A DNA stretch of 64,000 bases, taken from the NCBI RefSeq assembly GCF_001809535.1, contig NZ_KV797910.1, forward strand, positions 84,560 through 148,559, given 5' to 3'. Under the pieces are notes generated by a model. It did not search any database. It was not told the DNA's origin and saw only the letters and a program-made list of their open reading frames with translations. Source of the stretch: Aerococcus sp. HMSC062A02 (lineage in GTDB: Bacteria > Bacillota > Bacilli > Lactobacillales > Aerococcaceae). This document shows, in pieces, positions 1 to 64,000 of this stretch. The translations under genes and the position numbers were made by a program. Position 1 is the first letter of the stretch; each line of letters starts with the position of its first letter.

Positions 1-38
1 AAAGTCAGGCCTGATCGACTTTTGTCACCCTCTCTTTT
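1..38. repeat. partial copy of an intergenic palindromic repeat
   Basis: These bases match the right arm of the palindromic element at 21534-21640: TCAGGCCTGA followed by TCGACTTTTGTCAC. The copy is cut by the window edge, so its left arm is not visible. It lies just past the 3' end of the leftward YfhO-type gene and may serve as its terminator region. Identity is read directly; function is not shown. Confidence 0.6.
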
Positions 39-45
39 GTCGTTT

Positions 46-2724
46 TTATTTCTTCTTGTCTCTGCAGTAGAGGAGGATGAGGAGGCCTGCTGTTGTTGCT
101 GAGACGATCAGTCCGGTAGTCAGGGCACTAGGCCAGAAAGATAAGCTAATCTGGTGCTTACCCGCCTTGCCAAGGGGGATGGCAGTGAAACCGCCGTCTA
201 GGACGGGCTGGCTAGCGACTTTTTTACCGTCAACGGAGAAGGTCCAGTTCTGGTTGTAGGGAAGGGTGAAGACCAGCCAGTCTTGGTTTTCCTGGCTTTC
301 GACCTGTCCCTGGATTTGGCGGTTGCTGAACTTATCAATCTTGAGGCCGGAAGCCTGGAGTCGACCTGCCATTTGGCGAACATGGTCTGGGTTGAGTCGG
401 TAGAGGTTGACATTGTTTAAGTCCAGGTCATCCGCCAGCAATTTGATAGAGAAGCGGTGGCTTTGACCAGCTTCATTGGCTGCTAGGTTATAGACTTGGA
501 CACTATTGAAGCTTTTCTCATAGGCCATGGGCTCGCCATCCAGGTAGAAGACTAGGTCATCTTCGTTCAGATGGCCAGGTACCGTCAAGTAATAGGAATC
601 ATTGGAATTAAGCTGGATATCGAAATGAATCCAGGCATCGCTCTTATCTGAGGTCTTTCGGTAGTGGGTGTTGATCTGTTTGGGATCTGCACTCTCTACC
701 TTATCTAATTCCAGACCAGCAAAAGAGGCCACTTGGAAATACTGGTAGTAATCCTTAATTGCTTGGCGGTTGGCAACTTGCAGGAGCTGGTCCTGGAGCA
801 AGATGGGATAGGCATTGTGGAGCTTAAGATCTAAGATCTCCCTAGGTAGACTATAAGCCAAGGGGAGGGCACTATCGTTCTCGTAAGCCATTAAATAAGA
901 GTCGGATTGTACTAGGGGATAGCGCTTGGTATCAGGTCGGCTACTAGCGGCTTGGAGATGGATCTGGTTACTGCTTTGATCTGCCGTCTGAGATTTACTT
1001 TCGACCAAGTAACGGACACCAAAGAAGGCATCAGTAATTAGAGTTCCGTTATTATAGGACACAAAGCCTTCACTGGTTGGGAGGCCCAGATAGCGGAAGA
1101 GCTCAGTGGTTGACTTTTCGATGGTGGAGTTGAAATGGCTGAGGCCGTAATAGTTGAGCTGCATGGGATCATTCTTGGTTCGCTGGAAGAGCTTGCTGAT
1201 GCGGTAGAAGTCCTTACTAGCAGGATTGAGCTCTTCAATGAAGTCTTCGGTCAGTTGATTGTAGTCCGCGACTTCAGAATGACTGAGATAAGAGATAGCT
1301 GACAGAGTCAGACAAGTATTAGCGGAAAGTTCCACAACCGTGAGCAAATAAATGAGAAAAGTTGACCAAGTAGGACGGCGGTCGATAAAGAATAGCATCA
1401 GGTTAAAGAGAATGAAGAGTACAAAGCTAGCTAGGATATAGGGCCCCTGCAGGTAGTCGAAACGCTCGCCTTGGCTGAGGACATAGACCGTAGACGCCGT
1501 GAAAAGCCCCAAGAGGATAAGGGCTGTCTTGAGATGGAAGGTGCGTAAGTGTCGGTAGCCCCGGTAGGCCAGGAAGAGACAAAAGAAGCTGAAGACAAAG
1601 CTAAAGCGGTAGGGGTACCAGATAGGGGGCTGGAAGCCATGCCAAATTATATTGAGGGCTTTGACATTCATCGATAGGATGACTAGGAAGAGGACCAGCC
1701 CAGCCCCCCATTTTTCTTGGCGGGGAATCTTCTTTTGGCTAAAGTAGAGGGCGAGAGCAATTAGGCCCAGGCTACCGATATAGACATTGGGCAGGCCCTC
1801 AGGCATCTGGTCGAAGTTAAAGGGGGCCAGGTAAAATTTGCTCAAAAGATCCTGGATTGGATAGGCCAGTTCCCATTCCCAGTTAACCTCACTCGCATAG
1901 GTGCCCTTGCTTAGACTGAGTGCCTGGTAGCTCGGCAGGAGGACTAGGGCAGCTAGGCCAGCTGCGGCTAGAGAAGTCCAAGTAAAGCGCCAGACTTGTT
2001 TCAAGCTGGCCTGCCAGTTGGGCCAGGAAAAGTCGCGGATGAGGGCATAGACCATGTATAGGGCTAGGAAGAGGCAGACCATGTAGCCCATGTAATAGTT
2101 AGCGATGAGGATATAGGCCAGGCTCAGGATATAGACGGGCCATGAACCTTTCTTTAGGAGCTTCTCCAAGCCGTAGACGACTAAGGGGAGGAAGGCATAG
2201 GCGTCTAACCACATGACATTTAGCTGGTTAGCAGAGACATAGCCAATCAGAGCGTAAGCAAAGGCAAAGCTAAGCGACCGCCAGGAGATGTCGCCGTAGT
2301 GCTTAGCCAGGAGGTATTGGAAGCTGGCACCAGCCGTTCCGATTTTAGCTGCAATGATTAGGGCTACGGCCAGGGTCATCCAAGACTTGGGAAAGAGGAG
2401 CAAGATAAGTAGATAGGGGCTCATTAAATAATAAGTCCAGGTCCCAATCATTTCTCCTCCTAGGGCTTTCTGGAAGCTGTAGAGGGCTTGGTCCCATTGT
2501 CCCAAGAGAACATTGCGGTAATAGGCATAGAAGTCAATATATTGCTGGCCCAAATCAACAGTGTAGAGACTTCCATCCCCGAAAGGAAAAAGACCTAGAC
2601 CAAAGAAATAAAAGACCATAAGGATGACAAAAGGTAAGCCAAAGCTGGCCACTAAGGACCAGGCTAGGGGATGCTGGTGGATATTTTCTTTCAGGGTCTG
2701 GTAGTAGCGACTGATCAGATTCAT
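46..2724 (-). CDS. yfhO: YfhO-family multi-pass membrane protein
   Basis: An 892-residue polytopic protein. About a dozen hydrophobic segments fill the first 520 residues, followed by a large hydrophilic, probably extracytoplasmic domain, a last membrane segment near residue 870 and a lysine-rich tail. This layout, with many acidic and aromatic residues in the early loops, is that of the YfhO family (GT-C-like fold). YfhO members are linked to glycosylation of teichoic acids or other wall polymers in Firmicutes; the substrate here is unknown. The start is ATG at 2724, preceded by AAGGAGG on the minus strand. It is divergent from the penicillin-binding protein gene. Family assignment is by overall sequence character, and the glycosylation role is inference. 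Confidence 0.8.
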   Translation of the reverse strand: MNLISRYYQTLKENIHQHPLAWSLVASFGLPFVILMVFYFFGLGLFPFGDGSLYTVDLGQQYIDFYAYYRNVLLGQWDQALYSFQKALGGEMIGTWTYYLMSPYLLILLLFPKSWMTLAVALIIAAKIGTAGASFQYLLAKHYGDISWRSLSFAFAYALIGYVSANQLNVMWLDAYAFLPLVVYGLEKLLKKGSWPVYILSLAYILIANYYMGYMVCLFLALYMVYALIRDFSWPNWQASLKQVWRFTWTSLAAAGLAALVLLPSYQALSLSKGTYASEVNWEWELAYPIQDLLSKFYLAPFNFDQMPEGLPNVYIGSLGLIALALYFSQKKIPRQEKWGAGLVLFLVILSMNVKALNIIWHGFQPPIWYPYRFSFVFSFFCLFLAYRGYRHLRTFHLKTALILLGLFTASTVYVLSQGERFDYLQGPYILASFVLFILFNLMLFFIDRRPTWSTFLIYLLTVVELSANTCLTLSAISYLSHSEVADYNQLTEDFIEELNPASKDFYRISKLFQRTKNDPMQLNYYGLSHFNSTIEKSTTELFRYLGLPTSEGFVSYNNGTLITDAFFGVRYLVESKSQTADQSSNQIHLQAASSRPDTKRYPLVQSDSYLMAYENDSALPLAYSLPREILDLKLHNAYPILLQDQLLQVANRQAIKDYYQYFQVASFAGLELDKVESADPKQINTHYRKTSDKSDAWIHFDIQLNSNDSYYLTVPGHLNEDDLVFYLDGEPMAYEKSFNSVQVYNLAANEAGQSHRFSIKLLADDLDLNNVNLYRLNPDHVRQMAGRLQASGLKIDKFSNRQIQGQVESQENQDWLVFTLPYNQNWTFSVDGKKVASQPVLDGGFTAIPLGKAGKHQISLSFWPSALTTGLIVSATTAGLLILLYCRDKKK

Positions 2725-2758
2725 GGGGACCTCCTTCTTAGAATCACGTCTTCATTTA

Positions 2759-2787
2759 ATCTTAATATAAGCAGGGCGAATAGCCAA
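2759..2787 (-). promoter_or_regulatory. putative sigma-A promoter for the YfhO gene
   Basis: On the minus strand: TTGGCT (2782-2787), a 17-bp spacer, then TAAGAT (2759-2764), 35 bp before the start codon. It is a fair match to consensus with no experimental support. Confidence 0.45.
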
Positions 2788-2832
2788 GACCTTTTATCCT
2801 TTAAGCTTAAGATAAAAATGGGTCCTGCGGCT

Positions 2833-2860
2833 TTCATTCAAACGGTCCATTTGCTATAAT
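2833..2860 (+). promoter_or_regulatory. putative extended -10 promoter for the class B PBP gene
   Basis: TATAAT at 2855-2860 is preceded by TGC, an extended -10 element. A weak TTCATT -35 lies 16 bp upstream. Transcription would start about 18 bases before the TTG start codon, leaving room for the Shine-Dalgarno GAAGGTGAAG. Confidence 0.55.
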
Positions 2861-2884
2861 AAATGTCTGAAAGAAGGTGAAGAA

Positions 2885-4972
2885 TTGGACAAGCAGCAAG
2901 TTAAGCGCAAAGAAACGCACTGGGATCGTTATTTAAATCGATTGAATATTCTTTTGGTCCTAGTTTTTGCTGGATTTGCCCTCTTGATCTTCCGTTTGGG
3001 TTATTTGCAGTTAGTCAATGGTCAGACCTTCGAGGAATTGGTCCATCTAACGGAGACAAATGTAGCTAAAGAGGGTGTGCCTCGTGGTTATATTGTCGAC
3101 CGAGATGGCCATAAATTAGTTGATAATGAAGGCTTACAGGCAATCGGCTACACACGGGGCAAGAATACCAGTGGGGAAGATATGGCTAAGACGGCACGTA
3201 AGTTAGCCGACTTCATTGAAATGGATACGGAAGCCTTAACCGAACGTGACCTGAAAGACTATTGGGCAGCAAGTCATGAAGATGAACTTAATGACCGTTT
3301 ATCCAGTGAGGAGAAACGCTTGAAGGGCGGACAACTCTATGATGCCCAGCTCAACCGTATCCAGTCAGAAGACTTGGACAAGTTATCTGACCAAGATAAG
3401 GAAGCTGCCGCGATCTATAAGCAAATGAATAGCGCCTATGCCTTCAGCACAACCCTGATTAAGCATGAGAATGTGACTAATGAAGAAGTAGCTCGAGTCA
3501 GCGAGCACAGCGCTGACCTGCCTGGGGTGACAACAACCATTGATTGGAAGCGGGTTTACCCTGAAAAAGACCTCCTGCGCAGTGTTCTAGGCTCTGTTAC
3601 GACCGAGAAAGAGGGGCTGCCAAGTCATCGGGCTAATCGCTACCTGGCCAAGGGCTATGCCCGCAATGACCGGGTCGGCCAATCTTATCTCGAAGAAATG
3701 TATGAAGCAGACTTGCGAGGGGCCAAGGCCAAGTATGAGACCGAGGTCAACCAGAATGGTGAATTGGTCCAAAATCGGCAAAAATACTCTGGCGATATCG
3801 GAAACACCCTCCGCCTAACCATCGATACCAACTTACAGAAGCAAGTCGAAGCCATCGCCGAAGACTATTTAGAAAATAAGTCTACTGGCGAAAATAATCA
3901 GATTTATGTGGTCGCAACAGACCCACGCAATGGCGAGGTGCTGGCTCTGGGCGGCAAGCGCCGGGGTGAAGATGGTAAGCTCTACGATGATGCTTTAGGA
4001 ACAATCAACGCTTCCTTTGAAATGGGGTCAACCGTGAAGGGAGCTACCATTGCGGCCGGCTACTACTATGATGTTCTTGAACCAGGGGGAGATAATACTT
4101 TTGTCGACCAGGCCTTGAATTTCTCAGGGACGCCAATCAAAGCGTCTTGGTGGTATGCTTTTGATCCAAGCCGCCGGGTCGTTTTGGATGACCGCAAGGC
4201 CCTAGCTATCTCCTCTAACGTTTACATGATTCGGGTGGCTATGGCGATCGGTGGCATGCAAGAATACACAGATGGGATGTCTCTGGTAGACCTTGATCCT
4301 AATTTAGGGAACAAATTGCGTCATGTTTATGCTCAATTTGGCCTAGGAGTTGAGACCGGTATTGATCTTCAGAATGAATCCACCGGTCTGAATGGTGGAG
4401 AATCTGCTCCAGGGAACTACTTAGACATGTCATTCGGCCAGTTCGATACCTATACCCCCATGCAGCTCAACCAGTATGTGGCAACCATTGCCAACGGGGG
4501 TAAACGCTATGCCCCCCATTTAATGAAGTCGATTGAAAAGACGGATACCAGCCAAAACGCTAAAGAAAACTTTAACCAGTTGATCTACAAGAGCCAACCC
4601 CGTCTTCTCAATGAAGTCCAGGTCGAACCCGCCGCCATCCAAGCCATCCAAGAAGGCTTTCGGGCGGTTGTAGCAGATCCAGATGGCTTGAGTAATGATC
4701 TCTTTGGGGGCTTCCCAGTGCCTGTCGCCGCTAAGACCGGGACAGCAGAAACCAATGAACGCGGAATTGTCAATTCGACCTTTGTGGCCTATGCTCCCTA
4801 TGACAATCCGCGCATTGCCATTTCAATTGTTATCCCTGCCAAGTCTTCATCGGCTGCGGATGTCGACGCTCAAAGTGTAGGCTATGATGTTTTATCAGCT
4901 TACTTTGGTCACAATACAAAACAAAATGAAGCAGACCAGAGTCAAGAAGCCAGCCAAGGATCAGACAACTAG
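2885..4972 (+). CDS. class B penicillin-binding protein (transpeptidase, PBP2-type)
   Basis: A 695-residue D,D-transpeptidase that cross-links peptidoglycan at the outer membrane face. It has a short cytoplasmic N-terminus, one membrane anchor (about residues 22-45), a PBP dimerisation domain beginning near VPRGYIVDRDG, and a C-terminal transpeptidase domain. The three penicilloyl-serine motifs are present: STVK with S382 as nucleophile, SSN at 443-445, and KTG at 617-619. There are no PASTA repeats, which favours the elongasome PBP2b/PBP2A type over divisome PBP2x. The start is TTG at 2885, with GAAGGTGAAG just upstream. It stands alone between divergent yfhO and rpmG. I have not assigned the exact paralogue name. 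Confidence 0.93.
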   Translation: MDKQQVKRKETHWDRYLNRLNILLVLVFAGFALLIFRLGYLQLVNGQTFEELVHLTETNVAKEGVPRGYIVDRDGHKLVDNEGLQAIGYTRGKNTSGEDMAKTARKLADFIEMDTEALTERDLKDYWAASHEDELNDRLSSEEKRLKGGQLYDAQLNRIQSEDLDKLSDQDKEAAAIYKQMNSAYAFSTTLIKHENVTNEEVARVSEHSADLPGVTTTIDWKRVYPEKDLLRSVLGSVTTEKEGLPSHRANRYLAKGYARNDRVGQSYLEEMYEADLRGAKAKYETEVNQNGELVQNRQKYSGDIGNTLRLTIDTNLQKQVEAIAEDYLENKSTGENNQIYVVATDPRNGEVLALGGKRRGEDGKLYDDALGTINASFEMGSTVKGATIAAGYYYDVLEPGGDNTFVDQALNFSGTPIKASWWYAFDPSRRVVLDDRKALAISSNVYMIRVAMAIGGMQEYTDGMSLVDLDPNLGNKLRHVYAQFGLGVETGIDLQNESTGLNGGESAPGNYLDMSFGQFDTYTPMQLNQYVATIANGGKRYAPHLMKSIEKTDTSQNAKENFNQLIYKSQPRLLNEVQVEPAAIQAIQEGFRAVVADPDGLSNDLFGGFPVPVAAKTGTAETNERGIVNSTFVAYAPYDNPRIAISIVIPAKSSSAADVDAQSVGYDVLSAYFGHNTKQNEADQSQEASQGSDN

Positions 4973-4982
4973 AAAAATCATT

Positions 4983-5011
4983 TTGCAAAGTCTTAAATCA
5001 TATGCTAAAAT
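4983..5011 (+). promoter_or_regulatory. promoter for rpmG
   Basis: TTGCAA (4983-4988), a 17-bp spacer, then TAAAAT (5006-5011) preceded by TGC, an extended -10. It sits 55 bp upstream of rpmG and just after the PBP stop codon, so L33 is likely transcribed on its own. Confidence 0.65.
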
Positions 5012-5065
5012 ATTGTGGTATGCTAAAAAAGAGCAAATGAAATCAAATCAATGGGAGGTAGTCCA

Positions 5066-5221
5066 ATGCGCGTTAACATTCTTTTAGAAAATACTGAATG
5101 CAAGGGTGAACGTTTATACCTAACTGAAAAAAACAAACGTAACAATCCTGATCGTTTAGAATTAAAGAAATATAGTCCAAAATTAAAACGTGTCTGCTTA
5201 TTCCGCGAAGTTAAGAAATAA
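5066..5221 (+). CDS. rpmG: 50S ribosomal protein L33, cysteine-poor type
   Basis: A 51-residue protein beginning [11 protein letters not shown], with the L33 core [21 protein letters not shown]. It is a component of the large ribosomal subunit near the E site. Zinc-binding L33 has two CxxC pairs; here only two isolated cysteines remain (C12 and C44), and the second pair reads KYSPKLK, so this is the zinc-independent (C-) form. In several Firmicutes C- paralogues are induced under zinc limitation, but no Zur box is evident to me here. The start is ATG at 5066, preceded by GGGAGGTAG. It has its own promoter and terminator. The gene is too short for a usual 60-codon cutoff but is unmistakable. 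Confidence 0.95.
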
Positions 5222-5267
5222 GTTTCAGACAAGTCATGCCGTGCTCCTCTCTGTGATGAGCCGGTGC

Positions 5268-5302
5268 AAAGAGGGAGAGTGCTTTTCCCTCTTTTTATTT
5301 TA
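5268..5302 (+). terminator. Rho-independent terminator after rpmG
   Basis: AAAGAGGGA (5268-5276) pairs with TCCCTCTTT (5286-5294), followed by a T-rich tail. Confidence 0.8.
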
Positions 5303-5327
5303 CCTTCACAAGAAGCTACTCTATAAT
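5299..5327 (+). promoter_or_regulatory. putative promoter for the rhomboid-glucokinase operon
   Basis: TTTACC (5299-5304), a 17-bp spacer and TATAAT (5322-5327), 35 bp upstream of the rhomboid start. It overlaps the tail of the rpmG terminator. Confidence 0.5.
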
Positions 5328-5361
5328 AAATCTATGGACCTTAAAGGGAAGGCAGGATGTT

Positions 5362-6024
5362 ATGAAGCAAAAGCAGCCCATTGTTACTTATAGCCTACTA
5401 GCCATCCAAATTATTGTTTGGTTATTAATGACCTGGTTGGGAGGCAGTGAGCGAGCGGACATTTTAGTTTTATTTGGAGCCAAGGTGAATGCCTTGATTG
5501 CGGGCGGCCAGTATTGGCGACTGCTGACCCCTATCTTTATCCATATTGGCTTTACTCATTTGCTCTTTAACTCGATTACCTTATACTACTTGGGTCCCAT
5601 GGTCGAAAGTATCGTGGGTCATTGGCGGTTTTTGGTAATTTATTTACTTTCTGGATTGATGGGGAACTTGATGAGCTACCAGTTCTCAGCTGCTATCTCA
5701 GCCGGGGCATCAACGGCCCTCTTCGGCCTCTTTGCCTTCTTTATTGTTAAAGCCTACATGCATCCCAATAATCCTTACTATGAAGCTTTAGGACGAACTT
5801 ATAAGACACTTATTGCTATGAACATTGTTTTAAATCTTTTGGCTTCTAATGTGGATATTGCAGGGCACTTAGGCGGGGCCTTGGGAGGCTTGTTGAGTTC
5901 TTTTATCTTTGCTCAGAAGCAAAATGAAGTTAAAATTTGGCAAATCGTCTTAGCACTCGCTGTGTATGTGGCCATCGTTTATTTCATTCTTGCCAAGACT
6001 GGCATTTACCAGCTATTATTTTAG
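5362..6024 (+). CDS. gluP: rhomboid-family intramembrane serine protease
   Basis: A 220-residue protein with about six or seven membrane helices. Rhomboid marks are all present: HIGFTHLLFN in the second helix, the catalytic serine in GASTALFG (S117), and the partner histidine in GHLGGALGG (H169). It lacks the cytosolic and TPR extensions of B. subtilis GluP, so it is a minimal rhomboid. It is predicted to cleave membrane-anchored substrates inside the bilayer. It is followed 31 bp later by glucokinase, an arrangement like the yqgP-glcK neighbourhood of Bacillus. The natural substrate is unknown, and the symbol is by family and context. Confidence 0.9.
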   Translation: MKQKQPIVTYSLLAIQIIVWLLMTWLGGSERADILVLFGAKVNALIAGGQYWRLLTPIFIHIGFTHLLFNSITLYYLGPMVESIVGHWRFLVIYLLSGLMGNLMSYQFSAAISAGASTALFGLFAFFIVKAYMHPNNPYYEALGRTYKTLIAMNIVLNLLASNVDIAGHLGGALGGLLSSFIFAQKQNEVKIWQIVLALAVYVAIVYFILAKTGIYQLLF

Positions 6025-6055
6025 TATGTGTTGATTGAAAGAGGAGGACATTCAA

Positions 6056-7030
6056 ATGGCTGAATATATTGTAGGAATAGACTTGGGAGGCACTTCTGCT
6101 AAACTGGCTTTATTTGACCGCCAGCTTGACAAAGTGGGGCGCTGGCAAGTCGCGACAAATGCTAAAAATGGCGGGCAAGCCATTATCCCTGACTTAATTG
6201 CCTCTATCCAAAGCGAACTTCAGGAACACAAGTTAGCTTCGAGTGATTTGATTGGGATTGGCATGGGGACCCCTGGCAGCATTGACCGCCAAGCCGGTAG
6301 TGTACAAGGGGCCTTTAACCTGGGCTGGGCCAAAGCCCAAGACATCAGAGGGGCCTTCCAGGAGGTCTTTCCTGGGGTGAAAGTGGCCTTGGAAAATGAT
6401 GCTAACGTGGCAGCCCTCGGGGAGCATGCCAAGGGAGCTGGTAAAGACTACCGTCACCTCTTACTAGTCACCTTGGGTACGGGCATTGGTGGAGGCCTAA
6501 TTGTTAACGACCAATTACTGGTTGGCGCGGGTAACGCCGGGGAAATCGGACACATCCAGGCTAATCCGGAAGGCTTTCTCTGCACCTGTGGCAACCGGGG
6601 TTGTATTGAAACCATTGCTTCAGCAACCGGCTTCCGTCAAACAGCTTTGGCCCGTGCCAAACAAGAGGAAAGCCCTGAAAGTTCCTTCAAGAGCTTTGTC
6701 CAAGCCCATCCTGACCGAATTGATGCCGAGTTAATTTTTGAAAAAGCTAGGGCTAAGGATGCTTTTGCTCAGGCAGTTGTGGAAGAATGTCTCACTTATT
6801 TAGGGCGCTGCCTCAGTCAAATCGCTAACTCCGTCCATCCTCAATGTATTCTCTTAGGTGGCGGGGTGGCCCAAGCCGGAAATTATTTAATCCAGGGACT
6901 GAAACCGGCCTTTGAAGCTGGTCTCTACCCAGGTATTAAGGGAAGCGTTGAGATTAAGATTGCCAGCCTGGGCAATGATGCGGGAATGATCGGAGCAGCT
7001 TCCCTTATCCAAAATGATCTAAAGGAGTAA
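6056..7030 (+). CDS. glcK: glucokinase, ROK family
   Basis: A 324-residue cytosolic enzyme that phosphorylates glucose to glucose-6-phosphate with ATP. The phosphate-binding motif DLGGTSAKLA starts at residue 9. LGTGIGGGLIV and the ROK zinc motif (EIGH, then C176-T-C178-GNRG-C183) follow. I chose ATG at 6056 because GAGGAGG (6041-6047) lies 8 bases upstream; an in-frame TTG at 6035 precedes that ribosome site and is unlikely. It sits in a tight series with the rhomboid gene upstream and a rhodanese-like gene 6 bp downstream. Confidence 0.95.
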   Translation: MAEYIVGIDLGGTSAKLALFDRQLDKVGRWQVATNAKNGGQAIIPDLIASIQSELQEHKLASSDLIGIGMGTPGSIDRQAGSVQGAFNLGWAKAQDIRGAFQEVFPGVKVALENDANVAALGEHAKGAGKDYRHLLLVTLGTGIGGGLIVNDQLLVGAGNAGEIGHIQANPEGFLCTCGNRGCIETIASATGFRQTALARAKQEESPESSFKSFVQAHPDRIDAELIFEKARAKDAFAQAVVEECLTYLGRCLSQIANSVHPQCILLGGGVAQAGNYLIQGLKPAFEAGLYPGIKGSVEIKIASLGNDAGMIGAASLIQNDLKE

Positions 7031-7036
7031 GATACT

Positions 7037-7432
7037 ATGAGTCAAAATATTATTTTATACATTTTATTAGCCATTATCCTAGGCTACGGGATCTACCTTG
7101 CCTACCAGTGGTGGCAGCGAAAACAGGTAGCAACTACCCTATCCCAGGAAGATTTTGAAGCCGGCATGCGCCAGGCCCAAGTGGTGGATGTGCGTGAAGC
7201 TAATGAGTTTCGATCGGCCCATATTACTGGGGCACGGAATGTCCCTTATTCCAGTCTCCAACAAGGGGTTCCAGGATTCAACAAGAGCCAACCTATTTAT
7301 CTTTATGATGATGGGGTAGCCTTAGCCGGCCGAGCTGCAGCTAAGTTTTATAAGGCCGGTTTTACTGATCTCTATATCCTCCAAGGGGGCTTCAGAGAAT
7401 GGGACGGGCGGATTAAACGCCGTGATGCATAG
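7037..7432 (+). CDS. membrane-anchored rhodanese-like protein without the catalytic cysteine
   Basis: A 131-residue protein with an N-terminal membrane helix (about residues 5-22) and a single rhodanese domain (VVDVREANEFRSAHITGARN onward). In active rhodaneses the CxxxxxR loop follows the strand IYLY; here the loop reads DDGVALAGR, with aspartate where the cysteine should be. It therefore probably lacks sulfurtransferase activity and may bind a partner instead. It lies 6 bp after glcK, and its stop codon overlaps the GTG of the glycosylase gene by one base, so the series is co-transcribed. Confidence 0.85.
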   Translation: MSQNIILYILLAIILGYGIYLAYQWWQRKQVATTLSQEDFEAGMRQAQVVDVREANEFRSAHITGARNVPYSSLQQGVPGFNKSQPIYLYDDGVALAGRAAAKFYKAGFTDLYILQGGFREWDGRIKRRDA

Positions 7433-8076
7433 TGGGAGAAGCGACCTTCTTTAAAGATCCTAATCTGACGACGATTGACATAGCACAAGACCTCCTCGGT
7501 TGCCTATTGGTTAGCGACCTAGCAGAGGGACGGACTGCGGGTTGGATCGTGGAAACGGAGGCCTATTTGGGTCATAACGACCGAGCAGCCCATGTTTATG
7601 GAGGTAAGCGGACAGCGCGCACGGAAGCCTTCTACCACGAGGCTGGCATTTTCTATATTTATAATATCCACGGTCAATTATGTCTAAATATGATCACCCA
7701 ATCTCCAAGCATTCCACAAGGAGTCTTAATCCGTGCTCTGGAGCCAGCACAAGGGCTTGACCTTATGACCGAGCGCCGTCAGAAAACAGGCCTTGAATTA
7801 GCTAATGGCCCGGGGAAGCTTTGCCAAGCGCTTGCAGTTGACAAAGAACGAGACTATGGCACATCAGTAGAAGAGCGTCCTCTCTATATAGACCTCGATC
7901 AGCGGCGCTATCCTCGGCGAATCGCCTCATCAGCTCGTATTGGGATTCCTAATAAAGGGGACTGGACAGATAAGCACTTACGCTTTTATGTCGAGGGACA
8001 TCCTGCTGTCTCTAAAATGCCCAAGCGCCAGTCCAACTTGGCCCAGGCCTGGAAAGAAGAATTGCCAAATAACTAA
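7432..8076 (+). CDS. mpg: DNA-3-methyladenine glycosylase (AAG/Mpg family)
   Basis: A 214-residue base-excision repair enzyme that removes alkylated purines. Hallmarks are DLLGCLLV near the N-terminus, the catalytic segment VETEAYLGHNDRAAH, and GIFYIYNIHGQLCLN. Its length matches bacterial AAG proteins. The start is GTG at 7432, overlapping the previous stop (TAGTG) and implying translational coupling, since no strong Shine-Dalgarno is seen. The valS promoter -35 lies in its last codons. Confidence 0.92.
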   Translation: MGEATFFKDPNLTTIDIAQDLLGCLLVSDLAEGRTAGWIVETEAYLGHNDRAAHVYGGKRTARTEAFYHEAGIFYIYNIHGQLCLNMITQSPSIPQGVLIRALEPAQGLDLMTERRQKTGLELANGPGKLCQALAVDKERDYGTSVEERPLYIDLDQRRYPRRIASSARIGIPNKGDWTDKHLRFYVEGHPAVSKMPKRQSNLAQAWKEELPNN

Positions 8077-8090
8077 AAAACTGTTACAAT
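8062..8090 (+). promoter_or_regulatory. promoter of the valS T-box leader
   Basis: TTGCCA (8062-8067), a 17-bp spacer, and TACAAT (8085-8090). The -35 lies inside the end of the glycosylase gene. The leader RNA would start near 8097. Confidence 0.65.
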
Positions 8091-8096
8091 TTAGCA

Positions 8097-8305
8097 TAGT
8101 GATATGAAAAAAGTAATGCGCAAGAGGCCTTAAAATCATCTGTCCTAAGCGAGTGGGGCTTGGTGGAAACCCATGGCAGATCTTTAGGGTGTAGCTTGCA
8201 AACTGACATATTTGTCCGGTTTAAGGCCGTTATCTTCGAGTCAAAAAATTAGGTGGCACCGTGTAAACTTACACCCTATCCCTTTCGGAGGATGGGGTGT
8301 TTTTC
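8097..8305 (+). ncRNA. T-box riboswitch leader (valS)
   Basis: The conserved T-box AGGTGGCACCGTG lies at 8251-8263, followed by an intrinsic terminator (ACACCCTATCC pairing with GGATGGGGTGT, then T4). Stem I elements are visible: AGTA at 8112-8115, GCGAG at 8149-8153, TGGTGGAAACC in the distal part, and the pairing ATCTG/CAGAT. Uncharged tRNA-Val should stabilise the antiterminator and permit valS transcription. The valine specifier is not certain: GTA at 8191-8193 lies opposite AGG between two pairable helices (GCAAG 8120-8124 with CTTGC 8195-8199), but the usual position relative to AGTA is not cleanly met. Confidence 0.93.
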
Positions 8306-8362
8306 TTTATGAAGGGACACCTGCCTGTCGGAGAACTTGTCAAGTAAGAAAGGAAGTCTGTC

Positions 8363-11002
8363 ATGCAAGAAATTGATATGCCAACAAAGTACCAGCCCAA
8401 TGAAGTTGAGGCTGGCCGTTATGACCAATGGCTGGATACCAAGGTTTTTGAGCCCAATGCCAATCCTGATGTAGAGCCTTATTCGATTGTGATTCCACCA
8501 CCCAATGTGACGGGTAAACTCCACCTGGGCCATGCTTGGGATGTGACCCTCCAAGATATGATTATCCGCCAGAAACGGATGCAAGGCTATGACACCTTGT
8601 GGCTACCTGGGATGGACCATGCCGGGATTGCTACCCAGGCTAAGGTCGAACAAAAATTGCGCGAGGAAGAAAATGTCTCTCGCTATGACCTAGGTCGGGA
8701 AGCCTTCATCGATAAGACCTGGGAGTGGAAGGAAGAATATGCTGAAACCATCCGTAAGCAATGGGCCAAAATGGGGATTTCAGTTGATTATGACCGCGAA
8801 CGCTTTACCTTAGATGACGGTTTATCTGAGGCAGTTCGTAAGGTATTCGTGACCCTCTATGAGAAGGGACTGATCTACCGCGGCGAATATATTATCAACT
8901 GGGACCCGGTCTTCCAGACGGCTCTGTCCGATATCGAAGTGGTCTATAAGGATGATGCGGGGGCCTTTTACCACCTGGAATATCCCCTGGCTGATGGCTC
9001 TGGCAGCCTCCGCCTAGCAACTACCCGGCCCGAAACCATGCTTGGGGATACGGCTGTAGCTGTCCACCCTGACGATGAACGTTACCAAGACTATATCGGG
9101 AAGACGGTCATTTTACCCTTAGTCGGTCGGGAAATTCCTGTGATCGCAGATAGCTATGTAGACCGCGAATTTGGGACCGGGGTGGTTAAGATTACACCAG
9201 CCCATGATCCGAATGACTTCGCAGTCGGCAACCGCCACCAGCTGGAGCGGATTAATGTGATGAATGCCGATGGTAGCATGAACGAAAAGGCCGGCAAGTA
9301 CCAGGGCATGACCCGGGAAGAGTGTCGCAAGGCCATTGTTGAGGACCTTAAGGCGGATGGCAGCTTGGTTGAAATTGAAGAAATGGTCCACAGTGTGGGG
9401 CACTCCGAACGGTCAGATGCCGTTGTTGAACCACGCTTATCGACCCAATGGTTTGTGAAGATGGCGCCGCTGGCTGAGAAAGCCTTGGCCAACCAAAAAA
9501 CGGAAGACCGCGTAGATTTCTATCCTCCACGTTTTGAACAAACCTTTATTTCTTGGATGGAGAATGTCCATGATTGGGTAATCTCACGTCAACTCTGGTG
9601 GGGCCACCAAATTCCAGCCTGGTACCACAATGAAACAGGGGAAATCTATGTCGGCATGGAAGCTCCTGCTGACGAAGAAAACTGGACCCAGGATGAAGAT
9701 GTCCTCGATACCTGGTTCTCCAGTGCGCTCTGGCCATTCTCTACTATGGGCTGGCCGGATGAAGATGCAGCGGACTACCAACGCTACTTCCCAACCAACA
9801 CCCTGGTAACAGGCTATGACATTATCTTCTTCTGGGTCAGCCGGATGATCTTCCAATCCCTGGAATTTACTGGTCGCCGTCCCTTCCAAAATGTCTTGAT
9901 CCATGGCTTGATCCGCGATTCAGAAGGCCGCAAGATGTCTAAGTCTCTGGGTAATGGGGTTGACCCAATGGATGTGGTGGACCAATACGGAGCAGATGCC
10001 CTTCGCTGGTTCCTAGCAACTGGGTCGACACCTGGTCAGGACATCCGTTACTATCCAGAAAAACTAGAGGCTGCCTGGAACTTCATTAATAAGATTTGGA
10101 ATGCCAGCCGCTATGCCTTGATGAACCTGGACGGGCTCAGCTATGATGAGATTGATCTGAGCCAGGTGACGAACATCGTCGACAAGTGGATCCTCACCCG
10201 CTTAAATGAAACCATTGAAAAAGTCACCCGCAACTTCGATAACTTTGAGTTCGGAGAAGCTGGACGCTCACTCTACCACTTCATCTGGGATGACTTCTGT
10301 GACTGGTATATTGAAATGAGTAAGGAAGTCTTGAACGGCGATGACCAAGCCGCTAAGTTAACGACCCGGTCAGTTCTTGCCTATACCCTTGACCAAATCC
10401 TGCGCTTGCTCCATCCGATCATGCCTTTTGTTACGGAAGAAATTTGGCAAAATGTGCCCCATGAAGGTAGTAGCATCGTGACTGCGGCCTATCCCGAAGT
10501 TCAAGCGGATCAAATCGATAAAGAAGCAGCCAAGCAAATGGAGGCTCTAATCAGCCTCATCCGTGCGGTCCGTAATGCACGGAATGAGAATAATGTGGCA
10601 CCTTCTAAGGCGATCGATATCCAAATTAAGGCGGATAGTCCGGCCACTAAGGACACGTTAGAGGCTAATGGCGCCTATCTGGACCGCTTCCTGAACCCTG
10701 ACCACCTTACCATTGCGACAGACCTAGAAGTTCCCGATAAGGCCATGACTCTCTTCTTTGATGCAGGGGAAGTCTACCTTCCTCTAGCTGGTTTCTTAAA
10801 TCTCGACGAAGAAATTGCCCGTCTTGAAAAAGAAGCCGATAAATGGCGGGATGAAGTTGCCCGAGTTGAGAAGAAATTAGCCAACCAAGGCTTTGTTAAT
10901 AATGCTCCTGAAGCAGTTGTCGCTAAGGAACGGGAAAAAGGTAGCCAATACCAAGAAAAACTTCAAGCTACCCTGGAACGTATCGAAGATTTAAAAGCTT
11001 AG
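8363..11002 (+). CDS. valS: valyl-tRNA synthetase
   Basis: An 879-residue class Ia synthetase that charges tRNA-Val and edits threonine. The HIGH motif is H54-LGH in [13 protein letters not shown], and KMSKS begins at K524. The inserted editing domain spans roughly 170-380. A coiled-coil tRNA-binding arm ([20 protein letters not shown]) ends the protein. Length is typical. ATG at 8363 has AAAGGAAG upstream; the next ATG (8378) lacks a ribosome site. It is controlled by the T-box leader at 8097-8305 and followed by its own terminator. Confidence 0.97.
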
Positions 11003-11015
11003 ATTTATAATAATG

Positions 11016-11046
11016 AAAAGGCTGGGACAGAAGCTCCCAGCCTTTT
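11016..11046. terminator. terminator after valS (possibly bidirectional)
   Basis: AAAAGGCTGGGA (11016-11027) pairs with TCCCAGCCTTTT (11035-11046). The GGCTGGGACA core resembles the start of the other intergenic hairpins near 21470 and 28720. Confidence 0.85.
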
Positions 11047-11072
11047 CAATTAATACGCTTTATGGCAATTGA

Positions 11073-11100
11073 TTGACAAGCTAAAAAAGCTTAGTATAAA
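11073..11100 (+). promoter_or_regulatory. promoter of glmS
   Basis: TTGACA (11073-11078), a 16-bp spacer, and TATAAA (11095-11100). The spacer contains the palindrome AAGCTAAAAAAGCTT. It drives the ribozyme leader. Confidence 0.65.
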
Positions 11101-11139
11101 ATAGAAGGGATCTTCTAATTCATTTAAGGAAATCCTATA

Positions 11140-11275
11140 GGGATAGCGCCAGGCCTAGGAATAGGTGACGAGGACTGAACTTATCGAATAATCGGCGGAT
11201 GGTTCAGAGGCTGCATGGTCTATAGGCAGGCCCTCAAATACACAAGGGGCAGGCCAGATGCTGGAAGATCTAGTT
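11140..11275 (+). ncRNA. glmS ribozyme (glucosamine-6-phosphate-activated)
   Basis: The leader carries AGCGCC at 11145-11150, TGACGAGG, a TTATCGA segment and TCGGCGGATGG. These are the conserved core of the glmS self-cleaving ribozyme and sit directly upstream of glmS. By analogy the scissile bond is between A11145 and G11146. Binding of GlcN6P triggers cleavage and lowers glmS mRNA. The 3' boundary is approximate; recognition is by motif order and gene context. Confidence 0.92.
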
Positions 11276-11301
11276 ATTCTAAACTTTAGGAGGAAATTTA
11301 T

Positions 11302-13110
11302 ATGTGTGGAATTACTGGATTTATTGGTCAGGGGGACGTCACAGAGGCCCTCTTAAACGGGCTAGAACGTCTGGAGTACAGAGGTTATGATTCAGCGGGG
11401 ATTTTTACTGTTAATTCTCAAGGTCAAGGTCGGCTTTTTAAAGCAGCTGGACCGATCCAAGCCTTGCGGGATAAGGTCGAAGCTGGCCCGTCAGCAAGTG
11501 CTGGGATTGGGCATACCCGCTGGGCGACCCATGGTGTGGCTAGCGAGGCCAATGCCCATCCCCATCAATCTGCGGATGGTCGTTTTAGCCTCGTGCACAA
11601 TGGAGTGATTGAGAATTACCAGGAAGTCAAAGAAAAATATCTAGCAGATTATCCCTTTAAGAGCCAAACGGATACGGAAGTGGTCGTTGCACTGATCGCT
11701 TACTTCGCCGAAAAAGATCAGCTGTCCGGTCAGGAAGCCTTCCTACGTGCCTTAAAAGAAGTTGAGGGCTCTTATGCCTTTGTGCTCTTGGATAAAACGA
11801 ATCCTGATCATTTGTACGCGGCTAAGAACAAGAGTCCACTCTTATTGGGGCTCGGTCAAGGCTTTAATTGCTTGGTTTCTGATGCTATGGCGGCCATTCA
11901 ATTGACCGACCAATACCTAGAAATCCATGATGGAGAGGTCATTGACCTGGAAGCCGACGCCTACCATATCCAAGATGCAGCTGGTCAGCCGGTCCAACGG
12001 CAAGCTTACACTGCCCGTCTCAATGCGGATGATTTGGAGAAGGGAACCTATCCTTATTACATGCTCAAGGAGATCGATGAACAACCCGCAGTCCTACGCC
12101 GGATTGTCCAAGCCTACAGTGATGACCAGGGGAATTTAAGTGTAGATTCTGATATTCTGGCAAAGATCCAAGCTTCCGACCGCCTCTATATCATTGCGGC
12201 GGGGACTTCGATGCATGCTGGCTTAATGGGTAAGGCCTTGATTGAATCCTTGGCTAAGATTCCGGTTGAGGTTTGTATCGCCTCGGAATTTGCCTATGAC
12301 CGCCCCTTATTGAGTGAGAAGCCTTACTTTATCTATATCTCTCAATCTGGGGAAACTGCTGACTCCCGGCAAGTTTTGGTTCAGACTAATGAAGAAGGCT
12401 ATCCTTCTTTAACGATTACCAATACGCCAGGGTCTACCTTGTCGCGTGAAGCGGACGATACCCTCCTCCTCCATGCGGGACCAGAAATTGCGGTTGCTTC
12501 GACTAAGGCTTACACAGCACAAATTGCGGTATTGGCCATTCTTGCCGATGCCTTGGCCCAAGCAAAAGGCGAAAAGCTCGCCTTCGACATGAAGCAGGAA
12601 TTGGGACGGGTGGCCCAGGCCATGGAAGCAGCTGTGAGTGAGAAAGACCGCTGCCATGACCTAGCCCGTCAGTATTTTGCCGACCAATCGACTGCCTTTT
12701 ATATTGGGCGGTCATTGGACTATTATTCTAGCTTGGAAGCAGCCCTTAAATTAAAGGAAATTTCTTATATCCAAGCTGAGGGCTTTGCGGCTGGTGAATT
12801 GAAGCATGGGACCATTGCCTTAATTGAGGAAGGAACGCCGGTCATTGCGCTGATTAGCCAAGAGAAAACGGCTGCAATGGTGCGGAGTAATGTGGAGGAA
12901 GTCCGCTCGCGCGGGGCTCAAGTTATCCATATTGCCAGCGAAAATTGCCAAAAACCGGGGGACCAATTGCTGGTGATGCAGGTAGAAGAGTGTCTTTTGC
13001 CGTTGGTGAGCATTGTCTACGCTCAACTTCTCGCTTATTACGCCACCATTGAACGAGGCTATGATGTGGATAAACCAAGAAACTTAGCCAAATCCGTAAC
13101 CGTTGAATAG
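11302..13110 (+). CDS. glmS: glutamine-fructose-6-phosphate aminotransferase
   Basis: A 602-residue enzyme that makes glucosamine-6-phosphate, the first step to UDP-GlcNAc for peptidoglycan. It has an N-terminal class II glutamine amidotransferase domain with catalytic Cys2 (MCGITGFIG), then two SIS isomerase domains (about 285-420 and 455-590), and the characteristic C-terminus DKPRNLAKSVTVE. The start is ATG at 11302 after AGGAGG. The ribozyme leader gives feedback control. It is a single-gene unit bounded by a terminator. Confidence 0.98.
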   Translation: MCGITGFIGQGDVTEALLNGLERLEYRGYDSAGIFTVNSQGQGRLFKAAGPIQALRDKVEAGPSASAGIGHTRWATHGVASEANAHPHQSADGRFSLVHNGVIENYQEVKEKYLADYPFKSQTDTEVVVALIAYFAEKDQLSGQEAFLRALKEVEGSYAFVLLDKTNPDHLYAAKNKSPLLLGLGQGFNCLVSDAMAAIQLTDQYLEIHDGEVIDLEADAYHIQDAAGQPVQRQAYTARLNADDLEKGTYPYYMLKEIDEQPAVLRRIVQAYSDDQGNLSVDSDILAKIQASDRLYIIAAGTSMHAGLMGKALIESLAKIPVEVCIASEFAYDRPLLSEKPYFIYISQSGETADSRQVLVQTNEEGYPSLTITNTPGSTLSREADDTLLLHAGPEIAVASTKAYTAQIAVLAILADALAQAKGEKLAFDMKQELGRVAQAMEAAVSEKDRCHDLARQYFADQSTAFYIGRSLDYYSSLEAALKLKEISYIQAEGFAAGELKHGTIALIEEGTPVIALISQEKTAAMVRSNVEEVRSRGAQVIHIASENCQKPGDQLLVMQVEECLLPLVSIVYAQLLAYYATIERGYDVDKPRNLAKSVTVE

Positions 13111-13131
13111 ACGAGGTAGCAATAAATTTAG

Positions 13132-13178
13132 AAAAAGGCCGCAGGAAAGGGCTTAGTACCTTCTCCTGCGGCCTTTTT
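13132..13178 (+). terminator. terminator after glmS
   Basis: AAAAAGGCCGCAGGA (13132-13146) pairs with TCCTGCGGCCTTTTT (13164-13178). Confidence 0.92.
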
Positions 13179-13186
13179 GGGCATAA

Positions 13187-13210
13187 AAAAGGGCTCCTGA
13201 GAGCCCTTTT
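13187..13210 (-). terminator. terminator after the cold-shock gene
   Basis: AAAAGGGCTC (13187-13196) and GAGCCCTTTT (13201-13210) form a perfect stem with a 4-base loop. It serves the leftward csp gene that ends at 13217. Confidence 0.88.
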
Positions 13211-13216
13211 GAAGAA

Positions 13217-13417
13217 TTATAATTTGTTGACATTAGCCGCTTGTGGGCCACGGTCGCTTTCTTCAATTTCAAATTCAACAGATTGACCTTCTTCAAGTGT
13301 TTTGAAGCCTTCATCGTTGATAGCTGAGAAGTGTACGAAGACATCGTCAGCACCTTCACGTTCGATGAAGCCAAAACCTTTTGCTGGGTTAAACCATTTA
13401 ACTGTTCCTTGTTCCAT
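13217..13417 (-). CDS. csp: cold-shock protein, CspA family
   Basis: A 66-residue single cold-shock domain that binds single-stranded RNA or DNA and acts as an RNA chaperone. Both RNA-binding motifs are present: KGFGFIE (RNP1) and VFVHF (RNP2), after [11 protein letters not shown] use ATG at 13417 because AGGGAGGA precedes it; an upstream in-frame extension would include that ribosome site. A promoter at 13542-13570 gives a 5' untranslated region of about 115-120 bases, as is usual for cold-inducible csp mRNAs. Confidence 0.96.
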
Positions 13418-13541
13418 AATATATAAAATCCTCCCTGTGCCTTGGCACAATAAAATATTTAGTGAAGCTTAAGAGGAAAAATTAGCCGTTTTAATGCTAG
13501 TTAAAACTTTTAAATTAAAATCCTAAAGGTCACTGACTAGT

Positions 13542-13570
13542 ATTATATCAGTAGTTTATAAGTTGGGCAA
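13542..13570 (-). promoter_or_regulatory. promoter of the cold-shock gene
   Basis: On the minus strand: TTGCCC (13565-13570), a 17-bp spacer, and TATAAT (13542-13547). Confidence 0.65.
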
Positions 13571-13597
13571 ATCATAAGACCCCAATTTAGATTTATT

Positions 13598-14296
13598 TTA
13601 AAAAATACCGAACTCGCGTAGGCTGACAAAGTCTTCACTCCCTACCACAATATGGTCGAGTAGGTCAATGCCTAGTAAGCTGCCGCAGTCTAGGAGCCGC
13701 TGGGTAAAGTCGATATCAGCCTGGGAAGGAGAGGGGTTGCCTGAAGGATGGTTATGGCCAACGATAATGCGAGCTGCGCAGCAGCGAACGGCTGCGTGGT
13801 AGATTTCTCGGGGGTGGGCCACGCTCATGTTTAAGGAGCCAATAAAGATGGTCTGCTGGCGGATTACTTCATGCTTAGTGTTTAGAAAGAGGACCAAGAC
13901 ATGTTCTTGTTTGTAGTGGCGCATCTCATTGAGCAACCAGTTGCCTGCCTCTTGGCTAGAACCAATCTGACCAAATTTTGGACACTGGGCTTGGTTGACC
14001 CGCTTGCCAAATTCAAGGGCAGCCAGAAGTTCGGCCGCCTTGGCTTGGCCAATGCCAGGAATCTTAGTGAGCTCTTCGATGGACGCATAACGCAGGTCAT
14101 AGAGATTTTCGTAATACTTCAGGACGCGCACGGCTAAGTCTAAGACCGAGGCTTGGCGGCTTCCTGTTCTTAAGAGGATAGCCAACAATTCATAATCAGC
14201 AAGGCGTTCAGCTCCACCAGCAATCAGTCGTTCACGGGGCCGGGATTCTTTATCAAGGTCTTTGAATTGAAGAATGAGGGGTAAGTTATCTGTCAT
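13598..14296 (-). CDS. radC: RadC-family JAB/MPN-domain protein
   Basis: A 232-residue protein. Its N-terminal half holds a helix-hairpin-helix-like segment (ELTKIPGIGQAKAAELLAA) and its C-terminal half a JAB1/MPN metalloprotease-like domain with the metal motif VGHNHPSGNPSPSQAD. The historic DNA-repair label is weakly supported for the family and the biochemical role is unknown. The start is ATG at 14296 with GGAGGC upstream. It lies upstream of csp on the same strand but is separated from it by the csp promoter. Confidence 0.93.
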   Translation of the reverse strand: MTDNLPLILQFKDLDKESRPRERLIAGGAERLADYELLAILLRTGSRQASVLDLAVRVLKYYENLYDLRYASIEELTKIPGIGQAKAAELLAALEFGKRVNQAQCPKFGQIGSSQEAGNWLLNEMRHYKQEHVLVLFLNTKHEVIRQQTIFIGSLNMSVAHPREIYHAAVRCCAARIIVGHNHPSGNPSPSQADIDFTQRLLDCGSLLGIDLLDHIVVGSEDFVSLREFGIF

Positions 14297-14375
14297 TTTT
14301 CTGCCTCCTTATAGATATATAAACCATCGATCCATTAATTCATCAAGTGAGATATCAAAAAGATAAAAACAAAAA

Positions 14376-14399
14376 TCTCCCCAGCTATGGCTGAGGAGA
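14376..14399 (-). terminator. terminator after the 226-residue membrane protein gene
   Basis: TCTCCCCAGC (14376-14385) pairs imperfectly with GCTGAGGAGA (14390-14399). On the minus strand it is followed by TTTTTGTTTTT. Confidence 0.65.
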
Positions 14400-14410
14400 C
14401 CCAAAACTTT

Positions 14411-15091
14411 TTATTGATTAGCAGTTCTCTTTTTGAGAGCCTGTTTGTGGTCGTACTGGATAAGGAGGGCGAGAAGATAGGCGATGAGGATAAACCAAGC
14501 GCCTTGAGGAAGAAGAAAGCTAGCCAGGATCAAACTCGAGATGAGGCTAAGAATGCCCAAGAATCGATAGAAGCTCTTTTCACCAACAAAGATAGGATCT
14601 TGGACTTCCGAGCGCGTGAAGAGAGCAGCCAGGCCTAGAAAGAGGGCGAGGTAGAAAGCGGTGTATTGGTGGCTAACTAGCTGGCTATTCGTATAGAGAA
14701 TAAGGTAAGTATAGATGATGAGGCTAGCAACATAGGCCAGGTGGGGCATTAACTTGACCAGTTTATGGCTGAGTAGGCTGGAGTGGACTAAAAGGTAGGA
14801 GAGGATGAGGAGGCGAGGAACCGGCCAACCAAATTCAAAATAGGCCAATATGAAGAGCAGCCAGACAAGAACTTCGGCAAGGATGAGCCCCTTGATGTTC
14901 TTGACTAGACTAAGTTCTTTACCGTCTGTAAAACAATAGAAAAGTTCGGTTAAGAGCCATTGGAAGGGCAAAATCAAGGCCCAGGCTTGCCAGCGCCACT
15001 GGTCCACTTGGAAGGCCAGGATTAGGGCTGATAGACTGGCTAAAACCAAGCTATAGACCTTAAAATTAGCTAGCTTTTTAATGATTGTCAT
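14411..15091 (-). CDS. unknown multi-pass membrane protein
   Basis: A protein of about 226 residues with seven or eight hydrophobic segments joined by short loops and a basic C-terminal tail (QYDHKQALKKRTANQ). I do not recognise a family. I chose the ATG at 15091 (MTIIKKLANF) because GAGGAGG lies 8 bases upstream; two upstream in-frame ATGs would place that ribosome site inside the gene. Its start overlaps the end of the methyltransferase gene by 14 bases, so the two are co-transcribed and probably translationally coupled. No catalytic motif is visible. Confidence 0.75.
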   Translation of the reverse strand: MTIIKKLANFKVYSLVLASLSALILAFQVDQWRWQAWALILPFQWLLTELFYCFTDGKELSLVKNIKGLILAEVLVWLLFILAYFEFGWPVPRLLILSYLLVHSSLLSHKLVKLMPHLAYVASLIIYTYLILYTNSQLVSHQYTAFYLALFLGLAALFTRSEVQDPIFVGEKSFYRFLGILSLISSLILASFLLPQGAWFILIAYLLALLIQYDHKQALKKRTANQ

Positions 15092-15662
15092 GCGCATTTC
15101 CTCCTCTCTTTTCAATAATAATCAGCCGGGGTGGGAGATTGCGTTGGTTAATGAACTGAACTTGGCTAATATTGAAAGCCTCCTGAGGATACTGGCTCAG
15201 GTGTTGGCAGACCGTCTCATACTCTTCCATACCTCCTGGATGTCCTAGGTAGGCGGCGACAAGAATCTTAGCCCCTGCTTTAAGATACTGGCAACATTGA
15301 TCCAAGGCTTGACAAGTTGATTGGCCCTGCGTGATAATGGCCTTGTCCGTACCGGGCAGGTAGCCTAGATTAAAGCAAGCCAGATCGACAGCAAGGCCTT
15401 CTGGCAAATACTGGTCCAAGCAGGCATGGTCCGCTTGGATGAGAGTCACTTGCTGGTCCAATGCTTCTTTTTCTAAGCGTTCTTGGCTGCGTTGGATCGC
15501 CTCAGCTTGGATATCGAAGGCATAGACCTTACCCTCTTGGCCAACTAGACGAGCTAAAAAGGCAGTATCTTGGCCTGTTCCAGCAGTGCCATCGAGCGCT
15601 GTCATACCGGGACTTAGGCTCTCTTCTATGATGTGGTGGTAGATTTGGATAATATTATGCAT
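15078..15662 (-). CDS. mnmM: SAM-dependent methyltransferase, YtqB/MnmM type
   Basis: A 194-residue Rossmann methyltransferase with SAM motif I LDGTAGTGQDTAFLA, the acidic motif II VYAFDIQ, and FNLGYLPGTDK in place of motif IV. The length and start (MHNIIQIYH) match YtqB proteins, which in B. subtilis were identified as MnmM, methylating wobble nm5s2U34 of tRNA. The start is ATG at 15662 with GAGG nine bases upstream; a TTG further upstream is less likely. Assignment to MnmM rather than another rRNA or tRNA methylase rests on family resemblance. Confidence 0.8.
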   Translation of the reverse strand: MHNIIQIYHHIIEESLSPGMTALDGTAGTGQDTAFLARLVGQEGKVYAFDIQAEAIQRSQERLEKEALDQQVTLIQADHACLDQYLPEGLAVDLACFNLGYLPGTDKAIITQGQSTCQALDQCCQYLKAGAKILVAAYLGHPGGMEEYETVCQHLSQYPQEAFNISQVQFINQRNLPPRLIIIEKRGGNAHDNH

Positions 15663-15726
15663 GAATTGCAACCTCGATTCTAAATTGGAGTTCAAAGCTT
15701 AGGCTTATTATAGCATTTCCTCCTAG

Positions 15727-15743
15727 ATTACAAAAAGGTTACA
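15727..15743 (-). promoter_or_regulatory. WalR (YycF)-type binding site
   Basis: On the minus strand this reads TGTAAC, a 5-bp spacer, TGTAAT, the known WalR hexamer pair. It lies about 55 bp upstream of a TATAAT (15799-15804) that would serve the LysM-glucosaminidase gene. WalR regulons typically include wall hydrolases, which fits the downstream product. The match is direct; binding is inference. Confidence 0.65.
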
Positions 15744-15838
15744 AATATTAAAAGTCCATACTTTTATTAAATTCACCCCATTTTAGCTAGATTTGAATTA
15801 TAATAGAAACAAGTAAATTTAAACAGGAGGCTGACACG

Positions 15839-17809
15839 TTGAAATTGACATTAAATAAAGCTCAACTTTTGAAAACTGGTGCCTTAATCTGTGGGTCTGC
15901 AGCTGTTGTGGCAGCAGTCAGTGCCGACCTAACAGAAACCGTGTCTGCAGACCAAGTCGCAGTCACAGCCACTTCGACCAGAAGCAATCAATTCTTAAAC
16001 AAAGTGATTCCCCACGCCACCGAACTTGCAGGTCAAAATGATCTCTATGCTTCTGTGATGATTGCTCAAGCCGTCCTTGAATCAGGCTGGGGATCAAGTA
16101 GTTTATCTCAAGCACCTTATAACAATCTCTTCGGTATCAAAGGAAACTACCAAGGCAATTCAGTCGTGATGAATACCCTTGAAGATAATGGCTCAGGTTC
16201 TTATTATGGGATCCGTGACGGCTTTAGAGCTTATCCATCTTATCGTGAGTCCTTAATTGACTATGTGGGTCTCTTGAAGAACGGCCCTTCTTTTAACTCT
16301 AATTTCTACAGTGGGGCATGGAAATCGAATACCAACTCCTATCGTGATGCGACAGCTTGGCTAACCGGCCGCTATGCGACGGATACCTCTTATGGTCCCA
16401 AGCTAAACAACTTGATCGAAACGTATGGCCTGACTGCCTATGACCAAGGAGGCAGTACAGCTTCCGTTAAGACCCAAGCCCGTCAAAACCTTAGTCAAAA
16501 GAAAAGTACTGGCAAGTCTTATACGGTTAAACCAGGGGATGGCCTTTATACAGTGGCGCGCAACTTAGGGACAACTGTTTCCGCCCTCAAGGCCCAATAT
16601 GGTTTAACGTCAAACTTAATCCATCCAGGGCAAGTTTTCAGCGTGGGAGCCTCCACTAGCAATCAAAAGGCTCAGCCAGCTTCAAGTAGTCAAGCTACTA
16701 AGCAGACAAATACGCCATCTGCTGGGAAATCTTACACTGTTAAGCCAGGCGACGGTCTTTATACAGTCGCTCAAAACTTAGGGACGACCGTTTCTGCTCT
16801 CAAGGCCCAATATGGTTTAACGTCAAACTTAATCCATCCAGGGCAAGTTTTCAGCGTGGGAGCCTCCACTAGCAATCAAAAGGCTCAGCCAGCTTCAAGT
16901 AGTCAAGCTACTAAGCAGACAAATACGCCATCTACTGGGAAATCTTACACTGTTAAGCCAGGCGACGGCCTTTATACAGTCGCTCAAAACTTGGGGACGA
17001 CCGTTTCTGCCCTCAAGGCCCAATATGGTTTAACGTCAAACTTAATCCATCCAGGTCAAGTTTTCAGTGTAGGGTCTGCCAATACCGGCCAAGCGTCTAA
17101 GCCAGCGCCAAGTCAGCAAACGCCTAAGCAAGCAAGTAGCCAGTCGACTGGCAAGTCCTATACGGTTAAGCCAGGTGATGGCCTTTACACCGTTGCTCGT
17201 AATCTAGGAACGACTGTTTCAGCTCTTAAAGCGCAGTATGGCTTATCGTCTAACTTAATCCATCCAGGCCAAGTCTTCTCCACTTCTGGTGGTCAGACGA
17301 CCGCTAAGCAAACGACACAATCACCAGCGACAAGCCGTCCTGTAGCACCATCTAGCCAAACGACACCGGCTGCTATCGGGCATAAGGTTCAGGCGGGTGA
17401 TACCCTCTGGCGGATTGCTTCAGCTAATGGCATGACGGTCCAAGAATTGAAGGCATTGAATGGACTCACTGGGGCTAACATCTATGTCGGCCAAGAATTG
17501 AAATTGAGCCAATCGCCTGCTAAAGCTGCTCCTGCTTCTCAAGCAGTGACTAGCCAGGCAGCTCCAGCTCAAGCAAGTAGCCAAGCACAGACTCCAGCCC
17601 AAGCGTCAGTCAATGCGGCCAGCCCAAGCCAAACAAGTAGCAGTCCAGCCGCAGCTCAAAGCCAAGCCTACACTATCCAGGCGGGAGACAATCTCTACCG
17701 GATCTCAGTTAACCATGGGGTAGGGCTAAATGAGCTTTTAGCAGCTAATAATTTGAAACAAGATTCACTGATCCTGCCTGGTCAAAGCTTAACCATTCCT
17801 GGTAAATAG
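15839..17809 (+). CDS. secreted N-acetylglucosaminidase (GH73) with six LysM repeats
   Basis: A 656-residue autolysin. A signal peptide ends near TVSADQ (about residue 37). The GH73 domain spans about 50-200 with catalytic glutamate E81 in QAVLESGWGSS, followed by NNLFGIKG. Then come six LysM peptidoglycan-binding modules. The first four (from K226) are near-identical and start KSYTVKPGDGLYTVA, spaced by S/T/Q/A-rich linkers. The last two (HKVQAGDTLWRIAS and AYTIQAGDNLYRISV) are divergent. The start is TTG at 15839 after AGGAGG. It cleaves the glycan strands, probably for cell separation. A WalR-type box lies upstream. It resembles AtlA/AcmA-class enzymes. Confidence 0.93.
   Translation: MKLTLNKAQLLKTGALICGSAAVVAAVSADLTETVSADQVAVTATSTRSNQFLNKVIPHATELAGQNDLYASVMIAQAVLESGWGSSSLSQAPYNNLFGIKGNYQGNSVVMNTLEDNGSGSYYGIRDGFRAYPSYRESLIDYVGLLKNGPSFNSNFYSGAWKSNTNSYRDATAWLTGRYATDTSYGPKLNNLIETYGLTAYDQGGSTASVKTQARQNLSQKKSTGKSYTVKPGDGLYTVARNLGTTVSALKAQYGLTSNLIHPGQVFSVGASTSNQKAQPASSSQATKQTNTPSAGKSYTVKPGDGLYTVAQNLGTTVSALKAQYGLTSNLIHPGQVFSVGASTSNQKAQPASSSQATKQTNTPSTGKSYTVKPGDGLYTVAQNLGTTVSALKAQYGLTSNLIHPGQVFSVGSANTGQASKPAPSQQTPKQASSQSTGKSYTVKPGDGLYTVARNLGTTVSALKAQYGLSSNLIHPGQVFSTSGGQTTAKQTTQSPATSRPVAPSSQTTPAAIGHKVQAGDTLWRIASANGMTVQELKALNGLTGANIYVGQELKLSQSPAKAAPASQAVTSQAAPAQASSQAQTPAQASVNAASPSQTSSSPAAAQSQAYTIQAGDNLYRISVNHGVGLNELLAANNLKQDSLILPGQSLTIPGK
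16586..16933 (+). repeat. 213-bp tandem repeats in the LysM region
   Basis: Bases 16586-16720 and 16799-16933 are identical over 135 bp, 213 bp (71 codons) apart. A third copy, less exact, begins at 17012 with the same period. This is internal to the LysM gene and points to recent unequal crossing-over, so copy number may vary between strains. Confidence 0.9.
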
Positions 17810-17832
17810 GCTGAGGCGAGAGAAGTTGTGAT

Positions 17833-17863
17833 GCCAGGTCCTTAACTTGGGCTTGGCTTTTTT
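17833..17863 (+). terminator. terminator after the LysM-glucosaminidase gene
   Basis: GCCAGGTCC (17833-17841) pairs imperfectly with GGGCTTGGC (17849-17857), followed by T6. Confidence 0.6.
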
Positions 17864-17881
17864 ATGAGAAGAAACTTGGCC

Positions 17882-17911
17882 TTGGCATGGGAGACGATCC
17901 TGTGATACAAT
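17882..17911 (+). promoter_or_regulatory. promoter of the leuS T-box leader
   Basis: TTGGCA (17882-17887), an 18-bp spacer, and TACAAT (17906-17911). Confidence 0.55.
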
Positions 17912-17917
17912 GAGTCC

Positions 17918-18140
17918 ATATGATAAAAGGGTTAGAAGTAGTAGGCAATTTTGCCATGTCAAGAGAGTATGCGTTAGCTGGGAGCATATCATGGCATTTG
18001 TTGAACTCATCTAACAGACCTCCATAGCTAAGCGACTGGCGAAGCTATGGCGTTTCGTCCGCGTTAAGGCCATGAGAAGTTGTTTTATCTTAGGTGGTAC
18101 CGCGTAAAAGACGCCCTAGCAAAATTTGCTAGGGCTTTTT
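17918..18140 (+). ncRNA. T-box riboswitch leader (leuS), leucine specifier CUC
   Basis: The T-box AGGTGGTACCGCG lies at 18092-18104, with a perfect terminator hairpin at 18113-18135 (GCCCTAGCAAA with its complement) and T5. Stem I can be paired: GTTAGA with TCTAAC encloses AGTA on the 5' side and GAACTCA on the 3' side, giving CTC (leucine) as specifier. Uncharged tRNA-Leu should promote readthrough into leuS. The 356-base gap between the LysM gene and leuS is filled by this leader, its promoter and the upstream terminator. Confidence 0.94.
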
Positions 18141-18166
18141 GTATCGATATAGAAAAGGAGAAGAAG

Positions 18167-20581
18167 ATGACATTTAATCATTTAGAAATTGAAAAGAAAT
18201 GGCAAGACTATTGGGAAGAAGATGACAGTTTTAAGACTTTAGAGGACCATTCCTTGCCTAAATATTATGCCTTGGATATGTTCCCTTACCCATCTGGGGC
18301 TGGCCTCCATGTGGGTCACCCAGAAGGTTATACAGCCACAGATATTGTTTCACGGATGAAACGGGCCCAGGGCTATAATGTGCTCCATCCTATGGGCTGG
18401 GACGCTTTCGGTTTGCCAGCTGAACAATATGCCTTGGATACGGGGAATGATCCGGCCCAATTTACCGAACAAAATATTGAAACCTTTAAGAATCAAATTA
18501 AATCACTCGGCTTTAGTTATGACTGGAACCGTGAAGTGAACACGACGGACCCCAATTACTATAAGTGGACCCAGTGGATCTTTACTAAGCTCTATGAGAA
18601 GGGGCTGGCCTATGAAGATGAAATTATGGTCAACTGGTGCGAGGCCTTAGGGACTGTGCTCGCCAATGAAGAAGTCATCGACGGACTTTCCGAACGGGGG
18701 GGCCACCCAGTCGTGCGCCGTCCTATGAAACAATGGGTGCTACGGATTACGGCTTATGCGGACCGTTTATTAGAAGACTTAGATGACCTCGACTGGCCAG
18801 AAAGCATCAAGGAAATGCAGCGCAATTGGATTGGTCGGTCAGAAGGGGCCCAAGTCAACTTCCAAATTAAGAATAGTGATGAAAGTTTTGAAGCCTTTAC
18901 TACTCGGCCAGATACCCTATATGGAGCAACTTTCTGTGTGCTCTCCCCTGAACATCCCTTAGTGAAGAAGATTACGACGGCTGACCAAGCCCAAGCAGTT
19001 GAAGCTTATGTGGAAGAAGCTTCTCACAAGGCGGACCTGGAACGGACTGACCTAGCTAAGGAAAAAACCGGCGTCTTTACGGGTGCTTATGCGATAAATC
19101 CTTTGAGTGGAGAAGAGGTTCCAGTTTGGATTGCGGACTATGTACTGATGTCTTACGGGACCGGTGCTATTATGGCTGTTCCTGCTCACGATAGCCGGGA
19201 CTATGAATTTGCTAAGCAGTTCGATATTCCGATTAAAGCAGTCATTGAAGGCGGCAATATCGATGAAGAAGCTTATACCGGTGACGGTAAACATATCAAT
19301 TCCGCTGAATTAGATGGTCTAGATAAGGAAGAAGCCATCCAGAAAGCCATTGAAGTCTTGGAAGAAAAAGGCGCGGGCGAAGCCAAGGTTTCTTACCGTC
19401 TACGCGACTGGGTCTTCTCACGCCAACGTTATTGGGGCGAACCCATCCCTGTTATCCACTGGGAAGACGGAACGACAACAGCAGTTAAGGAAGAAGACCT
19501 GCCTGTGCTCTTACCTAAGGGCGAAAATATTCGACCAAGTGGGACAGGTGAATCTCCTCTGGCTAACTTTGAAGATTGGCTCAATGTCACAGACCCAGAA
19601 ACAGGGATGAAGGGCAAACGGGAAACCAATACTATGCCACAGTGGGCAGGGTCTTCTTGGTACTTCCTACGTTACTGTGATCCTCATAATGACCAAGCCG
19701 TGATTAGCGAAGAAGCAGCTGACTACTGGCTCAATGTGGACCTCTACATCGGTGGGGCAGAACATGCGGTTCTCCACTTGCTCTATGCCCGCTTCTGGTA
19801 TAAATTCCTCTACGACTTAGGCATTGTCCCAACCAAGGAACCCTTCCAAAAACTCTTCAACCAAGGGATGATCCTGGGTGAAGGCCATGAAAAGATGTCT
19901 AAATCAAAAGGCAATGTGGTGAACCCTGACGATGTGGTGGAAGCTTATGGGGCAGATACCCTCCGCCTTTATGAAATGTTTATGGGCCCTCTAGATGCTT
20001 CTATCGCTTGGAGTGAAGAAGGCTTAGCAGGTTCCCGCAAGTTCTTAGACCGGGTATGGCGTTTAATGATCGACCAAGAAGGCGAGCTGCGCGACCGGAT
20101 CACAACCATTAATACGGGCGAACTAGACAAGGTTTACCATCAAACCGTTAAGAAGGTCACAGAAGACTTTGAGAAATTGCACTTTAATACAGCAATTTCC
20201 CAATTAATGGTCTTCATTAACGAAGCCTACAAGGCAGAAGCCCTACCTTTTGAATACATGAAGGGCTTTGTTCAATTACTTGCACCAATTACCCCTCACT
20301 TGGGCGAAGAGCTCTGGGAACGTTTGACTGGCCAAGCTGGTATTTCTTATGTGCCATGGCCAGAATATGATGAAAGCCTCTTGGCAGACGACCAAATTGA
20401 AGTGGTTTATCAAGTCAATGGTAAGATCAAGGCCCATGATGAAGTGCCTGCAGACTTGCCGAAAGAAGAATTGGCTGAACGTGCTCAAGCTCACGAACTG
20501 ATCCAAGCTGAGATCGCAGGGAAAACCATCCGCAAAGTGATCGCCGTACCAAATAAACTGGTTAATATTGTGGCCAACTAA
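18167..20581 (+). CDS. leuS: leucyl-tRNA synthetase
   Basis: An 804-residue class Ia synthetase. The HIGH motif is H48-VGH ([15 protein letters not shown]), the CP1 editing domain spans about 220-420, KMSKS begins at K576, and the anticodon-binding and C-terminal domains end in [14 protein letters not shown] use ATG at 18167, which follows AAGGAG by 6 bases. The open frame extends 29 codons upstream but runs through the T-box terminator, so that extension is not coding. Regulated by the T-box leader. Confidence 0.97.
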
Positions 20582-20592
20582 GGGGAGATTGT

Positions 20593-21456
20593 GTGAAAAA
20601 GGTTTTAATTGTTCATGATATTTCCTGCTATGGTAAGTGTTCAACCACTGTTGCCTTGCCTATCCTTTCTAGTATGGAGTTGACTGGGACTATCCTTCCC
20701 ACGGCCCTCTTGTCCACCCATACTGGACCTGGTTTTGAGAATTATACCTATCTCGACCTCAGCCAGGAAATGCCTAAAATTGTTAAAAATTGGCAGACTT
20801 ACGGCCTTAAGTTCGATGCAGTCTATGTCGGTTACCTGGGAAATATCCAGCAGATCGATTTCTTACTAGAGACCCTTCCGGACCTGCTGACTGAAGGGGG
20901 GAAGTTCTACTTAGACCCAGTTATGGCCGATGATGGGGCTTTCTATCCTGGTTTTGACCAGGCTTATGCCGATAAGATGCGCAGCTTATGCGATATTGCT
21001 GATTTGATTATGCCCAACCAGACGGAGGCCAGCCTGATTTATGGCTTGCCTTATCAAGAAGGCTTAGTTGAAGATGAGCTCTTCCAGCAATTCGTCCATG
21101 CCTGCAACCAGGTTAAGAAGACTTCTTTGGTCTTAACGGGGGCAGGCTATGATGGGGAGGGGCAAACCGGTGCCCATTATTATGATGCCGATAAGGATGA
21201 AGAAGGGCTCAAACAGTCTGATTTTATTGGTCGCAAACTTCATGGCACAGGGGATATCTTTGGTAGTATCTTGGTGGGAGCTTTGGTCAATGGCTTTAGC
21301 TTGGCTGATGCTTCTGCTCTAGCAGTCAGGAAGGTTAGTCAGGCCTTGGCCCGTTCCATTGATGAACCTGATGTGGACCGGGAAGGTTTGGCCTTTGAGA
21401 CCTTGCTCGGTGACCTGTCTGCCATGGTCCGCCAAGAAAAAAAAGCAAATGCATAA
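20593..21456 (+). CDS. pdxK: pyridoxine/pyridoxamine kinase (PfkB-like)
   Basis: A 287-residue ribokinase-superfamily enzyme that phosphorylates B6 vitamers in the salvage route to PLP. Typical elements are VLIVHDISCYGKCSTTVALP at the N-terminus, LLSTHTGPGF, LDPVMADDG, and the anion-hole/catalytic region GRKLHGTGDIFGS. In this family the aspartate of TGD is catalytic. The start is GTG at 20593, 11 bp after leuS, with GGGGAGA upstream, so it may be read through from leuS. Bacterial members are often annotated pyridoxamine kinase. Confidence 0.88.
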   Translation: MKKVLIVHDISCYGKCSTTVALPILSSMELTGTILPTALLSTHTGPGFENYTYLDLSQEMPKIVKNWQTYGLKFDAVYVGYLGNIQQIDFLLETLPDLLTEGGKFYLDPVMADDGAFYPGFDQAYADKMRSLCDIADLIMPNQTEASLIYGLPYQEGLVEDELFQQFVHACNQVKKTSLVLTGAGYDGEGQTGAHYYDADKDEEGLKQSDFIGRKLHGTGDIFGSILVGALVNGFSLADASALAVRKVSQALARSIDEPDVDREGLAFETLLGDLSAMVRQEKKANA

Positions 21457-21468
21457 CTTAAATGAGAT

Positions 21469-21503
21469 GATGAGGCTGGGACAAAAGTTCCAACCTCTTT
21501 TTA
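21469..21503 (+). terminator. terminator after pdxK
   Basis: GAGGCTGGGAC pairs with GTTCCAACCTC around an AAAA loop, followed by T5. The GGCTGGGACAAAAG start is shared with the adjacent palindromic element. Confidence 0.7.
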
Positions 21504-21533
21504 AATAGCGAACGTTTCTCAAAAACCTGCTCC

Positions 21534-21640
21534 AAAAGTCAGGCCTGACATCCACTTCACGAACTATGAGAAATCGTTAGTAAACGTTTTCTCATAGTTC
21601 GCTCCAGTGGTTCAGGCCTGATCGACTTTTGTCACACTCT
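21534..21640. repeat. intergenic palindromic repeat element
   Basis: A roughly 100-bp imperfect palindrome. The outer arms are AAAAGTCAGGCCTGA (21534-21548) and TCAGGCCTGA plus TCGACTTTT (21612-21630). The inner arms are CGAACTATGAGAAA (21560-21573) and TTTCTCATAGTTCG (21588-21601), with CCACT/AGTGG between them. The right arm is repeated at 1-38. It occupies most of the 320-bp gap between pdxK and the flippase gene. It resembles a REP/MITE-like structured repeat; no encoded protein is visible. Confidence 0.75.
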
Positions 21641-21690
21641 CATATCTTTTCTCTTGACCTTATAATTCTGTAAATTTGACAGGCAAGTTA

Positions 21691-21719
21691 TTGCAAAGTG
21701 AAATTGAATTATATATCAT
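21691..21719 (+). promoter_or_regulatory. promoter of the flippase gene
   Basis: TTGCAA (21691-21696), a 17-bp spacer, and TATCAT (21714-21719), about 58 bp before the start codon. Confidence 0.55.
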
Positions 21720-21776
21720 GTAGTTAATGTTTAAATTAACTTTGGTTCATCCAATGAAAGAGAGTTGGAATATTAA

Positions 21777-23459
21777 ATGGAAAACGAACAAGCTCCGATT
21801 CGTTCGGATGCTGCCGAGCGCATGAGTTCGGGCTCAGCCTGGATGACAGTGGGGACCTTTGCTTCCAGATTACTCGGCTTGCTTTATATTATTCCTTGGG
21901 TCCGCTGGATGGGAGATCCCCAAACCGCGGCCGAAGCCAATGCCCTTTATGATATCGGCTATAAATACTATTCAATCTTTTTGGTCATCTCTACAGCCGG
22001 TGTGCCTTCAGCCATCGCTAAACAGATGGCCTACTACAATGCTCGTAAGCAATATGATACGAGCCAGCAGCTCTTCAGGAGTGGGACCATTCTAATGTTA
22101 GTGATGGGCCTCGTTTCGGGCCTCGTCCTCTTCTTCGCAGCGCCCTGGCTGGCAGAATCGACGCCAACACGGGAGGTCAGCCATGCTGTTCTTACTATTC
22201 GGTCTTTAGTGCCTGCTTTGGTTCTCTTCCCCTTACTTTCTATCTTTAGGGGCTACTTCCAAGGACATCAGGATATGAAGCCAAGTGCCATTTCCCAGAT
22301 TACGGAACAATTTTTCCGTGTGGCTTATATGCTGGCTTCGGTTTATGTCATCCGTCGCATCTTCGATGGCTCTGTTGTCACGGCGGTTAGCCATTCGACC
22401 TTTGCCGCCTTTATCGGTGGGGCAGTGGCCATTTTGACCCTAGCTTTCTATTATTTGCGCCACCGCAAGGAGTATCCGGTGTCACTGACTAAGAAGGCCA
22501 GCTACCAGGTCAAAACGTCCGGGATGATCAAAGAAATTATTATGATCGCTATTCCTTTTATCATTACAGGCTCTGGTATCGAACTAACCCAGTTGATCGA
22601 TACCAATACCTTCATGCCTATCATGGAGAAGGTGAGCAATTTAGGGCAGGCTGATATCATTTACGAATACGGGATCTTTTCCGCTAATATTAATAAATTA
22701 GTGACTGTCCTTGTCTCCCTGGCCCTGGCTATTGGAGCAACATCTATCCCAGTGATTGCGAATACTTATTCACGGGAATTAGACCACCAGGAGCGATCAA
22801 CTAGCCAACCTATTCTAAGCGAGACTAGCCACTTGGTCATTCATAACTTGCAACTCTTCTTAATGGTTATGTTGCCAGTAGCGCTAGGTCTCTTTATCTT
22901 GGCCGGCCCCGTTTATAATTTAGTTTATCGGCCGGATGCCCTGGGGAGCATGTATTTGAGAATTTCTTGCTTCACCGCTCTGGGAATGGGCGCTTACTCG
23001 GTCCTAGTCTCCGTCTTACAGGCAATGGACCACCATAAGCAAGCGGTAATCGGCCTAGCTTTGGGTTTGGTGATGAAGTTAGTATGGCAATATCCTTTGA
23101 TTTTCTTCCTCGGAACACCTGGGGCTATGCTAGCAACGATTATTTCTTTCACAACGATTTCCCTCTACTATCTCTACCACATCCATCGTTTAGTTGGCTT
23201 CCGCTACCGGGAACTCCTAAATGAAAGTTTACCGATTGTTCTCTCTGCCTTTATTATGTTCCTTGTGGCAGGGCTGCTCTACTTGATTCTAGCTTATCTC
23301 CTGCCCATGCCTAATCTGCTCGGCTCAATTGTCATTAGCCTCTTGGTAGTTGCCGTTGCGGTATGGGTGTACCTCCTCTTAATGCTTAAGAGCCACAAGT
23401 TAGACCTGGTTCTCGGTGTACGCGCTGAAGACCTGCGCCGCAAGTTAGGGCTTAGCTAG
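21777..23459 (+). CDS. MATE/MOP-type flippase, YtgP/MurJ-like
   Basis: A 560-residue membrane protein with about 14 helices of the polysaccharide-transporter (MOP) superfamily. The N-terminus reads SGSAWMTVGTFASRLLGLLYIIPW, and the conserved GVPSAIAK and SIFRGYFQGHQDMKPSAISQ follow. The size and motifs match YtgP of Firmicutes, shown in Bacillus and Streptococcus to act as a lipid II flippase (MurJ). It would export the peptidoglycan precursor whose synthesis depends on GlmS, MurB and the mevalonate genes in this window. The start is ATG at 21777 with a weak ribosome site (AAAGAGAG). A closely related oligosaccharide flippase cannot be excluded. Confidence 0.83.
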   Translation: MENEQAPIRSDAAERMSSGSAWMTVGTFASRLLGLLYIIPWVRWMGDPQTAAEANALYDIGYKYYSIFLVISTAGVPSAIAKQMAYYNARKQYDTSQQLFRSGTILMLVMGLVSGLVLFFAAPWLAESTPTREVSHAVLTIRSLVPALVLFPLLSIFRGYFQGHQDMKPSAISQITEQFFRVAYMLASVYVIRRIFDGSVVTAVSHSTFAAFIGGAVAILTLAFYYLRHRKEYPVSLTKKASYQVKTSGMIKEIIMIAIPFIITGSGIELTQLIDTNTFMPIMEKVSNLGQADIIYEYGIFSANINKLVTVLVSLALAIGATSIPVIANTYSRELDHQERSTSQPILSETSHLVIHNLQLFLMVMLPVALGLFILAGPVYNLVYRPDALGSMYLRISCFTALGMGAYSVLVSVLQAMDHHKQAVIGLALGLVMKLVWQYPLIFFLGTPGAMLATIISFTTISLYYLYHIHRLVGFRYRELLNESLPIVLSAFIMFLVAGLLYLILAYLLPMPNLLGSIVISLLVVAVAVWVYLLLMLKSHKLDLVLGVRAEDLRRKLGLS

Positions 23460-23466
23460 TTTTTTT

Positions 23467-23503
23467 AACACAGCGAACTACTTCTAAAGTTCGCTGTGTT
23501 TTT
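23467..23503 (+). terminator. terminator after the flippase gene
   Basis: AACACAGCGAACT (23467-23479) pairs perfectly with AGTTCGCTGTGTT (23488-23500), followed by more T. Confidence 0.92.
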
Positions 23504-23593
23504 ATTTATCCTAAATATGAAAGCGCTAGCATTAAATTTTGCTTTACGTTATAATAGGGATAGGAAGGGAAGTCTCCCTATAAATTTAATTAA

Positions 23594-23632
23594 TGTTACA
23601 AATGTTACAATAACTATGAAACATTTGTAACA
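23594..23632. promoter_or_regulatory. 13-bp perfect inverted repeat upstream of the LysM repeat protein
   Basis: TGTTACAAATGTT (23594-23606) and AACATTTGTAACA (23620-23632) are exact inverted copies 13 bp apart. GTTACA is also directly repeated 9 bp apart in the left arm. It sits about 30 bp upstream of a TATGAT -10 candidate (23662-23667). It is plausibly an operator; the GTTACA/TGTAAC hexamers recall half-sites of WalR, but the spacing differs from the classical 5 bp. Confidence 0.55.
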
Positions 23633-23712
23633 AAAGCCTTCCTATTCCTCTTGGTTAGCGGTATGATAGAAGCACTTAGAAGATTAAATGTTAAAGCGAG
23701 GGGGTTTTAACA

Positions 23713-25440
23713 ATGGAAGCAATGACAAAGAACAAAGGACAAGTTATTAAGAAATTATCACTTGCATCACTTGCCTTAGTATCTACTACCGCTTATCAAT
23801 TATGTCGAGAAAGTGTAAAAGCTGATGAAATTAACCAACACCAGGTCCAAGCGGGAGATTCGCTCTGGAAGATTGGGAATACTTATGGCGTCAGCATTGA
23901 CCAATTGAAGAACTGGAACCAACTGAAGGATAACTATGTCTTGCACCCAGGGGATACCTTGTATATTCAAGACCAAAACCCTGCAGTTAAGACAGAAGAG
24001 CCAGCTAGTCAACCCGCAAAGCCTGCTAGCCAGCTAGAAAATCAAGCACCAGCTAGCACGAGCACACCAACAAGTCCTGCGCCAAAAACTGAGACAGCAA
24101 AACAAGCTGAATCTGCGGAAACAACTTACCAAGTTAGGGCAGGCGATTCGCTCTGGCGGATTGCTAAGAATAATGGGGTCAGCTTGGAGGATTTATTGGC
24201 ATGGAACCAACTCAAGACGGACAGCCTGATTCTTCCTGGTAAGCAACTCGTGGTCAAGGCTCCGGCTAAAGCACCAAGCAAAGAAATAGCAAGTAATAAA
24301 GAAACAGAACAAGCTGCTGAAGAGACCGGAAAGCCTTATGTTCGTGACCAAAAGACCTTTAAGGATGTCAATGCAGCAGTTAAATACGCCCGCGACCATT
24401 TTGATTACAAGCGCCATAAACAATTCTATGTGAATTGGCAAGCAGATGGCACTTACACGGTCGATTGGGAAATGCAAGCGGGTCAAAGACAAAAACCTGA
24501 CCTTCGTCAAGATAATAAGAAGCTCCCAAGCGCAGCCACTTATGCTGTGAAGGCGGGAGATTCACTCTGGGCAATTGGCCAACGTTATGGTGTCAGCATC
24601 CAAGACCTGATGAAGTGGAACCATTTAACCGCTCAAAGTGTTATCCATCCTGGACAAAAGCTAGTCCTTCAAGCCCCTCAAGTAGCTGCAAATCATCAAG
24701 CAAAGCCCACTCCTGCTCCTGAAGTCACAGCACAAGGACGCTTAGTTGATCCTAAACGTTTTGATGATGTGAAGACAGCGGTTCAATATGGACGGGGCCA
24801 CTTTGATTACACCAAGCACAAAGAGTTTTATGTAAACTTAGGCAAGGATGGCCGCTATGTTCTCGAATGGGAAATGAAGGATCAAGTCGCCAAGCCAAAA
24901 GAAGTGAAAACAAGCCATCAAGGCAAGGACAATTACAAAGTCAAAGCAGGCGACTCACTCTGGGCCATTAGTCAAAGAGAAGGCGTAACGGTTAATGATC
25001 TGATGAAGTGGAACCAACTGGATGCCAATTCTGTGATCCATCCTGGTGACCAACTGATTGTTAAGAAAGCAGCCACCCAAAAGAATCAAAGACCTGCTCA
25101 AGCAGAAAAGAGTACAAGTCCTTATGTCAGAGATGCCAAGCATTTCCAAAGCATTAATGATGCAGTCCGCTACGGCCGTCAAAATTTTGATTACAAGCGC
25201 CACAAAGAATTCTATGTCAACTGGGATAATGGCCACTATGTGATCGATTGGGAAATGAAGCCAGGAGTTAAAGAACAGATGGCTGATACTAGCCCCGAAA
25301 AGACGAACTATACCGTCAAAGCAGGGGATTCGCTTTGGTTGATTGGGGTTCGTCATGGTGTTAGTGTCGACCAATTGAAGGAATGGAACCATCTGACATC
25401 TGATTTCCTACAAATTGGTGACCAATTAGTGATTAAATAG
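23713..25440 (+). CDS. secreted protein with five LysM domains alternating with an unknown repeat of about 48 residues
   Basis: A 575-residue protein with a signal peptide ending at SVKADE. LysM1 (HQVQAGDSLWKIG) and LysM2 are adjacent. Then three copies of an unrecognised repeat alternate with LysM3, LysM4 and LysM5. The repeat has conserved AV.Y.R, HFDY or NFDY, then [RK]HK.FYVN, and ends G.Y..[DE]WEM[KQ]. LysM should tether it non-covalently to peptidoglycan; no hydrolase, sortase or catalytic motif is visible, so the repeat may be a binding module. The start is ATG at 23713 with GAGGGGG 8 bases upstream. Monocistronic, with a 13-bp inverted repeat upstream. Confidence 0.88.
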   Translation: MEAMTKNKGQVIKKLSLASLALVSTTAYQLCRESVKADEINQHQVQAGDSLWKIGNTYGVSIDQLKNWNQLKDNYVLHPGDTLYIQDQNPAVKTEEPASQPAKPASQLENQAPASTSTPTSPAPKTETAKQAESAETTYQVRAGDSLWRIAKNNGVSLEDLLAWNQLKTDSLILPGKQLVVKAPAKAPSKEIASNKETEQAAEETGKPYVRDQKTFKDVNAAVKYARDHFDYKRHKQFYVNWQADGTYTVDWEMQAGQRQKPDLRQDNKKLPSAATYAVKAGDSLWAIGQRYGVSIQDLMKWNHLTAQSVIHPGQKLVLQAPQVAANHQAKPTPAPEVTAQGRLVDPKRFDDVKTAVQYGRGHFDYTKHKEFYVNLGKDGRYVLEWEMKDQVAKPKEVKTSHQGKDNYKVKAGDSLWAISQREGVTVNDLMKWNQLDANSVIHPGDQLIVKKAATQKNQRPAQAEKSTSPYVRDAKHFQSINDAVRYGRQNFDYKRHKEFYVNWDNGHYVIDWEMKPGVKEQMADTSPEKTNYTVKAGDSLWLIGVRHGVSVDQLKEWNHLTSDFLQIGDQLVIK

Positions 25441-25471
25441 GAGACTGTAACAAAAGTTCGTTAATTAATAG

Positions 25472-25536
25472 GAGGCTGGAGCTTTTCCTCAGCCTGATTC
25501 AGATAAAGAGGCAGACTAACTTGCCTCTTTATTTTT
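25472..25536 (+). terminator. terminator region after the LysM repeat protein
   Basis: Two hairpins occur in series: AGGCTGGAG with CTCAGCCT (about 25472-25494), and TAAAGAGGCA (25504-25513) with TGCCTCTTTA (25522-25531) followed by T5. The second is a canonical terminator. Confidence 0.8.
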
Positions 25537-25588
25537 ATAAAAAAGATAAAAATTATAAAGTTTTTAAAGCTTTCATATAGTAAGTGGC

Positions 25589-25616
25589 TTTAAACTGAAA
25601 GGAAATATGCTATAAT
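25589..25616 (+). promoter_or_regulatory. putative extended -10 promoter of pepV
   Basis: TATAAT (25611-25616) is preceded by TGC. A weak TTTAAA (25589-25594) lies 16 bp upstream. Confidence 0.5.
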
Positions 25617-25644
25617 TGATAAAAAAGATGGAGGCGTTTACCTT

Positions 25645-27039
25645 ATGACAATTCATTGGACACAAGAAGCACAGAAACGCTATGAGGCTTATTATGAAGA
25701 CCTCTTTACTTTACTGAAAGTGGATAGTGTACGAGATGACAGCCAGGCTAGTGCAGAAGCACCGGTTGGACCAGGCCCTAAAAAGGCCTTAGAGACCTTC
25801 CTTTCTATGGCTGAGCGCGATGGTTTCCAAACAGCTAATATCGATAATATTGCCGGCCGGGTTGAATTTGGTGAGGGCGACGAAATCCTGGGTATCTTAG
25901 CCCACGTGGATGTGGTGCCTGTGGATAAATATTGGGAGACGGATCCTTTTGATCCTGTGATTAAGGACGGCAAGCTCTATGCCCGGGGAGCAAGTGATGA
26001 CAAGGGGCCTCTCATGGCTGCCTACTATGCCCTAAAGATTATTAAAGACTTGGAACTTCCTGTTTCTAAGCGGGTGCACTTTATCGTAGGGACCGATGAA
26101 GAAAGCGATTGGAAGTGCATGGACCGCTATTTCGAAAGCGAAGTGAAACCGGACTTTGGCTTCTCGCCAGATGCTGAATTTCCTATTATTAATGGGGAAA
26201 AGGGCCAGTACACCAGTCATCTCACTTTTTCACCTTTCCAAGGGGACTTAGTCAGCTTTGAAGGTGGGCAACGTGAGAACATGGTGCCTGCTGAAGCCCA
26301 AGCCCGTTTGGCGAACCAAGATCTCGACCGAGTTCAAGCTGCTGCAGCAGACTTCCAAAATGATCATCCAGCTGCCAGTTTAACGGTTGAAGCAACAGAC
26401 CAAGGACAAATCCTTGTCGCTTGTGAAGGGAAAGCAGCCCATGCTATGGACCCTTCTCAAGGAGAAAATGCAGCAACTTACCTGGCTCTTTTCTTGCAGG
26501 GACTGAGTGACGATTTAGCTAAGAATCGCTTTATCAGCTTTACGGCAGACCGCCTTCATGAAGACTTCTATGGGAAAGAATTAGGCTTTGCCCACCATGA
26601 TGACGTGATGGGAGATCTCACCCTTAATCCAGGTGTCTTTGCAGTTGAGGGCGACCAAGTTAAGGTCACTTTAAACATGCGGGTGCCACAAGGTATTAGC
26701 TATGAAGAGATCGGCAGCCGTTTGGATGAGCTCGGCCAAGACTATGCCTTTAGCCGGGAAGATGGCAAGTCGAATAAGGCTCCCCACTATGTGCCAGCTG
26801 ATGACCCATTGGTAACTACCTTACTCGATGTTTACGAGAAATATACTGGTGAAGTTGGCCAAGAAAAAGTGATCGGGGGCGGAACTTACGGGCGTCTCTT
26901 CGAACGTGGCGTGGCCTTCGGTGCGCTTTTCCCTGATTCACCAGATACCATGCACCAAGCCAATGAATTTGCTCGCCTCAAAGACCTTGAGAAGGCGATG
27001 GCTATCTATGCTGAAGCCATTTACCGCTTAATCAAATAA
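25645..27039 (+). CDS. pepV: dipeptidase PepV (M20 family)
   Basis: A 464-residue zinc dipeptidase that hydrolyses Xaa-Xaa dipeptides, including Xaa-His, in the cytosol. The metal-site pattern of PepV is intact: H87 in [10 protein letters not shown]119 in ASDDKGPL, the GTDEESDW catalytic glutamate pair, and [13 protein letters not shown] dimerisation/lid domain is inserted in the middle. The start is ATG at 25645 after GGAGGCG. It lies two bases upstream of the SpoU methyltransferase gene and may be co-transcribed with it. Confidence 0.93.
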
Positions 27040-27040
27040 G

Positions 27041-27802
27041 ATGATGATTGAATCCAAACAGAACCCGCAGATTAAAGCCATTAAGAAATTGCAACAAGCG
27101 AAGGGGAGACGGAAGGCGAAGCGTTATATTCTGGAAGGGCCTCACTTACTGGAAATGGCCCTAGAGGCGGGAAAACAGCCTGAATTAATCTTGTGCACGG
27201 AGGCTAGCTTTAAGGCCGATTATGCGAACTATAACTATCAATTGATCAGTCCACAGTTAGCCGACTATCTGGCAGAAACGGAAAGCACTCAGGCGGTTTT
27301 TGCGGTGATGCCCTTGCCTGAGCCGCTTAGTCTTGAACAATTGACATCTTCTGCCATTCTCCTTCTCGATGGCCTCCAGGATCCAGGTAATTTGGGCACC
27401 ATTATCCGGACAGCAGATGCCCTGGGTTACCACAGCCTGATCCTTGGTAAAGGGAGCGTTGATCCTTATAATAGTAAGGCCTTGCGCGCCATGCAGGGGA
27501 GCCAGTTCAAACTCCAACTTGTCCAGGCTGACTTGGACCAAGCCATCCCTCAATTGCAGAGCCAGGGTTACCAGATCGCTGCTTCCACCCTGTCCAGTGA
27601 TTCACAGAGTGTCAGGGATTACCGTTTGACAGATGGCAAAAAATGGGGCATTATATTAGGTAATGAGGGTAATGGGGTTAGCCCTGACTGTATTGAATTG
27701 GCGGATGTCAGTCTGCATATTCCTATGACAGGGCAGGCTGAATCCTTAAATGTCGCCATTGCAGCTGCAATTATGATGTACGAATATCGTCCCGTGATTT
27801 AG
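27041..27802 (+). CDS. TrmH/SpoU-family RNA 2'-O-methyltransferase, YsgA-like
   Basis: A 253-residue SPOUT methyltransferase. An N-terminal substrate-binding domain (SKQNPQIKAIKKLQ onward) is followed by the knotted SAM domain with its three motifs: LDGLQDPGNLGTIIRTADALG (motif 1), ILGNEGNGV (motif 2) and IPMTGQAESLNVAIA (motif 3). It probably methylates a ribose in rRNA or tRNA. It lies upstream of pheST, as ysgA does in Bacillus. ATG at 27041 or 27044 are both possible, and neither has a clear Shine-Dalgarno; coupling to pepV is likely. Confidence 0.88.
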   Translation: MMIESKQNPQIKAIKKLQQAKGRRKAKRYILEGPHLLEMALEAGKQPELILCTEASFKADYANYNYQLISPQLADYLAETESTQAVFAVMPLPEPLSLEQLTSSAILLLDGLQDPGNLGTIIRTADALGYHSLILGKGSVDPYNSKALRAMQGSQFKLQLVQADLDQAIPQLQSQGYQIAASTLSSDSQSVRDYRLTDGKKWGIILGNEGNGVSPDCIELADVSLHIPMTGQAESLNVAIAAAIMMYEYRPVI

Positions 27803-27825
27803 AAAGTAGAAAGAGTGATGAGTGA

Positions 27826-28365
27826 ATGCACAAACACACACGACCATGGGAATCTGACAGCGACTACTTAGAGCTCGTAGCCGATATTAAAGACCATCAA
27901 TTTATTAAAGATTTGGAACGCTTCCCCCAACATATTCATGGAAACCGGATGATTCATTCCTTTCAAGTATCCTACAAGAGCTATAAGATTGCGCGTAAGT
28001 TAGGTTTAGACTACCGGTCGGTGGCACGTGCAGGCTTAATGCATGACTTGTTCTATTATATGCCTGGCGAGTTATCATTTTCACACGGCAATCACTTAAG
28101 CAACCATCCCTACATTGCCTTGCAGAATGCACGTGCTTTAACGAGCCTCAATCCAATCGAAGAAGATATTATTGTTAAGCATATGTGGTTGGCAACGGCT
28201 GCACTTCCTAAATATCGGGAATCTTATGTGGTGACCATGGTTGATAAGTGGGTAGCTTGCGAAGATTTTGCTTATCCGCTTTTCCGTAACTTTAGCACAA
28301 GCTTCCAGTGTAAAGTTTATAAATACTTCTTGGGCTTAGACCTGAGAGAAGAAATGAGAGATTAA
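27826..28365 (+). CDS. HD-domain phosphohydrolase
   Basis: A 179-residue metal-dependent HD protein. Motif residues in order are H in RMIHSFQVS, HD in AGLMHDLFY, histidines in SHGNHLSNH and VKHMW, and D in MVDKWVAC. This is a complete HD set, so it is probably an active phosphohydrolase; the substrate is unknown. It starts at 27826, 23 bp after the methyltransferase, and ends one base before the HxlR gene, forming a tight unit. Confidence 0.82.
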   Translation: MHKHTRPWESDSDYLELVADIKDHQFIKDLERFPQHIHGNRMIHSFQVSYKSYKIARKLGLDYRSVARAGLMHDLFYYMPGELSFSHGNHLSNHPYIALQNARALTSLNPIEEDIIVKHMWLATAALPKYRESYVVTMVDKWVACEDFAYPLFRNFSTSFQCKVYKYFLGLDLREEMRD

Positions 28366-28366
28366 G

Positions 28367-28708
28367 ATGACAACAGAGAAACACGTGCCGACACTGTGTC
28401 CTAAATTTGAACGTGGTTTTCAGTTGATTGGTAAGAAATGGAACGGTCTAATCATCCAAAGTTTATTAAATGAGCCTTTGCGATTTGGGCAATTGCGTGA
28501 CAGTATCAATGGCATTTCTGACCGGGTGTTAATCGAGCGCTTGCGCCAACTGGGCCGTTTAGGTATCGTTTGTCGCAAAACTACAGAAATTGATTCCCAC
28601 CAGGTGGCGCTCTATAGCCTGACCGAAAAAGGTCTGGAGCTAGAACCTGTTCTTAACAATCTTCACCAATGGGCTGATGAGTGGATGGCTAAAGATGATA
28701 AAATTTAA
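28367..28708 (+). CDS. HxlR-family transcriptional regulator
   Basis: A 113-residue winged-helix regulator. It has the family N-terminal cysteine segment (TLCPKFERGFQLIGKKWNG) followed by LRFGQLRDSINGISDRVLIERLRQLGRLGI and a C-terminal EPVLNNLHQWADEW. HxlR proteins often sense electrophiles, oxidants or metabolites through that cysteine. It starts one base after the HD gene. The regulated gene is not evident; autoregulation of this small operon is possible. Confidence 0.92.
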   Translation: MTTEKHVPTLCPKFERGFQLIGKKWNGLIIQSLLNEPLRFGQLRDSINGISDRVLIERLRQLGRLGIVCRKTTEIDSHQVALYSLTEKGLELEPVLNNLHQWADEWMAKDDKI

Positions 28709-28718
28709 TATAAAAATC

Positions 28719-28748
28719 AAGGGCTGGGGCAAAATGCTTCAGCCTTTT
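28719..28748 (+). terminator. terminator after the HxlR gene
   Basis: AAGGGCTGGGGCA pairs imperfectly with TGCTTCAGCCTTTT. It has the GGCTGGGGCAAAA form shared with other intergenic hairpins here. Confidence 0.65.
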
Positions 28749-28817
28749 CTAGTCAGAGTTGCTTATAGCTTCTGTTTTAAAACTTTGGCCTGGTAATGGC
28801 TTTATACAGGATTTGAG

Positions 28818-28846
28818 TTGACGCTAAGTTGAATTTTGCTTATAAT
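28818..28846 (+). promoter_or_regulatory. promoter of the pheST T-box leader
   Basis: TTGACG (28818-28823), a 17-bp spacer, and TATAAT (28841-28846). It is close to consensus. Confidence 0.75.
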
Positions 28847-28852
28847 AAGTTG

Positions 28853-29096
28853 TAATATCACGTTGATAGAAGACGGAAATAGTCACAAGTGTAGCCAGGA
28901 AGAGAAATCAGCGACTGAGAGTTTCTTCTACACGGACTAGGCCCTTTCACTTCTTGAGTAGGCACCGGGACCGGATGGAAAAGGTGTCCGCAAGCCAGCG
29001 TTAAAGGCTTTGAGTGTCAGCAGTAATTTTTGTCAGCTGAAACAAGGGTGGTACCGCGGTCTTTCGTCCCTTTGAGGGATGGAAGGCTTTTTTGTT
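28853..29096 (+). ncRNA. T-box riboswitch leader (pheST)
   Basis: GGGTGGTACCGCG at 29046-29058 is the T-box, followed by a terminator stem (CTTTCGTCCC with GGGATGGAAGG) and T6. The upstream stem I contains CAGCGACTGAGA. A TTC triplet at 28951-28953 is a candidate phenylalanine specifier, not proven by pairing. The leader and its promoter fill most of the 427-base gap between the HxlR gene and pheS. Confidence 0.92.
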
Positions 29097-29135
29097 TTCT
29101 ATTAAATTAAATGGCATTGAATAAAAGGAGTTATC

Positions 29136-30182
29136 ATGGATATCATTGAACAATTGAAAGCTTTAGAGAAGGAAATGCATGATCAATTATCCCAGCTAAC
29201 GGATCTTGATGGTGTTAAACAATTACGGATTGATTATCTCGGTAAGAAGGGGGCATTGACCCAAACCTTACGGGGAATGAAGGACTTGTCCAATGAAGAA
29301 CGGCCTAAAGTGGGGGCCTTCGCTAATGAATTAAAGACCAAGTTAGCGGACGCACTGGACCAGAAAGAGGAAAAATTCCAAGCTGAAGCCCTAGAAGCAG
29401 CCTTGGCAGCTGAAACAATCGATGTTAGCCTGCCTGGCCAAGAAGTTCAGCTCGGTAAGCCGCACATTATTGCCCAAGTTATGTCGGATATTGAGACTCT
29501 CTTTGTTTCCATGGGTTATGAAGTTGTCGAAGGTCCAGAAATTGAATCCGACTATTACAACTTCCAGCGGATGAACCTACCAGAAAACCATCCGGCCCGT
29601 GATATGCAGGATACCTTCTATATCAATAAGGACGTCCTCTTGCGGACTCACACCTCACCTGTCCAAGCACGGACCATGGACCAGCACGACTTCTCCAAGG
29701 GCCCACTTAAGATGATCAGTCCAGGTAAGGTTTACCGTCGTGATGATGATGACGCTACCCACTCCCACCAATTCCACCAAATTGAGGGTTTGGTAGTGGC
29801 TGAAAATGTAGGTTTGGCTGATTTGAAGGGGACCCTCGAAGTCTTCGCTCAACACATGTTTGGTGCAGACCGGGAAATTCGTCTTCGCCCATCTTACTTT
29901 CCATTCACTGAACCTTCTGTTGAAATCGACATTTCTTGCTTCAAGTGCGGGGGTAAGGGCTGCAATATCTGTAAGCAGAGTGGTTGGATTGAGATCCTCG
30001 GTGGAGGGGTTGTCCATCCAAATGTCTTAGAAATGTCAGGCGTAGATAGCGAGCGATATACTGGTTTTGCTTTCGGGATTGGGCCGGACCGGGTGGCTAT
30101 GTTGAAGTACGGAATTGAAGATATCCGTCACTTCTACCAAAATGACCTACGCTTCTTAACACAGTTCCAAGAAAAGGGGTAA
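29136..30182 (+). CDS. pheS: phenylalanyl-tRNA synthetase alpha subunit
   Basis: A 348-residue class II catalytic subunit. An N-terminal coiled coil that contacts tRNA (about 1-90) is followed by the catalytic core with motif 2 ([32 protein letters not shown]) and motif 3 ([18 protein letters not shown]). The cysteine cluster [14 protein letters not shown] is also seen in other bacterial PheS. The start is ATG at 29136 with AAAGGAG upstream. It forms an alpha2-beta2 enzyme with PheT and lies 8 bp from it. Confidence 0.97.
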
Positions 30183-30190
30183 GCAAGTAA

Positions 30191-32620
30191 ATGAAAGTAT
30201 CAATTGAATGGTTAAATGAACTCATTTCTCTAGAGGGAATTACAGCGGAAGAACTCGCTGATAAGATGTCGCGGACAGGGATTGAAGTTGATGGATTGGA
30301 AAATCTGGGGAGTGTCTTGAAGAAAGTTGTTGTCGGCCATACCCTCGAAGTTGTCGACCATCCAGATTCAGACCACCTCCATATCTGCCAAGTCGATGTT
30401 GGTGAAGAAGAGCCTTATCAAATCGTCTGTGGCGCGCCTAATATTGCCAGCGATCAAAAAGTCATCGTCGCTCTCCCTAACTCACGGATTAAAGACAATG
30501 TAAAGATTAAGAAAGGGAAACTGCGCGGCCAAGTGTCCCAAGGGATGATTTGTAGCTTAGAAGAAATCGGTTTTGATGAAAATGTTGTAGCTAAAGAATT
30601 TGCTAATGGGATTGCTGTCTTACCAGAAGATGCACCAGTCGGAACTTCGATTGTTGACTATCTCAAGCTCGATGATCCGATTCTTGATTTGGATGTGACG
30701 CCTAACCGGGCAGATGCCTTGTCAGTTAGAGGGAATGCCTGGGAAGTGGCTGCTATTTATGGCCGTCAGCCTGAGTTTCCTAGTGAAGATGTTGACGCAT
30801 TCGCCAAGCAATCGGACCTGGCAGAACATGTCTCCATTCAAGTGGATGATTCAGATATGGTGCCTGAATACAATGCCTTCTTGGTACGCAATGTGAAGAT
30901 CCAGCCCAGCCCATTAGCCGTCCAAGTGCGCCTAATGAAGTCAGGTATTCGTCCCATCAATAATATTGTAGATGCGACCAACTATGTCTTGCTCGAATAC
31001 GGCCAGCCTCTACATGCCTTTGACTACGATAAATTAGGAACAGGCAAGATTGAAACACGGATGGCCCAAGCGGGTGAGGCCCTGCAAACCCTTGACGGCG
31101 AAGAACGGCAATTGACGGAAGAGGATATCGTGATTACAGATGGCCAAAAACCGATTGCTTTAGCGGGCGTTATGGGGGGCTATGATACGGAAATTGATGA
31201 GTCCACACAAAATGTCTTGCTTGAAGCAGCGATGTTTGAGCCCATTCATATTCGTAAGACGGCCCGCCGCTTAGGTTTGAGAAGTGAATCTAGTATGCGT
31301 AATGAACGCGGGGTCAACCAAGCGACGATCGCAGAAGCGGGCTATTATGCCGCTCAATTAATGGTTGCCTGGTCTTCGGGAGACTTAGAACCAGGATTTG
31401 CCCAAGTTTCTACATTAGATCATGGGGATGTTAAAGTGCCTTCTTCTTTGGCTTATATTAACCGTGTCTTAGGGACCTCATTAACTTACCAGGATATTGA
31501 ACAAGTCTTTGCCGACTTGCAATTTGGCTTAGAAGGGGATGCCGACCACTTCACTGTAACTGTTCCACCACGCCGTTGGGATATTCATATTCCGGCTGAT
31601 CTAACAGAAGAAGTTGCCCGCATCTATGGTTATGACAAGATTCCTTCCCACCTTCCTAATGCCCAAGGCTACAAAATTGGCCTGACTGAGCGCCAACAGT
31701 TCGATCGCCGGGCTCGTCAGACCATGCAAGCTCTCTCCTTCAACCAAGTCATTGGCTATAACTTGGTCAGTGCGGAGGCTTTAAATGTCTTGCAATTAGA
31801 AGAAAGAGCAGCCGTTGAGCTGGACTTCCCGATGAGTGAAGACCACCGTTACATGCGGACCAATCTGCTGACTACTGATCTCGATATCACCCGTTACAAT
31901 GTCGCACGCAATATCAAAAATGTTGCCATTTATGAGAGCGGCCGCATTTCCTACTGGGAAGATGGCCAGGCAGTTGAAGAAAATCACTTGGCAGCCGTTT
32001 GGACTGGTAACCGCATCGACCAATCTTGGCAAGGTCAAGACCAGGCAGTTGATTTCTTCGCGATGAAGGGGATCGTTGAAGCCTTACTCGCTTCCATGAA
32101 CCTGGCTTGCAGCATCCGCTACCAGGCTGCGCATGATATCGCTGATACCCATCCTGGACGGACTGCCCGTATTTTAGCTGATCTTGGGGAAAAAGAAACG
32201 GTGCTTGGTTTTATCGGCCAGCTCCATCCACAAACGGCGGATAGCTATGACTTGGCTCAAGCCACTTACGTCTTTGAACTGTCCTTAGACCGGCTCTTTG
32301 ACCTACCTAAGCAAAGGATTGTCCAAGAAAGTATTCCAAAATTCCCAGGCATTAAGCGGGATATTGCCCTCCTCGTTGATGAAAGTGTCAGTCACGCTGA
32401 AATCCAAGCCTGCATCCAAGAGGCAGGGAACAAATACCTGCGTGATATCCAAGTCTTTGACCTCTATACCGGCGACAAGATTGAAGCAGGCAAGAAATCT
32501 TTAGCTTATCAACTGTCTTACCTGAACCCAGAAGCCACCCTCCAAGACGACGAGGTTACGGCTAATGTGGACGCTATTATCCAAGCCCTAAGTCAGGAAT
32601 TGGGAGCCCAAGTTCGCTAA
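30191..32620 (+). CDS. pheT: phenylalanyl-tRNA synthetase beta subunit
   Basis: An 809-residue subunit containing an N-terminal tRNA-binding OB fold (VVGHTLEVVDHPDSDHLHICQ), B3/B4 editing domain, B5 domain, a catalytic-like core, and a C-terminal ferredoxin-fold anticodon-binding domain (FPGIKRDIALLVDE onward). Length is standard for bacteria. It starts 8 bp after pheS and is regulated with it by the T-box. The beta subunit hydrolyses mischarged Tyr-tRNA-Phe. Confidence 0.97.
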   Translation: MKVSIEWLNELISLEGITAEELADKMSRTGIEVDGLENLGSVLKKVVVGHTLEVVDHPDSDHLHICQVDVGEEEPYQIVCGAPNIASDQKVIVALPNSRIKDNVKIKKGKLRGQVSQGMICSLEEIGFDENVVAKEFANGIAVLPEDAPVGTSIVDYLKLDDPILDLDVTPNRADALSVRGNAWEVAAIYGRQPEFPSEDVDAFAKQSDLAEHVSIQVDDSDMVPEYNAFLVRNVKIQPSPLAVQVRLMKSGIRPINNIVDATNYVLLEYGQPLHAFDYDKLGTGKIETRMAQAGEALQTLDGEERQLTEEDIVITDGQKPIALAGVMGGYDTEIDESTQNVLLEAAMFEPIHIRKTARRLGLRSESSMRNERGVNQATIAEAGYYAAQLMVAWSSGDLEPGFAQVSTLDHGDVKVPSSLAYINRVLGTSLTYQDIEQVFADLQFGLEGDADHFTVTVPPRRWDIHIPADLTEEVARIYGYDKIPSHLPNAQGYKIGLTERQQFDRRARQTMQALSFNQVIGYNLVSAEALNVLQLEERAAVELDFPMSEDHRYMRTNLLTTDLDITRYNVARNIKNVAIYESGRISYWEDGQAVEENHLAAVWTGNRIDQSWQGQDQAVDFFAMKGIVEALLASMNLACSIRYQAAHDIADTHPGRTARILADLGEKETVLGFIGQLHPQTADSYDLAQATYVFELSLDRLFDLPKQRIVQESIPKFPGIKRDIALLVDESVSHAEIQACIQEAGNKYLRDIQVFDLYTGDKIEAGKKSLAYQLSYLNPEATLQDDEVTANVDAIIQALSQELGAQVR

Positions 32621-32716
32621 GAATTGAGTGAGAATTAGGCCACTTCAAGAGGAATTTTGGTCAAAGTATGATAAGATAAAAGTAGACATATGATAATAAA
32701 TTAGGAGGTCAAAATA

Positions 32717-33697
32717 ATGGATATGTTTGAGAGCTTAAAAGCTAAAATTCAAGACAAAAAAGTGCGCATTGTTTTCCCTGAAGGTGCCGAAGAGCGCATC
32801 CAAGGAGCCGTTGTCCGCTTGAAGCAAGATGGTTTAGTTGAACCTATCTTATTAGGTAATCCTGATGACTTACAAGCTAAGGCAAAAGGATTTGGCTTCG
32901 ATTTGTCTGGAATTGAGATTGTAGATCCCAATAACTACGATGCTTTTGACGAAATGGTAGATGCCTTCGTGGAACGCCGTCGTGGCAAAGCAACAGAAGA
33001 ACAAGCTCGTGAAATCCTTAAAGATGAAAACTACTTCGGGACAATGTTAGTTTACCAAGACAAGGTTGATGGCTTGGTATCTGGGGCTGTCCACTCAACA
33101 GGGGATACCGTTCGTCCTGCCCTCCAAATCGTTAAGACTAAAGAAGGCGTTCGTTCCACTTCAGGTGCCTTCATCATGGTTCGTGACGATGAACGCTATG
33201 TCTTCGCAGACTGCGCTATTAACATTGATCCTGACAAGAATGCTCTGGCTGAAATTGCCATTGAATCTGCAAAGACTGCTGAATTGTTCGATATTGAACC
33301 AAATGTGGCTATGCTAAGCTTCTCTACCAAGGGATCTGCTTCTGCTCCCCAACAAGAGAAAGTTGCTGAAGCAGTGGCGATTGCCCAAGAAAAAGCGCCT
33401 GAACGCTTCAACATCGATGGTGAATTACAATTCGATGCGGCCTTCGTTGAATCTGTCGGCAAACAAAAAGCACCTGATTCTAAGGTAGCAGGCCAAGCAA
33501 AAGTCTTTGTCTTCCCAGAAATCCAATCGGGTAACATTGGCTATAAGATTGCCCAAAGACTCGGCGGCTTCGAAGCGATTGGGCCTATCTTACAAGGGAT
33601 GGCTAAACCAATTTCTGACCTCTCACGCGGTTGTAATGAAGAAGATGTTTATAAGATTTCAATCATTACCGCTAACCAAGCTTTGTTGGATGACTAA
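32717..33697 (+). CDS. pta: phosphate acetyltransferase
   Basis: A 326-residue enzyme interconverting acetyl-CoA and acetyl phosphate, the branch to ATP via acetate kinase. Family segments are RIVFPEGAEERIQGA at the N-terminus, GLVSGAVHSTGDTVRPALQ, SGAFIMV, and C-terminal KVFVFPEIQSGNIGYKIAQRLGG. It is the short Pta form lacking the DRTGG regulatory domain. The start is ATG at 32717 with AGGAGG 8 bases upstream. A single-gene unit. Confidence 0.96.
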   Translation: MDMFESLKAKIQDKKVRIVFPEGAEERIQGAVVRLKQDGLVEPILLGNPDDLQAKAKGFGFDLSGIEIVDPNNYDAFDEMVDAFVERRRGKATEEQAREILKDENYFGTMLVYQDKVDGLVSGAVHSTGDTVRPALQIVKTKEGVRSTSGAFIMVRDDERYVFADCAINIDPDKNALAEIAIESAKTAELFDIEPNVAMLSFSTKGSASAPQQEKVAEAVAIAQEKAPERFNIDGELQFDAAFVESVGKQKAPDSKVAGQAKVFVFPEIQSGNIGYKIAQRLGGFEAIGPILQGMAKPISDLSRGCNEEDVYKISIITANQALLDD

Positions 33698-33718
33698 GCG
33701 AGCTGATAAGAATTTACA

Positions 33719-33757
33719 AAAGGGACTGGGATTAAAGGACCAGTCCCTTTACTTTTT
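33719..33757 (+). terminator. terminator after pta
   Basis: AAAGGGACTGG (33719-33729) pairs with CCAGTCCCTTT (33740-33750), then T-rich sequence. Confidence 0.88.
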
Positions 33758-33820
33758 GCTCCCTTCTAGCTTTGGTGATAAAATAAGACTAATCGACAAT
33801 TAATGAAAGGAGTGGATAGG

Positions 33821-34288
33821 ATGTCTGCGACTTTGAATTGGCAGGGAGAGGCTGATACGCAATCCTTTGCCCATTATTTAGCTTCCTATGTCAAAGCGGG
33901 CGATATTATTTGCTTGGCTGGAGACCTAGGAGCAGGAAAGACCACCTTCACTCGTTACTTAGCAGAAGGGCTGGGAATTTCTGGGAATATTAAGAGCCCA
34001 ACTTTTACTATTATCCGTGAATACCAGTCTGGCCGGCTTCCGCTCTACCATATGGATGCTTATCGCTTGGAAGAGACAGGGGCTGAGGGTATGGGCCTGG
34101 AAGAGTATCTAGAAGGGGACGGCTTAACGGTTATCGAGTGGCCACAATTTATTGAAGAGGACTTATCGACGAATTATTTGTGGTTAACCATTAGCAAGGG
34201 CCAGGAGGATGACCGCCAAGTCCACTTTGAAGGCTTTGGACCGCGGGGTAAGCAACTGGCCCGGATTATAGAAGAGGAGTATTGCTAG
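33821..34288 (+). CDS. tsaE: TsaE, ATPase of the t6A tRNA modification complex
   Basis: A 155-residue P-loop ATPase that cycles the TsaBD complex making N6-threonylcarbamoyladenosine at A37 of ANN-decoding tRNAs. Walker A is GDLGAGKTTFTRYLAEGLG. Downstream are the switch-like SPTFTIIREY, the HMDAYRLE motif and the family signature VIEWPQFI. I use ATG at 33821, which follows AAAGGAG (33806-33812) by 8 bases; an ATG at 33803 lies before that ribosome site. It lies two bases upstream of the acetyltransferase. Confidence 0.95.
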   Translation: MSATLNWQGEADTQSFAHYLASYVKAGDIICLAGDLGAGKTTFTRYLAEGLGISGNIKSPTFTIIREYQSGRLPLYHMDAYRLEETGAEGMGLEEYLEGDGLTVIEWPQFIEEDLSTNYLWLTISKGQEDDRQVHFEGFGPRGKQLARIIEEEYC

Positions 34289-34290
34289 TT

Positions 34291-34830
34291 ATGAAGAAAG
34301 AAGAAATCGAAATTGTTTTTGAAGATGGTCAAGCCAAGCATGCCAAGCAATTATTAGATTTTTACCGCCAAGTTGGAGCTGAGAGCCCTTACTTGACCTT
34401 CGATGAAGAAGGTTTAGGGATTAACCAAGAACAGGAGACACGTTATCTAAAACAAATTCAAGAGACGACCAATAATCGTCTCTTGCTGGCTAGCCTTAAT
34501 GGGGAGATTATCGGGGTCGCTAGTATTGGTGCACCGACCAATCCCAAGACAGGTCATGTCGGTGAGATTGGCATTTGCCTTCTCCGTCGCTTCTGGGGCA
34601 TGGGTCTCAGCCGGGTGATGATGGAAGATATGATCGAGTGGGCAGAGGAGAGCCCTTCCTTACGCTATCTGCGCTTGGAAGTGAATGCGGAGAACATTCG
34701 TGCCATCAAGCTCTATGAACACTTTGATTTTGAATTGATTGGAAAGACCCCCGCTGCAATGTTCTGTCAAGAAAGTTACCAGGATGTCTTGATGATGGGA
34801 CGTCGGGTGGATGACAGCGAAGACCAATAA
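34291..34830 (+). CDS. GNAT-family N-acetyltransferase
   Basis: A 179-residue protein with the GNAT fold. The acetyl-CoA motif A is degenerate but visible in VGEIGICLLRRFWGMGLSRVMMEDMIEWA, followed by LEVNAENIRAIKLYEHFDFELIGKTPAAM (motif B). It resembles RimJ/RimL-like or antibiotic/peptide acetyltransferases; the substrate is not deducible. ATG at 34291 is chosen because GAGGAG (34274-34279) is upstream and the tsaE stop lies just before it. Co-transcribed with tsaE. Confidence 0.85.
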   Translation: MKKEEIEIVFEDGQAKHAKQLLDFYRQVGAESPYLTFDEEGLGINQEQETRYLKQIQETTNNRLLLASLNGEIIGVASIGAPTNPKTGHVGEIGICLLRRFWGMGLSRVMMEDMIEWAEESPSLRYLRLEVNAENIRAIKLYEHFDFELIGKTPAAMFCQESYQDVLMMGRRVDDSEDQ

Positions 34831-34903
34831 AAAATAGCCAGTGACCGGGTCCAACTTGGACTTCATTCTGAAGTCGGAGGGGACTTGGGTCCTGGCTATT
34901 TTT
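34830..34903. terminator. large bidirectional terminator
   Basis: The outer arms AAAAATAGCCAG (34830-34841) and CTGGCTATTTTT (34892-34903) are exact complements. The inner sequence also folds (GACTTCA/TGAAGTC). It separates the convergent acetyltransferase and small membrane protein genes and even holds the latter's stop codon. Confidence 0.85.
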
Positions 34904-35144
34904 ACCATGCTTTAAAGGTGATAGCGAGCATGAAGAGAAATAAGAAGAGATTAGAGAGGGCGAGGCCCCAGCGCCAACGAGCAGCCTGGTCATTAAGTGA
35001 GAAAATGATGCCCACGATGGGGATGAGGAGGCTCAAAATGAGGTTCCAGTGGTTCAAGGACTGGGGGTCTGCCATCAATTGTTTAGCTGAAAAGAAGAGA
35101 CTGAGGGCAGTCATCAAGAGGGCCTGACGTCTTTCTTTGGTCAT
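34902..35144 (-). CDS. small membrane protein of unknown function
   Basis: An 80-residue protein with three hydrophobic segments (roughly 8-24, 33-48 and 58-78) and a basic N-terminus MTKERRQ. The start is ATG at 35144 with AAAGGA upstream on the minus strand. No family recognised. It is flanked by a shared terminator and lies divergent to murB, which supports it being a real gene. Confidence 0.68.
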   Translation of the reverse strand: MTKERRQALLMTALSLFFSAKQLMADPQSLNHWNLILSLLIPIVGIIFSLNDQAARWRWGLALSNLFLFLFMLAITFKAW

Positions 35145-35250
35145 GAGTCATTGTCCTTTCTTATAGTATTTTGGCTAAGAGCTGGTCAATGCATCTATTT
35201 TAGCAAATTATAAGGCTTAAGACTAGGATGGGCCAAATATTTAAGCTATC

Positions 35251-35279
35251 TTTTCATTTATTTGGACTTGTGGTATGAT
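35251..35279 (+). promoter_or_regulatory. putative promoter of murB
   Basis: TTTTCA (35251-35256), a 17-bp spacer and TATGAT (35274-35279) with TGG before it (extended -10). Confidence 0.5.
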
Positions 35280-35325
35280 GGAGGGACGAAAGTATCGATT
35301 AGGCGGGAAAGGTGATCGTTAAGTG

Positions 35326-36222
35326 ATGAAAGAAAAATTTCTTGAGCATTTTCCTCAAGCAAGGGTTAAGTTCGATGAAGCTTTGAGCTCTTATTCCTAT
35401 ACACGCACAGGGGGGCCGGCGGATATCCTGGTTTTTCCTCAGACCATTGCGGAGGTTCAAGATTTTGTGTCATACGCTAAAACCGAACAGATTCCTATCA
35501 TGGTATTGGGCAATTCCAGCAATTTAATTGTTCGGGATGGTGGCATTGAAGGGATTGTCATGATCTTAACAGATATGAAGGCAGCTGAGGTCCAAGACCA
35601 GACTTTGGTTGTTGAAGCGGGAGCTCGCTTGATTGATGTCAGCCGCTTAGCTGCCGACCACAGCCTCGGTGGGCTAGAATTTGCCTGTGGGATTCCGGGG
35701 AGTCTGGGTGGCGCCGTCTTTATGAATGCGGGCGCTTATGGCGGCGAGATGGCTGATATTGTATCCCGTGTGGACTATGTCGATCAAAGAGGCAGTCTGC
35801 GTCAGCTCACTCTTCAAGAACTTGACTTTGCTTACCGGCATAGCTGTTTTCAGGAGAATGGCGGGGTTGTCGTTAGGGTGCATATGCAGCTCCATTCGGC
35901 TGATTCAGACGCTATTGAGTCGCGGATGGCTGAATTGACCCACTTACGAGAATCCAAGCAGCCGCTGGACCTGCCTTCTTGTGGCAGTGTCTTCAAACGG
36001 CCTGAGGGGCATTACACGGGTCAGCTGATTCAAGAGGCCGGCCTCCAAGGCTATACGGTTGGTGGGGCCCAAGTTTCATTAAAACATGCGGGCTTTATCG
36101 TGAACATCGGCCAGGCCACGGCGACTGACTATTTAGCCGTCATTGCCCATGTTCAAGACGTGATTAAGGACCGCTATGGCGTCGACTTAGAGACAGAAGT
36201 GCGGATTATTGGCCGCGACTAG
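35326..36222 (+). CDS. murB: UDP-N-acetylenolpyruvoylglucosamine reductase
   Basis: A 298-residue FAD enzyme that converts UDP-GlcNAc-enolpyruvate to UDP-MurNAc. The FAD-binding domain shows TRTGGPADILVFP and LGNSSNLIVRDGG. ACGIPGSLGGAVFMNAGAYGG is the family signature. The catalytic serine loop is PSCGSVFKRPEG, and a conserved glutamate lies near the C-terminus. It is the type II MurB of Firmicutes by length. The start is ATG at 35326 or the in-frame GTG three bases upstream; AAAGG lies 10-13 bases before. Confidence 0.96.
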   Translation: MKEKFLEHFPQARVKFDEALSSYSYTRTGGPADILVFPQTIAEVQDFVSYAKTEQIPIMVLGNSSNLIVRDGGIEGIVMILTDMKAAEVQDQTLVVEAGARLIDVSRLAADHSLGGLEFACGIPGSLGGAVFMNAGAYGGEMADIVSRVDYVDQRGSLRQLTLQELDFAYRHSCFQENGGVVVRVHMQLHSADSDAIESRMAELTHLRESKQPLDLPSCGSVFKRPEGHYTGQLIQEAGLQGYTVGGAQVSLKHAGFIVNIGQATATDYLAVIAHVQDVIKDRYGVDLETEVRIIGRD

Positions 36223-36374
36223 AGATAAAACTTAACATGAATCAATCAGATAAACTTCTTCTGTGTTAAAATTATGTTAAAATACATGGAGAAGTTTATT
36301 TGTGTTTTTTATTTTAAATCACTGCTGGAGAGGAATAAGGCCTTGGCAGTATTTGGCGAAAGGAGTTGGCAAGG

Positions 36375-38045
36375 ATGGGGGAAGCCTGGATTAAATTTAA
36401 TAATTTTTCTTTTACTTATGCTGGGGCACAGTTTCCAGCCCTTAAAGACATTAACTTGACCATTGAAAAGGGAGAAAAGGTCCTTGTTTTGGGGGCAAAT
36501 GGGTCAGGCAAGACAAGTTTTCTTAAGGCTTTGAACCAAGAATTAGGGACAGCGGCTAATCCTGGAAAGATCGAAGGCAGCGTGAGCTACTGTGACCATA
36601 ACGTGGAAAGCTTTAAAGGGAAGGATATCGCTGACTTTATTTCAGAAGATTCAGCCGACCAAGAGCTAGTGGACCTAGCCCCTCAAGACGAAGGAGATTT
36701 TACCAAGCAAATTTGGTCTTTACTGGCTAAGGATTCCCAAGAACGTTCCTTCAATGATTTGTCTGCTGGCGAGCAAGACCTCTACCGGATGATGGACCAT
36801 ATCAAGGACCATAAGAAGGTCTATATCTTTGATGAGCCCCTGGCAAATTTGGCACCGAGAGCGGCGGAGCACTTTGTCGATGCCTTGGATGACTTCCATA
36901 TGAAAACTCAGTCGACAATTGTGGTTGTTGAACATCGTTTAGAACAGATGATGTACCGGCATATTGACCGCGTCCTGGTCTTACTAGGCGGCCGTCTGGT
37001 CTTCGATGGTTCTTTATCAGACTTACTCCACCATGCGATCCTAGCCAATCTTGATGTGCGGGAGCCCCTCTATGTGACAGCCATGCGATATGCCGGCTAT
37101 CCCCTCGACCAAGTCCATCATATCGCCCATGTCAACCATATATCTGGCCCTAAATTAAAAGACGTTATGGAAGACTGGGCCCTCTCTATTCCTAGTTTTC
37201 GTTATCAAGAATCGACGGAAGAACTTATCCGCTTGGAAGATGTTTCCTACCACTACAATCATAAAAACCATGCCCTTAAAAACCTTGATTTGAAGCTTTG
37301 TCAGGGGGAAATGCTTAGTGTAGTTGGCGCCAATGGAGCGGGGAAAACAACTCTCAGTCGGATTCTCAGTCAGTGCTTAGAAGCAGACCAAGGACAGGTC
37401 TTCTGGCATGGGCAGGAAGTAACCGCCGCTAACCGGCAAGAGGTTAAAAATAAGATTGCCTATCTGCCTCAGAATTTTAGGCCTTTGATTGTTGGGGCGA
37501 CCCCATGGGAGCAATTGGAGAAGTTCTATGCCAACTATCAAGAAGCTGGCTGCCAGCTCTCACTAGATAAGGAAGCCCTCTTCAACCAGCTTCTTTCTGC
37601 AATTGGCTTTGACCATCTTAAGAATTATCCCTTGAAATTTTTAAGCTATGGCCAGCTCAAACACTTGGTTCTGGCTTGTGTGCTCTTGAAGGACCCCGAG
37701 CTCATTATTATTGATGAGCCGACGGAGGGCCAAGACTACAAGCATATGGTTGACTTTATGGGTAGCCTTTACCGGATCAATCAAGAAAAGGGAATTGCTG
37801 TGATTATGAACACCCATGATGTGGAAGTGCTCTTAGCCTATACCCGACGCTGTCTCGTGATGTCAGAAGGGGAAATCATTGCAGATACAGATCCTGTTTA
37901 TGTGACCTCTAACGAGGATTTAGTCGACCAAGCAGCCTTGAGGGAAAGCTCTCTTTCTGTCTTTGCCAAGCGCATCGGCCTTGTGGATCCCTATACCTTT
38001 ATCCGTAAATTTATGGACTATGACCGTGAAGTCCAACAAAGTTAG
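36375..38045 (+). CDS. double-domain ABC ATPase of the ECF (energy-coupling factor) type
   Basis: A 556-residue protein with two ABC nucleotide-binding domains in tandem. Domain 1 has Walker A GANGSGKTS, a degenerate signature LSAGEQD and Walker B VYIFDEP. Domain 2 has GANGAGKTT, LSYGQLK and LIIIDEP. Fused pairs like this are EcfA-type ATPases (YkoD-like) that energise vitamin or metal uptake with a T component and an S component. Neither T nor S is adjacent here; azlCD follow 15 bp later. ATG at 36375 is chosen, with AAAGGAG 9 bases upstream. Confidence 0.85.
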   Translation: MGEAWIKFNNFSFTYAGAQFPALKDINLTIEKGEKVLVLGANGSGKTSFLKALNQELGTAANPGKIEGSVSYCDHNVESFKGKDIADFISEDSADQELVDLAPQDEGDFTKQIWSLLAKDSQERSFNDLSAGEQDLYRMMDHIKDHKKVYIFDEPLANLAPRAAEHFVDALDDFHMKTQSTIVVVEHRLEQMMYRHIDRVLVLLGGRLVFDGSLSDLLHHAILANLDVREPLYVTAMRYAGYPLDQVHHIAHVNHISGPKLKDVMEDWALSIPSFRYQESTEELIRLEDVSYHYNHKNHALKNLDLKLCQGEMLSVVGANGAGKTTLSRILSQCLEADQGQVFWHGQEVTAANRQEVKNKIAYLPQNFRPLIVGATPWEQLEKFYANYQEAGCQLSLDKEALFNQLLSAIGFDHLKNYPLKFLSYGQLKHLVLACVLLKDPELIIIDEPTEGQDYKHMVDFMGSLYRINQEKGIAVIMNTHDVEVLLAYTRRCLVMSEGEIIADTDPVYVTSNEDLVDQAALRESSLSVFAKRIGLVDPYTFIRKFMDYDREVQQS

Positions 38046-38060
38046 AGGAGGAGGGATTGT

Positions 38061-38774
38061 ATGAACCATTACTTCAAGCAGGCTGTCCAACAGGCTTGGC
38101 CAGTTATCATTGCCTATATTCCTTTGTCCATCGCTTGTGGGGTCCTCTTAGCCAGTGCAGGTTTGTCTTACTGGCAGGTTGCTCTTAGCTCTCTTTTAAT
38201 CTTTGGTGGGTCAGCACAATTTATGCTAGCTTCTTTGGTCCTAGCTGGCGCCTCAACTTGGGTGATTATCGGCTTAGTCTTACTGCTTAACTCCCGCCAG
38301 ATGCTTCTGACCTCTTCCCTAGCTTCCTATTTACCTCAGGAAAAGACTTGGAAGTTAGCCTGGCTTAGTCAATTTACAGCTGACGAATCCTATGCCCTCA
38401 ACGTTGTGAACTTCCAAGAAGCTGACCAGGGGCAAGGAGAGTGGACCTTCGACCAGGCCTTCTATCTTGCCCTGACCACCTATCTCACCTGGCTGTGTGG
38501 GACGGTTGCGGGGGCTATCTTGGGTCAGTTCTTTGCCTTCCCAACGGTTATCGTAAACTATGTGCTCATTGCCATGTTTATTGGCCTTTTGCTTCCTCAG
38601 ATTAAGAGCCGCAAGACTTTCTCAATAACCCTCATCAGTCTAGCGATGAGTCTGGTCTTAAGGTTCTTGGCACCTTCGAGTCTAGTGATTGTCCTGGTGA
38701 CGCTTTTAGCGAGCTACCTGGCTTATCGCATAGACCGGCATTTATTGGAAGAGAGAGGAGACCTGTCCTTATGA
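38061..38774 (+). CDS. azlC: AzlC-family amino-acid exporter, large subunit
   Basis: A 237-residue integral membrane protein with about seven helices. The family pattern is clear: PLSIACGVLLASAGLSYWQ, LIFGGSAQFMLASLVLAG, LLNSRQMLL and the cytosolic loop SQFTADESYAL. With AzlD it forms a branched-chain amino-acid efflux complex, as in B. subtilis (4-azaleucine resistance). It lies 15 bp after the ABC gene and overlaps azlD by four bases. Confidence 0.92.
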   Translation: MNHYFKQAVQQAWPVIIAYIPLSIACGVLLASAGLSYWQVALSSLLIFGGSAQFMLASLVLAGASTWVIIGLVLLLNSRQMLLTSSLASYLPQEKTWKLAWLSQFTADESYALNVVNFQEADQGQGEWTFDQAFYLALTTYLTWLCGTVAGAILGQFFAFPTVIVNYVLIAMFIGLLLPQIKSRKTFSITLISLAMSLVLRFLAPSSLVIVLVTLLASYLAYRIDRHLLEERGDLSL

Positions 38775-39088
38775 AGCTAACTTTTCTTATTCTAATCATC
38801 GGAGTCCTATCGGTTTTGATGCGGGTCATCCCGGGTATTTTGACCCGTAAGGCTAACTTACCCTTGTCTATTCGCTTGGCTATGCCCTATGTACCGATTA
38901 CACTATTTACAGCTATGATTACTTGTGATATTTTCTTCTGGGAGGAAGACTTTAGCTTGAATCCCTTGGTCAATCTCAAGCTCATCGCTTCGCTGCTTGC
39001 TATTATTGTGGCATATAGGACCAAAGACTTAATCAAAACGGTTTTAGCCGGGGTGCTTACGATTAGTTTACTTTATTTTATTTTTTAA
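38771..39088 (+). CDS. azlD: AzlD-family small exporter subunit
   Basis: A 105-residue membrane protein with four helices and the conserved RVIPGILTRK near residue 17. Partner of AzlC. The start codon overlaps the azlC stop (ATGA), a sign of coupled translation and equal stoichiometry. Confidence 0.92.
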   Translation: MKLTFLILIIGVLSVLMRVIPGILTRKANLPLSIRLAMPYVPITLFTAMITCDIFFWEEDFSLNPLVNLKLIASLLAIIVAYRTKDLIKTVLAGVLTISLLYFIF

Positions 39089-39089
39089 G

Positions 39090-39137
39090 AAAATGCAGAC
39101 CTTGGAGTCGACTTTGACTCTAAGGTCTGCATTTTTG
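39090..39137. terminator. bidirectional terminator between azlD and fni
   Basis: AAAATGCAGACCTTGGAGTC (39090-39109) pairs with GACTCTAAGGTCTGCATTTT (39116-39135) with one mismatch. It serves both converging operons. Confidence 0.92.
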
Positions 39138-39149
39138 CTTGTCTATGAA

Positions 39150-40214
39150 TTAGAGGTCTCTCTGCTGTGAGCGTTGGGCTAAGGCCTGGACGTCAATACC
39201 CCGGACTTGGGCCCAGTGCCAAGGCCCAGCGCTGAGGACTAGGTCTAAATGTTTGAGATCTTGGCTGTTGCGGCAGTTAAGCAGGAGGTAGATCAGCTTC
39301 AGCTTGTCAGTGAATTCTTGGACATATTGCAGGCTGTCTGCTAGATCATGGTTGAGAACGAGCTGGAGGAAGTAGCCGCTCATACCGACTGCTTGGGCGC
39401 CTAGGCTCAGTGCCTTAACCATATCGAGGGGCTGACGTACCCCTCCCGAAGCTAGCAGGGTGAGGTCAGAGGGTGCCTGGCTGGCTTCTAAGAGACTGAC
39501 CACGGTGCTTTGTCCCCAGTCAAAAAGTTCGGCAAAGTCTTGGTCAGGTCGTCTCTGGTTTTCGATTTGGGCAAAGTTAGTCCCACCTCGCCCACTAATA
39601 TCGATGGTCGAGAAGCCTAATCGGTAGAGTTCATTAATGGTCTCTCGGCTCATGCCAAATCCCACTTCTTTAATGACGATGGGGACTTTTACCTGGTCTT
39701 TGATATCCAGCAAGTGGTCCCTGATCCTCCGAAAATCGCGATCGCCTTCGGGCATGACAATTTCCTGAGGGAGGTTTAGGTGGACTTGGAGGGCGTCTGC
39801 TTCTAGAATTTCAACGGCTTTTTTGGCGTCCTGGCCATTCCGGTCAGCTCCCACATTGGCTAAGATGAAGCCCTCCGGATATATCTCACGAATAATGCGA
39901 AAAGAAGCTTCTTGTTGAGGATCCTTGAGGGCAGCTGACAAAGATCCGCTAGCCATAGGGAGTTTGAGAGCCTGGGCTAATTGAGCTAATCGTCCATTAA
40001 TTTTGCGGGTCCATTCGCTTCCCCCCGTCATAGCATTGATGTAGAAGGGGAGGGGGAAGTCTTGACCCAACCAGTGACTGGACAGGTCAATGTCTTCTTC
40101 TGACAGTTGACCGATACTGTTGTGGACGAAACGTACATGGTCAAAATCGCTGATCTTTTCTTCTTTATAGTTGGCAGCAGCTTCTCTGACATGGTCATCT
40201 TTCCGGTTAGTCAT
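39150..40214 (-). CDS. fni: type 2 isopentenyl-diphosphate isomerase
   Basis: A 354-residue FMN- and NADPH-dependent enzyme interconverting IPP and DMAPP. The family marks are RKDDHVREA at the N-terminus, FYINAMTGGSEWTRKIN, ANVGADRNGQDA, HLNLPQEIVMPEGDR, the phosphate/FMN segment VKEVGFGMS, ISGRGGTNF, and ASGGVRQPLDMVKAL. ATG at 40214 is chosen since GAGGTGA precedes it by 8 bases; an ATG four codons upstream is less likely. It is the last gene of the mevalonate operon. Confidence 0.95.
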   Translation of the reverse strand: MTNRKDDHVREAAANYKEEKISDFDHVRFVHNSIGQLSEEDIDLSSHWLGQDFPLPFYINAMTGGSEWTRKINGRLAQLAQALKLPMASGSLSAALKDPQQEASFRIIREIYPEGFILANVGADRNGQDAKKAVEILEADALQVHLNLPQEIVMPEGDRDFRRIRDHLLDIKDQVKVPIVIKEVGFGMSRETINELYRLGFSTIDISGRGGTNFAQIENQRRPDQDFAELFDWGQSTVVSLLEASQAPSDLTLLASGGVRQPLDMVKALSLGAQAVGMSGYFLQLVLNHDLADSLQYVQEFTDKLKLIYLLLNCRNSQDLKHLDLVLSAGPWHWAQVRGIDVQALAQRSQQRDL

Positions 40215-40236
40215 TGTAAATATCACCTCTATCTTT

Positions 40237-41322
40237 TTATATGGAATAGATATCTAAGGCTAAATGTTTCAAGCCACTTGTCTGAGCCTTTTCAAGGAAG
40301 GCCTGTCCACTGGAGCGATTGGGAGCGATAGCGATGGCACAGTCGCCTTGGCCGGCACCCGATACCTTGGCAGCTAGGCCAGCTTCTCTGGCTGAGTTGA
40401 CAACCTCTTCTAAAGCCGGGCTGGCATAGAAGGAGCCCTGGCTCTGTAATTGGTCTTCAATCAGGTCTTGGTTAGCACTTAAGTGGCGGTTAAAGTTAGG
40501 GAAATCTCCCTTTTCTAAGTCTTGGGCAAGGGCTTCGACAAGTTCTTGAGACCGGTCCAAAAAGTCCTGGCTGAGCTGGGTCTGCTGGCGCTTAAGGAGC
40601 TTTTCAGTTGAGGCTTCCCGCCCCACCCAGAAGGCATAGAAGGCCCAATCATCGGGGAAGGCTAAGCTTTGGATAGTGAGGCCAGGCCAGTCGCTATCTA
40701 ATAATTTGAGAACATCTTGTCCAGTTGTTTTCTTGGCCCGGCGGAACCAGGTTCGGTCAAAATTTTGATAGAGGAGGAGGCCCCCATAACTTGCGGCAGC
40801 TAAGTCGCCGAATGAGCCTTTCATCTTTAAGCGAGACTCTGCAATGGCTGCTAGTTTAAAGACTTTGAGCCGGTCAGCGGCTGACGGACTTTCTGGGATG
40901 TCAGAGAAGGCTTGGAGGATCCCCCAGAGACAGGCTACCAGAACAGCCCCGCTAGAGCCTAGGCCATACTTGTGGCCTTCTTGATCATGGAGCTGGCTTT
41001 TTATGCGGAGCCGGTAGCTGCCAAGTTCGAGATCAGGATACTTAGCTTGCAAGTACTGTTCAGCCAGGCGAATGCCCTCCCAGATGAGGTCGAATTTATC
41101 GGCTCCTTGACTGGTGCTGACAATTTTACCAGCATTGGTTCTGGACCAAGTGAGCCTTTCAGCAGCTAGGTCGCTGAAGACTTCATTCTGGTCACTTGCT
41201 TCAATTTCTAACTTGAGAAAGGCATCGACAGCTGCAACAAGGGCCTTCTGCTGGCTTTTGGTCACGGCATATTCTCCTGCCCAGAATAATTTTCCAGGAA
41301 CTTTAACATGACAAGTGTTCAT
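40237..41322 (-). CDS. mvaK2: phosphomevalonate kinase
   Basis: A 361-residue GHMP kinase. The N-terminal substrate motif is VKVPGKLFWAGEYAV, the ATP-binding motif is KYGLGSSGAVLVA, and the C-terminal motif is AAKVSGAGQGDCAIAI. It converts phosphomevalonate to mevalonate diphosphate. ATG at 41322 is preceded by AGAAAGGA; the open frame continues 16 codons upstream past that site. It is the third gene of the operon, 28 bp after mvaD. Confidence 0.95.
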   Translation of the reverse strand: MNTCHVKVPGKLFWAGEYAVTKSQQKALVAAVDAFLKLEIEASDQNEVFSDLAAERLTWSRTNAGKIVSTSQGADKFDLIWEGIRLAEQYLQAKYPDLELGSYRLRIKSQLHDQEGHKYGLGSSGAVLVACLWGILQAFSDIPESPSAADRLKVFKLAAIAESRLKMKGSFGDLAAASYGGLLLYQNFDRTWFRRAKKTTGQDVLKLLDSDWPGLTIQSLAFPDDWAFYAFWVGREASTEKLLKRQQTQLSQDFLDRSQELVEALAQDLEKGDFPNFNRHLSANQDLIEDQLQSQGSFYASPALEEVVNSAREAGLAAKVSGAGQGDCAIAIAPNRSSGQAFLEKAQTSGLKHLALDIYSI

Positions 41323-41350
41323 AAACAAATCCTTTCTAATAAAAATGTTT

Positions 41351-42340
41351 TTAATAGGGCCAGTGGTCAAGGGATTGGATACCAGGGCCTACCTGGCTTG
41401 TGATCACTTGGGCCTCTGGGAAGGCTTCTTCCATAGCCTGGGCAATATCTTGACTTTCAGAAGCCGGGCAGAGGACTTTGATATTAGGGCCTGCGTCCAT
41501 GGTAAAGTAGGCTGTATAGCCTTGGTCACGCAGGCTTCTGACCTGGTCCATGGCCTCCAAACTAGCCGGTTCAAAGTAAGTAAAGGGCGGGTCAGAAGCG
41601 AGCATGGTCGCATGCATAGCCATAGCGTTGGCTTCCGCAATCTGTCCGATAGCTTTTAGGTCGCGGCGCTGGATAGCAGCCTCTATCTCTTTGAGATGTT
41701 TCTCGGCGAGACTGGGCCAAGCGGGATAGAAGGCAGAGGTCTCAATAGTATGGGCCATGCCTTGTCGAGAAGGGATTTTTTTGTGCTGGGTATTGAGGGC
41801 TAGGATAACCATAGCTACCCCCCAGTCAGCTGGATCCAGCGGGACGGCACGTGAGTTTTCATGGCGGTCTCCTTTTTCCCATTTGACAAAGCCTGGGAAG
41901 ATGCTGCGGGTGGCTGAACCTGACCCTCGTCTAGCATAAGTTGATAGTTCTTGGTCGGTCAGGTCTAAGGTCAAAGCCTGGCGACAGGCGGCTGCTAGCG
42001 CTGCAAAGGCGGAAGCCGAACTGGCTAGGCCTGCGCCTGTTGGCACATGGTTGACACTCTCCACCCGGCAAGGCAGGTCAAGTTGGGCTAGGTCTCTGAA
42101 GAAGTCTAAAAAGCGGCTAATTTTAGCGACGGCCCCTTCAGCTTGTTCTTCCCCATTCAGACAGAAGCTATCTTGTTTTAACTCTTCTGAGAAGCAAACT
42201 TTGGTATCCGTATATAAGGCATCTAAGGTGAGGGAAAGGGAGCTATTCATGGGGATGAAGAGTTCGCTATCCGCCTTTCCCCAATATTTAATCAGTGCAA
42301 TATTTGTATGGGCACGCGCCATGCCTTGGTAAGTCGTCAT
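41351..42340 (-). CDS. mvaD: diphosphomevalonate decarboxylase
   Basis: A 329-residue GHMP-family enzyme that makes IPP from mevalonate diphosphate with ATP. Key elements are ARAHTNIALIKYWGKAD at the N-terminus, the ATP motif PTGAGLASSASAFAAL, RRGSGSATRSIFPGF, and the DAGPNIKVLC C-terminal motif. The start is ATG at 42340 after AAGGAGG. It lies 10 bp after mvaK1. Confidence 0.97.
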   Translation of the reverse strand: MTTYQGMARAHTNIALIKYWGKADSELFIPMNSSLSLTLDALYTDTKVCFSEELKQDSFCLNGEEQAEGAVAKISRFLDFFRDLAQLDLPCRVESVNHVPTGAGLASSASAFAALAAACRQALTLDLTDQELSTYARRGSGSATRSIFPGFVKWEKGDRHENSRAVPLDPADWGVAMVILALNTQHKKIPSRQGMAHTIETSAFYPAWPSLAEKHLKEIEAAIQRRDLKAIGQIAEANAMAMHATMLASDPPFTYFEPASLEAMDQVRSLRDQGYTAYFTMDAGPNIKVLCPASESQDIAQAMEEAFPEAQVITSQVGPGIQSLDHWPY

Positions 42341-42350
42341 AATATCCTCC

Positions 42351-43313
42351 TTAGCTTGGTTCCGGACTGGCTAGTGGGATAAGCCAGTAGTCAACAATCA
42401 TTTCTTTAACAACTAGGCTTTGGCCTAGGTCTTCTGCTTCTTTTTGTGTTGGCATGAGGGCAATAAAGCAGCCTCCCTTGCCTCCTCCCGTGAGCTTAGC
42501 GGCAGCAGCCCCGTGGTCGAGGCAAGAGCGAATGCCCATATCTAGTTCGGGACTGGAAACTTGGAGGGTTTGGAGGTTGATTTGGGAAGCCTGCATACTT
42601 TGCGCAATAGCTTTTAAGCTAGTTGGAGCCTTTCCGCTTAAGTGCTGGTAGAGATCCTCGCTTGCTTGGCCGAGTTCTTCTAGAGCTGCTTTGGCGGCTA
42701 AGTGGCGGGATGGATGCTCGCTGTCCAGAGCTTGGCGAATGCCTGCCACCGCTTCCTTAGTATTTCCCGGAATCCCGGTATCAGCTACCAGCAAATAATA
42801 AGGTGTTTGGAAGTAAAAAACTTCCATACTTTGTCCTTTCTGGTAGGAGAGGGGGCGGTTTAAGACAGTTAAACGAGCATCTAGACCGCTGGGATTACCA
42901 TGGCTAATCGTCTCTGCCAGGTCAGCATAAGCCAAGAGACTTTCCTGGTCTAAGCCCTCATTGTAAAAATCATAATAGGCTCGGATCAAGGCTACTGCAA
43001 CAGCTGCGGAACTTCCCATACCGCGTTCGGCGGGAATATTACTGTCGATGCGGATCAAAAAATTAGCTCGGTCGCTGTGGTCTTCCTGTAGACTTTGCCA
43101 GAGTTGACGGAGGTTATCTAAATGACTAGGTGCCGCTGTTAGGGGCCCCTGGTAGAGTTCACTCATAAGAAAAGTCGGCCCAGAAGATTCTTCTAGGCTA
43201 ACTTGGATGGTGACGGCTTCAATCGGTAGGGCGAGGGCACGATAGCCATAGACCACACTGTGCTCACCGCTTAGAATAATTTTACCGTGGGCTTTACCTA
43301 TTCCTCTTTTCAA
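42351..43313 (-). CDS. mvaK1: mevalonate kinase
   Basis: A 320-residue GHMP kinase, the first gene of the lower mevalonate operon. Motifs are GKAHGKIILSGEHSVVYG (motif 1), PAERGMGSSAAVAVAL (ATP loop) and KLTGGGKGGCFIAL (motif 3). The start is TTG at 43313, with GGAAGTGAG upstream; conserved residues begin at once (KRGIGKAHGK), so no later start fits. HMG-CoA synthase and reductase are not in this window. Confidence 0.95.
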   Translation of the reverse strand: MKRGIGKAHGKIILSGEHSVVYGYRALALPIEAVTIQVSLEESSGPTFLMSELYQGPLTAAPSHLDNLRQLWQSLQEDHSDRANFLIRIDSNIPAERGMGSSAAVAVALIRAYYDFYNEGLDQESLLAYADLAETISHGNPSGLDARLTVLNRPLSYQKGQSMEVFYFQTPYYLLVADTGIPGNTKEAVAGIRQALDSEHPSRHLAAKAALEELGQASEDLYQHLSGKAPTSLKAIAQSMQASQINLQTLQVSSPELDMGIRSCLDHGAAAAKLTGGGKGGCFIALMPTQKEAEDLGQSLVVKEMIVDYWLIPLASPEPS

Positions 43314-43456
43314 TTTGTCTCACTTCCATTTCCATTCCTATCTATTGTACAATATTTGTAAGCAAAACACGAAGGGGAATGGTGAATCTCAATTGAATTC
43401 ATCAAAATATTAAAAAAGATTTATTGCATCTTCGTGGCTAAACGTATACACTACAT

Positions 43457-43462
43457 TATAAT
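43457..43462 (+). promoter_or_regulatory. -10 element candidate for guaA
   Basis: A clear TATAAT lies 48 bp before the GTG start of guaA, but there is no good -35 at 16-18 bp (GTGGCT). Inverted CACGAAG (43368-43374) and CTTCGTG (43430-43436) lie upstream and could be regulator half-sites. No guanine riboswitch core is visible. Confidence 0.4.
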
Positions 43463-43510
43463 GAGACGCTTATGTATTGAGCTGTCCAGGAAATAAAGGA
43501 GAGTGGAAAA

Positions 43511-45070
43511 GTGGCAGTAAATGAAAGTATGAAAGCTGTAGAAAAAATTATTGTGCTCGACTACGGCAGTCAGTACAATCAGTTAATTACCCGTCGCATC
43601 CGTGAGTTTGGTGTGTATTCAGAACTACTATCCCATCGCTTGTCGGCAGAAGAGATCCAAGCAGAAGGTAATGTCAAAGGGATTATCTTATCTGGAGGAC
43701 CTAATTCTGTTTATGCTGATGGAGCCTTTGATGTCGATGCTGGCATCTTTGACTTAGGTATTCCTATCCTCGGTATTTGTTACGGGATGCAATTGATTAC
43801 CCAAAAACTGGGTGGCCGAGTTGAAGCTTCCGATAAGCGGGAATACGGCCAACAAGAAATGACCATCAAGAAAACAGCTTCTAAAATCTTTGCTGGTTTA
43901 GAAGAGGAAGAGCAAGTATTGATGAGCCATGGAGACCGGATTGCTGAAATTCCTGAAGGCTTTGAAATTACTGGGGTTGCTCCCCATAGCCCAGCCGCTG
44001 CTTTTGAGAATGAAGCGGAAGAGATTTACGGTTTCCAATTCCACCCAGAGGTTCGCGCTTCTGTAAACGGTAACCAAATGTTACGTAACTTTGTCTTCAA
44101 TATCTGCGGTGCTTCAGGGGATTGGTCTATGGAAGACTTTATTCAAATCAAGACAGCAGAAATTCAAGAACTTGTGGGCGATCGCAAGGTGCTCTTGGGA
44201 CTTTCTGGCGGTGTTGATTCATCCGTAGTAGGTGTGCTTCTCCAACGGGCTATTGGCGACCAGCTTGTCTGCATCTTTGTGGACCATGGGCTCCTGCGTA
44301 AGGGTGAAGCTGACCAAGTGATGGAAACTTTAGGTGGCAAATTTGGCTTAAACATCATTAAAGCGGATGCTGCAGACCGCTTCCTTGGCAAATTAGCTGG
44401 AGTTGAAGACCCTGAAAGAAAACGTAAGATTATCGGTAATGAATTTATTGAAGTTTTTAACGACGAAGCGACCAAGCTCAATGGGGTAGACTTCCTTGCC
44501 CAAGGGACCCTCTATACCGATGTCATTGAATCAGGGACAGAAACCGCTCAAACAATTAAATCCCACCACAATGTTGGTGGCTTGCCAGAAGATATGAGCT
44601 TTGAATTAATTGAGCCGCTGAATACCCTCTTCAAGGATGAAGTCCGTGCTTTAGGGACAGCCTTAGGTATGCCAGATCCAATTGTTTGGCGCCAACCCTT
44701 CCCAGGTCCTGGTCTAGCCATCCGTGTAATTGGAGAAGTTACGGAAGAAAAATTACATATTGTGCGTGAATCCGATGCTATTTTACGTGAAGAAATTGCT
44801 AAGAATGGTTTGGAACGCGATGTTTGGCAATACTTTACGGTATTGCCAGGCTTCAAATCCGTTGGCGTCATGGGCGACCAGCGAACCTATGAATATACGA
44901 TTGGTATCCGGGCCATCACATCTATTGATGGGATGACAGCCGAATGGTCCCGTTTACCGCATGAACTCTTAGATACCATCAGCCGTCGGATTGTCAATGA
45001 AGTCTCCGGGATCAACCGCGTCGTCTATGATATCACCAGTAAGCCACCATCGACCATCGAATGGGAATAA
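43511..45070 (+). CDS. guaA: GMP synthase (glutamine-hydrolysing)
   Basis: A 519-residue enzyme converting XMP to GMP. The N-terminal class I glutamine amidotransferase has its nucleophile in GICYGMQL and the histidine/glutamate in FQFHPEV. The ATP pyrophosphatase domain has the PP-loop GLSGGVDSS. The C-terminal dimerisation domain ends KPPSTIEWE. The start is GTG at 43511 after AGGAGAG. The 3' end of guaA is a known insertion target for genomic islands and prophages, and the prophage here begins just past its stop. Confidence 0.97.
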
Positions 45071-45079
45071 CATTAAATT

Positions 45080-45123
45080 AGACCTAGAATCCTGATATAA
45101 AAGGCTTTCTAGGTCTTTTTTTA
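45080..45123 (+). terminator. terminator after guaA
   Basis: AGACCTAGAA (45080-45089) pairs with TTCTAGGTCT (45107-45116), followed by T7. The end overlaps the last codon of the reconstructed integrase on the other strand. Confidence 0.88.
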
Positions 45124-46219
45124 TTGCCCTGGGCTTAATTTGGACTTATTTAATAAAGCAGCAACTTCGGCTTGTTTAGTAGGATAAAGGTGGGAATAGG
45201 TATTTAAAGTTGTTTCAATATTTTTGTGACCAAGCCTTTCCTGGATAGTTAATGCATTAACGCCTAAGTTGATGAGATGGCTGGCGTGGCTATGCCGCAA
45301 GTCATGGATTCTAATTTTTTTTTACACCTGCATGCTTGGCTAAGGTATTTAACTTATTGCCAATGCTAGATTTCACAACTGTAAAAAGTCTTTGGTTTGG
45401 TTCGTAACCATATAAAGTATCTAGATATTGCTTAAGCATATCGAATATAAAATCCGGAGCCACGATATCTCGAATCGAGTTTTCAGTTTTGGGCTTGCGA
45501 ATTTTATTTTTAACATTTGCAGTGACATATGTTTTTGTGATGCTGATGGTCTTAGTCTCAAAATTAAAATCATTTAAGCTTAAGGCTTGTAGTTCTCCGA
45601 TTCGCATACCAGTATAAAATAATAAGTGGTAGATGAAGAGGTACATAAATTCTGTTGAATCTTGAGCATTTAGCTGATTCATAGATTGGTTGAACTCATC
45701 TATAGTCCAAAAAGTGATTTCTTCTCTATTTTTTCTGCCCATACTTCCAGCTTGCCGAACAGGATTAGCTTTCAGCTCATGAACATCCACAGCATAGTTA
45801 AAAAGGGCAGACAGCTCATTATTAACGCCTTTGAGATAGGTTTGGGAGTAAGGCTTACTGTACTTGTTAGTCTTTTCCATCATGTGATTTTGCCATTTTC
45901 TGATGTCCTTTACTTTGATGGCATTAACAGGCTTCTTACCAAAGTATGGGATGATGTGGGTTTTAAATATATTTTTCTTACGGTAAAAAGTGGTATCTCG
46001 CACTCTAACTTTAGCATCTTTTAGATATTCTTCCGCCAAAGTTTCCAACTTCATTTCAGGATTCCCCTGCTGCTGAAGGAGAAACTCACGTTCGAATTCT
46101 TGTGCTTCTCTTTTAGTGATAAAGCCTCGCTTCTTCTTTTGCTTTCTCTCTCCGTTATGATTTTCGTAGTAAAAACGGCTCATCCATTTTCCGGTCTTCT
46201 CATCTTTGTAAGCTGGCAT
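45121..46219 (-). pseudogene. int: tyrosine-recombinase integrase, frameshifted at an A9 tract
   Basis: The leftward frame from ATG 46219 encodes about 302 residues: an AP2-like N-terminal arm-binding segment (YKDEKTGKWMSRFYYENHNG), a SAM-like core-binding domain, and the start of the catalytic domain with the first arginine (TGMRIGELQAL). It stops at 45311 after AGVKKN. In another frame the sequence continues IRIHDLRHSHASHLI, then GHKNIETTLNTYSHLY, to a stop at 45121, supplying the missing His/Arg/His/Tyr residues. The break is a run of nine A (minus strand, 45315-45323); eight would restore the frame. This is a real mutation, a sequencing slip, or transcriptional slippage. Confidence 0.9.
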
Positions 46220-46291
46220 AGGCAAATCATCCCTTCTATGCTAAAATTAGGTATGCAAAAAGTGCACACCTGTTGTGTGTTTTTTGGTACC

Positions 46292-46338
46292 AGCTCTACT
46301 CCTCGTTGCCGGCCAAAGCAGAGGGAGTAGGGCTTTTT
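46292..46338 (+). terminator. hairpin with T-tail upstream of the integrase
   Basis: AGCTCTACTCCTC (about 46292-46304) pairs with GAGGGAGTAGGGCT (46321-46334), followed by T5. It is oriented as a rightward terminator, yet no rightward gene precedes it, so it may end an antisense or small RNA. Confidence 0.5.
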
Positions 46339-46456
46339 ATTGCAATATTCTTCAGTACTACTATATGATTAAAAAAACAAAATAAATATTTTCTAGAAAA
46401 TAAGAAATGAAAATTTAATGATGATATACTCTAATAGATAGAAGGTAGGTGACAAT

Positions 46457-46912
46457 ATGAAGAGAAAGAATATAAGAATATCTCGAATAGTTTTCGAAAA
46501 AACAGTATTACACAGCTATTTCTTGTTACCTCTAGTATCGTCACTAGTATATTATCTTTTTTTTAATTTCCCCCTTGAAGAGATAGGGCCATTTTTAAGC
46601 AATATATTAAATGTTCAGTTATCTTTTTTAGGAATCTTACTAACATTATTTGGTTTAATTACAGCACTACCTGATACCAATTTTACAAAGTTGCTGCAGA
46701 AATATGGCCATAATAAACTTGTATCGAGAACACTTTTACTTGGAGTAATTTCTTCTTTAGTATCTATCTTATGTTCTTTGTTTGAATTTTTAAATGCTAT
46801 TCAAACTTATTTATTTATTGTAACGTTTTCTGAAACTCTTATATTGTCGATATGGTTATACAAAGTTACCAAGTATATCTATGGTAAGGCTGAAACTAAG
46901 CATTCTCAATAA
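46457..46912 (+). CDS. unknown membrane protein in the lysogeny module
   Basis: A 151-residue protein with four hydrophobic stretches (about 20-37, 47-72, 90-110 and 115-138) and basic ends. The start is ATG at 46457; TAGGTGAC precedes it. It runs against the lysogeny genes, overlapping the 3' end of the 284-residue gene by 17 bases tail to tail, and is more AT-rich than the host genes. No family recognised. Position suggests a moron (lysogen-expressed accessory gene), possibly for superinfection exclusion; this is inference only. Confidence 0.7.
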   Translation: MKRKNIRISRIVFEKTVLHSYFLLPLVSSLVYYLFFNFPLEEIGPFLSNILNVQLSFLGILLTLFGLITALPDTNFTKLLQKYGHNKLVSRTLLLGVISSLVSILCSLFEFLNAIQTYLFIVTFSETLILSIWLYKVTKYIYGKAETKHSQ

Positions 46913-47750
46913 ATTTTTTCAATTGGTTAAATATGTAATCCTCGTCCTCTAACTGGTCTTCTTTTAACTCTAAGAAGGCCTTTTTTGATACCTGGTTTTC
47001 CATAAAATTAATTGTCTCTTGATCGTTATCAAGTTTCATTTCTTTAAACTTGTCTTTGTGATCCTTAAACCTATCCAAGGACTCTCTGATGCCATCGATA
47101 ATAGTATTGGTTTTAAATTCTATTGAAACAGTAGCTGTTTTAATTTGTTTAGTTTCGATTTCGGAAATTTCTCTAAATGTGACAAATTCGTTATCTGGAA
47201 GTTTATCTGGTTGATACGAGTATTTTATTTTTGTCACTTGATGCTTTGCACCTAGTGAATTTGTAATCTCATCTGAAAGTAAGTTAACAAGTTCAATTTT
47301 TTCATACAGTGAAGTTAATCGAAAATGGTTCATTAAGAAATTTGGAAATCCCTTCTTTATGTTGTGGATTTTCGAATTCTTAATAATAACTAACTTTAAT
47401 GAAGTCAAATCCAAGAAGAAATATGTGAAATCTTCTAAAAGGTCTTTAAGTGGGACTACCTTAAAGCCCTTGCTTTCTCTTCCTCGCATTAGATTGCTGT
47501 CCTTAATTCTATTTAGTTTCCCGTAGCTTCCAAATAGATAGTCCGTAGAAATTCTATTGATTTGTGTAATCGAGGAAGAATCGTTGTCAACATAAAAATT
47601 GTCTTCGTTAAAATCATCTTTGTTATCGCTCTGTGATGACTGGATGAAATCTGAGACCTTATCAACAATTGTTTTATTATGGTCATCAAATAAGGATAAT
47701 TGATTCTGACGAGGCATATTCAATTGATAAAATAATACTTCTTTCTTCAC
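46896..47750 (-). CDS. unknown 284-residue prophage protein
   Basis: A soluble-looking protein, acidic in its N-terminal third (SDNKDDFNEDNFYVDNDS) and C-terminus. The central region (FKVVPLKDLLEDFTYFFLDLTSLKLVII) suggests an alpha/beta fold, and TATVSIEFKTN later a beta strand. I see no catalytic or metal motif. It lies in the lysogenic direction between the repressor/DUF4041 genes and the integrase, the usual place for defence or exclusion genes. No function is assigned. Confidence 0.72.
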   Translation of the reverse strand: MKKEVLFYQLNMPRQNQLSLFDDHNKTIVDKVSDFIQSSQSDNKDDFNEDNFYVDNDSSSITQINRISTDYLFGSYGKLNRIKDSNLMRGRESKGFKVVPLKDLLEDFTYFFLDLTSLKLVIIKNSKIHNIKKGFPNFLMNHFRLTSLYEKIELVNLLSDEITNSLGAKHQVTKIKYSYQPDKLPDNEFVTFREISEIETKQIKTATVSIEFKTNTIIDGIRESLDRFKDHKDKFKEMKLDNDQETINFMENQVSKKAFLELKEDQLEDEDYIFNQLKKFIENA

Positions 47751-47875
47751 TGATGTTGCCTTCTTTCTTAGTAAATTCTATACGTGCTAATAATACCGCC
47801 ATATCAACATTTGTTTATTTTCTAAGTAAATTCCAAGCAGAAGTTTAATTAAATATATAGCTGGATGTAATTTCC

Positions 47876-47953
47876 TTAAAACACCACTTTACCAATAAAC
47901 TTGATATCATCGTTTTCTTTAAAAATAAGGTCATCGTAGTTGGCATTAAGAGT
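47876..47953 (-). pseudogene. vestigial C-terminal tail of an S24-type repressor
   Basis: The minus strand encodes TLNANYDDLIFKENDDIKF and then IGKVVF with a stop. This matches the last 25 residues of the intact repressor at 49370-50095 (SLNDKYDDLIFKDYNAIKL, then VGTIVL). The match begins at the stop codon of the 456-residue gene and no start codon or upstream domain remains. It is therefore a remnant left by recombination, not a gene. Confidence 0.85.
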
Positions 47954-49316
47954 TATTTTCAATGTTTAAAGTCTCATAATATTGTTCAGCCTCAGGAGAT
48001 TCAATAAAAGTAGCAGTTTGATCGTATTCTTTATGTACAAGTTCTTTAATGGACTCAATATCTGTTTTGAAGAATTCTTTTCTATGGTTTACTTTATTTA
48101 CTTCATTGTCTCTAAAATATTGATGCAATGAGTTTTCAAGTGCTGGCGCATCTTCAGTGAAGATTAAGGCATGGACATCAAAGGGGAAGGGGACTGAAGC
48201 ACTACTGAGTTCATTGATTCGATCCATTGGTTCTAGTCGTCTTGTCATGCCAATCTTAAAGATATTTTCACCGAATGAACCAATATTTGAAATGATATAC
48301 ACAAACCCGGCTTTAGGGGTTGCTTCTAAGTTAGAAACTTTTTCTTTTTCAGCGGTTAATTCATCTATTTTTGCTTGAAGTTCCTTAATCTTATCAGCAT
48401 AAATTTGAGTTTCTACGTCATTACTGGACTGACTCATATATTTCATTAGTCGAGATAATTCATTGTTGAATTGCTTTTCGTCTTTTTCAATCTTCTTTTT
48501 CTTAGCTTGCAATTCTTGCTCAGCACGTTGCTGCTCACGAATTTCTTCTTTTTTAGCCTTCAGTAATTCTTTTTCTGTCATTCGTGCTACTTGATAACGA
48601 TATGCTAGCTCAAGCTTTTCTAATTTTATATCCAGGAATTTTTTTGGAAGACTAACTGAATCGATTTCATAAAGTTTATTCAGTTGTTCAAAACTTCTAA
48701 CAATTCGTTTTCTTACCGTATCGATATTTTTAGTAGTTACATTAGAAATCTGATGATCAGCTTCTGCATTAAATGCTCGTGTAATTTGTTTATTGTGCTT
48801 TTTATTAGGCGTATTCTGATTAGCTATACCCTTAGAAATTTCTTTTTCTTTTAGCTTTATCTTTTCAAACTCATTTTTTAATTCACTGGAAGTCAGTTCT
48901 TTCATATAATCAAAACTAGTGAATTCATAAAAGGTATCTGCGTTAAGAGTTCTGTTTTCTTCAAGTATTGATCTTTTTTCTTTTCTTAAACTTTCAATTT
49001 GTTTTTTAATAGATTGAAGTTGCGTTTCTACTTTGTTTTTCTTATCAGCACATTCTTTATCAAACTCTTTCTTTTTCTCCTCTATTGACCGTTGAATTTC
49101 TAAATCACTTTCATAAGCTTCTCTATATTCTTTAGGCACAAGCCGATTGCCCATATATTTTTTAACTATATAGTAAATGAGTGCAATGACTGATAAAACA
49201 ACTCCTAGGACAGGATTAGTGACAAAAGCTGCAAATAATAAAAAGGCTCCACATCCTAGCATCGTATTATCGTTTGATTCAGATTGATTTTTGTTTTTAT
49301 CATTTTTTTGGTTCAC
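47946..49316 (-). CDS. DUF4041/T5orf172 (GIY-YIG-like) membrane-anchored coiled-coil protein
   Basis: A 456-residue protein. Two hydrophobic segments (about 19-50) are followed by long charged coiled-coil regions (about 70-130 and 235-335) and a C-terminal domain beginning GFVYIISNIGSFGENIFKIGMTRR, with HQYFRDNEVNKVNHRKEFF later. That is the T5orf172/MUG113 fold, related to GIY-YIG nucleases. DUF4041-T5orf172 proteins are common in prophage lysogeny regions, with no established function I know of; a role in phage exclusion is a reasonable guess. The start is GTG at 49316 with GAAAGGAATAG upstream. It lies 53 bp after the repressor, probably on the same transcript. Confidence 0.82.
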   Translation of the reverse strand: MNQKNDKNKNQSESNDNTMLGCGAFLLFAAFVTNPVLGVVLSVIALIYYIVKKYMGNRLVPKEYREAYESDLEIQRSIEEKKKEFDKECADKKNKVETQLQSIKKQIESLRKEKRSILEENRTLNADTFYEFTSFDYMKELTSSELKNEFEKIKLKEKEISKGIANQNTPNKKHNKQITRAFNAEADHQISNVTTKNIDTVRKRIVRSFEQLNKLYEIDSVSLPKKFLDIKLEKLELAYRYQVARMTEKELLKAKKEEIREQQRAEQELQAKKKKIEKDEKQFNNELSRLMKYMSQSSNDVETQIYADKIKELQAKIDELTAEKEKVSNLEATPKAGFVYIISNIGSFGENIFKIGMTRRLEPMDRINELSSASVPFPFDVHALIFTEDAPALENSLHQYFRDNEVNKVNHRKEFFKTDIESIKELVHKEYDQTATFIESPEAEQYYETLNIENNS

Positions 49317-49369
49317 GTTTTACTATTCCTTTCTAATTATTTATTTGGAGTACATTAGTTTTGGTGATT

Positions 49370-50095
49370 TTATAATACGATAGTGCCAACAAGTTTGATG
49401 GCATTGTAATCCTTAAAAATTAAATCATCATATTTATCATTTAATGATACTAGGCGTAACTGATCCTCTTCTGTATACGCCTTTTTGAGATAGGCTTCAC
49501 CATCAATTATAAAAATACCGATTTGTCCGCTCCGGATATCAGTTGTTTTTCTAACAAAGATGTATTCATTGTCCCTAAACATAGGCTCCATTGAATCCCC
49601 ATTGACTTGGACGACAAAATCAAATGCAGTATTTGGTAAAATATTTTTTGGTAAAGAAACAGTCTCCTGATGTTCTCCATCTAACCATTCTCCCGTACCT
49701 GCAGATACTGGACCACAGAATAAGAGATCTTGGTAGTCGGATAAATGGTAGGTATTAGAATCTTCCCTCACTACGTCTTCATCCTGCTCTCGCTTCTGTG
49801 CTTTAGCAAATGAATAGACTTTGCTCTGTCGAGTGGGAGAGAGGGTTTTAACAGTATCCGTTATTTTATCAATAATTGTTTCTTCATCATTTGTAGTTAA
49901 ATCTTTATTCATTAAGTCATCTAAATCTACATTAAAAATTGAAGCAATTTCAGATAATACTTTTATTTTTGGAGTATAAGTCCCTTTTTCCCATTCGCTA
50001 ATCGTTGAACCGCTTTTTCTACCTAATTTATTTGCTAGTTCTACTTGTTCAAGACCAAATTTATTCCGTAAATATTTTAAATTCGAGCTAAACAT
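49370..50095 (-). CDS. CI-like phage repressor (XRE HTH plus S24 peptidase)
   Basis: A 241-residue repressor. The N-terminal HTH (LKYLRNKFGLEQVELANKLG, then SGSTISEWEKGTYTP) binds the operators upstream. The C-terminal LexA-like domain has the catalytic serine in VNGDSMEPMF and a lysine in EAYLKKAY. The self-cleavage site is likely in PVSAGTGEW. RecA-stimulated autocleavage would trigger induction. I use ATG at 50095 because AGGAGG lies 6 bases upstream. A divergent promoter/operator region separates it from the cro-like gene. Confidence 0.94.
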   Translation of the reverse strand: MFSSNLKYLRNKFGLEQVELANKLGRKSGSTISEWEKGTYTPKIKVLSEIASIFNVDLDDLMNKDLTTNDEETIIDKITDTVKTLSPTRQSKVYSFAKAQKREQDEDVVREDSNTYHLSDYQDLLFCGPVSAGTGEWLDGEHQETVSLPKNILPNTAFDFVVQVNGDSMEPMFRDNEYIFVRKTTDIRSGQIGIFIIDGEAYLKKAYTEEDQLRLVSLNDKYDDLIFKDYNAIKLVGTIVL

Positions 50096-50117
50096 TTCGC
50101 ACCTCCTATTTACTAAC

Positions 50118-50145
50118 ATAGTATCATTATTTCAGAAATAATGAA
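50118..50145 (-). promoter_or_regulatory. putative repressor-maintenance promoter
   Basis: On the minus strand: TTCATT (50140-50145), a 16-bp spacer, TACTAT (50118-50123). It overlaps operator O1. Confidence 0.45.
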
Positions 50146-50209
50146 ATAGAAAACAGAATAAAAGTTCAGAAAATCTGAAACAAACTGTTGACTTCAGAAA
50201 AACCGAAGT
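50126..50209. promoter_or_regulatory. three operator palindromes of the lysogeny switch
   Basis: O1 is ATTATTTCAGAAATAAT (50126-50142). O2 is TTCAG, AAAAT, CTGAA (50165-50179). O3 is ACTTCAGAAAAACCGAAGT (50191-50209). All share a TTCAGAAA core. O3 occupies the spacer of the rightward promoter and O1 overlaps the leftward one, which suits mutual control by the repressor and the Cro-like protein. Confidence 0.75.
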
Positions 50210-50216
50210 ATATAAT
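50188..50216 (+). promoter_or_regulatory. rightward early promoter (PR-like)
   Basis: TTGACT (50188-50193), a 17-bp spacer and TATAAT (50211-50216). The spacer is operator O3, so repressor binding would block polymerase directly. Confidence 0.85.
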
Positions 50217-50246
50217 AGATTTAGAGTCAAGAAAGGCGGTGATTCG

Positions 50247-50477
50247 ATGGAAAAATATACATTAGCCCAATGGCGTAAATTGCGCGGCATGAGTCAAGAA
50301 GAACTAGCATTTAGAGTAGGGGTGACCGCAAGAACAATTGCTAATTATGAAAAAGATGTTACAAATTTTGGTAAAGCGTCATATGATACTGTTCAAAAAT
50401 TAGCTGATGTATTGGATATTAAACTAAGTCAATTTTTTTTAGAAAACACTTCAGAAAAACCGAAGTTACATGCTTAA
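50247..50477 (+). CDS. Cro-like XRE regulator
   Basis: A 76-residue single-domain HTH protein: YTLAQWRKLRGMSQEELAFR and VGVTARTIANYEKD form the DNA-binding unit. It is the first gene rightward of the switch region, so probably the Cro counterpart that lowers repressor synthesis. The start is ATG at 50247 after AAAGGCGGTGA. The last codons carry an exact copy of operator O3. Confidence 0.9.
   Translation: MEKYTLAQWRKLRGMSQEELAFRVGVTARTIANYEKDVTNFGKASYDTVQKLADVLDIKLSQFFLENTSEKPKLHA
50448..50466. promoter_or_regulatory. exact second copy of operator O3 inside the cro-like gene
   Basis: ACTTCAGAAAAACCGAAGT is identical over 19 bp to 50191-50209, 257 bp away, and encodes part of the C-terminal NTSEKPKLHA. 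It may be a distal operator for looping or a transcription roadblock. Confidence 0.8.
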
Positions 50478-50493
50478 CCAGGAGGAAAATCTA

Positions 50494-50652
50494 ATGATCA
50501 AGGCAATAAAAATACTTGCTTTACTAGCAGCAGCCAAGCTAACTGTTATTGCCGTAAAGCAAGTAAATCAAAATATAGTGTTGAAAAAGTGGGCAAGTAT
50601 CAGCCAAGAGGATAGCGTTAATTCAGTAATTGAGCTTTTAACTCTTCGTTGA
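50494..50652 (+). CDS. small early phage protein with one membrane segment
   Basis: A 52-residue protein: hydrophobic KILALLAAAKLTVIAV after a short N-terminus, then a polar tail. ATG at 50494 follows AGGAGG by 8 bases. Unknown function. Confidence 0.65.
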   Translation: MIKAIKILALLAAAKLTVIAVKQVNQNIVLKKWASISQEDSVNSVIELLTLR

Positions 50653-50684
50653 AGTCTAATTAAAAAAATTAGGGAGGGGAATAA

Positions 50685-50843
50685 ATGAGATTAAACGATT
50701 TGCTAGAGCGAAACGATGAGCTAAGGCCAATTAAAAACTACATGTTGTTAATGATTTTCATGGTCGAGAACAATATCAAAAAAGAAGACTTAGCAATAGC
50801 CTGCCAAATCTTCTTATATATTCATAGCCATATTGACGATTAA
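50685..50843 (+). CDS. small early phage protein, unknown
   Basis: A 52-residue protein, MRLNDLLERNDELRPIKNYM followed by a hydrophobic helix and ending HSHIDD. ATG at 50685 is preceded by AGGGAGGGG. No family recognised; it fits the run of tightly spaced early genes. Confidence 0.6.
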   Translation: MRLNDLLERNDELRPIKNYMLLMIFMVENNIKKEDLAIACQIFLYIHSHIDD

Positions 50844-50846
50844 GGG

Positions 50847-51056
50847 CTATTTAAAAAATTTAACAAGCGTATTGTAATCTACCGAATTATCGTTGTCATT
50901 ATGCTCATTAAGTACCTCATTAAATTTTTCAGCTTTTTCGTAAGCTGATAGATAAATTTCTAACGATTTATTAGCGATTTCTTCTGGCGTTCCATCAATG
51001 TTTGAGCTAGACAGAGCCGCTAAAGCAAAATTTTGTTCAGGAATACGTTTAGGCAT
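50847..51056 (-). CDS. small leftward protein inside the early region, unknown
   Basis: A 69-residue protein, MPKRIPEQNFALAALSSSNI onward, with helical EEIANKSLEIYLSAYEKAEKF and an acidic, asparagine-rich end. ATG at 51056 has GGGAGG 7 bases upstream; a longer frame starts at 51107 but includes that site. It points against the surrounding early genes and ends 4 bases from the rightward gene. It may be expressed in the lysogen or act on opposing transcription. Confidence 0.65.
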   Translation of the reverse strand: MPKRIPEQNFALAALSSSNIDGTPEEIANKSLEIYLSAYEKAEKFNEVLNEHNDNDNSVDYNTLVKFFK

Positions 51057-51174
51057 TGGGACACCTCCCTTCACCATAGTTATGTCAATCTGTTTAAAAA
51101 ATGACATACGTGTTAATTATAACAGAAAATGCAATATAAAATGGGAGCTTTCCATTGGGTAGGAAGGAGGAAAC

Positions 51175-51348
51175 ATGAATAAATTTAAACGACTAATTAA
51201 GGAAAGTGGAATGACCGCACGACAAGTGGCTATTAAGGCTGGCATACCAAACCAAAATATTTATGAATATATGAATGGAAATATATGCAATCCTTCTTTA
51301 GATACAGGTTTTAAATTAGCGGACTGTTTAGGAATCGATATCAATTAA
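51175..51348 (+). CDS. small XRE-type HTH protein
   Basis: A 57-residue protein: FKRLIKESGMTARQVAIKAG then NQNIYEYMNGN is a compact helix-turn-helix of the Cro/CI class. ATG at 51175 follows AGGAAGGAGG. It is the second regulator of the early region; the target is unknown. Confidence 0.8.
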   Translation: MNKFKRLIKESGMTARQVAIKAGIPNQNIYEYMNGNICNPSLDTGFKLADCLGIDIN

Positions 51349-51447
51349 TTGAGAGACGCTTTTAGAGTAGAGGAACAAAAAACTTAACAAGGAGGAGGGA
51401 TGAGAATCTGAGGATTATTAACCATAATTCAATAAGGAGGTGATCAT

Positions 51448-51645
51448 ATGGCTAATCCAACTATAGAGCCCATTAACTATGGCGTTGAAGAAGTTCAAAA
51501 GATCTTAGGTATTGGGGAAAGTAAAGCCTATGAGATTATTCGAAAGCTTAATGCTGAGCTTGATAAGAAGGGTTACTTGACCGTCAGAGGAAAGGTTAAT
51601 ATTAAGTATTTTCAAGAGAGAATGTATGCAGGAGGGGAGGTTTAA
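51448..51645 (+). CDS. excisionase-like/MerR-type HTH protein
   Basis: A 65-residue protein. NYGVEEVQKILGIGESKAYE, IIRKLNAEL and VRGKVNIKYFQERMY form a winged-helix DNA-binding domain of the Xis/AlpA type. Such proteins direct excision or regulate early genes. ATG at 51448 with AAGGAGGTGATC upstream. Its stop is 2 bases before the next start. Confidence 0.78.
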   Translation: MANPTIEPINYGVEEVQKILGIGESKAYEIIRKLNAELDKKGYLTVRGKVNIKYFQERMYAGGEV

Positions 51646-51647
51646 CT

Positions 51648-51818
51648 ATGGATTTACTAGATGTACTAGGTGTATTTCTCATCACAGGCATGCTAGCCGC
51701 TGCTGTACTGGCTTTAGCAGGACTGTTCCTGGAGTTATACAAGGAGACGTATGGGAAGCTGCCAGCGTGGTTTGTGAGCATCTTTGAGGTGCAGACTGGG
51801 GAGCACTGGAGGGAATAA
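51648..51818 (+). CDS. small membrane protein, unknown
   Basis: A 56-residue protein with one strong membrane helix (about 8-30, LGVFLITGMLAAAVLALAGL) and a polar C-terminus with two tryptophans. ATG at 51648 after GGAGGGGAGG. Unknown phage function. Confidence 0.65.
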   Translation: MDLLDVLGVFLITGMLAAAVLALAGLFLELYKETYGKLPAWFVSIFEVQTGEHWRE

Positions 51819-51820
51819 GG

Positions 51821-51961
51821 ATGAATAAAGCAATTAAAATAGCACTACCTCTAGCCGCTATTGGGGTAGCGTGCTGGGTAGTGCATGAGAAGAAAAAGAA
51901 TTCTCTTGTGAAGAATATGAAATTTACTAAAGATGGGTTACAGCTCGGGAAAGTCAAATAG
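51821..51961 (+). CDS. small membrane-anchored basic protein, unknown
   Basis: A 46-residue protein: an N-terminal helix IKIALPLAAIGVACWVV, then lysine-rich HEKKKNSLVKNMKFTKDG. ATG at 51821, two bases after the previous stop, with GGAGGG upstream. Confidence 0.6.
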   Translation: MNKAIKIALPLAAIGVACWVVHEKKKNSLVKNMKFTKDGLQLGKVK

Positions 51962-52000
51962 TAATTTAACTTTCTAAAAGATTTGGAAAGGATAACTAGT

Positions 52001-52093
52001 ATGAAATTCTTTATAAAAACAACAATCAACATTTTTCTTACTGGATGGTACTACATTGATCGATTGACGTGTGAAGCTAATGGACAAGATTAA
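52001..52093 (+). CDS. very short possible phage peptide
   Basis: A 30-residue frame, MKFFIKTTINIFLTGWYYID onward, with GGAAAGGA upstream of ATG 52001. It overlaps the next gene. Coding is plausible but weakly supported. Confidence 0.4.
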   Translation: MKFFIKTTINIFLTGWYYIDRLTCEANGQD

Positions 52094-52265
52094 GTTTCAA
52101 CAGGAATGGCTTAATAAGTCCATCGATAGAGCCATTAAGTCAAAAGATCCGCAGTACCTGCAGGACGTAAAGTCGCATTATGGCAGACTCTATTATGAGT
52201 TAAATTTGATGTTTCAGGAGAAAAGGATGATGAAGAGATATGATGACACCGTGGGAAGGGTTTAG
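52080..52265 (+). CDS. small helical phage protein, unknown
   Basis: A 61-residue protein, MDKIKFQQEWLNKSIDRAIK onward, rich in charged helices, ending DDTVGRV. ATG at 52080 or GTG at 52071; neither has a strong ribosome site. It overlaps the next gene by 26 bases. Confidence 0.55.
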   Translation: MDKIKFQQEWLNKSIDRAIKSKDPQYLQDVKSHYGRLYYELNLMFQEKRMMKRYDDTVGRV

Positions 52266-53166
52266 ATATGAACATGGAGATGAGATGGAATTTACGACTT
52301 TTGGATATCCTTGTGTTATCCGAATTAATGATCAAAACACGCTATGTGGTTATATAGGTATAGAGAAGGGGCATCCACTATGGTTAGGCGACTGTGATGA
52401 TCTAGATATACAAAGCTTAGAAGTTCACGGAGGGGTTACTTATACAGGATTCTTAAAAGGTGGCACAACCTGGTATATAGGGTTTGATTGCGCTCACTCT
52501 AGTGATCATGTACCGGGGCCCAAGTGGGAAATTCCTCCTTTTGTGGTACGTCCCTCCAAACCGTGGCGTGATCATTTTTTCGTAAAAATGAATATTAATG
52601 AATTGGCTGCCCAGTTGAAGATAATTAACTCCGAAAGAAAGAGTGAACTATCAGAAACAAGGATTCGAAAAATATTTGTGTATGCGATGATGACTAAAGA
52701 ATCATTTCAAAAGCAAGTTATTGAATATTTAAATAAGCCTGTTTTTATTAGCAAAGAGGATGGAAGTTTTGATGTAGAAATTGATCGAGAGTTTATGCAT
52801 ATCTCTTGTGATGTAAATCGAATCATTGCTTTATCTTGTAGTGATGAGTCTCCAATAGATTTTCACGAAATTAAAGAATTCTTTATAGAGCTGGCAAAGG
52901 CTACTGATGGTGATATTCCGGTCCCTAATACAGATCGTGAGATTGAAAATTTATTACTTCATTACTTTATTAAGCAAAATGAAATAATTAACCAAACTAT
53001 AAACGGAAAAATTGCTTTAATAAAAGAGTTCGTTACCACCCATGGATTTTCTGATTACGATTCAGATTGGGAGTTAGAAATGGAGGAGGTAACCAAAGAG
53101 TATTTGAATAGACTGAATATGATATTAAATAGATTTTTAAAGGTTGACAAAATAAAAGCCGACTAG
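52240..53166 (+). CDS. unknown two-part phage protein
   Basis: A 308-residue protein. The N-terminal 100 residues (GYPCVIRINDQNTLCGYIGI, then EVHGGVTYTGFLKGGTTWYI and GFDCAHSSDHVPGPKW) resemble a small compact domain common in Firmicute phages, with conserved HGG, W and FDCAHS. The C-terminal two thirds are AT-rich and helical, ending NRFLKVDKIKAD, and look unrelated. No known function. The two halves may be a fusion. ATG at 52240 or 52243. Confidence 0.65.
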   Translation: MMTPWEGFRYEHGDEMEFTTFGYPCVIRINDQNTLCGYIGIEKGHPLWLGDCDDLDIQSLEVHGGVTYTGFLKGGTTWYIGFDCAHSSDHVPGPKWEIPPFVVRPSKPWRDHFFVKMNINELAAQLKIINSERKSELSETRIRKIFVYAMMTKESFQKQVIEYLNKPVFISKEDGSFDVEIDREFMHISCDVNRIIALSCSDESPIDFHEIKEFFIELAKATDGDIPVPNTDREIENLLLHYFIKQNEIINQTINGKIALIKEFVTTHGFSDYDSDWELEMEEVTKEYLNRLNMILNRFLKVDKIKAD

Positions 53167-53213
53167 CGGCAACTAGTCGACAGAAATAAAAAAGCTTTCA
53201 AGGAGATTATACC

Positions 53214-53504
53214 ATGAGTATTTATGAATCACAATTACACGATAGATGGGGAAGGCCTGCAGAGCCTAGAGAATTAAAGCATATCCCTGTTGGTCAAGAT
53301 TGGAAGGGTAATACGATTTACCTGGATGATGGGAAGGATTACATGTGCTACTTCCCTGGTGAGTATGTTGATGTTACTGAGCTGAGTGACTATCTCATCT
53401 ACATCTATAAAACGGATGAGGGTGCAGCAGTCGATTTGATGGCTGAAGCTGTTGCTAATGGCCAATTATTAACAGCAATGGATTTATATGAGGAGGCAGA
53501 ATAA
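53214..53504 (+). CDS. unknown 96-residue phage protein
   Basis: An acidic protein, MSIYESQLHDRWGRPAEPRE onward, with the ordered segments IPVGQDWKGNTIYLDDGKDY and YLIYIYKTDEGAAVDLMAEAV. ATG at 53214 with AAGGAGA upstream. Its stop overlaps the recT start by one base, so it is coupled to the recombination genes. A GACTAG/CTAGTC inverted repeat lies at 53162-53179. Confidence 0.72.
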   Translation: MSIYESQLHDRWGRPAEPRELKHIPVGQDWKGNTIYLDDGKDYMCYFPGEYVDVTELSDYLIYIYKTDEGAAVDLMAEAVANGQLLTAMDLYEEAE

Positions 53505-54532
53505 TGGCAAATGAAGTACAACAAGCGTCTCAGAAAACACTAACGACAGGCATTATTAATCGTGTAGGAGAAATGGAAAAAGAGGGATTAGTGATTCCTA
53601 GCGATTACTCACCAGCTAACGCCTTGAACATTGCTTACCTGCAACTAGAAGAAAGCGGCGTTCTCAATAAGGTAACGCCCCAATCAGTGGCTAAAGCTTT
53701 GCTGAACATGGTGATTCAAGGCCTAAGCCCAGCGAAGACACAGGTCTACTTCATCCCATATGGTAATACGCTACAGATGCAGCGTTCCTACTTCGGCACA
53801 CAAACAGCAATTAAGCGTTTAGACGAAGTGGACGATGTATGGGCCAATGTCATTTATGAAGATGACGAGTTTGAAATGACAATTGATGAAAAAGGTGTTG
53901 AACGCTTTGTAAAACATAAGACGAATTGGCAAAATCGTGATGGTGAAATTGTTGGAGCTTATGCCATTGTGGATACTAGATCGAGAGGGCGCCTGCTAAC
54001 AGTAATGACTAAGAAAGAAATTGATGCCTCCTGGTCCCAGGGAAAGACAAAAAATGTCCAACAAAAATTCCCCCAAGAAATGGCCAAGCGAACAGTTATT
54101 AATCGTGCAGCTAAGAATATCCTAAATACGTCAACAGACAATGATTATCTTGTGAATGCAATTAATGACACGACTGAAAATGAATACGATCAAAAGAAAC
54201 GTCGTCAAGATGTCACTGATAGTGCTCCAGATCGAGAGGGGGATCAACTGATCGAAAAGCTGAAAGAGAAAAAACAAGCTAAAACTAAAGAGTCAGTTGA
54301 ACAACCTAAAAATGATGTTCCGGATGAAGTAATTGAAGCAGAGATTCTTGAAGACTCTCCGGATGAACCGGAAACTCCTGATCAATCTGAATCCTCCGGA
54401 GAACTTACAGAGGATGAATTAGCAGAGCTCAAAGCGCAATCAGAAGCCTTTGCCAAAGAGCAAGTAGAGGATGCTCCGGAAGAGAAGCAAGTAGATCTGT
54501 TTGGCAAGAATATTGGTGATTTCTATGAGTAA
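53504..54532 (+). CDS. recT: RecT-family single-strand annealing protein
   Basis: A 342-residue protein. The RecT core spans about 30-230: YLQLEESGVLNKVTPQSVAK, ALLNMVIQGLSPAKTQVYFI, PYGNTLQMQRSYFGTQTAIK. The C-terminal 100 residues are acidic and disordered (VIEAEILEDSPDEPETPDQS). It anneals complementary strands after exonuclease resection. The partner nuclease is encoded next, overlapping by 8 bases, which matches a RecE/RecT-like pair. Confidence 0.95.
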   Translation: MANEVQQASQKTLTTGIINRVGEMEKEGLVIPSDYSPANALNIAYLQLEESGVLNKVTPQSVAKALLNMVIQGLSPAKTQVYFIPYGNTLQMQRSYFGTQTAIKRLDEVDDVWANVIYEDDEFEMTIDEKGVERFVKHKTNWQNRDGEIVGAYAIVDTRSRGRLLTVMTKKEIDASWSQGKTKNVQQKFPQEMAKRTVINRAAKNILNTSTDNDYLVNAINDTTENEYDQKKRRQDVTDSAPDREGDQLIEKLKEKKQAKTKESVEQPKNDVPDEVIEAEILEDSPDEPETPDQSESSGELTEDELAELKAQSEAFAKEQVEDAPEEKQVDLFGKNIGDFYE

Positions 54533-55448
54533 GCAAGAAGAATTACAAAAGCTCAACGATGATAGCTATTACTACTCAAACGAGTCGAGCTGGAAGTACA
54601 TGTCCGCTTCTCAGTATAAAGACTTCCTGGAGTGTGAAGCAGCAGCCCTGGCTAAGCTAAAAGAGGACTGGCAGCCGACTAGTGACCCTACAGCGCTCTT
54701 AGTTGGTAACTACGTCCATTCCTACTTCGAGTCTCCGGAAGCTCATGCAGCCTTCAAAAACGCCAACAACGAGGCGATGTTTAAACCAGCAACGGTAGCA
54801 GAGCTGAAAGAGGGGTTGGACGACCTCAATATTTCTTATAAGAAGTCTGCTAAGAAAGATGAACTCATTGAGCTCTACGGGGACCATACCATGCCACATG
54901 GGGGCTTACTCAGCCCCTTCAAGGTGGCTGACCGGATGATTGAACGTGTCAAACGAGAACCCCTCTTTGACTTACTTTGGCAGGGTGACAAAGAAGTCCC
55001 GGTCATTGGTGAGTTTGGCGGTGTCCAGTGGAAAGGTAAGATTGACCTACTCAACGTAGAAGATGGTATCTTTATTGATTTGAAGACGAATGCTGATTTC
55101 AGCCGTAGATACTGGGACAAACGGTATATGGGCTGGGTAAGCTTTGTTGAAGCGTTTGGCTATGTCCGGCAGATTGCTATCTATGAGTACCTGCTAGAGC
55201 AGGAGTATGGCAAGCCATTTGAAGGCTTCATCTATGCCGTATCGAAGCAAGATCCCTGTGATGTAGAAGCTATCCGGATTGATGACTATAAAAAGGATTT
55301 TGAGCTGACCAACACTAAAGAACGCGTTAAGCACTTTGAAGCCGTTAAGACCGGACAAGTTGAACCTAAGATGTGTGGTAAATGTGAATATTGTCGTGAA
55401 CGAAAAGTGTTAGATGGGTTTATCTATAGTGATGAGCTCATTGATTAA
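54525..55448 (+). CDS. PD-(D/E)XK exonuclease, RecE-like, with a possible Fe-S cluster
   Basis: A 307-residue nuclease. The core has GNYVHSYFE, then GKIDLLNVEDGIFIDLKTNA (the D...DxK active site), then FVEAFGYVRQIAIYEYLLEQ. It has C37 in FLECEAAALAK and C284, C287, C290 in CGKCEYC. One N-terminal plus three C-terminal cysteines is the Cas4/AddB-type iron-sulphur layout. As recT's partner it should resect DNA ends. ATG at 54525 overlaps the recT stop; an upstream in-frame start at 54501 is less likely. Confidence 0.88.
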   Translation: MSKQEELQKLNDDSYYYSNESSWKYMSASQYKDFLECEAAALAKLKEDWQPTSDPTALLVGNYVHSYFESPEAHAAFKNANNEAMFKPATVAELKEGLDDLNISYKKSAKKDELIELYGDHTMPHGGLLSPFKVADRMIERVKREPLFDLLWQGDKEVPVIGEFGGVQWKGKIDLLNVEDGIFIDLKTNADFSRRYWDKRYMGWVSFVEAFGYVRQIAIYEYLLEQEYGKPFEGFIYAVSKQDPCDVEAIRIDDYKKDFELTNTKERVKHFEAVKTGQVEPKMCGKCEYCRERKVLDGFIYSDELID

Positions 55449-55460
55449 GGAGGAAGATAA

Positions 55461-56465
55461 GTGGCTAGGCCAACGAAAGATGGTCTTGATTACTTTCCTC
55501 TAGATGTCGATATATTTGAAAATGCAAAGATTGAAGCCATTGCTGGTGAATTTGGAGCCAAGGGTGAGCTCTTAGTAATCAAACTGTTATGCGCGGTATA
55601 CAAAGAAGGATACTACGTTGTATGGAATGAATTGCTAAAGATGCAGCTCTTGAAACGCGTCCAGGGAGCAAGTATTGGATTTTTGGAACAAGTGGTCAAC
55701 CGCTTAGTTGAATGGGGAACCTTTGATAAAAACCTGTTTAACTCGGCTAAGGTACTCACTTCAGTACGGATCCAAGAAAACTACCGTTTAGCCACCAGCC
55801 GGCGCAAAAATATCGATATGAGTCGTTATTGCTTACTCGATGTAGACAATAACCCTAACTCAAGTGGAGTTAATGACAACATTAATCCACAAAGTAAAAG
55901 AAAAGAAAGTAAAAGAGATCAAAGTAAATTAAATAATATATCATCAACATCAAAAACTAGTTCTTTTAGTGCACCTGAAAATAAAAATCCGGGCGAAAAC
56001 TCGGATGATGTGGATGTTGTTGATGATGATTTGCCACCGGTATTGGGTCAAAAAACTCTGGATTTCTACCAGGACAACTTTGGCTTTTTCCAAAATTCAT
56101 TGGCTATGCAGACGGTCCAAAGTATGGCTAAGAACTATGGCGATGACTTGGTCATTCATGCTCTAACCAAAGCGATTGAGGTAGATCGGCCCATTAACTA
56201 TGCCAATACAATCCTGAAGAACTGGCAAAAACAAGGGGTGACAACTGTAAAAGAGGCAGAAGCTGCTGATAAGAGTTTTGAGCGCAAGAAGTCCAAGAAA
56301 TATGGCAGACAGAAGCGTGAAGAAGACACTCCAGAATGGCTAGAAAACCAGAAGAAGGAGCGGCAGTCGAAGACACCTGAGCAACCAAAGCAGGCGGATA
56401 CAGAGGGGGCAAAGCGCCTGAAAGAGATGATTGCCAACCGAGACAGGGGGACTATCGATGATTGA
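55461..56465 (+). CDS. DnaD-like phage replication initiator
   Basis: A 334-residue protein. The N-terminus (GLDYFPLDVDIFENAKIEAI, AGEFGAKGELLVIKLLCAVY) is the winged-helix domain found in phage replisome organisers (DUF4373-type). After a serine/asparagine-rich linker, a DnaD-like domain follows (about 195-275: LDFYQDNFGFF, NYGDDLVIHALTKAIE, INYANTILKNWQKQGV). The C-terminus is basic. It probably binds the phage origin and loads host helicase. GTG at 55461 after AGGAGGAAG. Confidence 0.88.
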   Translation: MARPTKDGLDYFPLDVDIFENAKIEAIAGEFGAKGELLVIKLLCAVYKEGYYVVWNELLKMQLLKRVQGASIGFLEQVVNRLVEWGTFDKNLFNSAKVLTSVRIQENYRLATSRRKNIDMSRYCLLDVDNNPNSSGVNDNINPQSKRKESKRDQSKLNNISSTSKTSSFSAPENKNPGENSDDVDVVDDDLPPVLGQKTLDFYQDNFGFFQNSLAMQTVQSMAKNYGDDLVIHALTKAIEVDRPINYANTILKNWQKQGVTTVKEAEAADKSFERKKSKKYGRQKREEDTPEWLENQKKERQSKTPEQPKQADTEGAKRLKEMIANRDRGTIDD

Positions 56466-56910
56466 GTTGGTCATCCCTGGGGAGTGTGTGCCTAAAGGTC
56501 GGCCTCGCTTTACGAAGGCTGGCCATGCCTACACCCCTAAGAAAACCAGGGCCTATGAAGCTAAGCTGAAACTGTACTTTAGGCGAGCAGTTAAAGAACC
56601 CATGGAGGGGCCTTTGTCAGTCACCCTGGTGATTGGTCGGCCGTTCTTGAAGAGCTTCACCAAGAAAAAGACCGCTGAGGCTTTGAATTTGGATCTCTGG
56701 CCGATTTCAAGACCTGATTTGGATAACTATGTCAAAGCAGTCTTAGACGCTGGAAATGGCATTCTTTTTGCCGATGATAGCCAGGTCTGCAGATTGCATG
56801 TTGTGAAGGTCTACTCTCCAGTAGTTGGCATTGCCTTAAGACTTCAGGAAATTGAACTATCAACGCAAGAATTAGAGCTTATCAACAAGTTAAGGGAGGT
56901 TGATTCATGA
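56458..56910 (+). CDS. rusA: RusA-type Holliday-junction resolvase
   Basis: A 150-residue endonuclease. Family signs are PGECVPKGRPRFTKAGHAYT, PKKTRAYE, and the catalytic aspartates in SRPDLDNYVKAVLDAGNGIL and FADDSQV. It resolves recombination or replication junctions before packaging. ATG at 56458 overlaps the previous gene by 8 bases, with AGGGGG upstream; it also overlaps the next gene by 4 bases. Confidence 0.94.
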   Translation: MIELVIPGECVPKGRPRFTKAGHAYTPKKTRAYEAKLKLYFRRAVKEPMEGPLSVTLVIGRPFLKSFTKKKTAEALNLDLWPISRPDLDNYVKAVLDAGNGILFADDSQVCRLHVVKVYSPVVGIALRLQEIELSTQELELINKLREVDS

Positions 56911-57155
56911 TGGCGCAGAAGTGGGTTGTCGAAAAGCAAAAATATGAACCCTATGAGCTTCCGGGAGAGAATTGCAGTCTCTACGAAGAGGATATGGACC
57001 GCATAGTAACCTGTGCTCAATGTGGAGAGCCGATGGTGTACGGCCTGGGCTATTGCTCAAGAGAAGTTCATACAGAAGTCGGCTTAGCCTATATCGTTTG
57101 TGAAGATTGCTACCGCATGGAGTGGCAGCGTAAAGCCGATTTTGAAAATCGCTAA
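56907..57155 (+). CDS. small putative zinc-ribbon protein
   Basis: An 82-residue protein with CAQC, a lone cysteine in GYCSREVH and CEDC near the C-terminus (CxxC...CxxC), a likely zinc site. ATG at 56907 overlaps the rusA stop. Unknown phage function; possibly nucleic-acid binding. Confidence 0.75.
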   Translation: MMAQKWVVEKQKYEPYELPGENCSLYEEDMDRIVTCAQCGEPMVYGLGYCSREVHTEVGLAYIVCEDCYRMEWQRKADFENR

Positions 57156-57160
57156 GTAAA

Positions 57161-57256
57161 TTACCGGATGCCTACTGGAGAGGGGCTAAACTCTCAAAAT
57201 TCTATCGTGCTCATTACTGTCAAACTTAGCCCCTCTACCCAGTAGGCATCCGGGTA
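57161..57256. repeat. 96-bp near-perfect inverted repeat between early genes
   Basis: The left arm is 57161-57189 (TTACCGGATGCCTACTGG, then AGAGGGGCTAA). The right arm is 57226-57256, complementary apart from a few extra bases. The loop is 36 bases. No T-tract follows, so it is not a standard terminator. It ends 20 bases before the ssb start. Confidence 0.9.
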
Positions 57257-57276
57257 AATTGTGAAAGGAATTGTCT

Positions 57277-57753
57277 ATGATTAACAACGTTGTTTTGGTT
57301 GGAAGGCTCACCAAAGGCGTTAGCCTTCGCTATACCCAAAGTGGTGTGGCTGTGGCCAACTTTCTTTTAGCCTGTGAGCGGAGTTTCCGTAATGCAGACG
57401 GAGAGAAGGAAACTGACTTTATCTCCTGTGTCATTTGGCGAGGCGCAGCAGAAAGCCTTGAGAAGTACACAGCAAAGGGATCGCTGATTGGCGTTGAAGG
57501 GTCCATCCAGACCAGAAACTATGAAAATGACCAGGGTCAGCGCGTCTATGTAACGGAGGTATTAGTTAGCAACTTTAGCTTGCTGGAACCAAAAGAAGTG
57601 ACGGAGAAGCGTCGGATGGGGACTGGCCAATCAACTGGGGGTTATCAAGCACCTAACAGATCTACAGCTACAGGGTGGACGAGTCAACCCCAACAATCAA
57701 ATTTCCGGCCAACAGAAGAAATTCAGATAAAAGATGATGATTTGCCGTTCTAG
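57277..57753 (+). CDS. ssb: single-stranded DNA-binding protein
   Basis: A 158-residue OB-fold protein, INNVVLVGRLTKGVSLRYTQ onward, with VEGSIQTRNYENDQGQRVYV, a glutamine/glycine-rich linker and the acidic tip DDDLPF that recruits partners. ATG at 57277 follows GAAAGGAA; an in-frame TTG two codons upstream is less likely. Phage-encoded, for replication and RecT recombination. Confidence 0.96.
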   Translation: MINNVVLVGRLTKGVSLRYTQSGVAVANFLLACERSFRNADGEKETDFISCVIWRGAAESLEKYTAKGSLIGVEGSIQTRNYENDQGQRVYVTEVLVSNFSLLEPKEVTEKRRMGTGQSTGGYQAPNRSTATGWTSQPQQSNFRPTEEIQIKDDDLPF

Positions 57754-57781
57754 GGATGCAAGATGAAACGGAGGAGATATT

Positions 57782-58126
57782 ATGGACCACGTACTTGATG
57801 AAATGATTGCTTTGTACGAGGAAAAGAATAATGACTATGGTAATAGCTTCGACCAGAGCTTGGATAAGCATGGACTAGTAGCTAGTGCTGTACGTCTAGG
57901 TGATAAGCTGAATCGCTTTGAAAATTTAATTCACACAGACCAGCAAGTAAAGGATGAGTCTATCCGTGATACGTTGATTGATTTAGCTAATTATGCTGCG
58001 ATGACTGTGAACTGGTTAGATAATCAACAATCAGAACCAGTAGCAGCGAGCCCTAAGCCTTCTAAACCATATCCGTATATGTTCACGAGTGAGTATCTAA
58101 AAGCTCTAAGGGATGATAATTTATGA
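57782..58126 (+). CDS. DUF1599-family protein (nucleotide-modification-associated)
   Basis: A 114-residue protein: DEMIALYEEKNNDYGNSFDQ, VASAVRLGDKLNRFENL, then IRDTLIDLANYAAMTVNWL. This is the DUF1599 pattern of short helical phage proteins, proposed to associate with nucleotide metabolism. The MazG-like arrangement of E/D residues hints at a nucleotide-binding helical bundle. ATG at 57782 with GGAGGAG upstream. It overlaps the next gene by 4 bases. Confidence 0.82.
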   Translation: MDHVLDEMIALYEEKNNDYGNSFDQSLDKHGLVASAVRLGDKLNRFENLIHTDQQVKDESIRDTLIDLANYAAMTVNWLDNQQSEPVAASPKPSKPYPYMFTSEYLKALRDDNL

Positions 58127-58920
58127 TTGGAGAACAGATCGAAGGCTTGTCACCTAATGGCTACACAGTTAGGGGAACAGTGATTAAAGAGCTTAAATAT
58201 ACTTGGCTAGTCGAAAGTAATAAGAATTTAGAACTCATCTATAAAATCTCGGCCCCTGATTGGCAGGATAAACAAAATGCCAAAAGTCCGGGCGCCAAGC
58301 TAAAAGACCTACGCAGACAGTGCCAGCTGACTATCCCAGCTGCAGCAGACCGGGTGAATCGTTCATCTCGGATCGTCATGCTGATTGAACAAGATGCTTA
58401 TCAGGGGAGTGATAAAGAGAGTATCGTTGGTAAGCTCAAGGAGTACTACATGGACTACCAAGAACGCGTCTCCGGAGAGCCTAGCGATGAGCCAATCGAA
58501 GAGATACTGCGTCAACTAAACGATGATACTCCAATTCCAGACGACGGATATACTTGGAAACCAAATGTTGAAGGGCAATCTTTATCAAATAAAGGATGGA
58601 CAGACCAAGAAAAAGATACTCTAGTAGCACTGTATGAAAAAGGGGAATCTCTCAAAGAAATTAGTGAAATTCTAGGACGAACTTACTATGGAACTAAGTC
58701 ACAGCTGGAGCAACTACGTAAAGAAGGACGTATGTGGAAACGACCTCGAATTCGTGAAAAAAGAAAGAAACGAAAAGAATGGAGCGATGGGGACACTGAG
58801 CGCTTAATTGAAATGGAAAATAAAGGGCTACCTTATATAGAAATTGCAAGTGCACTAGGTTTCTCTATCGGGACAATTGCGCAGCGCATAAAAAGATTTA
58901 GGGAAGAAGGGGTGATGTAG
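58123..58920 (+). CDS. multi-HTH DNA-binding protein, unknown
   Basis: A 265-residue protein. The N-terminal 50 residues look like a small beta domain. Residues about 65-115 (KLKDLRRQCQLTIPAAADRV, NRSSRIVMLIEQ) resemble an XRE HTH. The C-terminal part has two SANT/homeodomain-like HTH units (WTDQEKDTLVALYEKGESLK and WSDGDTERLIEMENKGLPYI) separated by a highly basic stretch (RKRKKRKEW-like). A sequence-specific regulator is likely. ATG at 58123 overlaps the previous stop. Confidence 0.72.
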   Translation: MIGEQIEGLSPNGYTVRGTVIKELKYTWLVESNKNLELIYKISAPDWQDKQNAKSPGAKLKDLRRQCQLTIPAAADRVNRSSRIVMLIEQDAYQGSDKESIVGKLKEYYMDYQERVSGEPSDEPIEEILRQLNDDTPIPDDGYTWKPNVEGQSLSNKGWTDQEKDTLVALYEKGESLKEISEILGRTYYGTKSQLEQLRKEGRMWKRPRIREKRKKRKEWSDGDTERLIEMENKGLPYIEIASALGFSIGTIAQRIKRFREEGVM

Positions 58921-59205
58921 ATGAAAAGACTAATCGAGAGATTTTTTAAGCTAACGATGGGCGGTTGGCTTGTACTGGCAGTCGTTCTCTTTTGGTGGCT
59001 GATTGGAAGTACTGTCTACAATGCTTTAAAGCCAGAAACACCTCCGCAAATTGAAAGTACGCCTCGAAAGGTAGCAGTACAGACCCTGGATGACGATGCA
59101 GACCGGGTGAGGTACTTGCAGATCTGGATGGTTAGAATCGATGGGGAGGAGCGGTATTTTGGAGAGTTTATTGATGGAGGGGAAAGTAAATGGGCAGAGA
59201 ACTAG
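58921..59205 (+). CDS. membrane-anchored phage protein, unknown
   Basis: A 94-residue protein with one membrane helix (about 14-34, GGWLVLAVVLFWWLIGSTVY) and an acidic outer domain ending GEFIDGGESKWAEN. It starts directly after the previous stop, with AGAAGGGGTGATG upstream, and overlaps the next gene by 16 bases. Confidence 0.7.
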   Translation: MKRLIERFFKLTMGGWLVLAVVLFWWLIGSTVYNALKPETPPQIESTPRKVAVQTLDDDADRVRYLQIWMVRIDGEERYFGEFIDGGESKWAEN

Positions 59206-59564
59206 GACAGAAGATAAAAAGTGTCAGAGAGTCCAAGGGTTGGACGCAGCAACAGCTTGGGGAAATTCTCGGAAATCCACCCGTTAAGCCTGGGATCATA
59301 TCTAGGTGGGAAAACGGCATATCTTTACCGAACAATAAGCGCCTTAAAGCAATTGCTGACCTAGCAGGCACCACAGTAGACGATTTACTAGAGGAAGAAT
59401 ATTGTGAGTGGTCAAAAAGTGCTCGCCGTCTTAGTTGGGCCTCTATGTACGCCACTGATTGCGGCGAGGTGTGGATAGACGATAGTACCAAGTCTATAGA
59501 AGAGTTTAATTATTGCCTTTATTGCGGTAAGAAAATTGAGAGGATGAGTGACGATGAGATGTAG
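59190..59564 (+). CDS. XRE regulator with a C-terminal CxxC segment
   Basis: A 124-residue protein. The N-terminal HTH (ELGQKIKSVRESKGWTQQQL, then GIISRWENGISLP) is followed by a C-terminal segment with YCLYCGKKIERM, a rubredoxin-like CxxC that may bind zinc. ATG at 59190. It overlaps neighbours on both sides. It is the fourth HTH gene of the early region. Confidence 0.82.
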   Translation: MGRELGQKIKSVRESKGWTQQQLGEILGNPPVKPGIISRWENGISLPNNKRLKAIADLAGTTVDDLLEEEYCEWSKSARRLSWASMYATDCGEVWIDDSTKSIEEFNYCLYCGKKIERMSDDEM

Positions 59565-60345
59565 TAACAAATACATGGTAAATATATGCGATCAAGAAAC
59601 CTGGCCCGGGAAAATGTTCGATACTAAGGAGGAGGCGATTCATGAAGCGAATAAAGCTTTGATAAATCACAATGATGGAAGCGATATTTTCGGCTGTGAA
59701 TTAGGAGAAATTGAAGGCATTTACGATTTTAATCCTTATGAAGTCGAAACGTATTCTGTTGGAATAACGAGAGTTCCAGAAGTCCCCGAAGACTTAGGTC
59801 GGAAGCTTTTTGATTGGCTAGATAATTGTTTTTGGGACGAGTTTTCATACGCATATGGGGAACCTATTTCAGATCGTATTTTTAGTGAAGATGAAAAAGA
59901 TGGAGTAGACCTAGTCATTTATGATGCTATATCAATTATAGTTAATCAGAGTGAAAGAAACGCTTACATTGTTGAAGAAATAGAAAAAATTCCTAATCCG
60001 TTGAAACAGGAGGAAGAAATTCAAATGGATAAATTAATTAGTGATGTTGAAGAGTGGTCGAACCAGAGAGGATTAAATGAATCAGATTATAAGGCTCAGT
60101 TTCTAAAAGTAATTGAAGAGGTTGGAGAGCTGGCACAAGGAATGGCTAAAAATAAACCAGAAGTAATTGTAGACTCGTTCGGTGATGTATTTGTCACCCT
60201 CGTTATCCTCAATCAACAACTAAGATATCATGGTGTAATTGATCATGACCTTGCGGAGTGCCTTAATTTTGCATATCAAGAGATTAAGGACCGTAAAGGA
60301 GAGATGATTAATGGAACTTTTGTTAAAGAGGAGGATTTATCATGA
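59554..60345 (+). CDS. fusion: unknown domain plus MazG-like nucleotide pyrophosphohydrolase
   Basis: A 263-residue protein. The first 155 residues (NICDQETWPGKMFDTKEEAI onward) are an unknown phage domain. The rest is MazG-like: FLKVIEEVGELAQGMAKNKP with the EExxE metal motif and DSFGDVFVTLVIL with the second acidic motif. It may hydrolyse dNTPs or (p)ppGpp-like nucleotides. An internal ATG at 60025 with AGGAGG upstream could yield the MazG part alone (106 residues). ATG at 59554 overlaps the previous stop. Confidence 0.82.
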   Translation: MRCSNKYMVNICDQETWPGKMFDTKEEAIHEANKALINHNDGSDIFGCELGEIEGIYDFNPYEVETYSVGITRVPEVPEDLGRKLFDWLDNCFWDEFSYAYGEPISDRIFSEDEKDGVDLVIYDAISIIVNQSERNAYIVEEIEKIPNPLKQEEEIQMDKLISDVEEWSNQRGLNESDYKAQFLKVIEEVGELAQGMAKNKPEVIVDSFGDVFVTLVILNQQLRYHGVIDHDLAECLNFAYQEIKDRKGEMINGTFVKEEDLS

Positions 60346-60572
60346 TTACGGTCTATACAAAAGATCACTGCATGCAGTGTCGCTTTACAAAGAAATGGCT
60401 AGATGAACACGGGATCGAATATTCGTTAAAGAATGTAGACGCTGACCCTACACTCACTGAGGAGCTCCAACAGATGGGCTTCCAGGCGGTGCCTGTTGTT
60501 GTAGCGGAAGGCTATGAGCCGTTTTATGGCTTCCAACCACATAAATTGGAGAAGATTATTGAAACTTTATAA
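60342..60572 (+). CDS. nrdH: NrdH-like glutaredoxin
   Basis: A 76-residue thioredoxin-fold protein with the redox motif CMQC (KDHCMQCRFTKKWL), the cis-proline in QAVPVVV, and GFQPHKLEKII at the end. NrdH-type redoxins reduce class Ib ribonucleotide reductase, so this could raise dNTP supply during phage replication. ATG at 60342 overlaps the previous stop. Confidence 0.9.
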   Translation: MITVYTKDHCMQCRFTKKWLDEHGIEYSLKNVDADPTLTEELQQMGFQAVPVVVAEGYEPFYGFQPHKLEKIIETL

Positions 60573-60601
60573 GTAAGTTGTATTTTAAGGGAGGCTTGCC
60601 T

Positions 60602-61027
60602 GTGTTATTTCCGGAAATTGACAAAGAAAAAACATTGAAAAATGTCACAGAATTGCTATCGAACTATGATAGGTGTTGCCTGCTTGCTGGTGTTTCTCAG
60701 CAAAAAATGGTGGCGAGCTTCTCTGATATTCCGAGTGGGTCTACTGTAGAAAATACGAACGAGAATAAATTGATTAACGGTATAGGTTATCAGCAGATTC
60801 TAAATCACATTCATAAGGCTATTGATATTCTGGATTGGGATTCAAGACAAATAATTATTCGAAAGTATCTCAAAGAGGAGAAAGATGTTTCGATTTATAA
60901 CCGCATTGGCATGAGCGAATCCACCTATTATAAAAAGTTAGAAATAGCTAAATTGAAGTTCGCAAATGCTTATGAAAAAGGTAGTCTTGTTGTTTTGAAA
61001 AATGGAGGAAACGCGGAGGAAACGTAA
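60602..61027 (+). CDS. arpU: ArpU-family late transcriptional regulator
   Basis: A protein of about 141 residues ending an early operon, the usual ArpU position. The C-terminal part is a sigma-70-region-4-like HTH (RKYLKEEKDVSIYNRIGMSE, STYYKKLEIAKLKFANAYEK). ArpU proteins are thought to activate phage late (packaging/structural) genes. I chose GTG at 60602 since AAGGGAGG ends 6 bases upstream; a TTG at 60578 lies before that site. Confidence 0.88.
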   Translation: MLFPEIDKEKTLKNVTELLSNYDRCCLLAGVSQQKMVASFSDIPSGSTVENTNENKLINGIGYQQILNHIHKAIDILDWDSRQIIIRKYLKEEKDVSIYNRIGMSESTYYKKLEIAKLKFANAYEKGSLVVLKNGGNAEET

Positions 61028-61081
61028 AGAAAACACAAAGGAAGTCAGGAGAAAGTCCGGAGATAACGCGGAGGAAAAGTA
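61004..61081 (+). repeat. short GGAG-AAAC repeat cluster after arpU
   Basis: GGAGGAAACG occurs at 61004-61013 and again at 61015-61024, with weaker copies (GGAGAAAGTC, GGAGATAACG, GGAGGAAAAG) to 61079. It spans the arpU stop codon. Together with the terminator at 61165 it fills the 217-base gap before the next gene. It may hold regulator sites for late transcription. Confidence 0.5.
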
Positions 61082-61164
61082 GAGTATTATGGTAGTGAAG
61101 GAAGTAGGCCGAAGGGGATAGGTCTACAGTATCCTTGTTGAACCTCCTTTCTTATTAATGCATC

Positions 61165-61197
61165 GCCGCCTCATCCCCCCCTTGTGAGGCGGCTTTT
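61165..61197 (+). terminator. terminator ending the early operon
   Basis: GCCGCCTCA (61165-61173) pairs with TGAGGCGGC (61185-61193), followed by T4. Confidence 0.88.
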
Positions 61198-61244
61198 AAA
61201 ATAGTATAATTTGTTTTATAAAATAAAAAAGGAGAAAGTAAATA

Positions 61245-61574
61245 ATGATTTCAAAGTATAATGTGAAAAAATATATATTAATTGCATTTCTTAGTATTTC
61301 TGTAATTGCAGTTGTATTTAGTCTTATGTTCGCAACTAATTGGAATTTTTCCAATTATATGGTTAGTCTCGCGATACTGCTTTATATTATAGTTTACGGT
61401 TTAAAGTTGTTTACAGGTAAGAGTGACGAGAAACTTTTAGATGCTTTGAGGAACTTGAAAGTACTCATTTTATTAGTAGTTTTTGTTCTTACTACTATTG
61501 AGAATAAGGGCTTAAGTGACTTAGGATCTGTGATTTTATTGATGACTATACCAGAATTATTTGATGATAAATAA
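61245..61574 (+). CDS. unknown four-helix membrane protein
   Basis: A 109-residue protein with hydrophobic segments at about 9-29, 37-55, 70-86 and 90-105. AT-rich. ATG at 61245 after AAAAGGAG. It is isolated between two terminators, between the early and late modules, which is typical of a moron gene. No family recognised. Confidence 0.7.
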   Translation: MISKYNVKKYILIAFLSISVIAVVFSLMFATNWNFSNYMVSLAILLYIIVYGLKLFTGKSDEKLLDALRNLKVLILLVVFVLTTIENKGLSDLGSVILLMTIPELFDDK

Positions 61575-61580
61575 ACAAAC

Positions 61581-61615
61581 AAAGGCTTCTTATCGATAAA
61601 CTAAGGAGCCTTTTT
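61581..61615 (+). terminator. terminator after the membrane protein
   Basis: AAAGGCTTCTTA (61581-61592) pairs with AAGGAGCCTTT (61603-61613), then T. Confidence 0.8.
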
Positions 61616-61638
61616 GATTTATGAAAAGGAGTGAGGCT

Positions 61639-62103
61639 ATGGCAAAGTACGATGATTGGATTACCGAAGAAGGCTTAATTAAAATTGAAGGTTGGGCTCG
61701 CGATGGTCTCACTGATAAACAAATTGCTTATAATTGTGATGTGTCTGAACGAACCTTTTCGACGTGGAAGAAGAGGTTTTCTTCTATTTCTTCCGCCCTT
61801 AAAAAGGGCAAAGAGGTTGTTGACCGTCAAGTTGAGAGTGCCTTATTGAAATCAGCAGTCGGCTATACAACGACAGAGCGGACAATTACGACAAACCCGG
61901 ATGGAACACAGACGGTCAAGGTCACTGAAAAAGAAGTGCCCCCGAATACAACGGCTCAAATTTTCTGGCTGAAGAACCGCAAGCCTGAAGAGTGGCGAGA
62001 TCGGAAAGAAACCCAAATCAGTGGTGGTGTTGAAGTTGAAAATAAGAATCCTTATGCGGAGTTATCGATTGAAGAGTTGAAGCAGTTAGCCAAAGATGAC
62101 TAG
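61639..62103 (+). CDS. terS: phage terminase small subunit
   Basis: A 154-residue protein. The N-terminal HTH (GLTDKQIAYNCDVSERTFST, WKKRF) recognises phage DNA. A central helical oligomerisation region (VVDRQVESALLKSAVGYTTT) follows, then IFWLKNRKPEEWRDRKE, a common TerS signature in Firmicute phages. ATG at 61639 follows AAAAGGAG by 7 bases; the ATG at 61621 lies before it. It sits directly upstream of TerL. Confidence 0.92.
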   Translation: MAKYDDWITEEGLIKIEGWARDGLTDKQIAYNCDVSERTFSTWKKRFSSISSALKKGKEVVDRQVESALLKSAVGYTTTERTITTNPDGTQTVKVTEKEVPPNTTAQIFWLKNRKPEEWRDRKETQISGGVEVENKNPYAELSIEELKQLAKDD

Positions 62104-62120
62104 AAGAGGTGATGGTAGGG

Positions 62121-63536
62121 ATGGATAAATCAGAATTGATTCGGCAAGGTGCCAGGGAAGAACTCGCTCGACGTGAGTTCTTTTCTTTTTGTCGTTTATT
62201 ACATGGCGACTTCTATAAACCTGAACGAAACTACTTAGTAACGCTTTGTAACAAGCTACAGGAGTTTTACCAAAAGAGCGAGGATGACATTCTGATTATT
62301 AACATCCCTCCTTAACCTCGCCATGGTAAGAGCTTTACAGCAGTGAACTTTGCTTTATGGATATTTGGAATTAATCCAAGAGAGAAAATCATGACAGGGT
62401 CTTATAACGAAACCCTATCAACAGCCTTCTCTAAGCAGGTCAGAAATGCCATACAAGAGGTTAAGGCCCAAGATGACATTACGGTCTATCATGATATTTT
62501 CCCTGAGACACAGATCAAATATGGCGATGCTGCGATGAATCTGTGGAGCTTAGAAGGGCAATCAACCAGTTACTTGGCCACTTCTCCAAGTGGTACAGCG
62601 ACAGGGTTCGGTGCCAGCTTAATCATTGTCGATGACTTGATCAAGAGTGCTGAGCAAGCCATGAATGCAACAGAATTAAAGAAGCAGTATCACTGGTTTG
62701 TTGATACTATGCTTTCTCGATTAGAATCTGGCGGAAAGATAATCATCATTATGACGCGCTGGCATTCTAATGATTTAGCTGGTCGCATTTTAAAAGATTT
62801 CCCTGACCTGAACTATAAGGTCCAACATATTAACATGAAGGCCATGCAAGAAGATGGCACCATGCTTTGTGAGGATGTTCTGAGCGCCAAAGAGTTCCAG
62901 CAACGTCAAGCAGTCATGTCTCCAGAAATTGCTTCAGCCAACTATCAGCAGGAGCCAATTGATATCAAGGGTAAGCTGTATTCGAGCTTTAAAGAGTATA
63001 TTGATTTGCCAAGTAATATCGTTTCGATTGATTCGTACACAGATACGGCTGATACCGGTTCGGACTACTTATCGACCTTTATCTATGCTAGAACGAAGGA
63101 CGATGAAGCCTATATTCTGGATGTCATTTATACGCAAGAGCCGATGGAAGTAACAGAACCTCTGTTAGCTAAAAAGTTGTACGAACATAAAGTCAACAAA
63201 GCAGCGATTGAGTCCAATAATGGTGGTCGGGGCTTCGGCCGAGCCGTTGAACGAATTATGAAGAATGAATATCGAACTAATCGCACAAGCTTTAATTTAT
63301 TTACTCAAACTAACAATAAGATTGCTCGAATTCTGTCTAATTCGCCATGGGTAATGGAACATATCTATTTCCCGGAGAACTGGCGTCACAAGTGGCCAAA
63401 GTTATATGAAGCTTTAAACTCCTTCCAAAAAGAAGGACGGAACAAGCATGACGATGCTCCGGATGCTTTAACGGGTGTTGCGGAACAGATCCTAAACGGC
63501 GGAGCAAAAGTAAAATTCTTTAAAGGAGGGTTGTAG
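62121..63536 (+). pseudogene. terL: phage terminase large subunit, interrupted by an in-frame stop
   Basis: The frame from ATG 62121 runs LARREFFSFCRLLHGDFY and DILIINIPP, then meets TAA at 62313-62315. In the same frame it continues PRHGKSFTAVNFALWIFGIN to 63536. Related TerL proteins read IPPRHGKS with no break, so the locus seems to carry two extra codons (P and stop) inside Walker A. The remainder is intact: Walker B SLIIVDDLI, the coupling motif IMTRWHSNDLAGR, and RNase H-like nuclease SIDSYTDTADTGSDYLSTFI with DDAPDALTG at the end. As read, no full ATPase can be made without readthrough. Confidence 0.92.
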
Positions 63537-64000
63537 GTGACTGAAACTAAAGATAAGAAACTAAGCAAGAAATTCACTTGTTCAAAAAATGATGAAGTGA
63601 ACCTAGATTTGGTCAAAAAATATTTATTGCAACATCAAGCAGTCATTCAACAATATGACGCACTAGAAAATGAGTATCAAGCCAACGCTCCTATTTTGTA
63701 TGCGCCGAAAAAGGATCAAGGCAAACCGGATAATCGAATTGTTGCTCCTCATGGCCGTTACTTAGTCAATATGGCTGACGGCTATTTTATTGGCAAGCCG
63801 GTACAAAAAATCAGTCAGAATACACGCGTAGCAGAAACTGTAGACAACTTCGATAAGTTGAACAATATCGAGGATGAAGATTCCGAACTGGCAAAGATGG
63901 CCAGTATCTATGGAACAGCTAATGAATTAATGTATTTAGACAGAGATTCTCAAGTAAGAGTGGTTCGGCTGAGCCCTAAAGAATCGTTTATTGTTTACGA
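63537..64000 (+). CDS. phage portal protein, SPP1 gp6-like (partial)
   Basis: The first 154 codons of a portal protein, cut by the window end. The N-terminus reads KKYLLQHQAVIQQYDALENE, then APHGRYLVNMADGYFIGKPV, a typical segment of the SPP1-type portal family, followed by FDKLNNIEDEDSELAKMASI. It forms the dodecameric ring that terminase docks on. GTG at 63537 directly follows the terL stop, with AAAGGAGG 7 bases upstream. Confidence 0.9.
   Translation, partial: MTETKDKKLSKKFTCSKNDEVNLDLVKKYLLQHQAVIQQYDALENEYQANAPILYAPKKDQGKPDNRIVAPHGRYLVNMADGYFIGKPVQKISQNTRVAETVDNFDKLNNIEDEDSELAKMASIYGTANELMYLDRDSQVRVVRLSPKESFIVY

Follow-up and report, generated by a model that had tools for sequence, protein, structure and literature searches.

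What is a long, near-perfect inverted repeat doing between two early genes of a prophage? In the window, the 64-kb stretch of DNA analysed here, host DNA runs to guaA (named from its sequence; end at 45070) and is followed by a prophage, in which the repeat separates a zinc-ribbon-like gene from ssb. The original prediction offered three readings: a MITE-like insertion, an RNA structure controlling ssb, or part of a replication origin. Both the inverted repeat and its coordinates between these two genes were confirmed in the sequence.

The prophage starts directly after guaA with a minus-strand integrase-like gene (45311-46225), and the phage probably integrated on the 3' side of guaA (window 45070-46225). 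Early genes on the plus strand encode a RecT-like annealing protein (53504-54532), an exonuclease (54501-55448) and a DnaD-like replication initiator (55461-56465). From the initiator onwards, the order on this strand is DnaD-like initiator, RusA, zinc-ribbon gene, hairpin and ssb. The zinc-ribbon-like gene (56907-57155, plus strand, TAA stop at 57153-57155) encodes 82 amino acids with a CxxC...CxxC pattern. Its protein family is without a Pfam or PHROG match, and relatives were seen in one Dorea phage and in a few genomes from the same order. The ssb gene (57277-57753, plus strand) encodes a 158-amino acid protein with the acidic tip DDDLPF, which belongs to Pfam PF00436 (SSB, 1.3e-33) and to phrog_44. 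The surrounding operon had been described as tightly overlapping. This applies to rusA and the zinc-ribbon gene, which overlap by 4 nt, but not to the zinc-ribbon/ssb gap of 121 nt or the 28 nt between ssb and the next gene.

The hairpin comprises 26 base pairs (15 + 11), interrupted by one 2-nt bulge. Its 5' arm (57164-57189, plus strand) is made up of an outer stem CCGGATGCCTACTGG (57164-57178) and an inner stem AGAGGGGCTAA (57179-57189). The 3' arm (57226-57253) contains the inner partner TTAGCCCCTCT (57226-57236), the bulge AC (57237-57238) and the outer partner CCAGTAGGCATCCGG (57239-57253). Neither the 15-bp outer stem nor the 11-bp inner stem has a mismatch. The loop (57190-57225) is exactly 36 nt, as first described, and is unpaired in both the MFE and centroid structures of the predicted fold. 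The originally predicted span, 57161-57256, corresponds to this stem plus a weak TTA/TAA extension beyond an extra G. The predicted RNA MFE of 57156-57276 was -49.5 kcal/mol compared to a shuffle mean of -26.2 (z -6.6), with 0 of 200 shuffles reaching the stability of the hairpin. In a 100-nt scan of the 64-kb window the hairpin ranked second in stability overall and first within the prophage part, the sole more stable stretch being a dispersed repeat at 21531-21630.

No T-run or U-tract lies 3' of the hairpin, where the tail reads GTAAATTGTG; the absence of poly-T noted at the outset is thereby borne out. An intrinsic terminator was considered and rejected, as the combination of a GC-rich hairpin and U-tract was not found and the terminator scan did not list the hairpin. 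No promoter was listed by the scan within the loop, and the loop has no pairing partner longer than 10 nt elsewhere in the window or in the sequence fetched for the related prophage described below. Searching 56900-57500 against Rfam release 15 gave no family match up to E = 5, and across the window nothing but glmS, at another site, reached the gathering threshold. The glmS ribozyme lies at 11134-11264 on the plus strand (RF00234, 62 bits).

A divergent copy of the hairpin was found in a different prophage, from another species of the same genus (G003:C1:3061-3162, minus strand), flanked by homologues of the same two genes and in the same orientation. Its predicted fold is similarly stable (z -6.3). 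Flanking coding DNA is 66% identical between the two prophages, with 59% amino acid identity for the zinc-ribbon proteins and 98 of 141 amino acids identical for the ssb products; fourfold-degenerate sites are identical at 22 of 60 positions (37%). In contrast, the arms are identical at 49 of 52 positions (94%), with a binomial p of ~1e-6 under the flank rate. Loop conservation extends to 28 of 36 bases by alignment count, including the words CTCAAAA, TCTAT, GTGCTC and ACTGTCAA, and the relative has 8 additional loop bases. Spacing is also kept. In both prophages the stem begins 8 nt past the zinc-ribbon stop codon, and across the two it ends 21-23 nt before the ssb start codon. In the window copy, 10 nt separate the stem from AAAGGA, the ssb ribosome-binding site (57264-57269, plus strand). 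The ribosome-binding site is left open, being unpaired in the predicted fold, and GTGAAAGGAA at this site is kept in the relative.

The few differences within the arms are informative as to which strand pairs. The 5' arm is identical at 24 of 26 positions, both differences being A to G opposite U, and the paired bases of the 3' arm at 25 of 26, the one difference again being A to G opposite U. On the ssb-sense strand, two of the three differing pairs contrast A-U with G-U, and the third contrasts U-A with U-G. As these give G-U or U-G pairs, the stem stays intact in ssb-sense RNA, with all 26 pairs kept in both prophages. In the antisense strand the same three changes become A-C mismatches, at which the predicted antisense structure of the relative is open. 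This strand preference would arise by chance in 1 in 8 cases among transitions, a weak signal on its own, and no compensatory double change was found in the stem between the two prophages, so covariation proper is not demonstrated. The retention of arms, loop and spacing in a divergent prophage, together with pairing kept in the ssb-sense only, points to selection on the hairpin as a cis-acting RNA element. Pairing alone would not require arms this similar, and their similarity suggests either that their sequence is read by something or that the stretch was recently exchanged; phage-to-phage exchange of just this stretch could raise identity and is the counterpoint to selection. Loss of the paired arms, or a place within a longer gene in homologues, had been named as outcomes that would count against the original prediction. 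The arms are kept as a pair in the relative, and in no homologue does the sequence belong to a longer gene.

The distribution of the hairpin is narrow. The arm search that had been suggested against the host genome and phages was run, and it returned a single host copy and no match by blastn in phage or plasmid records. No copy besides that of the relative turned up in 15 genus and 76 family genomes, and of the ssb genes examined in the 15 from the genus, only the two prophage genes had a comparable hairpin upstream. A covariance model built from the two copies found nothing beyond them in 395 order-level and 398 class-level genomes (partly overlapping samples); three weak matches (E 0.03-0.07) looked unrelated and were set aside. 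The viral record IMGVR_UViG_2896020792 carries the hairpin and is the same prophage, with 100% identity where compared; only two independent hairpin sequences were thus found. An exact 15-mer arm search of IMG/VR gave 32 stretches, with the second arm only in the same prophage. The inner-stem pattern gave 11 viral stretches, the ten others being chance matches. A 15-mer across both stem parts gave 95 stretches in genome contigs, of which 80 were examined and none had the hairpin. The outer-stem pattern occurred at 80 loci at least, and the covariance model scored none of those listed. Where zinc-ribbon relatives from other phages or prophages were tested, the covariance model gave no match and a comparable inverted repeat was not found; where readable, they adjoin other genes.

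We consider the hairpin best explained as an intercistronic RNA element uncoupling ssb expression from that of the upstream genes, via RNase III processing or as a 5' shield, and give this reading a probability of about 0.5. Of the three original options, an RNA structure controlling ssb is the best supported, on the conserved arms, loop and spacing and on pairing in the ssb-sense only; the MITE-like option is not supported and the origin is weakened. In the early polycistronic mRNA of the temperate phage, the 26-bp duplex would separate ssb from the genes upstream. Host RNase III would cut the duplex, or the hairpin would block the 5' side, yielding a more stable ssb mRNA of its own, and the SSB level would be set independently of the recT, exonuclease, initiator and rusA genes. 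The conserved loop suggests a further factor, by which it may be recognised. The hairpin has one feature of an RNase III site, being an extended intergenic duplex with same-strand genes on both sides that are presumably transcribed as one unit. A 26-bp duplex exceeds two turns of A-form RNA and should be long enough for an RNase III substrate, and cleavage is predicted. The counterpoint is that the arm and loop sequence is conserved beyond the need of either cleavage or blocking. SSB dose counts in phage recombination and replication, and a hairpin before ssb would be a compact control point; to our knowledge, how SSB dose is set within one long early transcript of temperate Gram-positive phages is little studied.

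Precedents for such processing exist in other phages. RNase III sites in T7 are located in intergenic regions (PMC9135205). Cleavage of phage SP82 early mRNA by B. subtilis RNase III is reported by the title of Panganiban and Whiteley 1983, cited in PMC12502629, and a leader stem-loop is cleaved by E. faecalis RNase III (PMC12502629). The hairpin resembles the T7 and SP82 sites as an intergenic RNA duplex between phage genes, without a U-tract. It differs in that its sequence is more conserved than such sites need, and cleavage here is putative.

The chief rival to the intercistronic element is an autoregulatory operator, whose open and conserved loop of 36-44 nt would be bound by the phage's own SSB or by a different early protein. 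The bound protein would spread over the AU-rich ribosome-binding region and repress ssb translation once single-stranded DNA is saturated, as for T4 gp32. We regard this as possible but unlikely. The loop is fully open in both predicted folds, its conserved words (28 of 36 bases) could serve as a binding site, and the downstream gene is ssb itself. However, a comparable hairpin was found upstream of only 1 of 80 IMG/VR loci with related ssb, that one being this prophage, leaving 79 of 80 ssb-bearing viral loci without it. An OB-fold SSB of the bacterial type also usually shows little sequence preference.

Leaders of T4 genes 32 and 43 provide the precedents for such an operator (PMC3014915). 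RNase E processes the gene 32 (SSB) mRNA at a site 71 nt before its start, and this mRNA also has an upstream RNA operator; the gene 43 operator is a hairpin with a loop conserved in both T4 and RB69 (PMC3014915). As in the gene 32 leader, structured RNA here lies right before a phage SSB gene in a polycistronic transcript. The gp32 pseudoknot and UUAA(A) repeats were not seen, however: a long simple hairpin with a large loop is predicted by a pseudoknot-free folding method, and no UUAA(A) repeats lie between the hairpin and the ssb start codon. The SSB here is of the PF00436 type, with no sequence relation shown. These differences count against membership of the gene 32 family, but not against working likewise. 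With the gene 43 operator the hairpin shares a conserved loop and a position before a replication gene's ribosome-binding site, although that hairpin is 16-18 nt whereas the present one is about 90 nt with a 36-44 nt loop. In a more specific form, the loop on its rigid stem would be a sequence-specific RNA operator, allowing SSB or the zinc-ribbon protein to sense how much SSB is free and to regulate ssb. This we hold to be doubtful; if true, it would be an independent Gram-positive-phage counterpart of T4 gene 32 autoregulation.

An element acting as DNA is improbable. On this account a cruciform or single-strand hairpin would work in replication or recombination, as part of an origin, a single-strand initiation site or a recombination boundary. 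The hairpin does lie within the replication/recombination module, and a DNA-bound protein could account for the conserved sequence of both arms and loop. Iteron-like repeats, however, are found inside the DnaD-like genes of both prophages and not at the hairpin, which has no direct repeats of the iteron or initiator-binding kind. In the window there are three, 15-nt-spaced, at 55890-55933, a candidate prophage origin; in the relative, the DnaD-like gene contains two 24-nt repeats (L042 5222-5269). The inside of the initiator gene is a usual place for such origins. The initiation genes also differ, the relative having an added DnaC-like loader as judged by sequence, whereas the hairpin stays with rusA, the zinc-ribbon gene and ssb. 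That the block travels between prophages with unlike initiation genes weakens the original suggestion of an origin part, although a DNA-level role remains compatible with this pattern. In DNA hairpins, moreover, the three stem changes of the relative give G-T or A-C mismatches. The hairpin is not obviously a replication origin.

A chance or neutral palindrome without function, for which absence from most relatives could speak, is very improbable given z values of about -6 and arms that are 94% identical against 37% at fourfold sites, and is refuted as far as sequence allows unless the stretch was exchanged recently.

Equally implausible is a MITE-like mobile repeat inserted between the two genes. 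Inverted-repeat anatomy would suit such an insertion, as would a 7-bp direct repeat, GTAAATT, at 57156-57162 and 57254-57260 on either side of the window copy. When the two copies were compared for a target-site duplication, however, this repeat was absent in the relative, and the extended arms account for 4 of its 7 bases. The host has one copy, the only other in 76 family genomes lies at the orthologous position, and no plasmid or phage match was found. As a positive control, the same search gave 62 matches for a repeat at 21460-21650. The hairpin shares inverted-repeat anatomy with MITE-type repeats such as this one, but differs in being single copy and at an orthologous position only. Dispersed repeats and a functional intergenic hairpin within one window can be told apart by sequence-level constraint. 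The dispersed repeat at 21460-21650, with inverted ends GAGGCTGGGACAAAAGT, 62 host-genome matches and the most stable fold in the window, is a true MITE-like family.
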